Assembly: GCA_037178625.1 (NCBI GenBank) | Contig: CM074140.1 | Span: 310,001-374,000 of the forward strand | From: Skeletonema tropicum | Taxonomy: Eukaryota; Bacillariophyta; Thalassiosirophyceae; Thalassiosirales; Thalassiosiraceae | Direction: 5' to 3' | DNA length: 64,000 bases | In this document: positions 1 through 64,000 of the stretch, piece after piece | How positions within the stretch are numbered: position 1 is the first letter of the stretch | How the letters are laid out: every line of letters starts with the position of its first letter | Notes under the pieces: generated by a model | Database searches by the model: none | Seen by the model: the letters and a program-made list of their open reading frames with translations, nothing else | Told to the model about the DNA's origin: nothing | Translations under genes and position numbers: made by a program

Positions 1-302
1 ATTTTTCTTTTCTTCTGTGCCGTTTTCATTCATGCCGTTGCGGTTCTGAGCCCAACATCAAAAGCAGGAGAACATTGCAAGTCACTACTATGTTCTCCAT
101 CCATGCAATTGCTCAAAGATAATTGATGTTGAGCAGCTCAATCTGATGTGCACCGTAACAATCTGAATCTGAGTGTTACGATAGTGAGATAGTAGATAAT
201 AGCAATGATTCTAACTTATACTATTACTCAATTACCATTTTCATTGTACATATTTATTGCTAGTGTAAACCACGACCGTCTCTAGAGAGAAGATTGATAT
301 TC

Positions 303-1704
303 TCAAATGGATTCTTTGTGGAGCCACCAAGCATCCTCGCTCTCAATACGGCCTTTCTGGTTTCAGCTATAAGCGGGGTTCCAGACGCTCACCCGCCCCG
401 TACGTAGAACTCTGGTACAAAATCCACGTCAAAAAAAATCGACGAAACGGGACGGGCCCTCTTCCCGCCAATTTTTTTATTAGTGAAATGCTCTAACTTT
501 GGGCCATGATGGCCAAAATTAAGTTTTGGGGGGTTGTTTCATATGCTTTTCCAGTAGCACCATCCTTTTGTCAACCGTAATGGGGGTTCTATACATATAC
601 TGGTTGGCCGATAATTCCAAATCCCCGCTGAGAAATGCATGTGAGATTACACTAGGTTTTTGCTAGACAAATTTGGCCGGCCATCAGCCATCACAACTAG
701 CATGAAGCTAGAGGGTACCTTCGAATGCATATCTCGACGAAAATATACGCTTTCATCACATACCCAGCAGGGTATATACTCACATAATAGTCACCTAAAG
801 GATAGTATCTCGGGACTAGCATATAAACCACTTCCCTGAAACTTAATTTTGGCCGCTCAGACCCAAAGCTAGAGCGTTTCACTAATAAAAAAATTGGCGG
901 GAGGGGGGTCCGTCCCGTTTCATCAAGGTTTTTAATTCCTACAGGTACAACTCAATTCCTACGGTGAGCGGATTCTACGTGAATTTTGTACCAGTGGAAC
1001 CTCGCTTATGGTAAGGAACCATTTTGAAAACTGTACCTCAGTACAGTTTTCGTGTTGGGCCCAGTACCCGTAGGCATTGAAAACTGTACTTCGGTACAGT
1101 TTTCAAACTCAACTTTGTTAGCGGGCAAAGCTAGGCAGCTCCTAACGGCATTTTTTCAAAAAACCTTTAGCCCTTGTACGCAATAATAAGACCTATAGGC
1201 CACATGACGTGTAATGCTTTATTCACACAAATATCACGAGGCCTATTACCTTTTTTGAAAACTGTACCGAGGTACAGTTTTGCCCTTCACGTAGAAACAT
1301 ACCAGAGGTCTACGCAAAACTGTACTGAGGTACAGTTTTCAAAAAATGGTTGGGATATGCTCCCATCTCCAACTTACAGAGCGATCTTGTCTCGCCTGCT
1401 CCGCCAGGACTACACCTACGCATCGACGTCTGCAAGTCTGCACCTCGAGCATACAGGCTGGTTTGAGTAAATGAGCAATGCCAATCCAGAAGCCGCTATC
1501 TTCTTCGGACACAGAATCACTTGCACGAGCTTGGAGGACATCTCGCTTGATGTTGCGTTTCATAGATTTGTACTCTGCCTTGGTGTACCACAGCTCGTTG
1601 ATGCCCTCGTGCCGCTCAACTATGTAAAGCTGTGATGTTACGGCAAATTTCACAACGTCATGGTTGCGCTTGGGAGGGAAGTCTACGATCAACTCAGCGG
1701 CCAT
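303..1704 (-). CDS. Conserved diatom protein, main exon 1378-1704, interrupted by two small mobile elements
   Basis: The minus-strand frame starting at 1704 reads as a real protein: RIVERxxGxNELWYTKAEYKSMKR-like core (here 'IVERHEGINELWYTKAEY'), then 'ACMLEVQTCRRRCVGVVLAE'. I recognise this as a diatom-specific hypothetical family of unknown function. A consensus donor GTAAGT lies at 1377-1372, directly after codon 109 (phase 0), so the last codons before the stop at 1339 are probably intron. An acceptor CCAG ends at 357 and would join in frame to 356-303, giving 17 more residues and a stop, about 126 aa in total. That intron would be about 1 kb, against the usual 60-170 bases here, and would hold both mobile elements (372-1006 and 1017-1358). 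The alternative is a gene truncated by insertion. The main exon is well supported; the second exon is inference. Confidence 0.5.
372..1006. mobile_element. 635-bp inverted-repeat element (MITE-like), TA-flanked
   Basis: The two ends are long imperfect inverted repeats of roughly 165-185 bases. Outer ends read AGCGGGGTTCCA at 372 and TGGAACCTCGCT at 995-1006. Both arms contain 'ACGGGACGG', a TCCCGCCAA/TTGGCGGGA block, an A/T run and 'GGCCAAAATTAAGTTT'-like sequence. A TA dinucleotide flanks each end (370-371 and 1007-1008), as for Tc1/mariner-type MITEs. There is no open frame that could be a transposase. Superfamily assignment is inference from the TA flanks. Confidence 0.75.
1017..1358. mobile_element. 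Palindrome-core element, copy 1 (core ACTGTAC)
   Basis: An inverted-repeat element with ends AACCATTTTGAAAAC (1017) and its partner at 1336-1351, followed by GGGATAT. It contains four short palindromes, two near each end, all with the stem AAAACTGTAC: 1026-1051 (loop CTCA), 1077-1106 (loop TTCG), 1258-1281 (spacer CGAG) and 1316-1339 (spacer TGAG). The middle (about 1107-1250) has no coding potential but aligns with the middle of the copy at 40181-40513, for example 'CAAAAAAC' followed by 'TAGCCCTT'. The extreme left end (the TATCCC seen in the other copy) is missing or diverged here. Confidence 0.8.
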
Positions 1705-1899
1705 GTTTGTGAATGATGATTATTGTTGTTCTATTCCTTTGGTATTATGAGTTAAAGCTCAAATTTATCTAGGTACAGCTGATATGTGTTGAACTTTTAG
1801 AAGTCGTTGAAGACGTGGCGATCATCAAAATCCACGACTACATACAAAACTTTCTCCGAATTCTGTAAAAAAAAATGGTAAGCGTGCGTCTCTCTAGGC

Positions 1900-2373
1900 T
1901 AGGGGAGGCGCATAAGTACAGGGAAACTCCGCGAACTATACCCACCTACTCGGCTTATACCCACCCTCGAAATTACAGCCTAGCCAAAGTATTTATACCC
2001 ACCTCCTCCGGTTTCAACCAGTAGGTGACTTAGTAAGGCGACCAATAGGGGGACAAATAAACGTTAATTTCGTCTTTACATCTACTTCTTTTTGTGTGCA
2101 GAACAGATAGAAGCACAGCACGATTTTAAACAAGATCCAACTGCAGAATTGGATCCAGCTCCGCATCTATCAACGCACAACATCATGAAGGTGGTGGTTG
2201 CGGAGGGGGCGGGGACTCAGGGGTGAAAACTCAAGTTATACCCACCTAGAGCAGGCTAGCCAAAAATTTTATACCCAGGGGGGGTATAGTTCGCGGAGTT
2301 TCCCTGTAAAGAGGGCCCACCAGACGTACTTTAAAATTTCTGTTACATATCTCATAGGGGAGGCGCATAAGTA
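1900..2373. repeat. 19-bp direct repeats TAGGGGAGGCGCATAAGTA flanking a nested element
   Basis: The same 19 bases occur at 1900-1918 and 2355-2373 in the same orientation. The element at 1917-2308 lies just inside the left copy. About 46 bases separate its right end from the right copy. This could be a remnant of an older duplication or the target duplication of a larger nested insertion. Confidence 0.7.
1917..2308. mobile_element. 392-bp MITE with perfect 27-bp terminal inverted repeats
   Basis: The left end 1917-1943 begins TACAGGGAAACTCCG and is perfectly complementary to the right end 2282-2308, which finishes CGGAGTTTCCCTGTA. The outer TA may be the duplicated target. The motif TATACCCACC, or a close variant, occurs several times inside (about 1936, 1955, 1993 and 2236), and 'CTAGCCAAA' is seen near both ends. 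There is no transposase frame, so this is a non-autonomous DNA element. The perfect repeats suggest recent activity. Confidence 0.85.
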
Positions 2374-2416
2374 TGAGGGTTCGCACAAAATATATGTAGA
2401 GTGTGTCAGAAATTTT

Positions 2417-2444
2417 GGGGTTCGCACTTAGTAGTGCGAACCCC
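2417..2444. other. Perfect 12-bp-stem hairpin
   Basis: GGGGTTCGCACT (2417-2428), loop TAGT, then AGTGCGAACCCC (2433-2444). A half copy, GGGTTCGCAC, lies about 40 bases upstream near 2377. It may be the end of another small inverted-repeat element or a relic. No function is inferred. Confidence 0.6.
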
Positions 2445-2855
2445 ATTCCCACACGCATCAGGTCACATGAGGTCACGAAATAATAATTAATAAAGAGAGT
2501 AAATCAGAACTCAGAACCAAGTAAAATAGGATGTACATTGGCGATAAGTACTTATAGTCTCCGGTAAATAAGCATTCATCGTACATAAGTAGTCCCAGAA
2601 AACTGGCAATTGTCTTAGGCGGTACTAACTAAATATGTGTCCGGTTATCAATCTTGTCTAGAGTGACCGTAGGCTTAACATTTGTATTGTTCCTACCGTA
2701 TGTAAAGAGACATTGTGAGTTTAAAAGTTCAACTTCCTTGGCGGAGTTCTGAACTTGACAGATAGCGAGAACCTGCTTGCATTAACAACAACATTTCACA
2801 CTCCTAATACTTTGTCAAACAGTCATCTACCCAAATAAGTAATAATCTCATCTCA

Positions 2856-4041
2856 ATGACGTCAACTATGACAGCGGCTATTGCTAACGCTAATGCCGAG
2901 GGCGGTCAGCCTTCCTCGCCCCCGATAATACCATCAGAACCTACGAAGGAGATGCCAACTTTGGCCCCCAGTGGCCTTGACCTTCTCTTCGCCGCCTCTC
3001 AAGTTGAGACCAAGCCCAAGGCAACAACGATAGCGGAAGCCGACAATGCAAACGCAGGTAGCAGAAGTTCCATCCACCGTCACAGTCGTTAGCACTGGCA
3101 CTGGGATCAGCGCAGGCAGAGCTGAACCTGGAGACGAATCTGATGGCGAATCTGCAAGCAACAGCGACGACGAAGAGGAAGAAGCTCCCTCCTCTGAACA
3201 CGACGGCGAGAAGACTGCCACCGATGCCGTCAACGCCAAGGACAAGAAGAAGGTCAATGACAAATCCTTTCCTCAAGTGCTCCAGATAATCCTCAACACG
3301 CCAGAGCATGAGCCCATCGCACATTGGCTCCCCGACGGTCTTTCATTCGTCATCGTTGATAAGCAACGATTCTCTGACGAGATTCTGCCCAAATACTTCC
3401 GCCGTGGGGCCTTATTTCACAGCTTTATCCGCAAGCTCAACCGCTACGGATTCCGAAGGGTCAAGGGAAGTTGCAAGGGTGAAGGATCATCATTCTCAAA
3501 CAATAACTTTGTCCGTGACAAACCGTGGTTGTGCTTGAAGATGAATTGCCAGTCCAAGCCAAGTTATCACAAAGTTCCCACGACCAAGAAGAAGACACAA
3601 CAGGCTGCTGCTGCTGCTGTTGTTGAGGCGGTCAATACCAACAGATTTGGCAACGCTGGTGCTGGTCTGATTGCGATGCCCACTGCAGTTTCACCTACCT
3701 TGATGGGTGTGGGTGGAATGATGGACAGAGTTAGGGCATTCGTTGCTACAACCTCACCCATGACACACTTGCCCGCAGCAGCATCGCATTCAGCACCTGT
3801 CTTACCAATGACCACAGCATCTATTGGCCCTCCTACCAGGGCTTCCACCGTTGCTGTTGCTACTGCAGCTGCCATTCAAGAGAGGCAACTTCAGCTTCAG
3901 CTTGACGCTCCCATGCTCCCTGCTCATTATAATCAGCGTATTTTGCATGAAAAACAAATGCTGATGCTCCAAATGCGTCAGCGCCATAAGCGCCAAATGC
4001 AGTTACAGCGTCTTCAAGAGTTGTCTGCGTACCTACGATGA
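2856..4041 (+). CDS. Heat-shock factor (HSF-type) transcription factor, 2 exons
   Basis: A nuclear transcription factor of the HSF family, which is strongly expanded in diatoms. Exon 1 is 2856-3057. A 58-base GT...AG intron (3058-3115) keeps the frame, and exon 2 runs 3116-4041, giving about 375 aa. An unspliced start at 3046 is possible but would lose the N-terminus. The winged-helix DNA-binding domain starts near residue 119 ('FPQVLQIIL') and includes the recognition-helix signature 'FHSFIRKLNRYGFRRVK', then 'NNFVRDKPWLCLKMNCQSKPSYHKVP', a form typical of diatom HSFs. An acidic stretch (DDEEEEAP) precedes it. The tail is rich in Ala, Gln and Met, with no clear heptad-repeat trimerisation region. 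The targets are unknown. Confidence 0.9.
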
Positions 4042-4279
4042 AGATCATTTTCTAGCAGCAGTTACGACAGTTATATCCAGAGTTCCTTGATGGCACAGTG
4101 TAAACGTGATATTTTACGAAGGAACATTACTACTGATGAGGAAGATAGCTAGAGAGAAAACGAGAGAGCTATTTATTTGAGTTTGAGGAAGCAACTTGTA
4201 TATAATTATGTATAGGATTTTTTTGTAGGAATGGAGTAAAGTTTTTCGCTCTCCATTTGTTGGCATTTTATTGCTGCTG

Positions 4280-5100
4280 CAGTGCACTGAGGGGGACAAT
4301 CAGATCGCTGGGCGTAAAGGTCGTCGAAGAGGGGGCGTTCAATAGTTGCCAGAGCTGAAGGATGTGAAATTTGGTGACAAGCTGGAAACCCTTGAAAAAG
4401 AGGTATTCCATCGCTGCTGCTCAGATTGGGAACTATCATAAAATGCTTTCTGTGAAGGCCATTGGACACTATCATATTCTGTCGCTGCGACCTGAAGGAT
4501 TAGAGTTGCCAGAGGGGCTGGAAAGAATGGGGTTCAGTCCATTCGAGTACAGCTTACTTTTAAGACGCGTAGCGATTCCGGTGAATTGTGTGATTGGAAT
4601 GAACGCAGTTCAGTATTGTTCAAACTTGAGAATATGGTGAACCTAGAGAGTCGGGGGGGCCGATAATACCATATTACCACCTCCTCTTTACATATGGAGA
4701 GCTGGAGAAATGAGATGAAAATAGAAATCGATAGAATCAACCTAGTCTTACCCAACACGCAAAGACTGCAGTAATACAACAATTGAAAGAATTGTTCATC
4801 CTCCGCCTCAATCGCTACAAAGCTGAACACGAAGCCATACTGAAGGAGGCTAGAACCAGGCTACAACCCTTCTACAACTCGCTCTGTGGAAGGCCAATCT
4901 TGGTGACAACGATGGAGGTAGAGTTGAGAGGGAGGGACTTCGTACTACGAGGGGACGGACGGCGGGAGAGAGCAAGGAGGGAGATCTGTATCACGTCTGG
5001 TGCAAGCCCTGTGATCAAGAACGTCTTGCCTTTTCTCCAACTATGGTCATTAGGCTTGAGCACTAGTTCATTCAGTTGCAGATTAGAATTCAGCAAGTAA
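4280..5100 (+). pseudogene. BspA-type leucine-rich-repeat protein, decayed
   Basis: The plus strand carries successive LRR units of the diatom BspA-like kind in shifting frames: 'GVKVVEEGAFNSCQS', then 'LKDVKFGDKLETLEKEVFHRC', then 'LELPEGLERMGFSPFEYSLL' followed by 'RRVAIPVNCVIGMNAVQYCS'. A linker 'WRNEMKIEIDRINLVLPNT' (about 4700-4757) shifts frame into 'AVIQQLKELF', and the tail 'ARREICITSGASPVIKNVLP' is the usual ending of these proteins. At least three frame changes and no 5' part show it is a pseudogene fragment. Intact members are thought to bind proteins, but their function is unknown. It converges on the FANCI 3' end. Confidence 0.75.
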
Positions 5101-5224
5101 GTTTTGTCCAAAGCTAGGATGTCTGATAATCATCATAATTATTGAGGTACGTTAAATGCGAAACGCTTGCGTCATAATAATTATTGTACTGGCAATTGAG
5201 TTTTGATTGGGGAATAGAAATAGA

Positions 5225-8200
5225 TCAATCACTAAATTCAGCTTCTTCCGACTCGGAGCCCATCTGATCAGTCAAATTACCTAGGGAGATAACTTCCTCG
5301 TCACTGTCCTCTTCCTCTTCGCTTTCTTCCTCACTACCCTCTTCCTCGTCACTTCCACCGCTCATTACTTCTGCCACTGCATCACTGTCGTCCATCTCCT
5401 CTTCATCGTCTTCCTCCTCCTCTTCTACTTCAGCCTTTTGTTTCTTCTTCTTCTTCTTTGCGTCCTTCGAAGGCTCAGGCTTGACTTTGCGCTTAGCTCC
5501 GGCTGCCTTCTTCGTCTTCTTTTCTTTTGGAGCTTCCATAGCCATCGCATTCTCAACTTCATCAGTATTGATTTCAAAATCACGACTGTGGACTGCAACT
5601 ACCTGTTCTTCAAGCCACGCACTCTCCTCTTCCAATCCTGCTGACTTCAACTTGGCTCCAACCTTCAACAACGCATTGTCCAATTTCTCTTTCTCGAATA
5701 CGAGCAATGCAGAAAGCTTGCCATGACTCTCAATTTTACTCTCTGCTATGAATTTACCATCCTTCGTCGTTGTCTGCTTCGACAAGGCCAGGAGCAGAGC
5801 CGAAATTCTCGGCATGAAATTAGAAGTAATGTAATCAAGAAAGTACTTGGTTTCTTTGGATGATGCTAAAGACTCAGGGTTGCTCATGTAGCTCAAAATG
5901 AGCCTAACAAGTATACTGTAAAGTCGCTTTGTGCTCTTCAACAGTGATGACGAGAACGAGGCATTACAATCGACATTCTCCGCAAACGGAGCTGATGTGC
6001 TGATCACTTTGGCAGCTGCAAACAAAATTGAAGAAACAAATCGCTGGGCCAAATCCAAAGATGAAGCTTTCATGTGCGGAATCATTTTCAGCGCTACAAA
6101 GTCGGCATTGTCGAGCCCCGCTTCGACCGAGAAGGAAATCTTACTTCCTAACGCAGCCCTTTCTTTTGCAAAATCATCAGTCGAATCGATTGCACTTCTC
6201 ACAGACGCAAGTTTCACTTCTTTTGCTACTAACGTCGTGTCTTCAATTTCATCGCTGAAATGTTCACCTTTCCCCAATTTTCCATGAAGTGCCAACACCA
6301 ATTGCTGCACCACCCCTATAATGCCATATCCTCCACTCCTTTTCATTTCACGCTGAAGCCTTTGTTGATGCTTTTCTGGCCAGTTTTCGATCGTGGTCAG
6401 AGGAAGGCCCATCGTGGACCTAGCCGCCCGAATATTCTTCTGCAAACCAAGCAGTGGCACATGCGTTTCCCCGCTGAGTTGGTGATTCAACTGAAAGGCG
6501 ACATCGATGACAGCTGAGAAGGGGAAGACTTCATCAGATTCCAAATCAGTGAAATCGAGTCCCAGCACCCCAACATTTCTTCTTTTTCCCTTTTCCCATG
6601 CTCTCATGAATGCACAACCAAGTTGCTCTCTCATGTTTGGCTCATTGAAGGCTGATGCGGCAGCGGATATGAGCTGGCTACATTCAAGTGCTTCGCCATA
6701 CATTGTGTTCATTAGCAGCTCAGAAAAGAGGCAAATTCGGTTGGGTGCCTCGTCGTCCTCAAGAGGTTTGTAAGTTGAGTGAGTCGAAATGAAAGGCAAC
6801 AGGCTCTTCTTCAAATCGAGCGCATCGTCGGGGACTTCAATACCTTCGATTTTGACAACGTCATTCTTCAGCCCAAGGTAGAAGAACCAACCATCCATTT
6901 GATGCAGGAACCACAGACGAGGCCATTCTCATCGACATGGAAATCAAAGCTCCAACTCGCTTCGCTCTGGACATTGGATGGTTAGGTGCGTGAAAATTCA
7001 TTCCACGCACGCAAAAATTGAATGCTCGAAGAGACAATTGTGCCAATGACGGATCACATGACAATGAGTGGCTTGGTGCAGCTGAGGTCTTATCCAATTG
7101 ATAACAGTAAGCACAGAATTCGGATAATAGAAGAGGACCCATCGAGAAGCAAGTAGCAAGCCGGAATGAAACAAGTTTCTCATCCAACTCGGGTTCATCA
7201 AGAGAGCAAAAAGGGACACCTGGTGTTACAATCTGAGATGATCCACTTGTCAACAGAATGCTCTTCGTCAAAAGAAAGCGTCGGAAGGGTGCGCAGCCAC
7301 AAAGTCTCGTTGCAGCATCTGTGCTCTCTTCGCCATCGGACATTCCATTTACTTCGCCACTCTTAGCTGCATTCGCACCAAATCTCCTCAGCGAGCGTGT
7401 CAGAAATTCTTTGTCCATAGAAGGACTAAGATCATGGACAGCTTCCTCGACTAACTTTTTGTTGCGGACTAAAGTAGCGGAATTTATATCACTTGATTTC
7501 ACCGTCGTGTAAGCAGCGATCTCTTCGCCCTTCTTTGCCTTCTCGGTTGACTTTTTGCTCTCCTTTGATTCGTCCTGAGAATTTCCATCCACTTCCTTCA
7601 GTTTCTTCGACTTTTTCGATGGTTTCTTCGATTTCTGGCTTACAAACGAAGACATGATTTCTGCTGCTCTATCGGCGGCATCAATGCGGAGGTTGAACAA
7701 ATTTTCCACCTCTTCATTCATTGACTCAGTATCATCCACTGATTCAACCAAGTTGTCGTTCTGCAATTCACAGGTACTCAATATCGCCTCGACAAGCACA
7801 GCAACTGAAACGAGTGTGGAAATCTTGAACACCGCCATCTCCTCGACTCTTTTCGAATTATCTTTGATTTCGAAAATTTGCTTGTGGGACTTCAGCCATT
7901 CCAAATACTCATCAATATCTGAACAAGCGGCCATGCGACGTCGTAGTTGAGTAAGAGCTTTCTTCAATTCATTTTGGGCGTCATTGTCGTCAGATAGTGA
8001 TGCAGCAGCAGAACAAGAGGCGACGAGAAATGATAGCGGTTCATTGATTCGGCTCAATGCCTCGTTGAACAGCATTTGTCCAATTGGCACAGTCTTTTTC
8101 GACTTTCCCCTCTTGGCTCGCACGTCGTTGCGTTGCGGAAATTTGGATATGATGTTCTCAAAACGCAGCGGCATTGATTTATCAACCCCAGTTTCTTCCC

Positions 8201-11200
8201 CGCCTTCGTCATCAGCTTCCATTTGGGATAGTCCAACACCTTGTGCGGCACGTTTCCGCCGCGCATCCCTCTCATGTAGCTCTTCTTTTGGCGTTGTGAC
8301 ATACCGATCGAGTGACGATTGGAGTACTTCAGAGACAATCCGAATTAACGCATTTTGACTGGTTGAGGGGATGACCATTCCAGATATCCCACCACGTTGA
8401 GATCGAAAAGCCAAAGGAGACATGGTCGATGCCGGACTAGCAGCTGATGACGGAGATAGTGAATCCTGGGTTTGAGATGCTGCCATTGTTGATACTGCTG
8501 ACTTTGGAAGCAAGGCTATCAAAGCGGAATACGCCTCCATTCGAACAGAGGGCTGGTGTTGAGTTAAGCACCGGCGAAGACATCCCTTGATCTCGTAAAT
8601 CACAGAAGTCCACTTATTTGCCCTCCCTAACGAACTGGCAACTGCAGCTGCTCCGAGTAAAGCAACTAATAAGTTTGCCGCAGCCTTCCTCTTTTCTACA
8701 TCCGCAGAAAACAGAGCCTTCTTGGCAAGAAGAAAGGCATGATCAACGTGGTCTTCAATATCAGTTTTCTTCCATAGAGATCCCAAACCCTGTCGTTGAG
8801 TTGCCTGCACGAGGAGAAGCCTTCCGATGGTTGGAGAAATCACGTCTCGGGCAACTTGACCACTCATTCCACCCCCAATCAAATTGGACAACGTCTCAAT
8901 GATATCTCTCAAATGATTCGTCGCAAGGCAGAGACCGATGATTTCTTCCCGCTGCTTATCCATCAATCCATCATTCAAACTAGTGTTGTCCATGAAAATA
9001 TGCCGAAATGGCTTGGGAGAAAAGTTCAAAAGATCCATAAGCAACAATGAATGCTCCAACGAATTCGGTGCCATGGAGCAGAATTTATCAAATGAAGTCT
9101 TCAATATGTTCCGACACAAGGAGGTACCACCATCGGTAGAGGATGAATTGCCGTGCGATGTTGTCAACGACGACGACAGATAATGAGATGCGGAAGCTGC
9201 CGATTGGTAAAAGAGGCAGCATAATACAAATCGACCGGTGCTAGCAGTTGCATGGGCCGCAGACGTATCCACAGTAGGAGTTTTTGCACCACTTCGTTCG
9301 TTGCCAAACGATGACATATCCAGAAATGGTGCAAGGCTACTAGCCGATGGCACAGCATTCGTCGAACTAATCTTGATCTCATCACGTTTCACACAATCCA
9401 CGCATAGAAACCCCAAGGAAATCAATGACGGAAGGAGATCCAATCCCCTCCCGACCCCACTGGCGACAGATTCAGTATCGGCACCAAACTTGGCAACTGC
9501 TACAATATTTGATAGGACATGTCCGATTCCACTGTTATGCTTCTCATCGTTGGAAGGAAGCCCCTTGAGTCCATTATTCTTTGCACCTGCCATCTGAACA
9601 GATTTCACTAAACAATCCATCCAAGGATGACCCAACCCAATCACATCTCCGGTAACACCCCTTCCACACTTGATACGAATTGTTTCCTCCTCCATCACCA
9701 AATCTCGAACAGTTTCCAATATCTGATTTCGAATTCTTGGAACGGCAGTTGCCACTGCTAGTCCCATGGCTAGTTTGAAGGGTGTTAATCGTTGATAACG
9801 GAATGGAGCAATATTGTCACCATCATTGGATGACGTGGTCTTGGACGAGGTTGTTGATGTCATAATCTCCCCACCAAGCATGGATAACACCGCCTTGGCC
9901 ATTTCAGGATCCGATCGTGCATGTGCACCCACATGTGCAAGTGAATTGTACCGTGCCCATCTCCAAGCCTCTTCCAAATGTTGTGTATCCTTCTCTTTTC
10001 GAACTGCTCCCTCATTATTACCATCCATGACATCTTTGGCACCGAATAAATCTTTGGAACTGCTATGGAGCAATTCACCATCACTTGGCGCACGTGTAGT
10101 ATCCTCCTCATTATGATTCACACCATCATTATCAGCATTATCCACAGAAACATCCTTTGGAACATCATCCAACACCAACACAATCCCATCCAAACACATA
10201 CGTCGTAATCTCATCCCACGTTGTTTCTCACTCTCCAATTTCTTCTCTGCTGAAGATTTGACACACCAATTTCCATTATCATTACCAGCAGTGGTGTTAT
10301 TGGTACCACGTCGCATGACACTGAGGGGTAATAGACCAAGTTGATATACCAATGGTGGGATAGAGTCATAATCACATTGTTCATGAGAAGTGATGAGGGT
10401 GGATATAGCTTTTTGGAGGAGGTGAGTTGGTCGATCGATGAATGTGTAGTGACATTCTTTCATTTCAACTGTAGTGTTGCTGCTGCTGCTGCTGCTGTTG
10501 TTGTTGGTAGTACTGCTACTGCTACTATTAATGTAAATCAATGAAGATGTCATACCACCACCACCACCAACAGCAGCAGCAGCACAAGTCCTCCAAGCAC
10601 GACGTCGTGATAATCTCCCTGGATCATTTGATTCCAAATCTCTCAAAGAGTTGATAATGGCAGTGGTGGCACTTGGTCGGACGGACAATGTACGTGTAGT
10701 GGTGGATGAACCATTTTTGTTTTGGGGTGGGACATTGCATAAAATGTCTAGAATGGAATCAACCGTGCTGTTACTGTCCATCGTAATTGTGGATGATGCA
10801 GCACCTACTCCATCACCATCATTATCATCATTATTGCCAATGCTTTCAATGACATGACCCGGATTCAACCTCACCATCTGCGAAATCTCATCCGCATCCA
10901 TTCTCGCCAGAAAATGATCCAACAATAAATCCACCGCTGTTGTACTCCCATCACTACTACTATAACTCGCAGTACCACTTGCAGATGTGACATCTTCCAA
11001 TACTACAGAGGGCAATAAATGATCAAGTACGATGGATTGAATCAATTTGGCATTCCATACTCCCGCCATGGAAGAAGATGAGGAGGAGGACGACGAATGG
11101 AGTGAGGCAAAGGGTAATATACCATCCGTAAGTAATCGTCGTGCAAATTGTACCTCCATTGATGACGCTGCAGTATTGTTTCCACTATTCGCTGTGGCGG

Positions 11201-11840
11201 TGGTGGTGGTGGATGATGACGCCACTGCAATACCATTGCTCAATGAGGATGACGCACCAGCAGCAGCTGACGCAGTAACATTATTCTCCACTGAATTGAA
11301 ATTATTTCCAGTAAAACTGAGCATGGCCAACTTGACAATCAATCTGACCACATGATAATTGACAGGATTCCATTCGATTTCTCCAGAGCGTAATTTGGCC
11401 GTGAAGGAGAGGAGGCTGGCCACGTCGGTTTCACTGATGGAGGAGTGAGAGGAGGATTGGTTGGTACTTCTATTGTTATTGTTTGTCCATGCTTGTAGAT
11501 TGGTTAGTAGATTATTACTTATATTTGTCCCTTCGTCTTTTTTGTTGCTTGCGCTATCATCCTCTTCACTATCATAATGATCGTCCTTTTGACGACTGTA
11601 AGCACGCTGACTTTCCATCAGCTCCGCCTCCATTTCGGCAGGGAGGGGTAACGTCTTGTCTAGATCCAATGACGTCGAATTCACTGAGGACCGATCGCGA
11701 TTGTTACTGTTACTGGCGGCATCATTATCGTTATTATTATTGGTGCTTTGACGACGATCCAGTTGAGGCTGTGTTTCGGCATCCTCCCAGCTGGTGGAGG
11801 CGGGGCTGCCTTTGCCGTTGCTTTTGGAGCTCATGCTCAT
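5225..11840 (-). CDS. FANCI: FANCI homolog, Fanconi anaemia ID2-complex subunit
   Basis: FANCI pairs with FANCD2 and is monoubiquitinated at stalled forks to start interstrand-crosslink repair in the nucleus. Exon 1 runs from 11840 to about 6890; the remainder is in another frame down to 5225. Introns of 49, 91 or 145 bases around 6844-7000 all restore the frame, so the exact junction is unresolved. The protein is about 2,190 aa against about 1,330 in human, the excess being Ser/Asn-rich inserts in the first 450 residues. Helical-solenoid signatures include 'TPFKLAMGLAVATAV' and 'EIKGCLRRCLTQHQPSVRME'. 'EKRKAAANLLVALL' places Lys1052 (codon 8687-8685) where human FANCI has the ubiquitinated Lys523. 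The C-terminus has 'KKKKKKQK'-type nuclear-localisation clusters and an acidic tail. The start begins the duplicated N-terminus 'MSMSSKSNGKG'. A GGCGGGA box lies about 70 bases upstream. Confidence 0.8.
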
Positions 11841-11908
11841 GGTGCATGTCGATTTTGGCAGTTATTTTTAAAAATTGATGTCGTTGCATGGTGGATGGAT
11901 GAGAAAAA

Positions 11909-11917
11909 GTGGCGGGA
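11909..11917 (+). promoter_or_regulatory. E2F-like GGCGGGA box upstream of FANCI
   Basis: GTGGCGGGA lies about 70 bases upstream of the FANCI start (gene on minus). The truncated copy 2 has the stronger form TTGGCGGGA (14897-14905), while copy 3 matches copy 1. An S-phase control site in front of a replication-repair gene would make sense, but no binding is shown. Confidence 0.4.
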
Positions 11918-12164
11918 GGGTGCAGAGCTAGCAAGGAGAGATTCAGATAGGCATCTTGATCCACTGTCGCATCAAAAAGTCACCACTGAGCAGATCGAAG
12001 ATAGATCCAGCCACCAGGTAGCAGGTACATAGCAGGTAGCAGGCATCAGCATGCAATTTACAATACCATGCCGTCCTTTACTGCGATATCTTCCGCTCAT
12101 CTTCCGCTCATCTTCCGCTCATCTTCAGCTCATCTTCCGTTCTGATAGTCCAATGAAGGCGTTA

Positions 12165-13467
12165 AGTGTCGTTTTGGAAAGCTCTCACCGTGCTCTACCG
12201 ATTAGGCGTATCATAAACTTCATTGGACGACTTTTCACAGATCGTCTCGGTCAGAAACGGGTCAAGAAAGTGACCAGCAGCTATACCAGCAGCTCGGAAT
12301 CGGCTCCACAGCCAGAATTTCACACCAGAATTCAAATTTTGACCAAATCGACAATATGACAACCAATCGAAAGCTCTTTTCACGCTGATTCGATTCGTAC
12401 CATGGATACTATCAAAATTGTAAGCACAGCTCGTCCTCGCTGCCGCTCGAACTCGCAAAAATTGACAACATTGAGAGAGTAAGATCCACTAAACACTGCT
12501 CAGCCTGCGGCATCGCGAAACACACTTCCCTAACGATCAACGTTATCATCAACTGGCCTCGGCTACGCTCGGCCAACAAAGTGACAATCCATCAACAACG
12601 CACCAGCGCCAATACCAATAATACATCATTGTCATTCCACCACCGCACTACCACTACATCATTGTTATTCCATTCCACTTCCACCAACGCCGCCACAGTG
12701 GTATCGTACTTTCCTATCATCGGCGGTGGTGTATATAGTAGCGGTGGTGGAATGAATACAACGATACTAACAATCACATTAATCGCCACCGCCATCACAA
12801 TCACATCCACCACCACCATCTCAACTACTTCTACTTCTTCTTCCTTGGTGAAGCAACACACAACTACCAAGAGTGGTGGTGTATGTGACGGTGACGGCGA
12901 CGGCGACGGCGGTGGTGGATGTGAGTGAGATTGGTAATTGTGTGTGGCGGTGGTGAATGAGGAAGGAGTATTACAATATACACAATAATCAACCTCACAC
13001 CACCGCCGCCACATCCACCACCACCATCATTCGCGATGCCGCAGGCTGAGCAGTGAGTATTATTATTATTATGTATAATACGTCGTGCCAACTGTCATGA
13101 TGAGGCTGTGTTTTAGCGAGGGCGAGCTTGCGAGGCCGAGCAGTGATCATTCAAAGATGACGATACCAACTGTCATTGACGGCGCCCCATTGCAACATCT
13201 GTCTTGAGCGAGTGCGAGCGGCAGCGAGGACGAGCAGTGTTTATTGTTTTAATCGATAGAGATTGGAATGACGATTGCAGCACTGGTCTCATTGTTGATG
13301 TTACTCTCTCTTTTGAAAAATTAAATTGGATTGGGACTGTCGATTTGGAGCTCGATGTGAGGATTCTAGGGGTCGATTTTGTTGAGTCGATTGACAAAGG
13401 ATCGATATTTGTCGTTGATTATAGTACGAATCGATAGAGCGCAACTACAGCTTTCCAAAACGACACT
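12165..13467. repeat. Nested inverted-repeat (foldback-like) block, copy 1
   Basis: Three inverted pairs lie one inside the other: AGTGTCGTTTTGGAAAGCT at 12165-12183 with its complement at 13449-13467 (19 of 19); a 28-base pair at 12429-12456 and 13208-13235 with one mismatch; and a perfect 26-base pair at 12494-12519 and 13030-13055. The centre is simple-sequence DNA rich in ACC/GGT and CAT/ATG triplets, whose apparent open frames on both strands are low-complexity artefacts. A run of four 'CATCTTCCGCT'-like repeats lies just outside, at about 12085-12145. It resembles a foldback element or a decayed inverted duplication. Copies lie at 15149-16451 and 18153-19455. Confidence 0.75.
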
Positions 13468-13622
13468 CATCGCCTCGATACGACAAATACAAGACACGAT
13501 ATCAATGATTTGCTGAATTAAATTGGTACTTAGGAATGCGTCAAGTTGAAGTAGTGATTATTGTATGTTAGTCTATTATCATCTCTCTCTCTTTCATCAC
13601 ACACTCTGCCATTGTATATACA

Positions 13623-13797
13623 TCATTCCAGCAGATAGATATTCAGTTGATTGTCGTGTGCATCCCGAATCTGTCCTTTGCCAACACGAACATTGAAACA
13701 ATGAAACAAAACAAAACAAAACAACACAACCAACTTACCAACTCCTTGGCCAACCGATGATTCTTTTGAGTCAATGCCACTCGATCCACAATCATAA
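13623..13797 (-). pseudogene. Last two exons of a coiled-coil gene, captured in the repeat unit
   Basis: On the minus strand, 13797-13739 reads 'DRVALTQKNHRLAKEL', a charged coiled-coil pattern I associate with a diatom-specific family, and ends exactly at a GTAAGT donor. A 68-base intron to an acceptor at 13671 would join in phase to 'IRDAHDNQLNIYLLE' and a stop at 13623. The upstream part is cut by the unit junction, where the FANCI N-terminus is fused in a different frame, so no simple chimeric protein results. A second copy lies at 16607-16781. The splice model is inference. Confidence 0.4.
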
Positions 13798-14838
13798 TAC
13801 AGCACCTACTCCATCTCCACCATCACCATCATTATCATTGCCAATGCTTTCAATGACATGACCCGGATTCAACCTCACCACCTGCGAAATCTCATCAGCA
13901 TCCATTCTCGCCAGAAAATGATCCAGCAATAAATCCACCGCTGTTGTACTGCCACCACTACTACTATAGCTCGCAGTACCACTTGCAGATGTGACATCTT
14001 CCAATACTACAGAGGGCAATAAATGATCAAGTACGATGGATTGAATCAATTTGGCATTCCATACTCCCGCCATGGAAGAAGATGAGGAGGAGGACGACGA
14101 ATGGAGTGAGGCAAAGGGTAATATACCATCCGTAAGTAATCGTCGTGCAAATTGTACCTCCATTGATGACGCTGCAGTATTGTTTCCACTATTCGCTGTG
14201 GCGGTGGTGGTGGTGGATGATGACGCCACTGCAATACCATTGCTCAATGAGGATGACGCACCAGCAGCAGCTGACGCAGTAACATTATTCTCCACTGAAT
14301 TGAAATTATTTCCAGTAAAACTGAGCATGGCCAACTTGACAATCAATCTGACCACATGATAATTGACAGGATTCCATTCGATTTCTCCAGAGCGTAATTT
14401 GGCCGTGAAGGAGAGGAGGCTGGCCACGTCGGTTTCACTGATGGAGGAGTGAGAGGAGGATTGGTTGGTATTGTTATTGTTTGTCCATGCTTGTAGATTG
14501 GTTAGTAGATTATTACTTATATTTGTCCCTTCGTCTTTTTTGTTGCTTGCGCTATCATCCTCTTCACTATCATAATGATCGTCCTTTTGACGACTGTAAG
14601 CACGCTGACTTTCCATCAGCTCCGCCTCCATTTCGGCAGGGAGGGGTAACGTCTTGTCTAGATCCAATGACGTCGAATTCACTGAGGACCGATCGCGATT
14701 GTTACTGTTACTGGCGGCGTCATTATCGTTATTATTATTGGTGCTTTGACGACGATCCAGTTGAGGCTGTGTTTCGGCATCCTCCCAGCTGGTGGAGGCG
14801 GGGCTGCCTTTGCCGTTGCTTTTGGAGCTCATGCTCAT
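13792..14838 (-). pseudogene. Truncated FANCI 5' copy 2 (348 codons)
   Basis: Nearly identical to FANCI residues 1-345 and intact up to the unit junction, where it runs into foreign sequence and stops ('GVGAVL'). It lacks two codons (Arg-Ser) in the Asn run relative to copies 1 and 3. It keeps the FANCI promoter region with TTGGCGGGA, so a short transcript is conceivable. It contains none of the ubiquitination or C-terminal regions and should not act as FANCI. Confidence 0.85.
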
Positions 14839-14896
14839 GGTGCATGTCGATTTTGGCAGTTATTTTTAAAAATTGATGTCATGGTGGATGAGAAAA

Positions 14897-14905
14897 TTGG
14901 CGGGA
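14897..14905 (+). promoter_or_regulatory. E2F-like TTGGCGGGA in FANCI copy 2 promoter
   Basis: It lies 59 bases upstream of the truncated copy start. The wider word AAAATTGGCGGGAGGG (14893-14908) is identical to a stretch in the arm of the MITE at 372-1006 (about 890-905). Confidence 0.35.
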
Positions 14906-15148
14906 GGGTGCAGAGCTAGCAGGGAGAGATTCAGATAGGCATCTTGATCCACTGTCGCATCAAAAAGTCACCACTGAGCAGATCGAAGATAGATCCAGCC
15001 ACCAGGTAGCAGGTAGCAGGTAGCAGGCATCAGCATGCAATTTACAATACCATGCCGTCCTTTACTGCGATATCTTCCGCTCATCTTCCGCTCATCTTCC
15101 GCTCATCTTCAGCTCATCTTCCGTTCTGATAGTCCAATGAAGGCGTTA

Positions 15149-16451
15149 AGTGTCGTTTTGGAAAGCTCTCACCGTGCTCTACCGATTAGGCGTATCATAA
15201 ACTTCATTGGACGACTTTTCACAGATCGTCTCGGTCAGAAACGGGTCAAGAAAGTGACCAGCAGCTATACCAGCAGCTCGGAATCGGCTCCACAGCCAGA
15301 ATTTCACACCAGAATTCAAATTTTGACCAAATCGACAATATGACAACCAATCGAAAGCTCTTTTCACGCTGATTCGATTCGTACCATGGATACTATCAAA
15401 ATTGTAAGCACAGCTCGTCCTCGCTGCCGCTCGAACTCGCAAAAATTGACAACATTGAGAGAGTAAGATCCACTAAACACTGCTCAGCCTGCGGCATCGC
15501 GAAACACACTTCCCTAACGATCAACGTTATCATCAACTGGCCTCGGCTACGCTCGGCCAACAAAGTGACAATCCATCAACAACGCACCAGCGCCAATACC
15601 AATAATACATCATTGTCATTCCACCACCGCACTACCACTACATCATTGTTATTCCATTCCACTTCCACCAACGCCGCCACAGTGGTATCGTACTTTCCTA
15701 TCATCGGCGGTGGTGTATATAGTAGCGGTGGTGGAATGAATACAACGATACTAACAATCACATTAATCGCCACCGCCATCACAATCACATCCACCACCAC
15801 CATCTCAACTACTTCTACTTCTTCTTCCTTGGTGAAGCAACACACAACTACCAAGAGTGGTGGTGTATGTGACGGTGACGGCGACGGCGACGGCGGTGGT
15901 GGATGTGAGTGAGATTGGTAATTGTGTGTGGCGGTGGTGAATGAGGAAGGAGTATTACAATATACACAATAATCAACCTCACACCACCGCCGCCACATCC
16001 ACCACCACCATCATTCGCGATGCCGCAGGCTGAGCAGTGAGTATTATTATTATTATGTATAATACGTCGTGCCAACTGTCATGATGAGGCTGTGTTTTAG
16101 CGAGGGCGAGCTTGCGAGGCCGAGCAGTGATCATTCAAAGATGACGATACCAACTGTCATTGACGGCGCCCCATTGCAACATCTGTCTTGAGCGAGTGCG
16201 AGCGGCAGCGAGGACGAGCAGTGTTTATTGTTTTAATCGATAGAGATTGGAATGACGATTGCAGCACTGGTCTCATTGTTGATGTTACTCTCTCTTTTGA
16301 AAAATTAAATTGGATTGGGACTGTCGATTTGGAGCTCGATGTGAGGATTCTAGGGGTCGATTTTGTTGAGTCGATTGACAAAGGATCGATATTTGTCGTT
16401 GATTATAGTACGAATCGATAGAGCGCAACTACAGCTTTCCAAAACGACACT
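15149..16451. repeat. Nested inverted-repeat block, copy 2
   Basis: Same structure as 12165-13467, shifted by 2984 bases within unit 2. The outer 19-base arms are intact at both ends. Confidence 0.75.
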
Positions 16452-16606
16452 CATCGCCTCGATACGACAAATACAAGACACGATATCAATGATTTGCTGA
16501 ATTAAATTGGTACTTAGGAATGCGTCAAGTTGAAGTAGTGATTATTGTATGTTAGTCTATTATCATCTCTCTCTCTTTCATCACACACTCTGCCATTGTA
16601 TATACA

Positions 16607-16781
16607 TCATTCCAGCAGATAGATATTCAGTTGATTGTCGTGTGCATCCCGAATCTGTCCTTTGCCAACACGAACATTGAAACAATGAAACAAAACAAAA
16701 CAAAACAACACAACCAACTTACCAACTCCTTGGCCAACCGATGATTCTTTTGAGTCAATGCCACTCGATCCACAATCATAA
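16607..16781 (-). pseudogene. Coiled-coil gene tail exons, copy 2
   Basis: Same sequence as 13623-13797, again cut by the next FANCI 5' copy. Unit 3 has lost its equivalent. Confidence 0.4.
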
Positions 16782-17828
16782 TACAGCACCTACTCCATCT
16801 CCACCATCACCATCATTATCATTGCCAATGCTTTCAATGACATGACCCGGATTCAACCTCACCACCTGCGAAATCTCATCCGCATCCATTCTCGCCAGAA
16901 AATGATCCAACAATAAATCCACCGCTGTTGTACTCCCATCACTACTACTATAACTCGCAGTACCACTTGCAGATGTGACATCTTCCAATACTACAGAGGG
17001 CAATAAATGATCAAGTACGATGGATTGAATCAATTTGGCATTCCATACTCCCGCCATGGAAGAAGATGAGGAGGAGGACGACGAATGGAGTGAGGCAAAG
17101 GGTAATATACCATCCGTAAGTAATCGTCGTGCAAATTGTACCTCCATTGATGACGCTGCAGTATTGTTTCCACTATTCGCTGTGGCGGTGGTGGTGGTGG
17201 ATGATGACGCCACTGCAATACCATTGCTCAATGAGGATGACGCACCAGCAGCAGCTGACGCAGTAACATTATTCTCCACTGAATTGAAATTATTTCCAGT
17301 AAAACTGAGCATGGCCAACTTGACAATCAATCTGACCACATGATAATTGACAGGATTCCATTCGATTTCTCCAGAGCGTAATTTGGCCGTGAAGGAGAGG
17401 AGGCTGGCCACGTCGGTTTCACTGATGGAGGAGTGAGAGGAGGATTGGTTGGTACTTCTATTGTTATTGTTTGTCCATGCTTGTAGATTGGTTAGTAGAT
17501 TATTACTTATATTTGTCCCTTCGTCTTTTTTGTTGCTTGCGCTATCATCCTCTTCACTATCATAATGATCGTCCTTTTGACGACTGTAAGCACGCTGACT
17601 TTCCATCAGCTCCGCCTCCATTTCGGCAGGGAGGGGTAACGTCTTGTCTAGATCCAATGACGTCGAATTCACTGAGGACCGATCGCGATTGTTACTGTTA
17701 CTGGCGGCATCATTATCGTTATTATTATTGGTGCTTTGACGACGATCCAGTTGAGGCTGTGTTTCGGCATCCTCCCAGCTGGTGGAGGCGGGGCTGCCTT
17801 TGCCGTTGCTTTTGGAGCTCATGCTCAT
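16776..17828 (-). pseudogene. Truncated FANCI 5' copy 3 (350 codons)
   Basis: Same truncation and ending as copy 2. It keeps the Arg-Ser codons and promoter form of copy 1, but shares the copy-2 left end (Val in 'SQVVRLNPG', where the intact gene has Met). It is therefore a mosaic of copies 1 and 2. Confidence 0.85.
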
Positions 17829-19684
17829 GGTGCATGTCGATTTTGGCAGTTATTTTTAAAAATTGATGTCGTTGCATGGTGGATGGATGAGAAAAAGTGG
17901 CGGGAGGGTGCAGAGCTAGCAAGGAGAGATTCAGATAGGCATCTTGATCCACTGTCGCATCAAAAAGTCACCACTGAGCAGATCGAAGATAGATCCAGCC
18001 ACCAGGTAGCAGGTACATAGCAGGTAGCAGGCATCAGCATGCAATTTACAATACCATGCCGTCCTTTACTGCGATATCTTCCGCTCATCTTCCGCTCATC
18101 TTCCGCTCATCTTCAGCTCATCTTCCGTTCTGATAGTCCAATGAAGGCGTTAAGTGTCGTTTTGGAAAGCTCTCACCGTGCTCTACCGATTAGGCGTATC
18201 ATAAACTTCATTGGACGACTTTTCACAGATCGTCTCGGTCAGAAACGGGTCAAGAAAGTGACCAGCAGCTATACCAGCAGCTCGGAATCGGCTCCACAGC
18301 CAGAATTTCACACCAGAATTCAAATTTTGACCAAATCGACAATATGACAACCAATCGAAAGCTCTTTTCACGCTGATTCGATTCGTACCATGGATACTAT
18401 CAAAATTGTAAGCACAGCTCGTCCTCGCTGCCGCTCGAACTCGCAAAAATTGACAACATTGAGAGAGTAAGATCCACTAAACACTGCTCAGCCTGCGGCA
18501 TCGCGAAACACACTTCCCTAACGATCAACGTTATCATCAACTGGCCTCGGCTACGCTCGGCCAACAAAGTGACAATCCATCAACAACGCACCAGCGCCAA
18601 TACCAATAATACATCATTGTCATTCCACCACCGCACTACCACTACATCATTGTTATTCCATTCCACTTCCACCAACGCCGCCACAGTGGTATCGTACTTT
18701 CCTATCATCGGCGGTGGTGTATATAGTAGCGGTGGTGGAATGAATACAACGATACTAACAATCACATTAATCGCCACCGCCATCACAATCACATCCACCA
18801 CCACCATCTCAACTACTTCTACTTCTTCTTCCTTGGTGAAGCAACACACAACTACCAAGAGTGGTGGTGTATGTGACGGTGACGGCGACGGCGACGGCGG
18901 TGGTGGATGTGAGTGAGATTGGTAATTGTGTGTGGCGGTGGTGAATGAGGAAGGAGTATTACAATATACACAATAATCAACCTCACACCACCGCCGCCAC
19001 ATCCACCACCACCATCATTCGCGATGCCGCAGGCTGAGCAGTGAGTATTATTATTATTATGTATAATACGTCGTGCCAACTGTCATGATGAGGCTGTGTT
19101 TTAGCGAGGGCGAGCTTGCGAGGCCGAGCAGTGATCATTCAAAGATGACGATACCAACTGTCATTGACGGCGCCCCATTGCAACATCTGTCTTGAGCGAG
19201 TGCGAGCGGCAGCGAGGACGAGCAGTGTTTATTGTTTTAATCGATAGAGATTGGAATGACGATTGCAGCACTGGTCTCATTGTTGATGTTACTCTCTCTT
19301 TTGAAAAATTAAATTGGATTGGGACTGTCGATTTGGAGCTCGATGTGAGGATTCTAGGGGTCGATTTTGTTGAGTCGATTGACAAAGGATCGATATTTGT
19401 CGTTGATTATAGTACGAATCGATAGAGCGCAACTACAGCTTTCCAAAACGACACTCATCGCCTCGATACGACAAATACAAGACACGATATCAATGATTTG
19501 CTGAATTAAATTGGTACTTAGGAATGCGTCAAGTTGAAGTAGTGATTATTGTATGTTAGTCTATTATCATCTCTCTCTCTCTCTCTTTCATCACACACTC
19601 TGCCATTGTATATACATCATTCCAGCAGATAGATATTCAGTTGATTGTCGTGTGCATCCCGAATCTCTCCTTTGCCAACACGAA
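16784..19684. repeat. Tandem unit 3 of 3, right end deleted
   Basis: Colinear with units 1 and 2 until 'CCAACACGAACA' at about 19684. It then jumps directly to an internal FANCI segment, losing the coiled-coil exons. The CT run near 19570 is two CT units longer than in the other copies. Confidence 0.9.
18153..19455. repeat. Nested inverted-repeat block, copy 3
   Basis: Same structure as copies 1 and 2, shifted by 3004 bases relative to copy 2. Confidence 0.75.
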
Positions 19685-20027
19685 CACCGTGAAGGAGAGG
19701 AGGCTGGCCACGTCGGTTTCACTGATGGAGGAGTGAGAGGAGGATTGGTTGGTATTGTTATTGTTTGTCCATGCTTGTAGATTGGTTAGTAGATTATTAC
19801 TTATATTTGTCCCTTCGTCTTTTTTGTTGCTTGCGCTATCATCCTCTTCACTATCATAATGATCGTCCTTTTGACGACTGTAAGCACGCTGACTTTCCAT
19901 CAGCTCCGCCTCCATTTCGGCAGGGAGGGGTAACGTCTTGTCTAGATCCAATGACGTCGAATTCACTGAGGACCGATCGCGATTGTTACTGTTACTGTTA
20001 CTGGCGGCATCATTATCGTTATTATTT
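19685..20027 (-). pseudogene. FANCI fragment, fourth partial copy
   Basis: About 340 bases matching FANCI codons around 20-135, including 'LPAEMEAELMESQRAYSRQK'. It lacks the Arg-Ser codons, like copy 2, and has one extra GTTACT unit. Both ends are abrupt: the left is fused to the unit-3 tail and the right runs into the DUF6824 gene upstream region near 20030. Confidence 0.85.
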
Positions 20028-20164
20028 TCAGAACAACGAACCGAGCCTAATTTCTTCGCTTGTTATTGTACTCCTATGATTGTCTCTTCGGTTGTACTTC
20101 TTATATGTAAGGAGAGGTGTTACGCATAGTGGACTTGACAGTTTTACTCCCAATACTTCTTAGA

Positions 20165-20230
20165 GTAATCACTGCTCAGTTAGATTCTGCAGCCAGGGTA
20201 ATCACTGCTCAGTTAAATTCTGCAGCCAGG
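20165..20230 (+). repeat. 33-bp tandem duplication upstream of the DUF6824 gene
   Basis: Two copies of a 33-base word beginning GTAATCACTGCTCAGTTA and ending CTGCAGCCAGG, with one difference, 48 bases before the start codon. They lie in the probable promoter or 5' UTR. Confidence 0.8.
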
Positions 20231-20277
20231 TCCAAAATCGAGAGTGAAAGTGAATTATCCATCGCTCAAAAAGAATA

Positions 20278-21789
20278 ATGAAGCCAACTGATAGCGATGT
20301 TCTGTCAGGCCGTGGAGCTTGGTGCAATCAACACCCCGGCAATGAGCAATTTCGGAAGATGATTAAGAAGCAGAAGGTAGGATATTTTTTGTATAGTCCC
20401 AATATTTTTCTTTCTCCCAATTGCCGAACGTATGAAATGATAGCTGAGTTATAATCCCAATCCTCCACATTCCACTGTTTTTCCACAAAGGATGTCTACA
20501 TGTCTGGCACGAAAAAGCAAAAGATGGACATCTCCAAGGCCATCGCTGAAGCCGTCTATTCGAAGAATCCCCCCGGTAGATTTCTCAAAAGGTGTTCTGA
20601 AACTGGTCAATGGAAGAAGCTGTCGAACAGAGAAGCAACCGATAGGGTAGTGCAAGCGATGGCGTATGCCAGTAGAGGAAAGGATGAATCGAAACGGAGG
20701 AGAGAAGAACTGCGACGTTCCCTTCGAATATCACGGCAGCAGCGCGTTGATCGATCGGTTCATCTTGAACAAGACGAGACAACGAATCAGGTGTTGAATC
20801 AAAATAAGTCCACTTCCGTGACAAGTCATGAGCTTGCTGCCCGACGTGGAGGGGCAGTAGGCACATGGAATAACACACAATCTGCAACTGACCTACTTCG
20901 TATGCCTGGAACTGGAATTTCCAATCTACAGCAGCAACTTCATCTTCTACAGCAATTGCATCAATCTAGCACTAGCGCAGTTCCCACCCTCCCAACATCT
21001 GCAGACAATACTTCCATCAATGAAAGCGTAAATCAGAATGGATTGATCCAGTTACTTCTCCAGACGCTGCAGCAGCAGCAGCAACAACAACAACAACAAC
21101 TTCCTCAGCTTCAGTACACCTTGGGTACCCCGAATAATTCTTTGGGGATGACTCATCATCTGCTGAATCAGGCACAGCAGCAACAGCTTCTCCATCATCT
21201 CTTGAATCAGCAGAATGTGCACCCATCTGCTTCACTTCCTATGTCAATCTCCACATCTGCCCCATTCTTGAGGGGGCATCAACCTCAGTCAGCTGCTAAT
21301 CTCTTATTGAATCTGCAGCAGCAATCGAATCTTCCATCGTCAAATGCACATTTGCTCAGCAACGTGCTGAGCCATTTACAACGCCAACCAAATCCAAGCG
21401 TAGGGGTAGGGATATCCAACGCTCCTCAGTGCCAGCAAACGAATCAACTACAACGCAATATGATACTGCAGCAAAATCAGTTGCTGGCGTCAACTCCGGG
21501 CAACACTTCTAATCAGTTGCCGTTTTGGCTGCAGCAACAGTTGGATCCGCGCCTTCCACAGGCATTGTCCGCAACAACTTTACGGCAGTTTCAACTACAC
21601 TTGCAGGGCCTTCCACCGCCATCGATCAATTCTACTGGGATGACTTCAGCCAATATTGCTACTGAATCTGCGACGCAAGAGGAGAGCAAAGATAGAACGA
21701 CGGTGACTAGATTATTCACTCGTCTTGCTTCATGTTGGTGTTGGTGTCATTCATTAGAGATGAATCACTGCATAGATAGTGAACAATAA
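20278..21789 (+). CDS. DUF6824 domain protein, Gln-rich tail, 2 exons
   Basis: Exon 1 (20278-20376) encodes 'DVLSGRGAWCNQHPGNEQFR'. The 114-base intron 20377-20490 has consensus ends and phase 0, and exon 2 runs 20491-21789, for 465 aa. The domain continues as 'KKQKMDISKAIAEAVYSKNP' and 'PGRFLKR', then 'GQWKKLSNREATDRVVQAMA'. This is the 'GRG..NxHxGNxxFR ... PPGRFLKR' pattern of DUF6824, a family very numerous in diatoms and of unproven function, possibly DNA-associated. The rest is Gln/Leu/Ser-rich with polyQ near 21070-21105, as in many transcription regulators. The gene starts about 250 bases right of the triplication breakpoint, so its promoter may have been altered by the rearrangement. 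Confidence 0.88.
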
Positions 21790-22317
21790 TCGCCCAAAAA
21801 TTGAAATATGCATTGACTGTAATGATTTCAATGCACATCTGCCCTCATCAAAATTGCATATCAAATATCAATACTCTTATGTAATCTTTATCGTGTAGCT
21901 GCAAGTAATACAGTTCCACGATGAGAATCGCGTTGACGCGTTGAGTTTCCGTACTTAAATAACCTCGTGAAGGAACATCAACTGATCAAAATGAGTCACA
22001 GAACATGTTGATCAGGCCAAGCAACAATGCACATATTATGTGCAAGTGTGATCGGAGGTCAGGCTAAATGCTACAGCAGGGTCTACAATAGTTCTCCAAT
22101 TCAAGCGATGAGCGAGCATAGCTACATCCCAGCCCAGCTTTTACCGTTCTATCAATGTATCAAGTAAAGTGACGAGCGAGGAGGTATATATTTTTTGCAG
22201 TTATTTGGCTTTGATTCATGACTAGAAATTGAGACCAATTTCACTATGTAGTTGAACAAAGAATAATGATAGATAGTATCGAGTGAAAGTCACTATATAT
22301 TTGAATTGTATCTTTCA
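21790..22317. other. Intergenic region
   Basis: No gene, RNA or clear repeat seen. The sequence is AT-rich and unstructured between the DUF6824 gene and a membrane-protein fragment. Confidence 0.5.
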
Positions 22318-22545
22318 TTTTCATGTCTGATTGAATAGAGTTGAAATGCGGTAGATAAGAGCACTTTGCCTTCTCTCATGATACTTTTGGCACAGTGGTT
22401 CAAGAAAGCACTCAGCTCCGGCAATAGCACTAAGCAATCCACTTGTAGCAAGAACAACGAAGTAGATTTGTACGTTGGCAGCTGGTGCAGCAAGAGTGGC
22501 TAACGCAGATATAGTTTTCACTGCAGTCAAGTCAGCCAGCTGTGC
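22318..22545 (-). pseudogene. Fragment of the polytopic membrane protein (C-terminal segment)
   Basis: The minus strand reads 'AAPAANVQIYFVVLATSGLL', closely matching the last membrane segments of the gene at 38048-39967 ('AAPAANVPIYFVVLAASGLL'). It has no start, no other domains and a diverged tail, so it is a dispersed fragment. Confidence 0.75.
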
Positions 22546-22795
22546 AAAGTACCAGCAAAAAGACTTGGCTTTACCCGATGCAAAGAAGCAGTGAGTGCAA
22601 CAATCCTCCGAGGCAGCTCCGAGGCTGCAATGTATTTACGTATGTACATAATCATTCGATACCACCAGAAGATAGATACTTAAGTGAAAGTACGTAATTA
22701 TCGTACCACCACTTTTTGAAGGAACGACAATGACGCCAAATCAATCTGCTAGAGAGCAACGGCTGGACATCGGCCTATTCTTTCTCTAACTAATA

Positions 22796-23644
22796 ATGCC
22801 TTCGAGAAAGAAGGCCAAAGGCAAGGCTAGGAAGGCGGCCAAAGCAGCAAAGAAGGCCGAAGACGAAGAAGCCAAAGAGAGCCAGGCAGTGGTTGAAGTT
22901 GCAGCGTCGGCCGATCGTCAGCAGGAGCAGGAGGGATCGCTTGAAGCACTGATAAAACGGATGGGGATCAACTCTCCTGAAAAGTGCGTGCATGGTAATC
23001 CAACTTTATCACGGAAAGAAGAGAAGATTCTTCAAGACTTTTTGGACGCATTTTTTGCCGGATTCACTTCAGAAGAAAAAAAGATGACGTGTGCGTTCGA
23101 AGCAGCGTACGATGCCACAATAAAAGAATACGCTGACGTGTACTATTCCCAGATGGATGCAGTCATTTCATCGATGTTTGCAAGTGGGACACAATTTATT
23201 CTCAACGAGGGTGATAATGAAGAAGCTCGCTTCTACGCTACGATTGCCTCCTTTTTTGAGGAATGGAGAGCAGTTCATGTGCGTGAAAGTAAAGTTCTCA
23301 TCAATTTGGCGAAGAGTATTGAATTGTATAGAGCTGATGACCACACTCTCGTTGCATACTACAGGAAGCGTATTCCATGTGCCTGTCTGGACAAGAAGTA
23401 CAAAGAAGTCAAGTCCGTCAAGAAGTTGGGTTGGTGCTATAACCCAAACTGCAGCCAGCCGGGCAATTTGGTGGAACGCAGCAAGATGTTCTGTTGCACA
23501 GGATGCAGTGAGGTGAACTACTGCTCGATTGAATGTCAAAAGGACGACTGGAAAGTCACACAAAGAGTTCTGTGGCAATATTGCGGAGTTGAAGACTGCG
23601 CACAAATAATCATTCATAATATTATGCTGCTACTGCCAAGGTAA
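22796..23644 (+). CDS. MYND zinc-finger protein, damaged C-terminus
   Basis: A 282-aa paralog of the MYND cluster. It starts 'MPSRKKAKGKARKAAKAAKK', a Lys/Ala-rich basic leader shared by every cluster member. A helical middle ('EYADVYYSQMDAVISSMFAS') follows, then 'DDHTLVAYYRKRIPC', and a MYND finger from about residue 218: 'CYNPNCSQPG', 'CCTGCSEVNYCSIECQKDDW'. The final His and Cys ligands ('KRHKxFC' in paralogs) are lost to a single-base frame change near 23552, giving 'VTQRVLWQYCG'. The MYND finger is a protein-interaction module; the cluster's role is unknown. Whether this copy still folds is doubtful. Its upstream ~70 bases match those of the minus-strand copy at 36885-37741. Confidence 0.7.
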   Translation: MPSRKKAKGKARKAAKAAKKAEDEEAKESQAVVEVAASADRQQEQEGSLEALIKRMGINSPEKCVHGNPTLSRKEEKILQDFLDAFFAGFTSEEKKMTCAFEAAYDATIKEYADVYYSQMDAVISSMFASGTQFILNEGDNEEARFYATIASFFEEWRAVHVRESKVLINLAKSIELYRADDHTLVAYYRKRIPCACLDKKYKEVKSVKKLGWCYNPNCSQPGNLVERSKMFCCTGCSEVNYCSIECQKDDWKVTQRVLWQYCGVEDCAQIIIHNIMLLLPR

Positions 23645-23831
23645 AAGAGGGTGATTGTATCTCCTCTGGATCTGGAGCGTCATGTCGATGATACGGCAAG
23701 TCTTCCAGCAGCATGGAATCTACTTGATCAAAAAAATAACATGTTTCTATTGTAAAGTACGATAAAGAATCCATGAAATACTAGAACTTCGCAGTGTAAC
23801 AGCAAATTAGAGCGATGAAATAGTCGTTTGC

Positions 23832-24242
23832 ATGGTAAACATTGCGTACGATCCAATGCCGATGTATCAAGATTTGATGGACTGCTATTTCGACGAATGG
23901 ATAGCTGTTTCTGTGGGCAAAACGAAAGCTCTCATCAAGTGGTCAAAGATATTTGAATTGGACGACGCTGACGATCACACACTTGTTCAATTCTATAGGA
24001 AGCGCATTCCATGCTCCTGTCTGGACAAGAAATACGATGAGGTCAAGTCCGTGAAGAAGATGGGCTGGTGTCATAACCAAAGCTGCAGTAGGAATCAGAT
24101 TGCCGAACGCAGCAAGATTTCTGTTGCTCCAGATGTGATGAGGTGAACTACTGCTCGATTGAATGTCCTGGAAAAGACACAAGGATTTCTGTAAAAGAAC
24201 TTTGAAGGCAAAGGCTGCATTTGATTCCAAGCAGCGTGCTTG
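23832..24242 (+). pseudogene. MYND paralog fragment, frameshifted
   Basis: Begins in the middle region ('YFDEWIAVSVGKTKALIKW') and passes through 'DDHTLVQFYRKRIPCSCLDK' to 'GWCHNQSC'. It then shifts frame to give 'FCCSRCDEVNYCSIEC' and again to 'WKRHKDFCKRTLKAKAAFDS' and a stop. All MYND ligand codons survive, but in different frames. There is no N-terminal leader. Confidence 0.8.
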
Positions 24243-24387
24243 ATTCCAACCAGCAGTAGCTGCCCGAGTTCTAGTTCTCTAGCTGCTCTCCGTGTTCTAT
24301 TTCCGCAAATAGGCGCGTGAATAAGGTAGTATTGATTCCTACGAACATACCTATTTTGTCTTTGTTAAATGCTGAGTTCTTCTGCTC

Positions 24388-24545
24388 TTGCGGGCAATTT
24401 GGTGGAACGCAGCAAGATGGTCTGTTGCACAGGATGCAGTGAGGTGAACTACTGCTCGATTGAATGTCAAAAGGCGCACTGAAAAGACACAAGGATTTCT
24501 GTAACAGGACTTTGAAGGCAAAGGCTGCATTTGATTCCTACCAGC
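24388..24545 (+). pseudogene. MYND tail, duplicated fragment
   Basis: Reads 'GNLVERSKMVCCTGCSEVNY' and then 'CSIECQKAH' followed by a stop. The tail and the ~120 bases after it (about 24500-24660) repeat 24170-24370 as a direct duplication, including 'CCCGAGTTCTAGTTCTCTAG' and 'GATTCCTACGAACATA'. Confidence 0.75.
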
Positions 24546-24660
24546 AGTAGCTGCTGCCCGAGTTCTAGTTCTCTAGCTGCTCTCCGTGTTCTGTTTCCGT
24601 AAATCGTGAATAAGTAGTACGATATTGATTCCTACGAACATATCTATTTTATCTTAGTTG

Positions 24661-24890
24661 ATTAAGGCGCCGCGGTCGCTTGATCGCTAAAATTTTTTGA
24701 CCACGAAAAATGACACCTCCACCATGGCGCTCATCTAGCTAACTATCCGACACTCGTAGCTATGAATGTAATGCCTCTGGGAGTCTCACCGTTATTAATT
24801 ATATTAGCCCCCCGCCCCTGGTAATCGCTACCGGCATCTATCGCCAGCAAGCTATCGTGCATTTATATATTTTGCATAATTTATATATAA
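24661..24890. other. Unassigned sequence between MYND tail and LINE A
   Basis: No gene seen. The stretch ends in an AT-rich TATATA tract immediately beside the point where LINE A homology stops. It may belong to another insertion or to the 3' flank of LINE A. Confidence 0.4.
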
Positions 24891-27800
24891 TTATATGGCT
24901 GCTTTTGCCCTGAAATCGCAGTCTACGTTCAGTCTAGCTTCCAGAGCCAGGCAAGCATAGCCCAAGCTGTCGTCCTGGTGTGCTTTCACATGAGACAGCT
25001 TGTGCGCAAGAGCCGAGACACTTTGGATTTTCCACAGGACCCGGAGAATGTCGTTGTTCTTCGCCGATCCTGGGACACGATCGTATTTTCTGGAAAACGT
25101 GAGAATAGTTCCTTTGTTGTCACAAAAGATGTTTGCATTGGACAACGGCACTCCATAGTGTTCCTCTATTGTCAGTAGGATAAGGTGGATAGCCAACATT
25201 CCTAGCTGTTCTCCTCGATAGCTATTTGCCCATTTAGAGTGCTCCGTGAATTCTCCTTTAAGCCACTGTTGAGACTCTGCGCAGTAAAAAACCCAAGCCG
25301 CACCGCAGATCTCTGGCGCCAGCTTTTTCATGTATGACCCGTCTGTACAACAGAACAATGAACCTCGTTGAATAGCTTCCACAATCCACGAGGGATCCGA
25401 TGAGAAGCTGATACTATCCCACATCCATTCCCCCCCTTTACTGCGGAGACGCTCAAGAAATGTAGTAGGGGCGACGACTTCTGGCTGACTGGCCAGTGGC
25501 GGTCCTTGTGCTAGCAGTTTGATGGACCCATCTTCGTATTCCAGAATCGTCGTTGGTACCACTGAAGAAGCGGGCTCATCCAGCACTCGGACTGGCTGCA
25601 TGATCGACACTCTGTCATTCGATTCCACGTCGTGAGCGTATTCATAAATCGTATCATCCGAATGTATCTCCACTGTCCGTGTGTCCGTGTTGAGGAAGTG
25701 ACGCCAGATCCGTTTAGATGGGTTGATCCAATCTCCAAGTGGCTCCTTAAGAAACAACGATTTGCTATCAGTCAAACGTTGCAGGGATCTCTTCCACAAT
25801 TTCCAATCTGCTTCCGTCGGATATTCCGTGCCAAATTCCAGAGTTGACCGCTGTTTACCAAGGCGCCCTTCAGGTGAGTCCTTCCAATGCCCGTCAAGCA
25901 GATATTGCTCTAGATATCGTCCATTTGGCGTAGTCACGTCAGAGAGGAACATTGCCTCCTGAGCTTTCCTCACTCTATTGACTCGCTGTAGCTCCGTCCC
26001 TCGTAGACCCAGTTCAACCATGCAGTCCATAATAGCCCTATCCTTGCTCCTCGGGATGGGGATGTCATCATATTGCAGATCCAGCACGATTCCCAGTTCG
26101 TCTATCTTCTCCCATAGGGCTTTCGCCCATGCGTTGGTTGATAAATGACCCCAGACTTCAAAGTCATAGTTGAAGGGACAGTCCGGTACCCCTATTTCCA
26201 CTTGAAGGTGTTCCATAGCTGCTCTTAAAGTGATCCCTAGGGCTGAAGTTGTTCCATAGTGTTGCAAGAATGAAGATAAAGTAGCAGCCGCAGTTTCCAC
26301 CGTCAAGTCGTAGAGACCGATTCCACCAAACGTGGCCGGCAGGTATCTCCATTCCTTGGTAATTGATCGGTAGGTTGCTTAACATATAGAAATCTGCTGA
26401 CATCAATCCTTTTTTGAGCTCAGGGATTGACGCCGAACAGGCCCCCAGACCGTACCTGAGTCCAGACCATAGCTGATTGGTGTAGCTCATCCACACCGAA
26501 CGAGTTGGTATTTGCCCGCTCTTAATCTGAGCCGTCCACGTTGTCATTTTTTCTCTCATCTGCTCGAAGTGTTGGTCTGGTTTCCCATCCGGTCTAGCGT
26601 AGAGACCTAAGTTGTTGTCAGCTTTATTCGATGGCAACCTATCTATTTGCGCAGAACCCCCGTCAGTAGTGGGGACGTGGAAAATCAAGTCATCCAGTTC
26701 ACTCATGTCAACCTCTTCGCCGTCTGAGGGCATCGCTTTTTGATCCGTGTAACACCAGCCGCCCTTTCCATCGGGTGTTTGATCGTGTATTGTAACTCCA
26801 CATTTGTCTGGTTTCAAAGCGCCACCCGTTTCCCCCAAGGCACCTGCCCAATCCGAGATTGACTCTTGCCCTCTAGCACTTGTCGAGATAATGTCATCGT
26901 CAGCTCTAAGACCTTCCCACAAATTGGTATCATCCACATACAGAATTCCCACCTGATTAATCTTTTTATGTGAGATTGGACACTTCACTTCCACTCCATG
27001 CCCATTAGTTTTGTGGGTATTAATCATGACCGTGCTGATCTGTTGCCATGTCGGAGGAGCTGCACCGTTCCCTTGAGCGAGACCGTGTTTCCCGTCCTCT
27101 TTCCCACCAAAATATGAAGAAGATTGGCCAAAACCAGTTCTTAGGAAAAACTCCATATTATGCAAGGGGCGGAGCATCGACAGTGCCGCACATTTGGGCA
27201 CTTTAAACGCCTGTAGAGTGAGGCTGGCTATAGGAAGAGCAACCCGGTCGTAGCACTGGGCCGCATCAACCTGTGCCACCAGGAGGGGTCTTTTGGTGAT
27301 TCGGGCAATGTCGTACATCAATACTTGTTGCAGGATTGCATCCTCTGCCGTGCGTCCCTTCCCACTGTAGATCTCCTCCGGGACCATCCCCTTTGCTCGG
27401 GCGAGGTCCAGCATGCGATGTCCAAAAATCAACTTATTACAGAAATTGAAGTCAGCCTCAAGCAAGAGAATAGCTCTCAATTTATTCACCAACGCCACAC
27501 CTGCAATCTTCTCGAGCATTACCGACAGACCCCGAGCCCAACGTTCTGGGCCGGTTCCTGTTTGGATCATAAGAGAGAACTTCTTTGCTAGCAGCCTGGA
27601 CAGGTCGTCATCGAAAGCTATCGACTTATAGTGACCAAAATGCAGTCCCGATATCGAGGATGACGTTCTTTCTTTCACTTTCCTCCAGTAATATTGGTAG
27701 TCTTCCTGTGAAACGACAACGGAAATCTCACCATCGCCAATCTTTTTCCAGATGGCTGCTATTTCGTCCAGTATCAGTATTGTGCGTTGATCTGTGTCTG

Positions 27801-29916
27801 GGGGAGGGGCGAAGGATCCTTCAAGTATTTCTACCGCTGCATTCGTGTCGGCGTAGACTCCCAGGAGGTCGAATAGTACCCCTTGGCAAACTGGGGCAGA
27901 AGTAGCCCTTCCAAACCTTGTGCGGAGTTCTGACTTCAGTGCCTCTTCAATCGATTCTTTTGTTGCGTGCTCGACCACTTTCCCGTCTGCTTGTGTAACT
28001 TCCACTCTTGTAACATTCATCACTCCTTGCTGCTTTGTTGCTCGTTTAATCCCCTGCCACTGTTTTCTCTGAGCCTCCCCTTTGAGGATCAGCTCCACCC
28101 TCTTGGCTTCATCAACCCGTTCATTTATCACAGCATCGGTCAACTTCTCGTGTAAAAAATGCTTTCTGAGGTAAGGTGATTCAGCCATGAGTTCTCGTGT
28201 GCGTTTTTTGGTCTCCTTGTACAGCTGAACCACTTCATCGACAGGGTACCGAAGAACGTCCTCCATTCCTTTGCGCCTGGCGAATCTTCTCAAATTGCCC
28301 CAATTGACCTTTTTTCCTTGGTGATGTCGTAGTATCCATTTCAGGAGGTGGCATTTATCCATCCACGATTGTATTGCTGGAGAGAACTCATAATGCGCCG
28401 GGTAAATCACTCTGCATTTCGCCTCTGCGTGTAGCATCTCCTCTTCAATCATGTTGTCCAGGATTTCCATCTTGGACACCACTTCAGCCGAGGGCGGGAA
28501 TGAGGCTATCCTATTTACTTCTTTGAGCTTCTGGGGGATGCGTCTATCTGTGAAGCCTTTTTTTAATTGTGCAAGGTACTTCACTCTAATCCGCGGCACC
28601 TTGGAGTTAAGCTTTCTAGCCTTCGGTGGCACAATACGACAGATAGAAGTGCCAATAACCGACCGCATCTGTAGGTCGACAACCACTGGCCGGTGATCTC
28701 CCAAATCACCGTCGAACGGTAAGTAGCTGGCTCCAGTTAGTTCAACGTCATCCGAGATCCAAATACCGTCTATGGCCCCATTCTTTTGGCTGTTGCCTCG
28801 AAAATGTGTAGCAGGACCTCTTCTGCCGGGGACCATACGGTGCACTGCTTCCCTCATGCGGATATCATCCTCTGCAAGTCGTTTACTGAGGACTCCGTCC
28901 AACACATTCTCATTAGCATCCATCATCAGAACAACCCTGTCTCCTTTGCTGCGCCACCGTTTGATGGCATCGACAATGTGTCTCCGGAACAGATCCTTGG
29001 GGTTGGTCTTCAGCTGGTGCGATTGGATGTATCTCTCAATATGTTGATAGTATGTACCAACCCCTTCTGATTTACAGGGCGCGTAGGCACTTAAGAAGAC
29101 TGTTCTCACGCCATTGACCGGCTCCGTCCTGTACCAGCTGAACATTCCCAGCTCAGTGGAATCTTTGCCGCAGGTCATGGGTAAGCCCGACAACTCGTCT
29201 CTAATCACAACTGCTGTCCCCCCCGCTTGAACATTACCAATGTTCTGAAGTTCCCGAGTGTTCTGAGAATGTACTGATTTGATTCTGTCATCTCCATGTC
29301 TTAGCATCGAGGCTACCGTCACTGATGATTTTAGATGGTGGAAGTTGGTGTTGGTCTCCTGGAGCCCCAGAACATCCACACCATACGTCCGCAGGACGTG
29401 CTTGAGTCTATCTACCTTGTGGTTGTTGTGCTTCCACAGACTGAGCCCGTTGATATTCAACGACATTATTCGAACTACATCACTGCCCTTCTCCTCCACC
29501 CTCAAGTTCCCGTAAATAGGCACAATCGTATTCTCCACTGTCTGGCCAAGTGGACGGAGTTCTTTCATCGAGGAGGTTCTATCTTGTTTCTCCCTCTCTT
29601 TGTGCCTATAATCATCAAGCAGTTCATTGAGGTCCTTTGCTGACGGATCATCGCACCAACGCTGCCTATTTGCTATGAGCTGCCTCATCGTATCTGCATC
29701 TAACTTATCACTTGTATTATTCTTTTCGCTGCTGTACCTCCCTCTAAATTTGACGTGGTTGCGTGTATTCGAGAGTCGGTACTGTTGTGCACGCCGGGCC
29801 GATTTCTTCTGATTGGAGGTACTGCGGCGAGGTTGTTGCTTACGTTGCCTCTCTTGAATGGATTGGCTCACCTCGGGGTATCGGGCAAAATACCGTAGAG
29901 GCTGCCCATTATCCAT
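24891..29916 (-). mobile_element. LINE A: non-LTR retrotransposon ORF2, frameshifted and 3'-truncated
   Basis: The frame from 29916 encodes a basic leader (about 150 aa), then an apurinic-like endonuclease ('IMSLNINGL', 'VLGLQETNT', 'LMMDANENV', 'LGDHRPVVVDL'), then a reverse transcriptase ('AQVDAAQCYDRVALPIAS', catalytic 'YVDD'). Near 26362 the frame slips. The second frame (26306-24891) continues with 'ATFGGIGLYDL' and an RNase H domain ('CTDGSYMK', 'YRGEQLGMLAI', 'FCDNKGTI', 'HVKAHQDD'). Homology to LINE B ends at 'AKAAI', where LINE B continues for about 400 more residues. The frameshift and the lost C-terminus mean it is dead as it stands. The family is shared with LINE B; the clade is not assigned. 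Confidence 0.88.
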
Positions 29917-30812
29917 TACACCATGGGCCCCACAACACCTATATCAGATGGAGGGGCCTGGGAGAGAGCTGCCTCGGCTTGTGAGACCGAGACGTCGACG
30001 CAGTCATTAGATACCAATCTAACAAGGAATGATTCACTACCGCGATTGTGTAGAATAAATTTGGTGTAGATGCTACACACATCCGAATCCTCACCGCAAT
30101 ACGTATTGCCATTTTCCAAAATATTGTCACTGTTGTTATGATTTTGTAGCACAACTTCGACTGTAGACGTCATCCAATTCACAACGCTAAAAGGACAATA
30201 GCCAGAAGTGTTGTTGTTATGTGAAAGAGCGACAAAGGGTCTACTTTGTTGTGTACATCTCCAATTATATTTGTGGCGTACAAGTGCCGCGTCTTCCATG
30301 CTAATTTGCTCCGATATAGGTTCTTCATCATGCCAAGGTGGGGGCCAAGGTGGTTTAGGTGGGGGAGCTGGGATTGCACCTGTTTGATGTAGTAGAATGT
30401 TGGCAGTAATAAGTTGTTGGACTGCTTCCTCACTTCTCATCTTCATGCCTTGTTTCCCAACCGATTGTGTCACAACCCAATTGTTGTTCCAGTTTCCCTC
30501 CTCTCCATCTATAAAATTAAAAGTCGTCCATCCCTGCGTTGTGTCCATTGACCGGCAGAGTCTTCCATCCCGTAATCCGTCCCTCATTCCTCCGATATCT
30601 CCAAAACACCATTCCTGTTTGATGTTGCAACCGGCCGGCCACATGGCCCTGCCGCCGCCCTTCCCAAACAATGTGAGTGTAGTGTCAATTGATGCGTACT
30701 TTTTTGCCGTAGTAAGTCTCGTTTTTAAGGAGCCATTCATATGGTTATTATACATTATAGTGTTGTCGTACCCTGTTCCCAGGGTGCAGTTGGTAGCGGT
30801 GTCGGCTGCCAT
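29916..30812 (-). CDS. 298-aa protein of unknown family, stop overlaps LINE A start (TAATG)
   Basis: An intact frame with Cys residues scattered throughout, Asn-rich segments, a Pro-rich stretch ('PPPKPPWPPPW') and a C-terminal part 'CSIYTKFILHNRGSESFLVR'. There is no signal peptide, membrane segment or CCHC knuckle. Its TAA overlaps the ATG of LINE A ORF2 as TAATG. It could be ORF1 of LINE A, since stop-start coupling of this form is known in the SART1 LINE. It could also be a host gene whose 3' end was reshaped by the insertion. It begins only 48 bases after the stop of the membrane-protein gene upstream. I do not recognise the family. Confidence 0.5.
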   Translation of the reverse strand: MAADTATNCTLGTGYDNTIMYNNHMNGSLKTRLTTAKKYASIDTTLTLFGKGGGRAMWPAGCNIKQEWCFGDIGGMRDGLRDGRLCRSMDTTQGWTTFNFIDGEEGNWNNNWVVTQSVGKQGMKMRSEEAVQQLITANILLHQTGAIPAPPPKPPWPPPWHDEEPISEQISMEDAALVRHKYNWRCTQQSRPFVALSHNNNTSGYCPFSVVNWMTSTVEVVLQNHNNSDNILENGNTYCGEDSDVCSIYTKFILHNRGSESFLVRLVSNDCVDVSVSQAEAALSQAPPSDIGVVGPMV

Positions 30813-30860
30813 GGTTCATGTCGATCGCTGTAGACGATGTACTAATTCCTACGTAGGTAT

Positions 30861-31259
30861 TTATGTCATTTTTTCATATCTTTTCCAGACAACCTGCTTG
30901 AGATTGTGGGATCCTTGATCAATGGAACTCCAGGTCTTGGCCAGGCCGATCGTCGTCACGAAGGTACTGATGACTTCCCAAATTATAGCAGCAACGACTG
31001 CAACGTACTGAAAGTTCTGTGCGCTGCATATTACAATGGCGTAGAAGAGGATGCTGATGCAACTCAAGATGATGCTCCCGATAGGAAGTTGAGTCGAGGC
31101 GGCCAACAAAACCAAGCCCAAGAGGGATGTATTCAAAAGGACAGAATTGATCACGATTACGGCCCTTCGAGAATCACAGCAGCCGAAGACTTTTTGTCCT
31201 TGCTTCGTGTCGCTATCGCTATCGCTACTGCCAGGGATGAGGGGTGTTGAATCGACCAT
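30861..31259 (-). CDS. Small four-helix membrane protein
   Basis: 132 aa. After a short acidic leader ('SSDSDSDTKQG') come a 'CCDSRRAVIVIN' motif and about four hydrophobic segments (roughly residues 32-55, 57-80, 83-100 and the start of the tail). The 'CCDxRRAxIxxN' leader is common to small tetraspan proteins of diatoms with no assigned role. No cleavable signal peptide. A 78-base minisatellite lies in its upstream region. Confidence 0.6.
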   Translation of the reverse strand: MVDSTPLIPGSSDSDSDTKQGQKVFGCCDSRRAVIVINSVLLNTSLLGLVLLAASTQLPIGSIILSCISILFYAIVICSAQNFQYVAVVAAIIWEVISTFVTTIGLAKTWSSIDQGSHNLKQVVWKRYEKMT

Positions 31260-31360
31260 GGTTCCTTGCGGGCGAGACGTTGATGGTGATGTGGAGGGCG
31301 AGTGAGTTGGTAATATGCAGTTGTGTTGTTGCTGGAAAAGTTTGGTTGCTTGATCCTGTA

Positions 31361-31635
31361 GACTGTAGGTGTGGTTCGTTGCAGTGTTTTGGAGGGAGAG
31401 GACGTGCGTGTGTTCTGTATCTTAGGGCACATGCAGACTGTAGACTGTAGGTGTGGTTCGTTGCAGTGTTTTTGAGGGAGAGGACGTGTGTTCTGTATCT
31501 TTGGGCACATGCAGACTGTAGACTGTAGGTGTGGTTCGTTGCTGTGTTTTGAAGGGAGAGGACGTGTGTTCTGTATCTTTGGTCGCATCCAGACGGTAGA
31601 CTGTAGGTGTGGTTCGATGCTGTGTTTTCGATAGC
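31361..31635 (+). repeat. Minisatellite, ~3.5 copies of a 78-82-bp unit
   Basis: Units start with GACTGTAGGTGTGGTTCG at 31361, 31443, 31521 and 31599, and contain 'GGGAGAGGACGTG' and 'GTTCTGTATCTT'. The array lies about 100-375 bases upstream of the small membrane-protein gene. Translated frames through it are repeat artefacts. Confidence 0.9.
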
Positions 31636-31639
31636 TGAA

Positions 31640-32690
31640 GACTGAACTCCACGAATGATGAAGATGAAGGCACAGTTCTATACAGACTTGTTGTATCCAT
31701 ACATATCCTCTGGAAATGCAGAACGAATATTATTTACTAATTATCCTCTATTTACAAGATAAACCTGGTGCTTGGCAAGATGAACTACTGAGGACAAAAA
31801 GGACCAACTCTTGCTCTTGTTCCCAATGTAAGTAGATCTATCAAACCGCAGATGACTCGCCCAAACCAAATCAGTCGCAATAAGTAAAACAACACGATTA
31901 AGAATGGATCCGCTCTTGCGATTAAGTTTTGTCACTCTATTCCATCTATTGGCTGCTAAATGCTAAGTTAGCATGGTAGATGAATGGACGAAAGGATACA
32001 CAGTGCACCTATTCAGATATCGCAGCCATTGCTTCAGAGACAAAGAAGGAGTACGATAAGCAGGAAAATTGAAAGAAAATTGATCACAAATTGATGAATC
32101 TACATTTAACTTCATTTCGTCTGACCAAAATATATAGTTTCTCGACTGAATGATCATCTAACCAACATGATGCTAGTTCGTGTGTTGGCATCGAGAACAA
32201 TCTGTTGATCTAATTCTAATCAACAAAGAAGCTTGGTTTGCCATGTTCATCTATTATTGTACAAAAACATTTTATCGACGCTCTAATACTGCTATTATGA
32301 AGCACCAAGAAGGCAAGTGAACCGTATCATGCCTCAAGGTAATCTTATGAAAATGAATACTGCTGTGGCCAACAAAGGAGAGAAAGTATTCGGCATTAGC
32401 ACGGTACATGAAAAAACCTCCCCATCGTAGATAACGCTGTAGCATACAGGCACAGCGAAGCAGTGACATGGGCAGATGGCAGTGCTGCTGTTTTGGCATG
32501 CGCATGGAAATGTCCTAAATTTCCACTAGACATTACCGTCACTCATCTCTTTTGGGCATCCAATCCAGCGACGAGACAGATATGCACGACGACGGCAGAA
32601 ATCAACCAGTTTCTTGTCAAACACACAGTAGCCTTCAGCATGACCAAATCCACTCACCATGTGTTTTTACAGTCACAAATGCTGCCAGCA
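31640..32690. other. Intergenic region
   Basis: About 1 kb between the minisatellite and the 3' end of the kinase gene. No gene, RNA or repeat that I can support. Confidence 0.5.
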
Positions 32691-32694
32691 ACTC

Positions 32695-35128
32695 CTAAGA
32701 TATCACACACCCTCCTTGCATACATTTGCCATTGTGTGACTCCCAATCCGGATTGTCATTATCAGTCTTAAACACATCATGGGAATAAATCGTCAGACTT
32801 GTAATAATCTCGTCAAACCCAGGCCGCCCCTTTGGATTTTCGTCCCAACACCTTTTCAGCAAGGTTGATATGCGTTCATCCACATCTCGCGGGATTAGTG
32901 GGCGTTCTCCGTCCACGGCTGCCTTTGTCGCAGCATCCACTCCCTGATAAACCACTCCACGGAGGAATACTCCGGAGCATGTAGTAAAATATCATTGCGT
33001 AGGAGTACACATCCACAGTTTCGGAGTACTCCTCGTGACGGAATACTTCCGGTGCCATGAAACGGTAGGATCCTGTCTCACCAGTCATTTGGAATGCCTC
33101 CACTTCATTCTGCTCAGGATTTGGTCGGATCTTTGCAAGACCAAAGTCGGCAATTTTCAAAGTCCCACTAAAATCAATTAATAAGTTGGCTGGTTTCAAA
33201 TCACGATGGATAATCGGTGGACGACTCTTATGCAAATGGTTCATCCCGGCAGCGAGCTGCTGTGCATAAATGATTTGCGTCCGCTTGGGCAAGTGTGAGT
33301 TGTTAATGGCATTCGCCCGGAATATGTCCAATAGTGAACAACGGCAAATTTCGGATATCATCACTTCCACATCTTCAGTATTGGAATAGGCCAACATCAT
33401 GACAATATTGGGATGACGCAATCGTCTCATAATAGCCGTCTCCTTACGAAAATCTTCCAATGCCAACTCCTTCTCCTCTTCCGTAATAGCCGCTTGTTTC
33501 ATCTCCTCCATCCGCTGTGAAAACCTATCCCGACCCTCCTGCACCTGCTTCTTCATCAACCACCCCTTCTGAATCTTGGACGCCTTGATACACTTGGCAG
33601 CCACAAGTATTCCCCTCCATCGACACTTGTAAATCTCTCCAAATGCTCCACTCCCAATCCGTTCAATCATTTCCAATTCGGAAAAGTCGACACGTAAATT
33701 CTCATCTTCATCATCGGACCCATCGGTAATTTCGTGCAATGATGCACCACTAATCCTACGTACCACTCGGAGTGATTTTCGAAAGTTTTGCTTGCTATCG
33801 AGCAATAATGATCGCTGACTTTCAATCGCATCGGAATTGGCACTTGTGGTGGCACCATATCCCCGTAATACCTCGGCAACGCGCTTGTTATCCTTTTCGA
33901 GTGCATCATCGAGTGGTCGTCCACCCCATCGATCTTCGACGTTGACGTTGGCACCACGTTTGCACAAGAACGATACCACATCAATATGTCCCTCACTTGC
34001 TGCCAGGTGCAATGCCGTCCGATGATCATAATCACCCTTGTTAATATCCACTACGTCTGTCGTTTTATTATTCAAGGTCGTACTAACATCCAAATTAACA
34101 ACACCACCCCCATTCGCAGAAGAACTGGTGGCACTTCCACTACTCTTCCCCATTCGTCGACTAGCACTCAAATCCAATGTGGGTGTCTTCACTGAAATCC
34201 CCCCAATACTACCAGTCCTCAATCGTACCGGACCACTCGCACTACGATGATGATGATGACCATGTTGTTTGATACTATCACTCATATCCATCCCCCCAAA
34301 CCCATCATTACTCTCAATAATCAAACGTACCTCTTCCATATCCCCGGCCGCCGCAGCACTAATTAGATTATTCGTTAAATTGACACTCCCCGTCCGTGCC
34401 CCCCTCGATCGTAAATATCGCGCCACAGTCACATGACGATGACGATGCGCATCATCCAATGGACTACCACCCCACCGATCCGATCGATTGATTTTGGCCC
34501 CCCGTGCAATTAGAAATTTGACCACGTCTAAATGACCCTCGCTTGCCGCGACGTGTAAGGCCGTGCGACGATCATAATCACGAAAGTTGACATTGGGATA
34601 GGTTTGTGTGATGTAGTTGATTACCGTGGGGAGTGAGCCTAAAGCGCAGAGTTGGAGGAGTGTGCACCCCATGGCGAATTTTTCGGGTGAGGTGGTTAGA
34701 TCGGTTTGGGAGGCGAGGTAGCCGTTGCCACGTTTGGAGGCGAGGGTGTGGGATGCGTTGAGCACGTCAAAGTTGTTGGAGGAAGAGGGGGGCTGTTGTT
34801 TGGTTACTACTGCTGGTAATAAGGATGTTTTGGTAGTGGAGGAGGAAAAATTGACTTCTTTGGAATTTGAATTTGGAATGTCATTGATCATGATGTTGTT
34901 GCCGCCATTCCGAAGCTCGCCTTGCTGTTGTTGCTGCTGACCATCCGCCACGATTGAAGCAATCGATGTCATCTGCTCCTCTGACTGACTGAGGCCTATT
35001 AATGTGTAATCGTTACTTTCATCTTCTTCGGTGGAAATTATGGGATTGGAGGGCCGGTTGATCAGTTGGCGGCGAGAGCCGTTCTGTTGCTCGGAGTTGC
35101 TGGAGTCTGCTGCCATTGTTGTTATCAT
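32695..35128 (-). CDS. Ankyrin-repeat protein kinase (TKL-like), frameshift in C-lobe
   Basis: The main frame (35128-32876) has an N-terminal low-complexity region, two ankyrin pairs (near residue 187, 'RTALHVAASEGHLDVVKFL', and near 369, 'RTALHLAASEGHIDVVSFL'), then a kinase domain: Gly loop 'IGSGAFGEIYKC' (~490), 'VAAK' lysine (~510), 'HRDLKPANLL' (~638), 'DFG' (~659), 'APE' (~692). All catalytic residues are present. After 'IPPWSG' (about 32955) the frame goes into 'LSGSGCCDKG' and stops, while the next frame supplies the expected remainder ('VDAATKAAVDGERPLIP', 'LLKRCWDENPKGRPG') to a stop at 32695. One base must be removed or added at about 32940-32950, and no workable intron fits. It is a sequencing error or a recent lesion. 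The substrate is unknown. Confidence 0.8.
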
Positions 35129-35834
35129 TGCTTTCTAATTATCGTCCATCTATTTACTCAATATTATTGGTGCTACTTGTGTAATTACGTTGCATTGTCA
35201 CTGCTTGTGCATCAGTTCTTATGAGTGGAGGTGGATGATGCCATGGTGATGGCCTTCTCCGACTTGTCAATTGTCAACGTGTTGGTCGAATTTCAAAAAA
35301 TGTCAAAAAGTGCCGAGAAGCCGCATTGTAAACGTCACATGGCAAATGTACTGAGTTCCCACGTCGATAAGTAGGAAGGTCATGGGCCGTGCGTGGGCCT
35401 CTTTGAAAATTTTGCATACAATGCGGGACCACTTATTGTACACGTCATAGAAGGAGAGACAACACTTCATCTGCAGAATTTGAGACGTCAGCATCTTCAT
35501 CGGGACAGGAGATAAGTATTTACGTAAGTATTTATGTACTATCATCTTTGGTTTGAAGCAAGGAGTTGATTATCTGATTGACACTCCTCTCTAGAGAGCT
35601 AACCAACTCTTGCATTGATCTTGTTATTGAATATTTTTTTACTCATCCTTAAAAAATATCCCAGCCTTCTGCTAGTGAACCAGAACAAGGCTGTTACTGC
35701 TAGAGATTGAATCAAATGCCGCGCTAGCTGTTTGCAATGAAATGCAGGCTATGCCTCTATAAGTATCTCTGACAAATAAATACAAAGTTAATCAGAATAC
35801 TTATAGAGGACTTCCTGTGTGCATTCAGCAGTGG
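35129..35834. other. Intergenic region
   Basis: Upstream region of the kinase gene. No second gene seen. A 'TTACGTAAGTATTTATGTAC' stretch lies near 35520. Confidence 0.5.
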
Positions 35835-36050
35835 TTGGCCTTTTTTGACATCAATGGAACAGTAATTTGCCTCGCCACATCTCTCTAGTGCAGCAGAACA
35901 TCTTTTGCAGCGTAACCGCCATCTGATTCGGACAACTGCAATGCTACCATCTTCTTCACGGTCACGGACTTGACCTCATTGTGTATTTCTTGCCCAAGCA
36001 GGAGCATGTAATGCGCTTCCAGTACGATGGTTTGACTGCAATCAAAATTC
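35835..36050 (-). pseudogene. Degenerate MYND paralog fragment
   Basis: In mixed minus-strand frames one can read 'KRITCSCLGKKY', 'EVKSVTVKKM' and 'RCGEANYCSI', matching the 'KRIPCSCLDKKYKEVKSVKKM' to 'RCGEVNYCSIEC' region of the intact copies. Several frameshifts and lost Cys codons make it the oldest-looking copy in the window. Confidence 0.6.
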
Positions 36051-36120
36051 AAAGTGTCATTTTCATTAGCTGCTCGTGCTCTTGCTGCACCTGTTACCGA
36101 CGTACCAACTACATACACAC

Positions 36121-36149
36121 TTTGTTGTTGTTGTTGTTGTTGTTGTTGC
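36121..36149 (+). repeat. (TTG)n microsatellite
   Basis: About nine TTG triplets. It separates the decayed MYND fragment from the membrane-protein fragment. Confidence 0.9.
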
Positions 36150-36480
36150 AAGTGGATTACTTGTTGCAAGGGCTAGATGGTGGTTGAATAAGAATCAAGA
36201 AGAGTTTGGCAGCGTAATCTATTATAGTATGGAGAGAAATCAGCTAGAAGAGATCAGGGCGATGCCGCATTCGATTCCAGGGAGAAGTACTTATCTGCAT
36301 AACAATATTATTGAATATCACAGTTTACCATCTAGATCTAGTTCTAGGATACATCTTCAATTAGTAATGTTCGTCCTAGACAGCTAGTAGAGAAATCGGG
36401 TCATGCCGCATTCCAGGGAGAAGTACTTATCTGCGTAACAACATTATTGAATATCACAGCTTACCATCTATCGTAGTAAG
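36150..36480 (+). pseudogene. Membrane-protein tail fragment with internal duplication
   Basis: The plus strand reads 'WWLNKNQEEFGSVIYYSMER', matching the C-terminus of the gene at 38048-39967. Homology continues into the 3' UTR ('GGGAGAAGTACTTATCTG' then 'AACAATATTATTGAATA'). The last ~70 bases are repeated at about 36403-36470. The fragment is inverted relative to its parent. Confidence 0.75.
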
Positions 36481-36560
36481 TAGGGTGCAACTTCGATTCG
36501 ATATTTGTTCTCTTTCACGTGGGTACCATACAAGAGAACGCCAAGTACCAAAGAACTAGA

Positions 36561-36872
36561 GGTCCATCCCGAACCGGGACGGCCGGGACGGGACGGGATT
36601 TTTTCGACCGGATAATCCGATCTGTCCCATCAAACCCCGATCCGGGTGATCCGGGATTTGTTTTTTTGCCCGAATTCGCGCCCAAGACGCGAATTTCTCA
36701 AAGTAGCGAACTCCATTCGGGTGTTTAGTAAGACTGTTCTCCCCATTATTTCGTCAAAATACCCATAATTATACACAACTAACCAAAACCGGATTATCCG
36801 GATTATCCGTCCCGTCGGACCCCGTCCCGCTCCGGAAACCGGATAGGGTGACGGGACGGTTCGGGATGGACC
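36561..36872. mobile_element. 312-bp MITE with 16-bp terminal inverted repeats
   Basis: Ends GGTCCATCCCGAACCG (36561) and CGGTTCGGGATGGACC (36857-36872) are perfectly complementary. The interior is full of CGGGACGG and GGATTATCC words. AAAGAAC occurs directly after the right end (36873-36879) and at 36550-36556, four bases before the left end, suggesting a 7-base target duplication with an extra TAGA. No coding capacity. Confidence 0.8.
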
Positions 36873-36884
36873 AAAGAACACCGT

Positions 36885-37741
36885 TCAATCCTGGAATGCG
36901 TCGCTTCGGGACTGCTGCTCGGAATCAAATGCAACCTTCTCCTTCATATGTCTGTCGCAGAACCTCCTGTGTCTTTTCCAGGCGGCCTTTTGACATTCAA
37001 TCGAGCAGTAGTTCACTTCTCCACACCGTGCGCAAGAGAACATCTTGCTGCGTTCCACCAGATTGCCCGGCTGGCTGCAGTTCAAGTCATAGCACAGTCC
37101 CATCTTCTTCACGGACTTGACTTCTTTGTACTTCTCATCCAAACAGGAGCATGGAATACGCTTCCTGTAATATTGAACGAGAGTGTGGTCATCAGCTCTA
37201 TTCAGTTCGCATATCTTTGTCCAACTGGCGAGAGATTTACTTTTGCGCACATGAACTGCTCTCCATTCCCCAAAAAAGCAGGCAATCATAGCGTAGAAGC
37301 GAGCTTCATCATTATCACCCTTTTTGAGAATGAGTTGCGTCCCACTTGCAAACATCGATGAAATGACTGCATCCATCTGGGAACAGTACACGTCGGCATA
37401 TTCTTCCAATGTGGCATCGTACGCTGCTTCGAACGCATTCCCCAAGCCCGCACCGGCTTCTGAATTACTATATGCGACGTCAACGAAATCGTTGACGAAA
37501 TCTTGAAGAATATTCTGTTCTTTCCGTGATAAAGGAGGACTACCATGTACGCACTTTTCAGGAGAGTTGATCCCCATCCGTTTTATCAGTGCTTCAAGCG
37601 ATCCCTCCTGCTCCTGCTGACGATCGGCCGACGCTGCAACTTCAACCACTGCCTGCTCTCTTTGGCTTCTTCGGTTTCGGCCTTCTTTGCTGCTTTGGCC
37701 GCCTTCCTAGCCTTGCCTTTGGCCTTCTTCCTCGAAGGCAT
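36885..37741 (-). CDS. MYND zinc-finger protein, damaged N-terminal leader
   Basis: The ancestral start is at 37741 ('MPSRKKAKGKARKAAKAAKK'), with upstream sequence like that of the copy at 22796. A single missing C near 37655 throws the leader out of frame ('ESRQWLKLQ' where the other copy has 'ESQAVVEVAAS'). The first usable Met in the main frame is at 37649, giving 254 aa. From there the protein is complete: 'EEYADVYCSQMDAVISSMF', 'DDHTLVQYYRKRIPCSCLDE', then the MYND ligands 'CYDLNCSQPG', 'FSCARCGEVNYCSIECQKAA' and 'WKRHRRFC'. One zinc position is Ser-Cys ('MFSCARC') instead of Cys-Cys. It may still be made as a leaderless protein. Role unknown. Confidence 0.7.
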
Positions 37742-37818
37742 TATTAGTTAGAGAAAGAATAGCCGATGTCCAGCCGTTGCTAGCAAATTGATTTGAATTT
37801 GGCGTCATATCGAACGCC

Positions 37819-37890
37819 AATTGGAAAAGACACAGGAAGCCTTGCGGCATGGTTGTGGAGTTGAAGGCCGAGTTTGATTCCGAGCAGTAG
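37819..37890 (+). pseudogene. MYND tail fragment in opposite orientation
   Basis: Reads 'NWKRHRKPCGMVVELKAEFD' then 'SEQ' and a stop, the last 23 residues of a MYND paralog. It lies head-on to the start of the minus-strand copy. Confidence 0.7.
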
Positions 37891-38047
37891 TCTTGATTTC
37901 AGCTGCAGAAGCGACGTAAATGAGGATCGAAGTAGGAGGGCTTACGGTAGCTCGAAGTTCTCTTGTATCCACGTAAAATTGAACAAATATACTAATAGAA
38001 ATTACATCCTAGTCCTAGATGGCAAGCCGCGGTATTCAATGATGTTG

Positions 38048-39967
38048 TTATACAGATACTTCTCCCTGCAATTCGGCATCGGCATCGCCCTGATCTCTTC
38101 TAGCTGATTCTTCCAACTCCTCATCCGGGAGCATTCTCCTCGATAGAGAAATTCTCTCCATGTGATAACATATTACGCTGCCAAACTCATCTTGATTCTT
38201 ATTCAGCCACCAGCCAACCCCAGCAATAAGCAGTCCACTGGCAGCGAGAACAACGAAGTAGATTGGTACGTTGGCGGCAGGTGCAGCAATAGCGGCTAAC
38301 GCAGATGCAATTTTGACCGCAGTCATTAGCCACCCAACTGCATTGAGTACCAGCAATAACACTTGACTATATCCAATGCCCACTATAATGAGAGGAATGA
38401 GTGTAAACACATTGAATACAATCCAAGGCCATGCCACCGTCGATCCAAAAATGTCAGTAAGAATTATCATTCCAATGAAGAATGCTGTTGCAGAAACATT
38501 AATCCCCCAAATGAGAGGACTTCGAGCAATGTCTCGTTTGCAATGAGTCAAATCACATAAAATGGTCAAGTACAGAGCTGCACTAACAGAAAGCCACCAT
38601 CGCCAAAACACATCCAAATCATTTTCTCTTCCAGCAATGGCAAGATAAACAAAGTTTGCACAAGCGCTTATACCAATATAGCTGGTAATTGCCATTGAAG
38701 GAGCCTTTCTCTTAATCCACAAAACGATTGATGCCAAAGTAACAGGTACTGCAGAGACGAACATTGCGAATGCGGAATGGTTTGTCCAGCAAATGTCATC
38801 TTCGTCATTATTTGCAGCCGCATCTTCGTAGGATAGTGACGTCTGGAAAGATCCTTCTGCATCATACTGCTTCGAACTGGACTTGTTGTAAGTACTATGA
38901 AGCTCAACTTCCATTCCGTCATAATTGTCGATTGAGTAAATGAGAGTGCCCGAACCAGCCTGATCTCCAGACCAAGGAGGATAATCCTTGAACCAGAGCG
39001 TGCTGTTGTTAATGAACAAATCATGGGGACCTTGAAATGAATGCTGGATTGAATCCGTCGTTTGCACTACTGTCCCATTGCTGCAGCCCACTAAGCTACT
39101 CTTGGGTTGTGGATAATATTGCTGTTTAACATCAGACGTAGGAGTTGCATCGATACCAGTAAAGCACGCCCAACCAGACCCTGTGGCAATGAATTGTGAT
39201 GGATTTTGGATCTCAGGGAAATTGAATGGTTCTCTATCCATTGTTGCTGCAGACCAAAGCGTAGGAGGATGATAGCCGTTTGCATCATCACTCCCCTGAA
39301 ACAAGGTGAAATTTTGTTCTGCTCCAGCACTAGAAATGTACACGAATGTAGCATGTGACAAGTCATTAGGTTGGGTAGATGATGCCCATGCACGAACTTT
39401 ACTCGGCAACGTCGAGATATCCGTAGACCAATGTCCACTAGACGATGGTTCATACGGTCCACTCGATCCTCCGTAGCAAGAAAACAGATTCATTGGCAAG
39501 AAATATCCAGTTACGCCAAGTGCAAGAGTGAATAATCCGTACAGCAAATTGGCTAGTATTGGCATCCTTCGCTCAGAATTTGTTGTAGATCTAGGTAACA
39601 TTCGACTGATCCTGCTGCGCTGTGTAGGAAGATCTGCTGCTACCGCGGTGACCACAACATTTTCGGTCTCGTTGTGTACAGAGCTGTCATCAGAGTTCTC
39701 TCCCGACGCATTCCTACAATTTTGATCATTATTCTCATTTGCAAATGTTGCGGCGGCGGCGGCGGCATCAGCAGCATCGGTATCAACATCCCAACCGCTC
39801 TTTTTATCTACCGTCCTTGCCAGCCCGAACAATATGGCGGTGTAGAGGATGGAAATGAGGAATCCAATCCACCATATCGTCGAGGCCCCCCATGCAATGA
39901 TGGAAATGAATGCGATATTGACGACGATGGCGCCGACCCATGCGAAAGTTTGTTCCGTAGTGCACAT
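38048..39967 (-). CDS. Large polytopic membrane protein, unknown function
   Basis: I take the start at 39967 ('MCTTEQTFAWVGAIVVNIAF'), giving 639 aa. The frame is open up to 40192, but that extension begins inside the end of a mobile element. Layout: two N-terminal membrane segments, a charged Asn/Asp-rich stretch, a third segment ('LLYGLFTLALGVTGYFL'), a large loop of about 250 residues with several N-glycosylation sequons and Cys residues, then about seven more segments ending 'YFVVLAASGLLIAGVGWWLN' and a cytosolic tail. I recognise no transport or enzymatic motif. Two fragments of its 3' end lie at 22318-22545 and 36150-36480, each next to MYND copies, so it has been duplicated with them. 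Confidence 0.7.
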   Translation of the reverse strand: MCTTEQTFAWVGAIVVNIAFISIIAWGASTIWWIGFLISILYTAILFGLARTVDKKSGWDVDTDAADAAAAAATFANENNDQNCRNASGENSDDSSVHNETENVVVTAVAADLPTQRSRISRMLPRSTTNSERRMPILANLLYGLFTLALGVTGYFLPMNLFSCYGGSSGPYEPSSSGHWSTDISTLPSKVRAWASSTQPNDLSHATFVYISSAGAEQNFTLFQGSDDANGYHPPTLWSAATMDREPFNFPEIQNPSQFIATGSGWACFTGIDATPTSDVKQQYYPQPKSSLVGCSNGTVVQTTDSIQHSFQGPHDLFINNSTLWFKDYPPWSGDQAGSGTLIYSIDNYDGMEVELHSTYNKSSSKQYDAEGSFQTSLSYEDAAANNDEDDICWTNHSAFAMFVSAVPVTLASIVLWIKRKAPSMAITSYIGISACANFVYLAIAGRENDLDVFWRWWLSVSAALYLTILCDLTHCKRDIARSPLIWGINVSATAFFIGMIILTDIFGSTVAWPWIVFNVFTLIPLIIVGIGYSQVLLLVLNAVGWLMTAVKIASALAAIAAPAANVPIYFVVLAASGLLIAGVGWWLNKNQDEFGSVICYHMERISLSRRMLPDEELEESARRDQGDADAELQGEVSV

Positions 39968-40180
39968 TTTCAATATAATATTGTGTCGTCTTGGTTGCCT
40001 TGAACCACTTTCACTTGATTTATTTGAGCCGTGCTTTGTCTTGGCTTGATTGTTGTTCTTGCTTCCGTCCTGAATGAACCGTTGAGTTCGCGATCGACCA
40101 CGGCGGTTCACGGCGACGGTTAGCGTCTCTTGGACTTTTTGGAAAAAGTCCAATAATGTGACATAAATAAGTCTATTACA

Positions 40181-40513
40181 TATCCCAACCATTTTGAAAA
40201 CGGCAGTGTTTTCAAGTTGTGCTCAGTACCCATAAGGCTTGAAAACGGCAGTTCACTGCCGTTTTCAAAGCTAGAGCGAGTAGAGTGCAGCTCCTTTTGT
40301 GTTTTCCCCTCAAAAAACATGTAGCCCTTCAACGCAAGAAAGTAACTGAAGGCCACACATCACACTAACTAAATGTTATGTACTTATTTGCGTGAGGCCC
40401 AAAGGCTTTTTTGAAAACGGCAGTAAACTGCCGTTTTGCCTCTCACGTAGAAACATACCAGAGCTCTACAGAAAACGGCAGTAAACTGCCGTTTTCAAAA
40501 AATGGTTGGGATA
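40181..40513. mobile_element. Palindrome-core element, copy 2 (core CGGCAGT)
   Basis: Terminal inverted repeats TATCCCAACCATTTTGAAAAC-like at 40181 and the complement ending GGTTGGGATA at 40513. Palindromes: 40241-40266 (GAAAACGGCAGT, TC, complement), 40414-40437 and 40471-40496 (both with an AA spacer). The leftmost, 40195-40212, is collapsed to GAAAACGGCAGTGTTTTC. TAAGTCTAT at 40168-40176 and 40514-40522 looks like a 9-base target duplication, with TACA between the left copy and the element. It lies just upstream of the membrane-protein gene. Confidence 0.82.
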
Positions 40514-41420
40514 TAAGTCTATGACGATCTTGATTATTCCGTGTCTTTATGACATGTGAATATGTAGTATGGTATTTACTATAATGTGACAAAAAGAGGA
40601 AAATGACGAGAGACGTCAACCATCAAATTACGCGAGGCTGAACCGCTGTGTGACTCCTCAGTCGTGGTGAGCGAGAGAATGCATCAAATTTGCGGCTAGT
40701 GCATGACTCAAAATTTGGGTGATGTAACATGTACTAGTACGATTATTGGGGCCAAAATAATCTATCTATCTATCTATCTATCTATCAAAGCTAGCGAGAG
40801 TAGATTGTCTTTTGCATCCTGTATGTACACATTTTAGACATGTTTTATGGAATGACACCAATTAGACCGCTAAAAGTGTCTGTAATGTCTATGGAGAGAC
40901 TGCAGCTTCGTTAATGCAAAAGACACCGACACCGTGTGCAAACTTCTTACACATATACAGCAGCGGTGACTCCCAAGCATAATATCATCGGTTGCGTTGC
41001 AAAGAGAGCCGGCAGCACTTGGGAGTGTTAGTAGATCAATGCCAGTTATTGTCATGCAAGTAAGGTTCAACTCGTCACTTCGCCGCCTACTAACTAAGTA
41101 TTTACGAACAGGTACTGGTAAATTGGTGTTCACCCAATTTCACTCGGACAATAACTGTCAGGATCGGACAGGTTGCGAACAGGACAATAAAAGTGCTGCG
41201 ACTATTACCGTCCCATTCTCTTTTGGTTTTTCGTCAACCAAGCCAATGCACTCATTGTATAGTGTGTGGGTTTTTCGGCACAGGAGTTGTAAGCGTCCCA
41301 CGTCCCACTCCCCACCCTTTGACCAAACGGGATATGAAGAACCATTACCAGTCGCACATTTCGGCCCTTAGCTTGCTTGAGGACTAATCAGATTTTAACT
41401 TCCTGTCTCTAGTGACTTTG
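40514..41420. other. Intergenic region with (TCTA)n at 40761-40786
   Basis: A six-unit TCTA microsatellite and otherwise unremarkable sequence. Short frames here have no recognisable protein character. Confidence 0.5.
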
Positions 41421-41560
41421 AGTGCGTTTGAATCTACGTCGGAATCTTTTGTGATCTTCTTCTCCTCATTTAACGTGACACAGTTTACTAACTGATGACA
41501 AGTCTTTTACAAATTCTTTACTTCGATCGGTATTGTCTTCTTTTAGCTTATCGGATTCTC
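41421..41560 (+). repeat. Direct repeat flanking the HMG-box gene, left copy
   Basis: About 140 bases ('GCGTTTGAATCTACGT', 'TTCTTCTCCTCATTTA', 'CAGTCTTTTAC'-like words) that recur, diverged, at 43109-43245 in the same orientation. One copy lies on each side of the HMG-box gene. Confidence 0.6.
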
Positions 41561-41603
41561 AAGTTCTCAAAAATATGTACAGATCGCAGATTGTCTCCAT
41601 TAA

Positions 41604-41690
41604 ATCACGTGCGGTAATCAAAAAGTTGTCAAAATGACATACACCTGAATTTGCGCGGCATCACGTGCGGTAATCAAAAAGTTGTCAAAA
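41604..41690 (+). repeat. 31-bp direct repeat with a CACGTG core, period 56
   Basis: ATCACGTGCGGTAATC followed by AAAAAGTTGTCAAAA occurs at 41604-41634 and again at 41660-41690 without change. CACGTG is the E-box/G-box palindrome bound by bHLH and bZIP factors. The pair lies 240-330 bases downstream of the HMG-box stop codon. Confidence 0.7.
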
Positions 41691-41929
41691 GTGAGAAGTC
41701 ATTCTCCTTCTCATCGACTCAAAATTCATGTCTGTTCGGAATTCGGAATCGGAAATGTTCCGTGCGTTTGAGATAGATTGATAGGAGTAACGAATGCCCA
41801 AGAAGGGCAAAGAGATTGCTAGAGCTAGAGTCCAAAGAGATCGCTTTTACTCAAGTCATTATAATTATCCAGTTCATAAGTCTATTGCGCTCTATACATT
41901 ACATGCGCATCTGCTTCAATGTCTACAAT

Positions 41930-42784
41930 TCAATCACAAGCCATCCACATGTCCCTGATGACGTCGTCGTCAATATCGACTTGTCTGGTAGAACAATGAT
42001 TATAATGATGTGAAGGGAGCAAGAGCGATGACCAAGAGGTAATTTCTACCAATGTATCTAAAACACTAGTCGCCGTTGACGTACTAGGAGCTGGGGTGAC
42101 TGTAGCTGGGGTTGTGGGAGAGATGATTTGATTGATGCCAACTTCCTCCGCTGCTATTGAGGTTGAGGATGCTACCACTACTTTACTTGGTGGCAAGGTA
42201 TTGCATAGACTTTTCTGCTTCTTGTCACTATTTTCCTTAGTTCCATGTGATTGGGTCGATAACTCCTCTTTACCATTATTGATGCCATCCTTCCTCTTGC
42301 GGTCAAGAGCCTTCTTGTACTCCTGCATTAAGATACCTGATACCTCGTTGCAAAATAGTTTTACCTCATCATCAGCGTTATGCCAAGATGTGGCCACTTT
42401 CTTGGAGAGATCTGCTTGCAAAAATGGGGGCATAAGCATAAACGATCAATACACATTGGGATGTGCGTGATGGTGCAGTGGGGAAGGCAAAAGCTACTTA
42501 CCAATGAAACTAATCTTGCCGTGGCTCTTCCGATGTCTCCTCTTCTTGCGTTGAGCCTTTCCTGGAATGTACCAGTCATAGGAGAGAATAATCTCTTGGT
42601 ACTTTTGAGGTAGCATGGGTATCACATCATCAGCAGCTTGGTCGAATACAGTGTCCACAGAAGGCGTCACATCGAGAATGCTTTGGAGTATGAACTCTCG
42701 TTCGAGCTGGAAGAATACATTATACGCCGTGTAAGGACGATACTGAGCTGAGGTTGAGGTTAGTAACTTCTTGATGTTCGTCAT
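41930..42784 (-). CDS. HMG-box protein, 2 exons
   Basis: A nuclear DNA-bending-type protein. Exon 1 is 42784-42502, the intron 42501-42412 (90 bases, GTAAGT...CAG) and exon 2 42411-41930, giving 254 aa. An acceptor three bases earlier also works. The HMG box is split by the intron: 'YRPYTAYNVFFQLEREFIL' begins it, an insert ('YQEIILSYDWYIPGKAQRKK') follows, then 'RRHRKSHGKISF' and, in exon 2, 'DLSKKVATSWHNADDEVKLF' with 'MQEYKKAL'. This insert-bearing HMG box is common in diatoms. The C-terminal half is low-complexity Thr/Ser/Pro. Targets are unknown. Confidence 0.82.
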
Positions 42785-43869
42785 TTTCTGTAAACTGTGT
42801 GGTGATAATTAGTATTCAATGGCGATAGTTGATACCGATGCGAGGCGAGGAAGAGTTGTGAATGTGAAATTGTCTCTCTACTTGTGTGTGTAGCTACTTA
42901 GAGGCAGAGATGACCTCGTTATGATGTCATAAGTATCGTACGGGTTTGCTGCTCGCTCGCTATGTATACTATTTAGCACTCCGCGTCGCCTCAGTTCTGT
43001 ACGGCCGCTCGTAAGTATATGTACGTGGCGTTCCTTGCTGAAGCCGTTTTGCGTCCAGGCGCCCATGCATTTTAACGTCGTTCCTCGCTCGGTCTTTTTG
43101 ACTTGTCAGCGCGTTTAAACCCACGTTGGAATCCTCTGTGATGTTCTTCTCCTCATTTAGTCGTGACACAGGTTCTCATCAGTCTTTTACTCCGATCCAT
43201 ATTGACTTGAACTTCTTGCGACTTATCGTATCGAATTCTCGAGCAGCACATATATACGTACTATACTCCTAATCAAAAAGGCTGTAGTATTTATGTACAG
43301 GGTGACTGCGACACGCACAGGATCTCCTCAAAAGACTCTGCATACCTCCAAGACTCAGACAGGTGTCTGATGGAGATCCTATGGTGAGAGCATGAGCAGA
43401 TAATCTTCGCAACAAGCTTCTGCACGGCTGCCGACAATCAGGCCAAGTTACACACACACAATTAAAGTACATAAGATTCTCTTTTCGTCACCAAGAGATA
43501 CTCAAACAATGCATGAGATAATTGTAATAATGTATTTCTTGGCGTTTGGCTTAATTCTAGACCAGCAATGAGCAATGCTCGCTGCGCTCGCAATTCTTTC
43601 CCCCCCCCGAAAGAAAATCTCTCTTCCCCCCGCTCAAGGTCAAGGTGAAACGCGCGCTAAAAGCGTATTGTACAATAGTTGGTTGAGACTGAGACTATTG
43701 TACTTATCACTATCACCGTTCTTCTCGTCATTGAATTGTGCGATCATGGATTGATTCATCGCGAAAAGTGTTCGCCTCTAGACTTTCTCCAGGTACCTTA
43801 TGCATGGCTTTCTTTCTTTCACAGGGCAGCGGGAGAGATAAGTATCTTTCTACACTGCGCACCAAGCCA
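42785..43869. other. Intergenic region with right copy of a direct repeat (43109-43245)
   Basis: Upstream region of the HMG-box gene. It holds the partner of the 41421-41560 repeat. A short C-run lies near 43600. No gene is supported. Confidence 0.5.
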
Positions 43870-44126
43870 CAGAAAAAGAAAGTGAGTATAAATATTATGA
43901 CGTCTATTCTTCATCTTCAAATTTGGAGATAGTCGTTTCAGTGCTTGTGTCCAGTGGGATGAGGTATATTCTTGAGATGAGAACAATGCAATGCTGTTAC
44001 GTTCCATGATGGTCCATGTTCGTTTGGCCTGCTACCTCCAAGAATGAATAGCTGTTCACGTGCGCAAAGCTGAAGCTCACATCAACTGGGCCAAGATATT
44101 TGAATTGTATGATGCCGATGACCACA
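43870..44126 (+). pseudogene. MYND paralog, left half (split by LINE B)
   Basis: Frames here give 'SEYKYYDVYSSSSNLEIVVS' and later 'IAVHVRKAEAHINWAKIFEL' and 'YDADDH', matching the middle of the intact MYND genes ('DVYSSKLETVVSMLLCSG', 'WAKVIELGDAKADDHTL'). The homology stops at 44126 and resumes at 49889 on the far side of LINE B. An in-frame stop ('NE*IAV') and shifts suggest it was already decaying. Confidence 0.7.
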
Positions 44127-47100
44127 TATCATATCACTTAGGAAATTAGGTAAATGTTGCATTATCGCTACCTAGACATCATTGAACCAACAATTGGAGT
44201 CTTCATACGCCGAGGGCAGAACCAAACAGCGTCGCAGTCGGAACCACGGGAGAGGGTTGTCTCTCCTACCACAGCTCGTTTAAAAGCCCGGGATATATTG
44301 ACGTGTATGTCAATAAGCCTGTATACAGGCGAGATATACAAATACAAGTATTTGCACGAGAGTATAAGCATATACCCATCTCTATCCGTGGTTGTTTTGA
44401 CCGCGTCGAAGTGCTGCCTGAGCCCGCTGGCGACGTATCAAGAAGGCTTCACGTGCCGCTTTTACTGAAAGCAGCCAATAAGCCTGATGTTCACCAGAAG
44501 TTGTTTCGAGATCATCGAGATTGATTTCCATCAAATATTTATCCTCCTCTCCAAGCCCTTCTAAGCCCATCTCTTGCTGCTCCTCTATAGCTATTTGTAG
44601 CTCCTCCTTCCTCTCTAACGCAAGCATACCCGAAATTTTATCATGAATCAAGAAATTCCTCACCAGCCACTGTCCATGGGTCATCTCCATCAGCTTGATT
44701 GAGAAGCTCTGTGCCCATTTTGCGCCCGAAAGATAGCTGCCCTCCAGACGACGATGTGTCTCTTGAATCGCACAGAACTCCTTGGATATCATTCCTTCCA
44801 TAAACCGCCGCCATCCAATCTTATCTTGTGAACTTGCCAACTTCCGCAGTATCGGGTCATGATCGCTAGCAATGCAGTCCATAAAGCTTTTGCCATTCCG
44901 AGCCCTCACGAAACTCATGATATACTTTTCCAACACTTCACATGTCCCCACCGATTGTAACCAGGACTGTAAATTATCCGCTGACATCTGAAAACATTTT
45001 ACCCTATCCTCTTCTTCACACATTAAAACGTGAGCGCACGACTCCTGTGCATCCAGACAAGAAGGACACAAAGGAGAGTGATTAGGATCACATCTGTGTA
45101 ACCGCAAGTTGGTGCCGGCTATGTCGTGAACTTGCTTGCATGCCCATAGTTGGAAAAGCCGCGGGACCTCGTGTAATGCCTTGTTCACGTTGACCCAATC
45201 TACTTGGACGAACGCGGATGGAAGCAGGATCTGTCTCTTAGCGAAGATCTCCCTGGCCAGCGCTAGGTGGCCATGAAAGCGGACTCTTTCACCAGTATCT
45301 GAAGTCATCTTCTCCTTACCCCTATCCACATAGACGCAGATTGGTTCAAGTGGCAAAGGTTGCGCCGCCATTCCTGCGTTCGGATCAACGTCGTAAATCG
45401 CTAGTTTTGCGCCAGAGTCACACTGTTCATTCAACTGTTCAGGCCTAGACAGCTCCGCCCACACCAAATGATCGAGTTTATGGGCCGAGACATGAGAAAA
45501 TACTGTGCTGAAGGTTAGAGACCTGCAATGGATCATGATATTTTTGAGTATATCTGAATGCCGGCAACTCGACGGGATGCGATGCGGAGGCAGGTGTTCC
45601 ACATTGTTGAGAGCCCCCAAGCAATCAGAATAGATCTGGGCAGAACCAGACAGCGTTGGTTTCAGTTTGTTCACAGCTAATAGGATGAGATGAATAGCGA
45701 GTAATCCCAAAAGCTCCCCACGATATGCACAAGCAGCAAGTGTCTTCTCAGAGAATTTACCAACGAGTCGGCCTCTCCCCTTGAAACACTCCATAATGAA
45801 TGCAGCTGAGCAGATATCTGGGTACATCTCCTTGATAAAGGATCCGTCCGCCACACATACTAGTGATCCATCTATAATAGCTGCCACTAGGAACTCATAG
45901 CTCCCCGTCAGTTCAAGATCTTCCCACATCCACATGCTACCCCACTGGTCGAGGACTTCCCACAAAGTGCTAGGAGGTAGAGACTGACCTGGGATTGGTG
46001 CATGACTTACCAAACGATATACCGCAGTATCTACCTCTTCTATCGTACACGCAACATTGTACTGAACCTGGGCATGATCACTACCATCTTTCACATATCT
46101 CCGAGGGTTATTTTCATGCGGAGGGTATACCTCCATAAGGTCATTACCCATATAGCGGAACAGTCTATTCGATGCGGCACAGTACCGCCACGGTTGAAGT
46201 TTGTGGCCGATGTGCACCCAATTTCCCAACCGGACGCTAAGTAAACCTCCTGGGGCTAATTGAGAGAGTGCCGACTTCCACACCTTAAAATCTTTTGACG
46301 ATGGTTCCTCAGCGGGGAAGTCAAGCTTAGACCACTTTTCATCCTCCCGCCGCAGCCTCTTCTTGTACCGTGGATCAATCTTCGAACCCCTCACACACAG
46401 TATATCCGATAAAAACAGAACTTGTTGGTGTAAGCGGACTCTGTTCAATTGCCGTAGTTCTTTTGGAGAGTACTGGAGATCTTCAAATACACACATGAGC
46501 CACTTGTCACCCACTCTTGGGAAGGGGTTGTCGATATTATTCAATACCACCTTATACCCGAAGGTATCTACTTTTTCCCAGATCGATTTCACCCAGCTGG
46601 GAGTAACCCAAGAGTGATATTGTTGAAATGATTCATCAAAGGGCTGATGCGCTCGACCGAGTTCAATAATGAAGAGGTCTACCGAGACCTGAGCTGCAAT
46701 TCCATTACTAGACGGGCATCCATAGTGCATCATCAGTTTGTTCAATTGCTGAATGCCGCATTCTATCGGCACATTTGGGAATCCACCGCCGTAGAAGCCA
46801 ATGTCTAGATCACGGATTTCCTTAGGTGCCGTTCGTATCATACCACCCACAGGCATCAACTGATAATACGTCTTTTGTAGACATGTCTGAAGATCTTTGA
46901 TGGGGGCCGTCTGGCAGCACAGACCGTATGAAACTTTGGGCCAAAAGCAAGCTGATAGCCATGTCCAGAATTGACGCCGATTCAATCTACTCCCTAGAAC
47001 TTTTTGCGCACAATCAGATGCTTTCTCGATTAAAATGTCCAGAGGACCTTTGCACTCCTCAGAACAATTGCACTTGCTGCGGCACGAACCAGACGGGCTT

Positions 47101-49888
47101 GTTGCCACACCTAGCATAGTCTCCGGATGCTCCACAGAGTGATGCTTCATCAAAAATGGGGTCCCATCTGGAAGAGACAATTCAATGTCGTAATAGCAAT
47201 CCTTGGAGTGATCTTCATACAGCCAACACTGCTTCCTCTCGTCGTAATAGTAAGACATCAAATAATAGAAGCACTTATCAGGATGTAGGGTGCCCCCTGT
47301 TGCCATCAAAAGATTATTCCAACTGCGGACGCTTGCTGTCAGAGCTGCATGAACCTCATTTATTGTCTCCCTCTTCTTCATATTGATATGAATGATATCC
47401 GTATCATCGACAAAGAGAATAGCCGCCAAGTCAATTTGTTTGGATGGTGTGAAAGGGCAAACGAAGGTCGCTCCATGTCCATCGGCTTTGTGAGCCATCA
47501 AGATGGTGATACTAATTGCTGCCCACCCGGCAGGTGCAGCACCATTTCCTTGACACAGACCTTGATACTTAACTTCGACAGTGCTGTTTGCGCACCGTGT
47601 TGAGTCCCCATACGCAGTTCGCAAGAAGTACCGCATCTCCTGGATTGTAGTAAGCATAGACTCTGTTGCCGACTGCTCAACTCCAAAGGCTTGAAACACC
47701 AAAGAAGCAATGGCATGTGCTATTCTGTCATAGCAGTTGCTTGCATCTACCGAGGCAATAGCAGCCGGAGTACGAAGTTGTCTTCCTATATCAAAGAATA
47801 GTATTTTTGCCAAGGCCCCATCATCTGCCGTCCTATTTTTCTCACTAAATATCTCTTCTGGCATGAGTTGGTATTTGCGAATATTATTCATCATCCTATC
47901 ACCGTATATGATCTTGTTTGCTTTGTTCAAGTCAGCCTCCAACAATAGGATGCTGCGCAATTTGGTGACTAGTCGACTGCCTGCTTTCTTTTCGAGCATG
48001 CAGGCCAAACCGCGTTGCCACCTTGACAAACTGATACCCCTCATGAGAGCGAGAGATATTTTAACTGCGTGATAGTTGGAGATATACTCCGACTCTGCGC
48101 CAGCAATGTAATGGCCAAAATGGAAGCCAGAAATAGACGATGATGTTGCCTCCTTCGACCGTCTCCAGCTCTTAGCCCAAGTCACCTCATCAATCAAGGT
48201 CTCGACGGAGTCCATCGGAACAAGAGATCGAATCTTTGCAATCTGCTCAAATAACTGTTTCGTTGCCTCATGATAATCGTCTGAGAATTCATAAGTGCCA
48301 TCCAGCACTGCCCTGGCAGCAACTGTGTCGGCGTTGTATCCAAATTGACCTCGAAGACGCCCTTTGCAGATAGGTGCTTCTTCCGCCTGATAGAATCGTT
48401 TGCCCTCACCATGAATGTTTTCCAAAATGGCTTTTTCCACTGAATCTTTTGTGTCATATTCTACCACGTTACCACCATCAGTTTCCACCTGCACTGTTCG
48501 AATGCTACCGCTAAACCGTTTACCGAGATTGTAATTCAACTTCCTCCAGAAACGTCTATCTCTCTCTCCTTTAATGATGGCAAGTATACGCTTCTCTGCA
48601 GTCTCATCACCCTTCTTTTTAGCAATCTCCAGCCGACGATTCAGATGTTTCTTTCTATAGTGATGTCCATGTTTCCTAAAATGATCACACTTACTGTCGC
48701 AAGCTTTGAGTCTAGCAGCGATCTCTGCTACTGAGAGGTTGAATGGACGAAGGATCTTTAGCTTCCGACATTTTCGTTTCAAATTCCCTCGGTTCACCTT
48801 CCTTCCCGCATGATAACGGAGAAGTGTTCTATAGACTTCGCCTCTCTTTATCCAAGTCACTGATTCTGCCGAGAATGGTATTCTACCTGCCTTGATTTTG
48901 CGGCACTTCGATTCTGCGTGAGCCATGTATTGTTTGCTTTTCTCTTCTGAGGACGCGAGAGCAGTACGAGCTTCTTCTTTTGTTTGTGCCTGGTATGCGG
49001 CACGATGATCGTCATCTACCCTATGCCTGATCAGGTTCGTTTCTAGCAGTTGGTTGTATCTCTCCGCAACTCTGGGGAGGTTGGTATTCAGTCGTCTCGC
49101 CTTCAACTTTTTCACACGGACTAAGGAGCGGCCAACAAGTGATGACAACGAGAAATCTACCACGAAGCATCGGTGATCACCCATTCCATAACCCACCGGC
49201 ATTACACATGCATTCAAAACTTCAATATCCCTTGTCGCCCACACGCCATCGATAGGTTGAGAGCCGCGGAAATAAGTTGCACCAAGCTGCTTCCCAGTGT
49301 AGTCTCCTACCACCTCCTTCATCGCTAACCCATCTACTTCCGTTAGAGCTTGTCCGATCCGCTTGGTGTAGATATTCTCATTCGCATCTAGGCAAACAAT
49401 AATTCGGTCTCCTTCCTCACGCCACCTCTTGAGTAGAGCAATCAAGTCCTCATAGAATTTGTCTCTTGGCTTGACGTCAGGCTGCTTTTTTTGAATAAAG
49501 TACCGTCGTTGTTGTTGGTAACTAGTGCTGGGGCCTTTACTAACGCATGGTTGATATCCGCAGACAACCCAAGTTGAAATACCATTCTCTCCGATGTACC
49601 TCGAGAACGAGAATCTTCCCAGGCCAGTGACGTCTTGTCCACTATTCATATGGTCGAACTGTTCAGCCAGTTGGCCAAACGTGAGAATTCCAGTCCCTCC
49701 TTCCTGAACTCTAGAGATAGCACCCTCATGAGTATTGCAGCCATGGACAACCTTCACTTCGGCTTCCCCTCCGTTAAATAGCTGAGCTAAACCATTGACA
49801 TTCTTCTTGTGGTTGAAGTTGATTTTGATCTCATTAAAGGCTGCAATGTCGACCTCCAATTCATCCAACATTTCTCTACCTCTATCCA
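44127..49888 (-). mobile_element. LINE B: 5'-truncated non-LTR retrotransposon with intact ORF2
   Basis: Flanked by the 9-base target duplication ATGACCACA (44118-44126 and 49889-49897). The single frame is open from the 5' junction to a stop at 44382; the first internal ATG is at 49871, so about 1,829 codons. Order: a C-terminal part of an apurinic-like endonuclease ('VDIAAFNEIK', 'CLDANEN', 'QPIDGVWATRDIE', 'MGDHRCFVVDF'), reverse transcriptase ('SVDASNCYDRIAHAIAS', catalytic 'FVDD'), RNase H ('CVADGSF', 'YRGELLGLLAIH', 'YSDCLGAL') and a zinc-knuckle-like 'CPSCLDAQESCAHVLMC'. The 3' UTR is about 255 bases with no poly-A tail. ORF1 and the start of the endonuclease are missing, so it is a 5'-truncated insertion. 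The clean frame and perfect duplication argue that it is young. Confidence 0.92.
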
Positions 49889-50177
49889 ATGACCACACTC
49901 TCGTGAACTATTTCAGCAAGCGTATTCTATGTGCGTGCCTGGATATGAAATACGATGAAGTCAAGCCACAAGAAGATGGGCTGGTGTTTCAACCCAAATT
50001 GCAGCGTGCGAAAGGTAGAGTGCCGCAAGGGTTCTATTGTGCATGTGTGGTGAAGTGAACTATTGTTCCATTGAATTTGAATGTCAAAAGGTCCACTGGA
50101 AATCGCATAGAAAACTCTGCGACAATAGTTTTGAAGAAGAATTCCACCTTTTAATCCAAACAGCAGCACGATTGTAG
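49889..50177 (+). pseudogene. MYND paralog, right half (split by LINE B)
   Basis: Continues with 'DDHTLVNYFSKRILCACLDM' and 'KYDEVK'. A frame change follows to 'KKMGWCFNPNCS' and then to 'YCSIEFECQKVHWKSHRKLC' with a stop at 50177. Joined to 43870-44126 it makes one gene with the usual order, which proves the LINE insertion. Confidence 0.8.
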
Positions 50178-50337
50178 CTGAAAAAGCAGCTTGTTCCTCT
50201 AATGCATTTAATATTTCTCTAATTTCAATTACTACTTAAAATACAAACGAAAATGACCTGCAAAAAATTTTCATTATCTGATCTCTCCCATTTAGAATCT
50301 CCCCCTAAAAGGCTTGAATGAGTTCACTCCTACTAAT

Positions 50338-53300
50338 TCACTGCCAAAGGCCAACTCGACTTTCATCACCGGAACCCTTCCCTTTCCCTTTCTTCTCTCC
50401 GTCCTCCCCTTTTGCCTTTCCTTTGCCTCCTCCCTTTCCTTTTCCCTTCTCTTTCCCTTTCAACTTCGGTTTCTCAGTACTCGCATTCATCTCATTGAGT
50501 TCCTTCTTCATCTCATCAGCTTCGGTGTCTTTCCAAGCTTCGACAATTTTACCTTGCTCATCATCGTGCCTGCTAGGGAAAGCTGCTTCGCTTCCACCTT
50601 GCATTGCAGGATTTGGTTTGACAGAAATTACCAAGTCATCTGTGTCATCGTAGCTACCAGACGTACAGCTATTCAAGCCGGGACTACCAGAACCATACAT
50701 CATGTTTGCACGCACAGCTTGAAGCGATCCTTGGGGCAGCGTAAACGATGCAGTCACAGTTTGAGCCCCACCACCTGGGCACGGTTGACGCTCTCCAATC
50801 TGAGTCCAGACAGGATTGGTAGCATCACTTGCATAGTAAAAGTCGATGTAGTCGCTGGTTCCAGTATTCCAGCACCATACATTAGCACTAACTGTCACTT
50901 CGTCGCCCTCAGTCAAGTCACCCGCACCACCAGATGCCCTAGTAACAACAATCCTGTCAATAGATTCATCAGAATGATAGGACCCACTGTTACCGTCGGT
51001 ACAAGTGTCCAAGGTGTTGGGCGCATGGAGTTCATTCCCATTTACGATACTTCCTCTACCGTTGAGGAGAGCAGCTCCTGAGTCGCAGGACAAACCATAA
51101 GAGCATTTGGGAGCTCCAAGATCTGCGTCGTAAGAGGCAGTCTGAGGTCCACTTGGATCATCATTAGTAGGCATTGGAGTGGGAGGTAGAGTTGGTACTG
51201 GAGTTGGAGGAGGAGTTGCATTGGGGTCTGCCTTCACAGTGAAGATTAAATCATCGTGGTCATCGTAGCTTCCATTAGAGCAAGTGCTTGGAGCACCATT
51301 GTAACGCAAGTTGACACGAATGGACTGGTTGGCGCCTGACGGAACGTCAAATGCGTGCGTGATTGTTTGTGCCCCACCACCTGGGCAAGTGATTGAAGCC
51401 AAGGGTTGCCAGTCAGGACTAGAGGCGTCACTCGTGATGTAGATATCTGCAGTATCGGATGAACCTGTATTCCAGCACCAAAGATTCACGGTCACAAACG
51501 CACGACCGCCTTCAACAATGAAGTCACCCGAAGGAACTGGAGTTCCAGAAACGACATCGCCAGCTGTGACGGTAATCTGCTCGATTGATTCGTCAGACTG
51601 ATAAGTTCCGCTGTTACCATCGTTGCAAACTGCTCCATTGTTGTTGGTATTCGAATGGTTGGGTTCATTGCCATTCGTAATTGTTCCTCTACCATTGAGA
51701 AGAGCTAGCGAGTCGCACGAGGAACCCACATTGGCACACCTAGGAGCACCATATCCCGAATCAAAGACGGCTTCCTGTGCTACCGCGCCTCCATTTGTAG
51801 GTGTTGGAGGAGGAGTCACAGGCTCAGTTGGGGCAGGAGTTGGTGGAGCAGTTGGCTACAATACAAGCAAATAATGATAAAAGGTTGATTAGAAAAGACA
51901 TGCATGGATGCCAACTAAAAACTAAATCATTCCATTTGATACTTCATGACTTACCTGCTCAGTTGGTGGCGCAGTAGGAGGATTTGTTGGTGGCGCAGTA
52001 GGAGGGTTTGTTGGCGGTGCAGTAGGAGGCGCAGTTGGTGGATTTGTAGGCGGTGAAGTAGGAAGCTTTGTTGGGGACACAGTCGGAGGTGCAGTAGGAG
52101 GATTTGTAGGACTTGAAGTCGGAGGAGGAGTGCTTCCTGTAGTCGGAGGTGCAGTAGGAGGCGTCGTTGGAGGAGGGGTGGGGTCACTTGAGCACGTTGA
52201 TCCAAATGATGTCGTTTCAGTATCTGTAAATTCACCACCACTTGCTACCTCCACACCACCGTACTTGACGGTATAACTTCCTGACCCTTGACCACAGCAA
52301 ATGCCGTCGCCAAAAGTGTCCTGCAACGTCAATGTACATACACAGCCACAAAGTTAGTACTAGTTGAATGAAAGGGGACGACGAGCACAAGCGAATTCGT
52401 CACTTACATTGATTGTGAATTCGTATTTTCCTTCAGCGGCGCAGATATTTTGCGAGAAAGGCGTGTTAGGGGAACCGGAGTACGAACTACCGCCGCCGGA
52501 CAAAATCACTTCATTGGAGGATCCGCATTTATCAGTCACCGTCCAAGTTGTTTCCGATGGATAGTTGTCCGTGACGATATCTACCTCAATTCGAGTTAGA
52601 GAGTCTGAGCAAGGACTTAATTCACATTCCCCTGTAGGTTCAATGCATAGGCCACTTTGTCCTGGGCCAGAGCATGACTTGGGTTGATACTCGCACATTT
52701 TAGCAGCTTCGTTACAGATGTCGATTGTGCAGGCAAGCCCATCGTCACAAATTTCTGAATCATCACGTCTGCACTTTCCAGCAGTGCACACCTCAACTCC
52801 ATTACAAAATACACCGTCATCGCAATCAGAATCCTGGGTACAATCCTCGAGAAGGAAATCGACAGCTTCCTTGAACACTGGCTTATCAATTCGTGTTCCT
52901 TTATTTGCTCCTCCAGTTGCAGTGCATCCGCCGTTGGTGTGGACTCCAATTGCAAGTCCTGTCTCTTCGTGAACAACGGGGGAGCCAGAATTTCCTCCCT
53001 GTGATGATATAACATATAATGGATTAGAGAATGAGTGTGAGTTACTGTGACACGAACAAGAGTAAGGATAAGGAATAAAGAGAAGAGTTCAACTTACAGT
53101 GGTGTCAGGAACATAAAGAAGATATGACGATTGGATAGATGTCAATGCACCAACGTGAGTCTTCTGTGAGAGAGAGTCAACCGCTGCAGAACCGTAACCG
53201 GTGATCCTAATGTTGTTTCCCGTCGTCGCCGATGGGACAGAACCAAGATTGAACCAGCCACACCCGGGTGTTCCACATTTTTCGCTCTGTGCAACTCCTG

Positions 53301-54009
53301 GGAGCTTTCCAGTGACTGAGTTTGGGAGGACTCTACCCGTACCCCAGTCATTACCGACACCTGTATACGCACCTACGTATTGAGAGACGTCAACTGCGTA
53401 TTGATCTTCAGGGGGTGCACTTTGATTGCTGAAGACGAAGTGAATACGAGTGCTTGACGTTGGAGTTCCACAGTGCCCGGCCGTGATATACGCGTCCTCG
53501 CTAATCAACCAGGCAGTGCATGAACTTCCACCTATACTAAGTCTGCCCATACGGACATCGGTTGAAGGAATGCGGTCGTCAATGTCTCCGCAGATAGATT
53601 CACCGACAATGTCATCCTTGCAGAGCCCCACTTTGACTTGTGATACCTCCACTCTTGAGGTAACACCACGGATGCCTCCTGGAGAGGATAGCTCGAGGCT
53701 GACAGAGCTGCCATCGAAGACGGCTGAGAACTCATTTGAGGAGAGATCGTTGGAGGTGATGACTTGTGTGGCAGCATCGCCAACGATTGTTAGTGTCGCC
53801 CCAGCGGCGAGCTCAGAGCCCGATAGATCGAGTTGGATCCACGGAGCGTTATCAATTGAGACGGTGGTGGTGGCGGCTCTTGTGTCTCCAGAATTGTAGG
53901 TGTATGGCTGCATCGATTCACAGAATGTCGTGTATCGGGCATCAGCGAAGAGAGGCGAAGTCGAGGCCGCCGAGAGAAGGAAGAGGAGTTTATTGAGATG
54001 GAGCTTCAT
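50338..54009 (-). CDS. Secreted trypsin-like serine protease with Cys-rich, Pro/Thr-rich and duplicated domains, 4 exons
   Basis: Start at 54009 gives a signal peptide ('MKLHLNKLLFLLSAASTSPLF'-type); the open frame extends to 54051. Exons: 54009-53098, 52998-52408, 52320-51955, 51855-50338, all phase 0 with GTAAGT donors; 1,128 aa. The S1-type triad is visible: His in 'YITAGHC', Asp in 'VGNDWG', Ser in 'GGNSGSPVV', the last opening exon 2. Then come a Cys-rich module ('CDDGVFCNGVEVC'), a domain ending 'GDGICCGQGSGSYTVKYGG', a linker of repeated PPTxPPT, and two tandem copies (~190 aa each) of a domain with 'LLNGRG', 'NLWCWNTG/NVWCWNTG' and 'SYDDxDDL'. The tail is Lys/Gly-rich. It probably acts at or outside the cell surface, and the linker and repeats may bind the wall. 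The substrate is unknown. Confidence 0.85.
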
Positions 54010-54051
54010 GATGATGAATGTTGGGAGGTTATACAGCCGTCGTTGGTGCAA

Positions 54052-55660
54052 TAAGAAGCTGTTTTTATGAGAGATTGTAGATGATTGTCGTCTCTGATTT
54101 TATGAGAAGATGTGATGTGATTATGTAGCGTCGCTGTTTGTTGTGGTGGTTTGTGATGTGCGGGGAATGAATCACTTTTTCTTACGACTTTAGTCACTTT
54201 GTGTCTGACCGCGTCCTGATTGGGTCATTTTGCAGTCACTTGTTTTCGTCGCTGGTTCAATATTGATCGTTCCGGCACTCACAGTCACGACATGACAAAA
54301 ACGGGACCATGCAGCAAAAGCGGGATCATTTGAAAAACGGGAGCATCCCATGCCTTGTGTGTCGCACTGTTATATCTAGTTTGCATAGTATCATCTCTCA
54401 TTTGGGGATGCCCCGGAAGAACCCATCATGTCCTGTCTCAAGTCATCCATCAGATCAGACTAAAATCCTAGCTCTTTCTGGAATCCATGACAAAAATGGC
54501 TGCTCAACTCATCCAACAGCATCGTCCTCGTAGAACAATCTCTCTCGTCTACAAGAATCGGATCGGGCAGAGGAGAAAATCAATAGTGGCTGTGCAGTGC
54601 AAACCTCAAGAGATCTCTCAGCCCCGAGCCCGAGCTTGAAGCTTGATGATAGATAAAGTCATCAGGTAGTGGCTCGATTGCAACGTAGTTTCTCCACATA
54701 TTTCACCCCTGCAACATCCCAAAAAAGAAATCTTTGTCGTAGCTTCATTCCTCGGTGAAAGTAATCTCAAACCTCAAATGTATCTTCAACTTCAAACTCT
54801 TGTAATAACTTCAACCATTCCTTCACGAGCTATGAATTTGATGCTCATAAATACGCCTGCCGTTAATCCCTCCGAACTCTAGAGGACTAGCAACTTGACT
54901 CCCATGGTTTCTTATGCATAGTGTAATAATGTACAGCTTCGCCACCTCAACAGGAGTCACCTACAATCCTCGCAATTAGTGTTGGATAAATCATACTCAG
55001 CTTCACCATTGCAAGCTTGGTTTGCGAATACTCTCTGCAATTTAATGATGTATACAATGATGGCGTTCCAGTCCCCTCCAAAAACTAACATTGGCTGCAA
55101 CTTGGCCATCGACCATCGAGAGGAATTCCACTCCACTGCAGAATTCGGCGCTACTGATCACAAAATCACGCCACAGCCCCCTGGTACGCCATGTCCCTTT
55201 GAAGCCACCCAGGTCTGACCAGATTCATCGCGTCCACCTTTTTGTAGTTAATCTCAATAGTACTCTCACAGACACCATTTATCCGGCCGAGCTACCAAAA
55301 ATCCCCCTTCACGACAAAACATTCTCTCTCACGCTTTGTTATATCCTTCGTTCAAAACGTATTAACCGTATTAGGCCACTCCTCCTCTCTAGAGATACTG
55401 TCGACTGTTGATCAAACATCAAACATCCCTCGCGCCGCCGCCGTATCCCTGGAGATGCGTCGTAGGGGGTCGTAGGGCACAATATTTCATACCGATCATC
55501 GAACGGCAGCAATATCGCCACATGCCCACAGCCACAGCGTGCTTCTGCAGCAGCAATCTTTGACATCGTACAACAGATAATAGATATCACAGACAACAAC
55601 CAGTTCAACAACAACATCTGCTTATTTGCATCATCAGTTTTTTACGTCATCTTCAGCTAC
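54052..55660. other. Intergenic region
   Basis: 1.6 kb between the protease 5' end and the next MYND gene. Short frames exist on both strands but none has recognisable protein character, and no repeat or RNA is seen. Confidence 0.5.
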
Positions 55661-55661
55661 A

Positions 55662-55674
55662 TTTTTTGGCGGGA
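55662..55674 (+). promoter_or_regulatory. E2F-like TTTTTTGGCGGGA upstream of a MYND gene
   Basis: It lies 23 bases before the first ATG at 55697. A matching box lies in front of the next paralog (56972-56983). Confidence 0.45.
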
Positions 55675-55696
55675 CGGACGGACTGAAGCGAAAAAA

Positions 55697-56620
55697 ATGA
55701 CGACGCAAATCATTCTGCCGAGAGAGATTCATTCTGCTCAGCCGGAGCCGGCCGGCGTCGAAGGTGTCCCTCCTCTCTCAGGAAAATCGCTGCTAATGCC
55801 ATCAAGGAAGAAGGCCAAAGGCAAGGCAAGGAGAGCCGCCAAAGAAGCTGCAAAAGCAAAAGAGAGCCAGACAGCGGTAGCGGTAGCGGTGGCGACCAAT
55901 CAGGAGGAGGAGGGATCGCTTGAAGCGCAGATGCAGCGACTGCAGATCATCCATTCCACGTCGATGAATTGCGACCATGGAATGAGTTTCATATCACCTC
56001 GTGACGAGAAGGTTTGTCAGGATTTTATCAACGCATTCCTTGACGCACTCTATTCACAGGACAGCAATGCAAACGTGATGGATGCGTTCCTCGTAGCGGG
56101 CGAAACCATAGAAGAAAAATTTTCCGACGTCTATAGTTCCAAATTGGAGACTGTCGTTTCAATGCTTTTATGCAGTGGGACGGAATGTATTCTCGAAGGG
56201 CATGATTACGAGAAAGCTAGGATCTACGCTACTTTGGCCTGTCACTTCGAGGAATTGATAGCAGTGTTTGTGTCCAAAACTAAAGCTGCTCTTAGTTGGG
56301 CAAAGGTAATTGAATTGGGTGATGCTAAAGCTGATGACCACACACTGATTAGATTTCTGATGAAGCGCATTCCTTGCTCTTGCCTGGACGGCAAATACAA
56401 AGAAGTAAAGTCCGTGAAGAAGATGGGCTGGTGCTACAACCCAAGCTGCAGCAGGCCGAATCAGATGGCGGAACGCAGCAAGATGTTCTGTTGTGCACGG
56501 TGTGGTGAGGTGAACTATTGTTCGACTGAATGCCAGAAGGCCGACTGGAAGAGTCACAGGGAGGCATGTGACAGAATGGCGAAGAGGAAGGCTGCATTTG
56601 CTTCTGAACAGCAGCCATGA
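55697..56620 (+). CDS. MYND zinc-finger protein, intact (307 aa)
   Basis: The longest intact cluster member. The basic leader common to the family ('MPSRKKAKGKARRAAKEAAK') begins at residue 34, so translation may start at 55697 or internally. The middle is helical ('VCQDFINAFLDALY', 'LEELIAVFVSKTKAALSWAK'). The MYND finger at about residues 247-293 has every ligand: 'CYNPSCSRPNQ', 'CCARCGEVNYCSTECQKADW', 'KSHREAC'. MYND fingers bind proline-rich partners and are often in chromatin or signalling proteins, but this diatom family has no known partner. It lies 410 bases upstream of a same-strand paralog. Confidence 0.85.
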   Translation: MTTQIILPREIHSAQPEPAGVEGVPPLSGKSLLMPSRKKAKGKARRAAKEAAKAKESQTAVAVAVATNQEEEGSLEAQMQRLQIIHSTSMNCDHGMSFISPRDEKVCQDFINAFLDALYSQDSNANVMDAFLVAGETIEEKFSDVYSSKLETVVSMLLCSGTECILEGHDYEKARIYATLACHFEELIAVFVSKTKAALSWAKVIELGDAKADDHTLIRFLMKRIPCSCLDGKYKEVKSVKKMGWCYNPSCSRPNQMAERSKMFCCARCGEVNYCSTECQKADWKSHREACDRMAKRKAAFASEQQP

Positions 56621-56971
56621 TATTTTTTCTACAGCTCCTCATCAACGATGATGTGAAAGATGGCTCAGTACCTACGTGACTATTGATTACATCCTCCAGA
56701 AATGCAAAACTGTAGCGAACTGCATCCTTGAAAGGAGGTCGGATACATAGTCATATTGTGGAAGTAAGATAAGTGAGATAAAATAGTTCAAACTCCTCTC
56801 CACTATACAATTAGAGCATGCGTGCTACATTCCAAATGCAGCAGTCAGGATCATACCTTGCTTCTGCTATCTATCCACAGCACGAATCCTCAAAGAACTA
56901 AAATAAGAAGCATTAGATAACAAATTCAAATACGTAAACATGGAAAGAATAAACACAGTGTTCCTGCTAAA

Positions 56972-56983
56972 TTTTTGGCGGGA
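56972..56983 (+). promoter_or_regulatory. E2F-like TTTTTGGCGGGA upstream of a MYND gene
   Basis: It lies 47 bases before the ATG at 57031. The remainder of this 410-base gap (56621-57030) shows no gene. Confidence 0.45.
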
Positions 56984-57030
56984 CAGAATTTCGGAAAAAT
57001 CAAGTCGTCAAAGCGAAAGCCGAGCAGCCA

Positions 57031-57894
57031 ATGACGCCATCTAACCATTCTCAACGGCTCGGTATGGTAGGCATCCCTCCTCCCTCTAGAGCATCAGCAG
57101 CTTCAATGCCGTCGAGGAAGAAAGCCAAAGGCAAGGCGCGTAGGGCGGCTAAAGAAGCCGCCAAAGCAGTGTTGGCGGCCAATCAGCTGCAAGAGGGTTC
57201 TCTCACATACGGCACAGCTAAAGCGCAGCTGCAACAAAGGCTGGAGCTCTGCAAGCACGGTGGTCCTGTATTATCACGTGATGAGGAGGAGATTTGCCTG
57301 GATTTTATCGACGCATTCATTACTGCATACAATGCAGCTGGAACCGACGTGGGGGGATCGTTCCACACAGCGTTTGAAGTCACAAAAGCAGAATATGCCG
57401 ACGTGTATTTTTCCGATTCGAGGATGAAGGCAATTATTTCAGTGCTCTTGTTCTGTGGGACACAAGATATCCTCGACGGCGACAAAAAATCTGCTTGCTT
57501 CAAGGCTCAGTTTGCCTGTTACTTCGAGGAATGGACCGCGGTCAGCCAGCGCGAAACCAAAGCTGTCGTGAGTTGGATGAAGGTATTTGCATTGGTCGGA
57601 GCAGATGACCACACACTTGTTAAATATTACAGGAAGCGCATTCCGTGTGGCTGCCTGGACGAGAAGTACAAAAAAGTCAAGTCCTTGAAGAGGTTGAGCT
57701 TTTGCTGCAACCAAAACTGCAGCCAACCTGGAGGGAAGGTAGAGCACAGCAAAATGTTCTGTTGCTCCCAATGTGGCGAGGCAGACTACTGTTCTATAGA
57801 ATGCCAAAAGGCCGACTGGAAAAGACACAAAGGTGTTTGTGTGAGCCTTGCGGAGGTGAAGGCTGCATTCAGGTCTAAACAATCATTATGCTGA
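57031..57894 (+). CDS. MYND zinc-finger protein, intact (287 aa)
   Basis: A second intact paralog. The basic leader 'MPSRKKAKGKARRAAKEAAK' starts at residue 26, so a start at 57106 is also possible. The middle differs most from the other copies ('DFIDAFITAYNAAGTDVGGS'). The MYND finger at about 225-271 is complete: 'CCNQNCSQPGG', 'FCCSQCGEADYCSIECQKAD', 'WKRHKGVC'. Paralogs at 22796, 36885 and 55697 share the order leader, helical region, 'DDHTLV', 'KRIPCxCLDxKYK', finger. Function unknown. Confidence 0.85.
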   Translation: MTPSNHSQRLGMVGIPPPSRASAASMPSRKKAKGKARRAAKEAAKAVLAANQLQEGSLTYGTAKAQLQQRLELCKHGGPVLSRDEEEICLDFIDAFITAYNAAGTDVGGSFHTAFEVTKAEYADVYFSDSRMKAIISVLLFCGTQDILDGDKKSACFKAQFACYFEEWTAVSQRETKAVVSWMKVFALVGADDHTLVKYYRKRIPCGCLDEKYKKVKSLKRLSFCCNQNCSQPGGKVEHSKMFCCSQCGEADYCSIECQKADWKRHKGVCVSLAEVKAAFRSKQSLC

Positions 57895-59325
57895 TGCTGC
57901 GCAAGACAATGAGGGTGATAAATGCGCGTTCTCTTCTCAAGAACACCTCTACTATGTCCATTGCAAAGCATTGAACTGCATTATTGACCAAATCTAATTT
58001 TAAATATTGATAGACAAGTTTTTGCCGAACATTACGATAGGGTATCATATATAGTAATAAGTATTGCATATGCATGAGATCCACTAGAGTAATTCTTACA
58101 TCTCAACCTGATTAGACGGTGAATTCGAAGAAAAATACTCTCTCTAACAGTCGATCAATTGATCAACAAACCAATCCTATCATCAGATGTGGCAGATGCT
58201 TGCTGCCACGGCAAATCGACGCACGTTCGATGATAAACCAGATCTAAGACCTTCTCCAAAAGTATGTAGGCCTTCTTGCTCCATTTGTCGTAGTCAAATT
58301 GTTGGATGACATTCGCATGTCAATCCTCTACAGAAGCAGTACCGTGCGCTGGTCCGGGCAGAAAGAATGAGAGATCGAGGGATGGAGAGGGATACTTACA
58401 TAATAGTCTTTCGGATACAATAATTGGCATGTTTTCCCACGTAGAAATGCAGCTCCCGCCTTATGTCCTAGCAACGTTCGAATTACCATCCAGAATAGTA
58501 ATACAAACACATTGATGGAATTGAAACAACTGTCTTCAACCTGTGGAAGGATGCCTGCTGTGCATGGCACACTCCGGTGCCGGTGAACGCATCCACCGCG
58601 TGTTCTCGTGACATGAATGATGAATTCCATGCAATTTCAAATCATCGGCTCAAAACGTAGTAAAGGAGCTATTCATAATGGCATTGTTTTGAGGACGTAC
58701 AATAGCGTTGATGTGATTGTCAGTCATTGCAACTGCGACTGCACTTCAAGAGATGCTCCAAGAGCAAGAGATCCCCCTGCACCTGCTGCTGCTTGGCCGT
58801 TATTAGCTGATTCTATATTATTAGGGACATTGTCGGTGACTCGCCTTTCTTGCCACGGCATTTTTCACTGGGTTATCTCTTGTCCCGAGCCGTTTTGGCA
58901 GGTCGTCATTGTGCTGAGCTATCAGCTATTCTTCTAAGCGCTGCATGCAGTTGCTGAGCTTCAACATGCTTAGATTAAGCATGGTCGCGTCGGTGATAAG
59001 AAAAGAGTTAGTTGGAGGAGTTAATTTTTTCAATATGAATATGTAGTCGCCAGTCGGCATTGAAAATGAGGTGCAAACTCAATGGGACTAATTCCGCATG
59101 CAGTTTTCTATCTTCAATGTTTAGGCCTGTCCGAGAGGACAAAGAATGACGCACCGTGATAAGGCTATTTCTTGAGAGTCAAAATATACATAATAGCAAA
59201 GACAAACAATGAAGTCATTACCTACATACTTCCGCCTATTTGTCAAATCTACTTATCTACCTAGGCCTGGTTGTTTGGAGTTGGCAGTCGCTGCACTGCC
59301 AACTGTTTTGTTTATTATCAGAATC
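57895..59325. other. Intergenic region
   Basis: 1.4 kb without a supportable gene. A 106-codon frame at 58617-58937 has no recognisable motif and sits among many equally short frames, so I do not call it. Confidence 0.45.
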
Positions 59326-62300
59326 ATGGATAATCAACTATCTCCTTCAGTTGTTGGTCTCCTTCGAGGCATGCTACCCGATGGTTGGGATCACTTTGAA
59401 GAAAGCTCTTACGTCAGATGCGGTAAGTTGTCTCTCATTTTTGATAGCGAAGATTCAGACGAGATGGAGGATAAGAAGACTTCACTATAATTCATCTGAT
59501 GTGAATACATACACATAATATCATTGCTGTGACTAGTTATCTTACGACGTTTCTTGCTTTGCCTTTGTCTTAAACTTTTCTTCAAAATAGATGGAATAAA
59601 TATCAGTAGTCAATCAGAACCCACAACAGTTAGAGACCGCGGCCTACGACTAATATCAGCCAATAAATCCATCAAAATCTCATCGCTCAGCCCAATAATC
59701 GGTATCGTAAAAGGGAACAAAGATTCGGAAAAAACTTCAGTCTATTACTTTGAAGTTTTCGTCATATCTGGTGATTGTGCCGTTGGATTTGTTCCTGCAT
59801 TAGACAATATTTCGTATCATCACTATACAATTCTTCTCAATACTAATTCTATAAGATCTTTGGGAAACTGTGGCAATCTCATTCATCACCCTGATGCAGA
59901 ATTCCCGCTACTGCAAAATAATTCGCAACAAAATGGAGAGACTATTGGATGTGGGATCATCTTTGGTACCAACCCAACGTATTTCTTCACTCACAATGGT
60001 GTTCGGATAAATGTGGAGGCATATGGTATAAATAGTCGGGTATCGTCCCTTCAAACTGCATTGGTCCCTACGGTGGCGCTATCCAATTCCACTGAAACAT
60101 TTGTTCGAACCAACTTTGGATTTAATGCGGATACACCATTCTTATGGAATGGAGACGAGAATAGCAACTTGAGGATAATATCTGATTGTGGTGGTGGTTC
60201 TACGTCAGCTATGCCTCCACCATCATCAACGGCAGTGTCGAATTTAGTAGGAGTTGGTGGTGGGATTGGAATGATGGGAGTAGGGGGCAATGGCAGCAAT
60301 TTCACTCCATCACGAAATCATGCCTACAATCCTGGACCGATCAGTACTGATTCCGGGGATCTTCTTGCAGATGAAACTTACCCACTTCCCAACTTTACCA
60401 GAGGGACTACATTAAGTGGAGCGATAGCGATGCAGGGATTGCAACGACCAACTACAGTCCCACCCATGATGGGATATGCCGCAAACTCACCTTCTATCCT
60501 TGGTGGCAAGTTAGATTTTCCTCCAATAGCAGCGAAACCGGAACCGGAAAAGAAACCACGACGACGTGCTACAATAGAGACTATGGATCACAACCCTGAT
60601 GCTGCGAAATTGACGGCCAAATTAGGGTTAGATAGAAACAATAGAGGCAACTCATTACAGAATCGTGCCTACAATTCAGGACCAATCAGTAATGATTCGG
60701 GGGATCTTCTTGCAGACGAAACTTACCCAGCTCCCAATTTTACCAGAGGTACTACATTAAGTGGAGCGATAGTAAAACAGGGACTACAAAGACCTAATTC
60801 AACTGCAGTTCCACCCATGGTGGAACCACGACGACGTGCTACTATAGAGACTATGGACCACAACCGTGTCGCTGCTAAATTGACGGCGAAATTAGGGTTA
60901 GATAGAAGCAGTACAAACAACGTCAGCCCGGCTGATGCAATGTCATCGAATGGAATGATGCAGCACGGATCATCGTCATCGGCGATTCCTCCACCTCCGC
61001 TTAAAAGTTCTCAATTCAAAGAAGATATTGGTTTGTCTTCTCAATTCAAGACAGATGATTCATTATCAGTATCTCGAGCGTTCCCGTCGTCGGATGAAGC
61101 TGAGTTTGCAAAGGAGAGTGTGTTTGGAAAATCTAGCAATGTCGCCAAAATGGAAGTTGAAAGTTTTCGTCGAGCATTTCCTCTGTCAGATGAAGCTGAG
61201 TTTGCAAAGGAGAGTGTATTTGGAAAGTCCAGCAGTGTCGCCGATGTGGAAGTTGAAAGTTTCCATGTTGAGAATTTTGATCTTAATGACGTAAAAGAGT
61301 TGGCAACTGAGCTAAACAGAGCTACATCTGCATCTGGGACGAATCAAAGTTCTGTGTCTCAGCTGATTGCTGTCTGCAAGTCCAAACTAACTCAACTGAA
61401 TGACAAAATTACGAATTCAACGGGAGAAGACTTTGGAGAACTGTTCAGTGTCCATGATCTGGTGACAGAAGCAATTAGTGCTGGTGAAAGTTGGACACGC
61501 AACTTGGAAAGCCAAAAACGATTAGCAGATATGAATGCAAGCAGCGACAGCCTTTTATCTACTGCTTCATCTAATGAGCAGACAAACTCAGAGGGGAAGG
61601 GCGAGGAATTGCGAGATATTTTCGGCTTACTCTGTCACCTGCGAGGAAGGAAGGAGCAAACGCGTGTAAAAGCAGTTCGGTTCTTGTTGAGTATAACGAG
61701 ACGAGAGTCAGCTCATGGGCATCAACAAATTCTTCAATCGGGAGGGTTGTCCTCTCTTCTCACGTTATTTCAGTCGAGTTTCGAAAGTGAAGTGCTAAGG
61801 ACGATGTCGGCACTGAATGTTGTCAACCTTATTCCTACTTACACGGAACCTCTTCGGAATATAGATATTATTATTGTGATAGATTGTTTGCATTACCTCA
61901 TGCAATCTTCGGGCCTCGATGCTGGCGTTGACTTTGATATAACTCCAGCCGAAGTATTCCATGCGTGCGTAAACGCAATGACATTTGTATGGGTGAACTA
62001 CATTGAACCAAAAGTTTGCTGGTCAGAAACAAATTTGGATGGTGGACCAAATGATCGAAACTGCTTCGAAATGCAACGATCTCGCCCAAAGCGAAGATCG
62101 TATCTAGAGGACGAAGATGATGTTGACTATTGCCATCTACTAAACTCATTCACGGCGCTTGCAGTCATGTCTGCTACGTTGGATTACAGTGATGTAGATG
62201 GACTAAAAAAGAGTGTTCCTTACGGTTTTGCGGATATTCTACAATATATTTGTGCGGTCAAGGCTTGCCGGGGCTTAGCGATGAAAGAAGGAGTAATGAA

Positions 62301-64000
62301 TGTTCTTCTCAAGTGGATGAGGTCGAACGACTTAAGAATGGAAGTGATCGCAGCGACTGCTTTGAGAGACTTGACTGTTCCGGACAGCAGCAGCTATACG
62401 GCTGGTTGGGTTCATGCTGAGCTGCTTCATGATGGTAACGCAATTACTGACATTGTTGAGAGGCTGAGTGCGCCTAACTGGGAAGTGAGAAGATGTATGG
62501 CCGAGATTGTTTCTTGTTTAACAGGCGTACCCCATACCCGTGCGGCAATTATTGATGCGCAAGGTATCAAGCGTCTAGGTCAAGTTCTAGCTACTGTTGA
62601 AAGGGGGTGCGCAGATGATAGTGTTGTTAACGTTGCAGTGGGGAACTCGTTACTCAACTTGGCAACTTGTTCGGGGGTTTATACAAATTGTGAGCAGTCA
62701 ACACCGCGTTCAAAACCTGGTTGCATCATTGAGTAAGTTGTCTTGCATTATCTTGCTTTCCCTCGATTTCTCTGCCTAATGCACAATTTGTTAAAATCAA
62801 TTTTTACAGCGACATTATGAAAAGTGGGGCGATTGAATCCCTCACGTCAATGTCTAGGTTGGAGAACTGTAAAGAGCTTCGCTTTTTGTATTCGCAACTC
62901 ATACGAGTTGTCAGTGAAGCTTCTTGCACTGCACATCCCTTGAATAAACTTCTCTGCGATGCTGGTGCAGTCAACGTACTGGGAGAGGTGCTTTCTAGCG
63001 ATGTTGACGTGATGAAGAAATTTGTCGAGGCTACACTCGCCACAGCAAACAGCTCAGATCTTATTGAGGACTCGCTCCACAACGACTTCTCTGCTCAACG
63101 CAAAAAATCCGGCGTCATACACTTGAAAGATGCAGTCAATGAGCTGCGAGAAGTGTTACGAGGGTTGTGCAACATGTTTTCGATGAGTGCTGCTGCAGAA
63201 GCATGCTCGCAGTTCATGTCGAGTGGAGCCGTCAATAGTTTGCTTTGGGTAGTCTCAATGCCCCCTGATACTTTTGCCACGCTTGATATGTTTCGCATTG
63301 AATCAAGATACGTCTACGATATTCGAGTAAATTCGTGCCAAGCGCTCTCATCGCTTTGTCCAGTTTTGCTTTCGCAAGGAACGGGTCTGAAGTGGGCCTC
63401 GCCTGTGCTGTCGTCCCTGATACAAATCCTGAAGATTCATGCAGACACAGCGTCCACTGATGTATTTCTGACAGTTCAGATTAATGCTTTGCGAGGGATT
63501 GTCTCGCTTGCTGAGTGTGAGGCTCTAAGAACCAGGATCGTTGATGAATTCATGCCCCACTCATTCAACCTTTATCAGCACGAAAATGAGCACATATCCG
63601 ATGCAGCCATGCAAGTCTGTCTCGCCCTTGGTTTCAGTGCTGCTGAAATGGGAGTAAGATGGGATGCACATCATTTGGGTGATAAATATGTTTTCACGCG
63701 TGCTCTCTTAATCCAGTCGATGGTTAGAGAAGAGATAAGAAAGAGCTTGAGCGAAGTATGGGCGCCTCCGTTAGAAGCTATTCCATCACACGAGAGCAAA
63801 GACTTGTTTTCACTGTTCGAGAATTTGTGCAGCGATGATGACACTTCCGATTTGCGTGATAAAGTCAGGAAGCAATTCAAGGACATATACGCGGCCACTC
63901 CTACTTCTCGGACGCGGTCCTCAGGCTCAGGCCATGCCTCATCCACGGACAGGACCTCATCTTCCAGTAAGCGCAATCACCAGCGCAATCGTTCTTTCAT
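59326..64000 (+). CDS. SPRY-armadillo protein, at least 3 exons, runs off the window
   Basis: Exon 1 59326-59422 ('MDNQLSPSVVGLLRGMLPDG'), intron 59423-59590, exon 2 59591-62732, intron 62733-62809, exon 3 62810 to beyond 64000. Splice phases (1, then 2) agree and exon 3 is open to the end. A start at 59209 is also possible. A SPRY domain fills about residues 40-215 ('VYYFEVFVISGDCAVGF', 'IGCGIIFGTNPTYFFTHNGV'). Next is a disordered region with two internal duplications, then armadillo/HEAT-like helices from about residue 690 ('GLLCHLRGRKEQTRVKAVRF', 'EVIAATALRDLTV', 'NWEVRRCMAEIVSCLTGV'). The end of the visible part is Ser/Arg-rich. SPRY and armadillo modules both bind proteins, so a scaffold or ubiquitin-ligase adaptor is possible; no catalytic domain is seen. 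Confidence 0.85.

Follow-up and report, generated by a model that had tools for sequence, protein, structure and literature searches.

In a family of non-coding inverted-repeat elements of about 335 bp, two copies of which lie in the window (the whole analysed stretch of 64,000 nucleotides of Skeletonema tropicum DNA), the arms of all palindromes within a copy are nearly always matched to one another, and they differ between subfamilies as a set. Each copy carries four 24-bp palindromes (H1 to H4) in which 10-bp arms surround a 4-nt centre. The initial annotation had noted the matching in the two copies of the window, and a search of the genome (78.4 Mb in 125 contigs; loci are given as contig:position, e.g. 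C6:2273700) showed that it is general. Two or more perfect hairpins were present in 94 copies or half-copies, and in 91 of these the readable arms were all alike; fewer than 94 are independent, as some interrupted elements contribute more than one half-copy and segmental duplication accounts for some of the copies (C14:2411229 and C117:120202, for example). Among copies with four perfect hairpins the arms were uniform in 37 of 39, compared with a mean of 0.98 and a maximum of 5 in 10,000 when arms were shuffled among copies within each slot. Both counts took perfect hairpins only, imperfect ones being excluded. Twelve main 10-nt arms were found, namely AAAACTGTAC, AAAACGGTAC, AAAACGGCAC, AAAACGGCAG, AAAACGGCAT, AAAACGGCAA, AAAACGTTAC, AGAACGGCAC, AAATCGGTAC, AAATCGGCAC, AAATCTCCTT and AAATATCCTT; a thirteenth, AAAACGGTAT, was present only in H2 of two copies.

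The coordinates of the two copies in the window are collected in Table 1. All four palindromes of the first (the window copy) have the one arm AAAACTGTAC, and its ends and middle sequence are common to the second (the sister copy), both as originally described. The description of the sister palindromes as all alike is right for H2, H3 and H4 but holds for only half of H1, so that strictly three and a half are alike; H1 is whole in several copies related to the sister copy. The ends required a similar correction, the usual form being ATATCCCAACCATTTT(TT)GAAA. The sister copy has both ends in this form, but the window copy is without the left TCCC, which has become AAGG at positions 1013-1016. 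Nine hairpins with an arm of at least 10 and a loop of 3-5 were found in the window, seven of them in these two copies, whereas 20 mononucleotide shuffles of the window gave at most one each.

Table 1. Positions of the two family copies in the window, their palindromes and their flanking TA dinucleotides.
Feature	Position	Strand	Arm or sequence	Centre	Remark
Window copy, AAAACTGTAC subfamily	1017..1355	+			usual ends judged from 187 ends
Window copy palindrome H1	1027..1050		AAAACTGTAC	CTCA	
Window copy palindrome H2	1080..1103		AAAACTGTAC	TTCG	
Window copy palindrome H3	1258..1281		AAAACTGTAC	CGAG	
Window copy palindrome H4	1316..1339		AAAACTGTAC	TGAG	
TA at right end of window copy	1356..1357				inside ATAT; probable target duplication, judged from flanks
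TA left of sister copy	40181..40182				probable target duplication, judged from flanks
Sister copy, AAAACGGCAG subfamily	40183..40511	+			both termini present
Sister palindrome H1	40197..40212		AAAACGGCAGTGTTTT		8 nt lost at centre, left arm alone kept
Sister palindrome H2	40242..40265		AAAACGGCAG(T)	TTCA	
Sister palindrome H3	40414..40437		AAAACGGCAG(T)	TAAA	
Sister palindrome H4	40472..40495		AAAACGGCAG(T)	TAAA	
TA right of sister copy	40512..40513				probable target duplication, judged from flanks

The contrast between the cores of these two copies arises because they belong to two subfamilies. In an unrooted tree of the backbone, from which the palindrome columns had been removed (55 copies with recognisable ends, 249 columns, 9 arm types), each of the nine arm types made up a single side of a branch; the exceptions were AAAACGGCAC and AAAACGGTAC, both of which starred branches compel to occupy two places. 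The arm type changed 9 times on this tree, where the minimum is 8 and the shuffled mean 34.0, and the same grouping by arm type had been obtained in a first FastTree of 60 copies. Within each subfamily the readable arms were alike, bar three mixed copies. This means that the core is not swapped freely from copy to copy but tracks the subfamilies defined by the backbone. The initial annotation had also allowed for the two-copy contrast being a mere subfamily effect; that is true of the two copies, but the concerted replacement of eight arms remains real and has recurred over the tree. A founder effect alone, by which each subfamily came from one master and inherited its matching with nothing special about the arms, would account for the grouping of arm types on the backbone tree. 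We consider this very improbable, since inheritance gives constancy within a subfamily and not the same eight-arm change in each founder lineage, and there are twelve main arm types to account for.

Cores that vary at the same rate as their flanks had been named at the outset as a sign of a chance or subfamily effect. Among the subfamily consensuses, ten of eleven had arms differing at 0-3 of 10 positions, a range comparable to the 0.092-0.323 by which their backbones differed. For the AAATATCCTT arm the difference was 5-7 of 10 positions at a backbone distance of 0.204-0.362, and this arm has moved faster than its backbone. The unusual feature of the family is therefore the concertedness of the change more than its rate.

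Within subfamilies, where the backbones of copies differ by about 1.7%, the arms were the more conserved part. In eight subfamilies (56 copies) there were 29 substitutions in 4268 arm sites, some of which may be misaligned indels, versus 230 in 13443 backbone sites, with H4 of the AGAACGGCAC subfamily counted as backbone (Fisher p 1.6e-7); the centres had 22 substitutions in 833 sites. Indel events were about 2.1 times denser in the hairpins (34 in 5101 sites) than in the backbone (43 in 13443; Fisher p 0.0019). Both p-values are optimistic, since copies share ancestry and some are segmental duplicates. The geometry was also constrained. Of the 55 copies, 26 combined four perfect arms with 4-nt centres; among these, the start-to-start spacing of H1 and H2 was 53 bp in 23 and that of H3 and H4 was 58 bp in 24, while H2 to H3 varied from 167 to 204. 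Small insertions recur at palindrome centres across subfamilies (for example C13:1754184, C1:775342, C9:2254186 and C20:1495274), as if the centres break.

The 4-nt centres did not share the uniformity of the arms. In the 39 copies with four perfect hairpins, of which 37 had uniform arms, the centres were uniform in 10, or in 20 if orientation is ignored, and the four centres of the window copy (Table 1) are carried on one arm sequence. Sequence is thus kept in the arms more than structure. This bears on the proposal that the hairpins act as structures in single-stranded DNA or RNA, for instance as targets of a structure-specific nuclease, so that paired changes just preserve the stem. Symmetric changes within a hairpin, the near-constant palindrome size of 24 nt and the denser indels in hairpins would all fit such a role, but preservation of a stem needs no common sequence across four separate hairpins, and no Rfam family was found at gathering thresholds in positions 900-1500 of the window. 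We therefore hold a structural role to be improbable.

The fixed spacing, the palindromic form, the lower number of arm mutations and the identity between sites together argue for a sequence-specific protein that binds all four palindromes. We propose, with moderate confidence, that the matched palindromes are sequence-specific binding sites which co-evolve with the protein that reads them and which are partly homogenised by template switching. The family would be a non-autonomous, MITE-type DNA transposon that, as its flanks suggest, inserts at a TA within ATAT, and each end would combine two palindromic sites, a set distance apart, with a short terminal repeat (TCCCAACCATTTT...). A sequence-specific protein, most likely the transposase that mobilises the element, is predicted to bind all four palindromes. 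Since one protein must recognise all of the sites, a mobile lineage would keep the same sequence in its eight arms, and any change in what that protein prefers would be followed by the replacement of all eight. A new arm would start when a single hairpin changes symmetrically, and would then spread by short template switches between the arms, which are identical and complementary to each other.

The three mixed copies bear on how such a replacement might proceed. Mixed cores within one element had been named at the outset as evidence against concerted change, and 3 of 94 copies are indeed mixed, but they look like intermediates. The copy at C6:2273700 has CGGCAT in H1, H3 and H4 and CGGCAC in H2. 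The centre of its H1, TTTG, is the same as the centre of a similar left end (L096) whose arm is CGGCAC, as if the arm of H1 had been replaced and its centre retained. The other two, at C6:3054040 and C3:4220027, have a common symmetric change in H2 alone. From these copies the order of events (one hairpin, three, four) can tentatively be proposed.

The idea that hairpins copy one another is favoured by two further observations. In the AAAACGGCAC/TTTT subfamily an inverted 11-nt H2 flank (GTCGGAGTAGC in the consensus) precedes H3, and at C3:4299918 the centre of H3 is AAAA, the same as the centre in the abutting neighbour element. The flank of H2 at H3 and the seemingly borrowed centre are read as traces of template switching at hairpins. 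The orientation of the centre also flips between copies. These observations, together with the denser indels in hairpins, would be expected from neutral homogenisation, in which no sequence is recognised and any mutation is spread through the element by template switching or gene conversion between hairpins during replication or transposition. However, conversion of whole hairpins should have homogenised the centres as well as the arms, and the fixed 53- and 58-bp spacings and the lower substitution rate of the arms are left unexplained. In resident single copies, moreover, the arm mutations as judged by eye were mostly one-sided (for example C15:447351 H4, C18:735132 H3 and C9:2632320 H1), and fast automatic copying is therefore not apparent there. 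We regard homogenisation without recognition as rather unlikely.

A more specific form of the binding-site reading is that the palindromes make up a specificity code that can be exchanged. A single element body would have been re-keyed repeatedly (twelve keys) to different recognition proteins, each new key being written into the eight arms by template copying from hairpin to hairpin, which would act on the arms alone and not alter the centres. We offer this as a possibility that we hold doubtful. If true, it would represent templated, arm-restricted concerted evolution of transposon recognition sites. Co-change of a transposon and the specificity of its reader is usually seen at its endpoints only; here a dozen variants of a single element, in close subfamilies, occur together in one genome, with a fixed geometry and three apparent intermediates. 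The twelve arms also represent a natural library of palindromic sites.

The family was delimited in several ways. With the window and sister copies as BLAST queries there were at least 90 and at least 78 genome matches, from the best 40 of 166 and the best 40 of 161 candidates, respectively. The genome contains 186 exact matches to the 16-bp end ATATCCCAACCATTTT, versus 0 for the reversed pattern. In the 183 of these ends that were listed, the next base was T in 99 and G in 84, and the T- and G-continued forms are the two ends of the element. Among 59 pairs of adjacent exact ends, 44 span 280-380 bp (a measure that includes the ATAT) and 15 are longer; one of the longer pairs joins two separate elements, and most of those fetched were interrupted copies or composites. 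The ends at C11:358049-363945 come from two different subfamilies. The palindrome pattern AAAACKGTAC-N4-GTACMGTTTT fits 130 genome sites, versus 0 when read backwards, and a census of the right-end pattern gave 62 places (control 0), in 80-letter sequences that show H3 but not the full H4. Solitary palindromes at C3:4058079 and C10:2122163 (two) proved to be fragments of family elements. In viral contigs, 86 stretches contained the 16-bp end, and at the 80 loci checked no hairpin with an arm of at least 8 was found within 70 nt, so these matches are probably due to chance; prokaryotic genome contigs had 0 matches to ACGTAGAAACATACCAGAG. Three exact 16-bp ends also follow one another at intervals of 1536 bp (C15:1928515, 1930051 and 1931587), and the one of these that was fetched, C15:1928515, has no hairpin beside it.

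Outward of the terminal CCC the bases were T in 187, A in 186, T in 182 and A in 173 of 187 ends, with no clear preference beyond. Both flanks were ATAT in 41 of 52 two-ended copies, and in 7 of the remaining 11 both still had TA. Judged from these flanks, TA is probably duplicated on insertion within an ATAT target. A 4-bp duplication of ATAT with later mutations, with which the 41 copies are equally compatible, is less likely. The 3-bp duplication typical of PIF/Harbinger elements was found in 0 of 52 copies with the boundary at CCC/GGG and in 2 of 52 outside ATAT, and the 8-bp duplication typical of hAT elements in 0 of 52 at either boundary. CACTA elements have ends that begin with CAC; such ends were absent here, the family ends being (ATA)TCCCAACC. 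At six loci (C3:4299915, C4:873096, C6:2330503, C13:1215334, C15:2184112 and C18:735430) copies abut end to end through one common ATAT, as though the ends of older copies served as insertion sites for newer ones. The abutment motif GGGATATCCCAACC had 18 strand hits, some of them against other sequence.

The family resembles Stowaway MITEs and the IS630-Tc1-mariner group in being short and non-coding, with terminal inverted repeats, a probable TA target and a preference for AT-rich sites, but its ends differ from those of the one mariner-like element of this genome that was read, and to our knowledge four matched palindromes are not a defining feature of Stowaway. In the IR/DR arrangement of the Sleeping Beauty type, each end has two recognition sites at a fixed spacing, as in the present family, but those sites are not known to be palindromes, whereas here each is a palindrome of 24 bp. 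Matched subterminal motifs that differ between related elements also have precedents. The TNPA motifs of CACTA (En/Spm) elements and the AAACGG motifs of Ac/Ds occur several times near both ends and differ between related families. Some arms of the present family contain AAACGG, but both CACTA and Ac/Ds elements have other terminal repeats and another target duplication, and here the sites are palindromic, at fixed positions. In the VANDAL/VANC system of Arabidopsis, sets of non-coding anti-silencing motifs and their reader protein have diverged jointly among related transposons; those motifs are many, dispersed and read by an accessory protein, in contrast to the present elements of about 335 bp with their four palindromes. 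The kind of pattern seen here would thus be known in outline from the subterminal motifs of other transposons, while a series of twelve with intermediates appears unusual.

An autonomous partner was sought among DDE transposases of three families, mariner-type DDE_3 (PF13358, 13 places), Harbinger-type DDE_Tnp_4 (PF13359, 47 places) and pogo-type DDE_1 (PF03184, 44 places). None was recognised as cognate when their positions were compared by eye with the listed ends and a few sequences were read; the ends were exact 16-mers, 183 of 186 being listed and paired and part of them fetched. The ends of the one PF13358 element that was read differed from those of the family, and the PF03184 place noticed nearest to a family copy was about 2.8 kb off (C3:4634768). 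Two PF13359 places lie near a family end, and both resemble insertions into copies. The first, at C3:1642118, is 98% alike to C6:3141050 over 3.77 kb. The shared part begins directly after TTA at both places and at C3:1642118 adjoins the left end of a AAATCTCC-type copy, whose remainder was not seen within 5.5 kb; since the shared stretch starts after TTA beside this left end, it is taken for an insertion into the copy. At the second, C6:2331805, Harbinger-type pieces follow a broken AAATCGGCAC-type copy. The long end pairs C6:2328515 (2.0 kb), C9:2632273 (3.5 kb), C22:776315 and C15:241007 read as copies interrupted by other sequence, as does C14:2409129 (2.0 kb), which has a pair of the same length at C117:118103 beside an alike copy; in the long pair C10:515626-519010 the left end has no hairpin. 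C21:218637 and C51:113374 show the same truncated end, beside unrelated ORFs, the two stretches being identical over the 454 bases compared. The cognate autonomous element may no longer exist, may be missing from the assembly or may end in sequences unlike the exact 16-mer.

An ORF resembling hAT transposases, which lies beside or inside some copies, was also considered as the partner and rejected as part of a separate, abundant element. It was found at C16:226642 and elsewhere, with 150 scored places, a length of 478 aa in many of them and, in most, 100% identity over the 71 aa searched, and its DUF659 match is below Pfam's cut-off. This hAT-like element is recently amplified and has also inserted into some family copies. 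At C14:411514-411580 (about 215-281 of L078), the palindrome AAAGAGACGTCTCTTT is repeated three times in tandem, almost without differences, just outside the part of a mariner-like element that shows 99.8% identity between the three places compared.

In the window itself there are other strong palindromes at 2416-2445, 59279-59304 and 40130-40153, the last about 30 bp left of the sister copy. Between about 11480 and 19000 ORFs recur some 3 kb apart (11483, 14481 and 17471; 12051, 15035 and 18039), which suggests a tandem triplication. A DUF6824 domain, an ankyrin-kinase gene and weak matches to reverse transcriptase that stay below Pfam's cut-off suggest a eukaryote, perhaps a diatom. The neighbouring MYND-finger ORFs at 55697-56620 and 57031-57894 are possibly a tandem duplicate.
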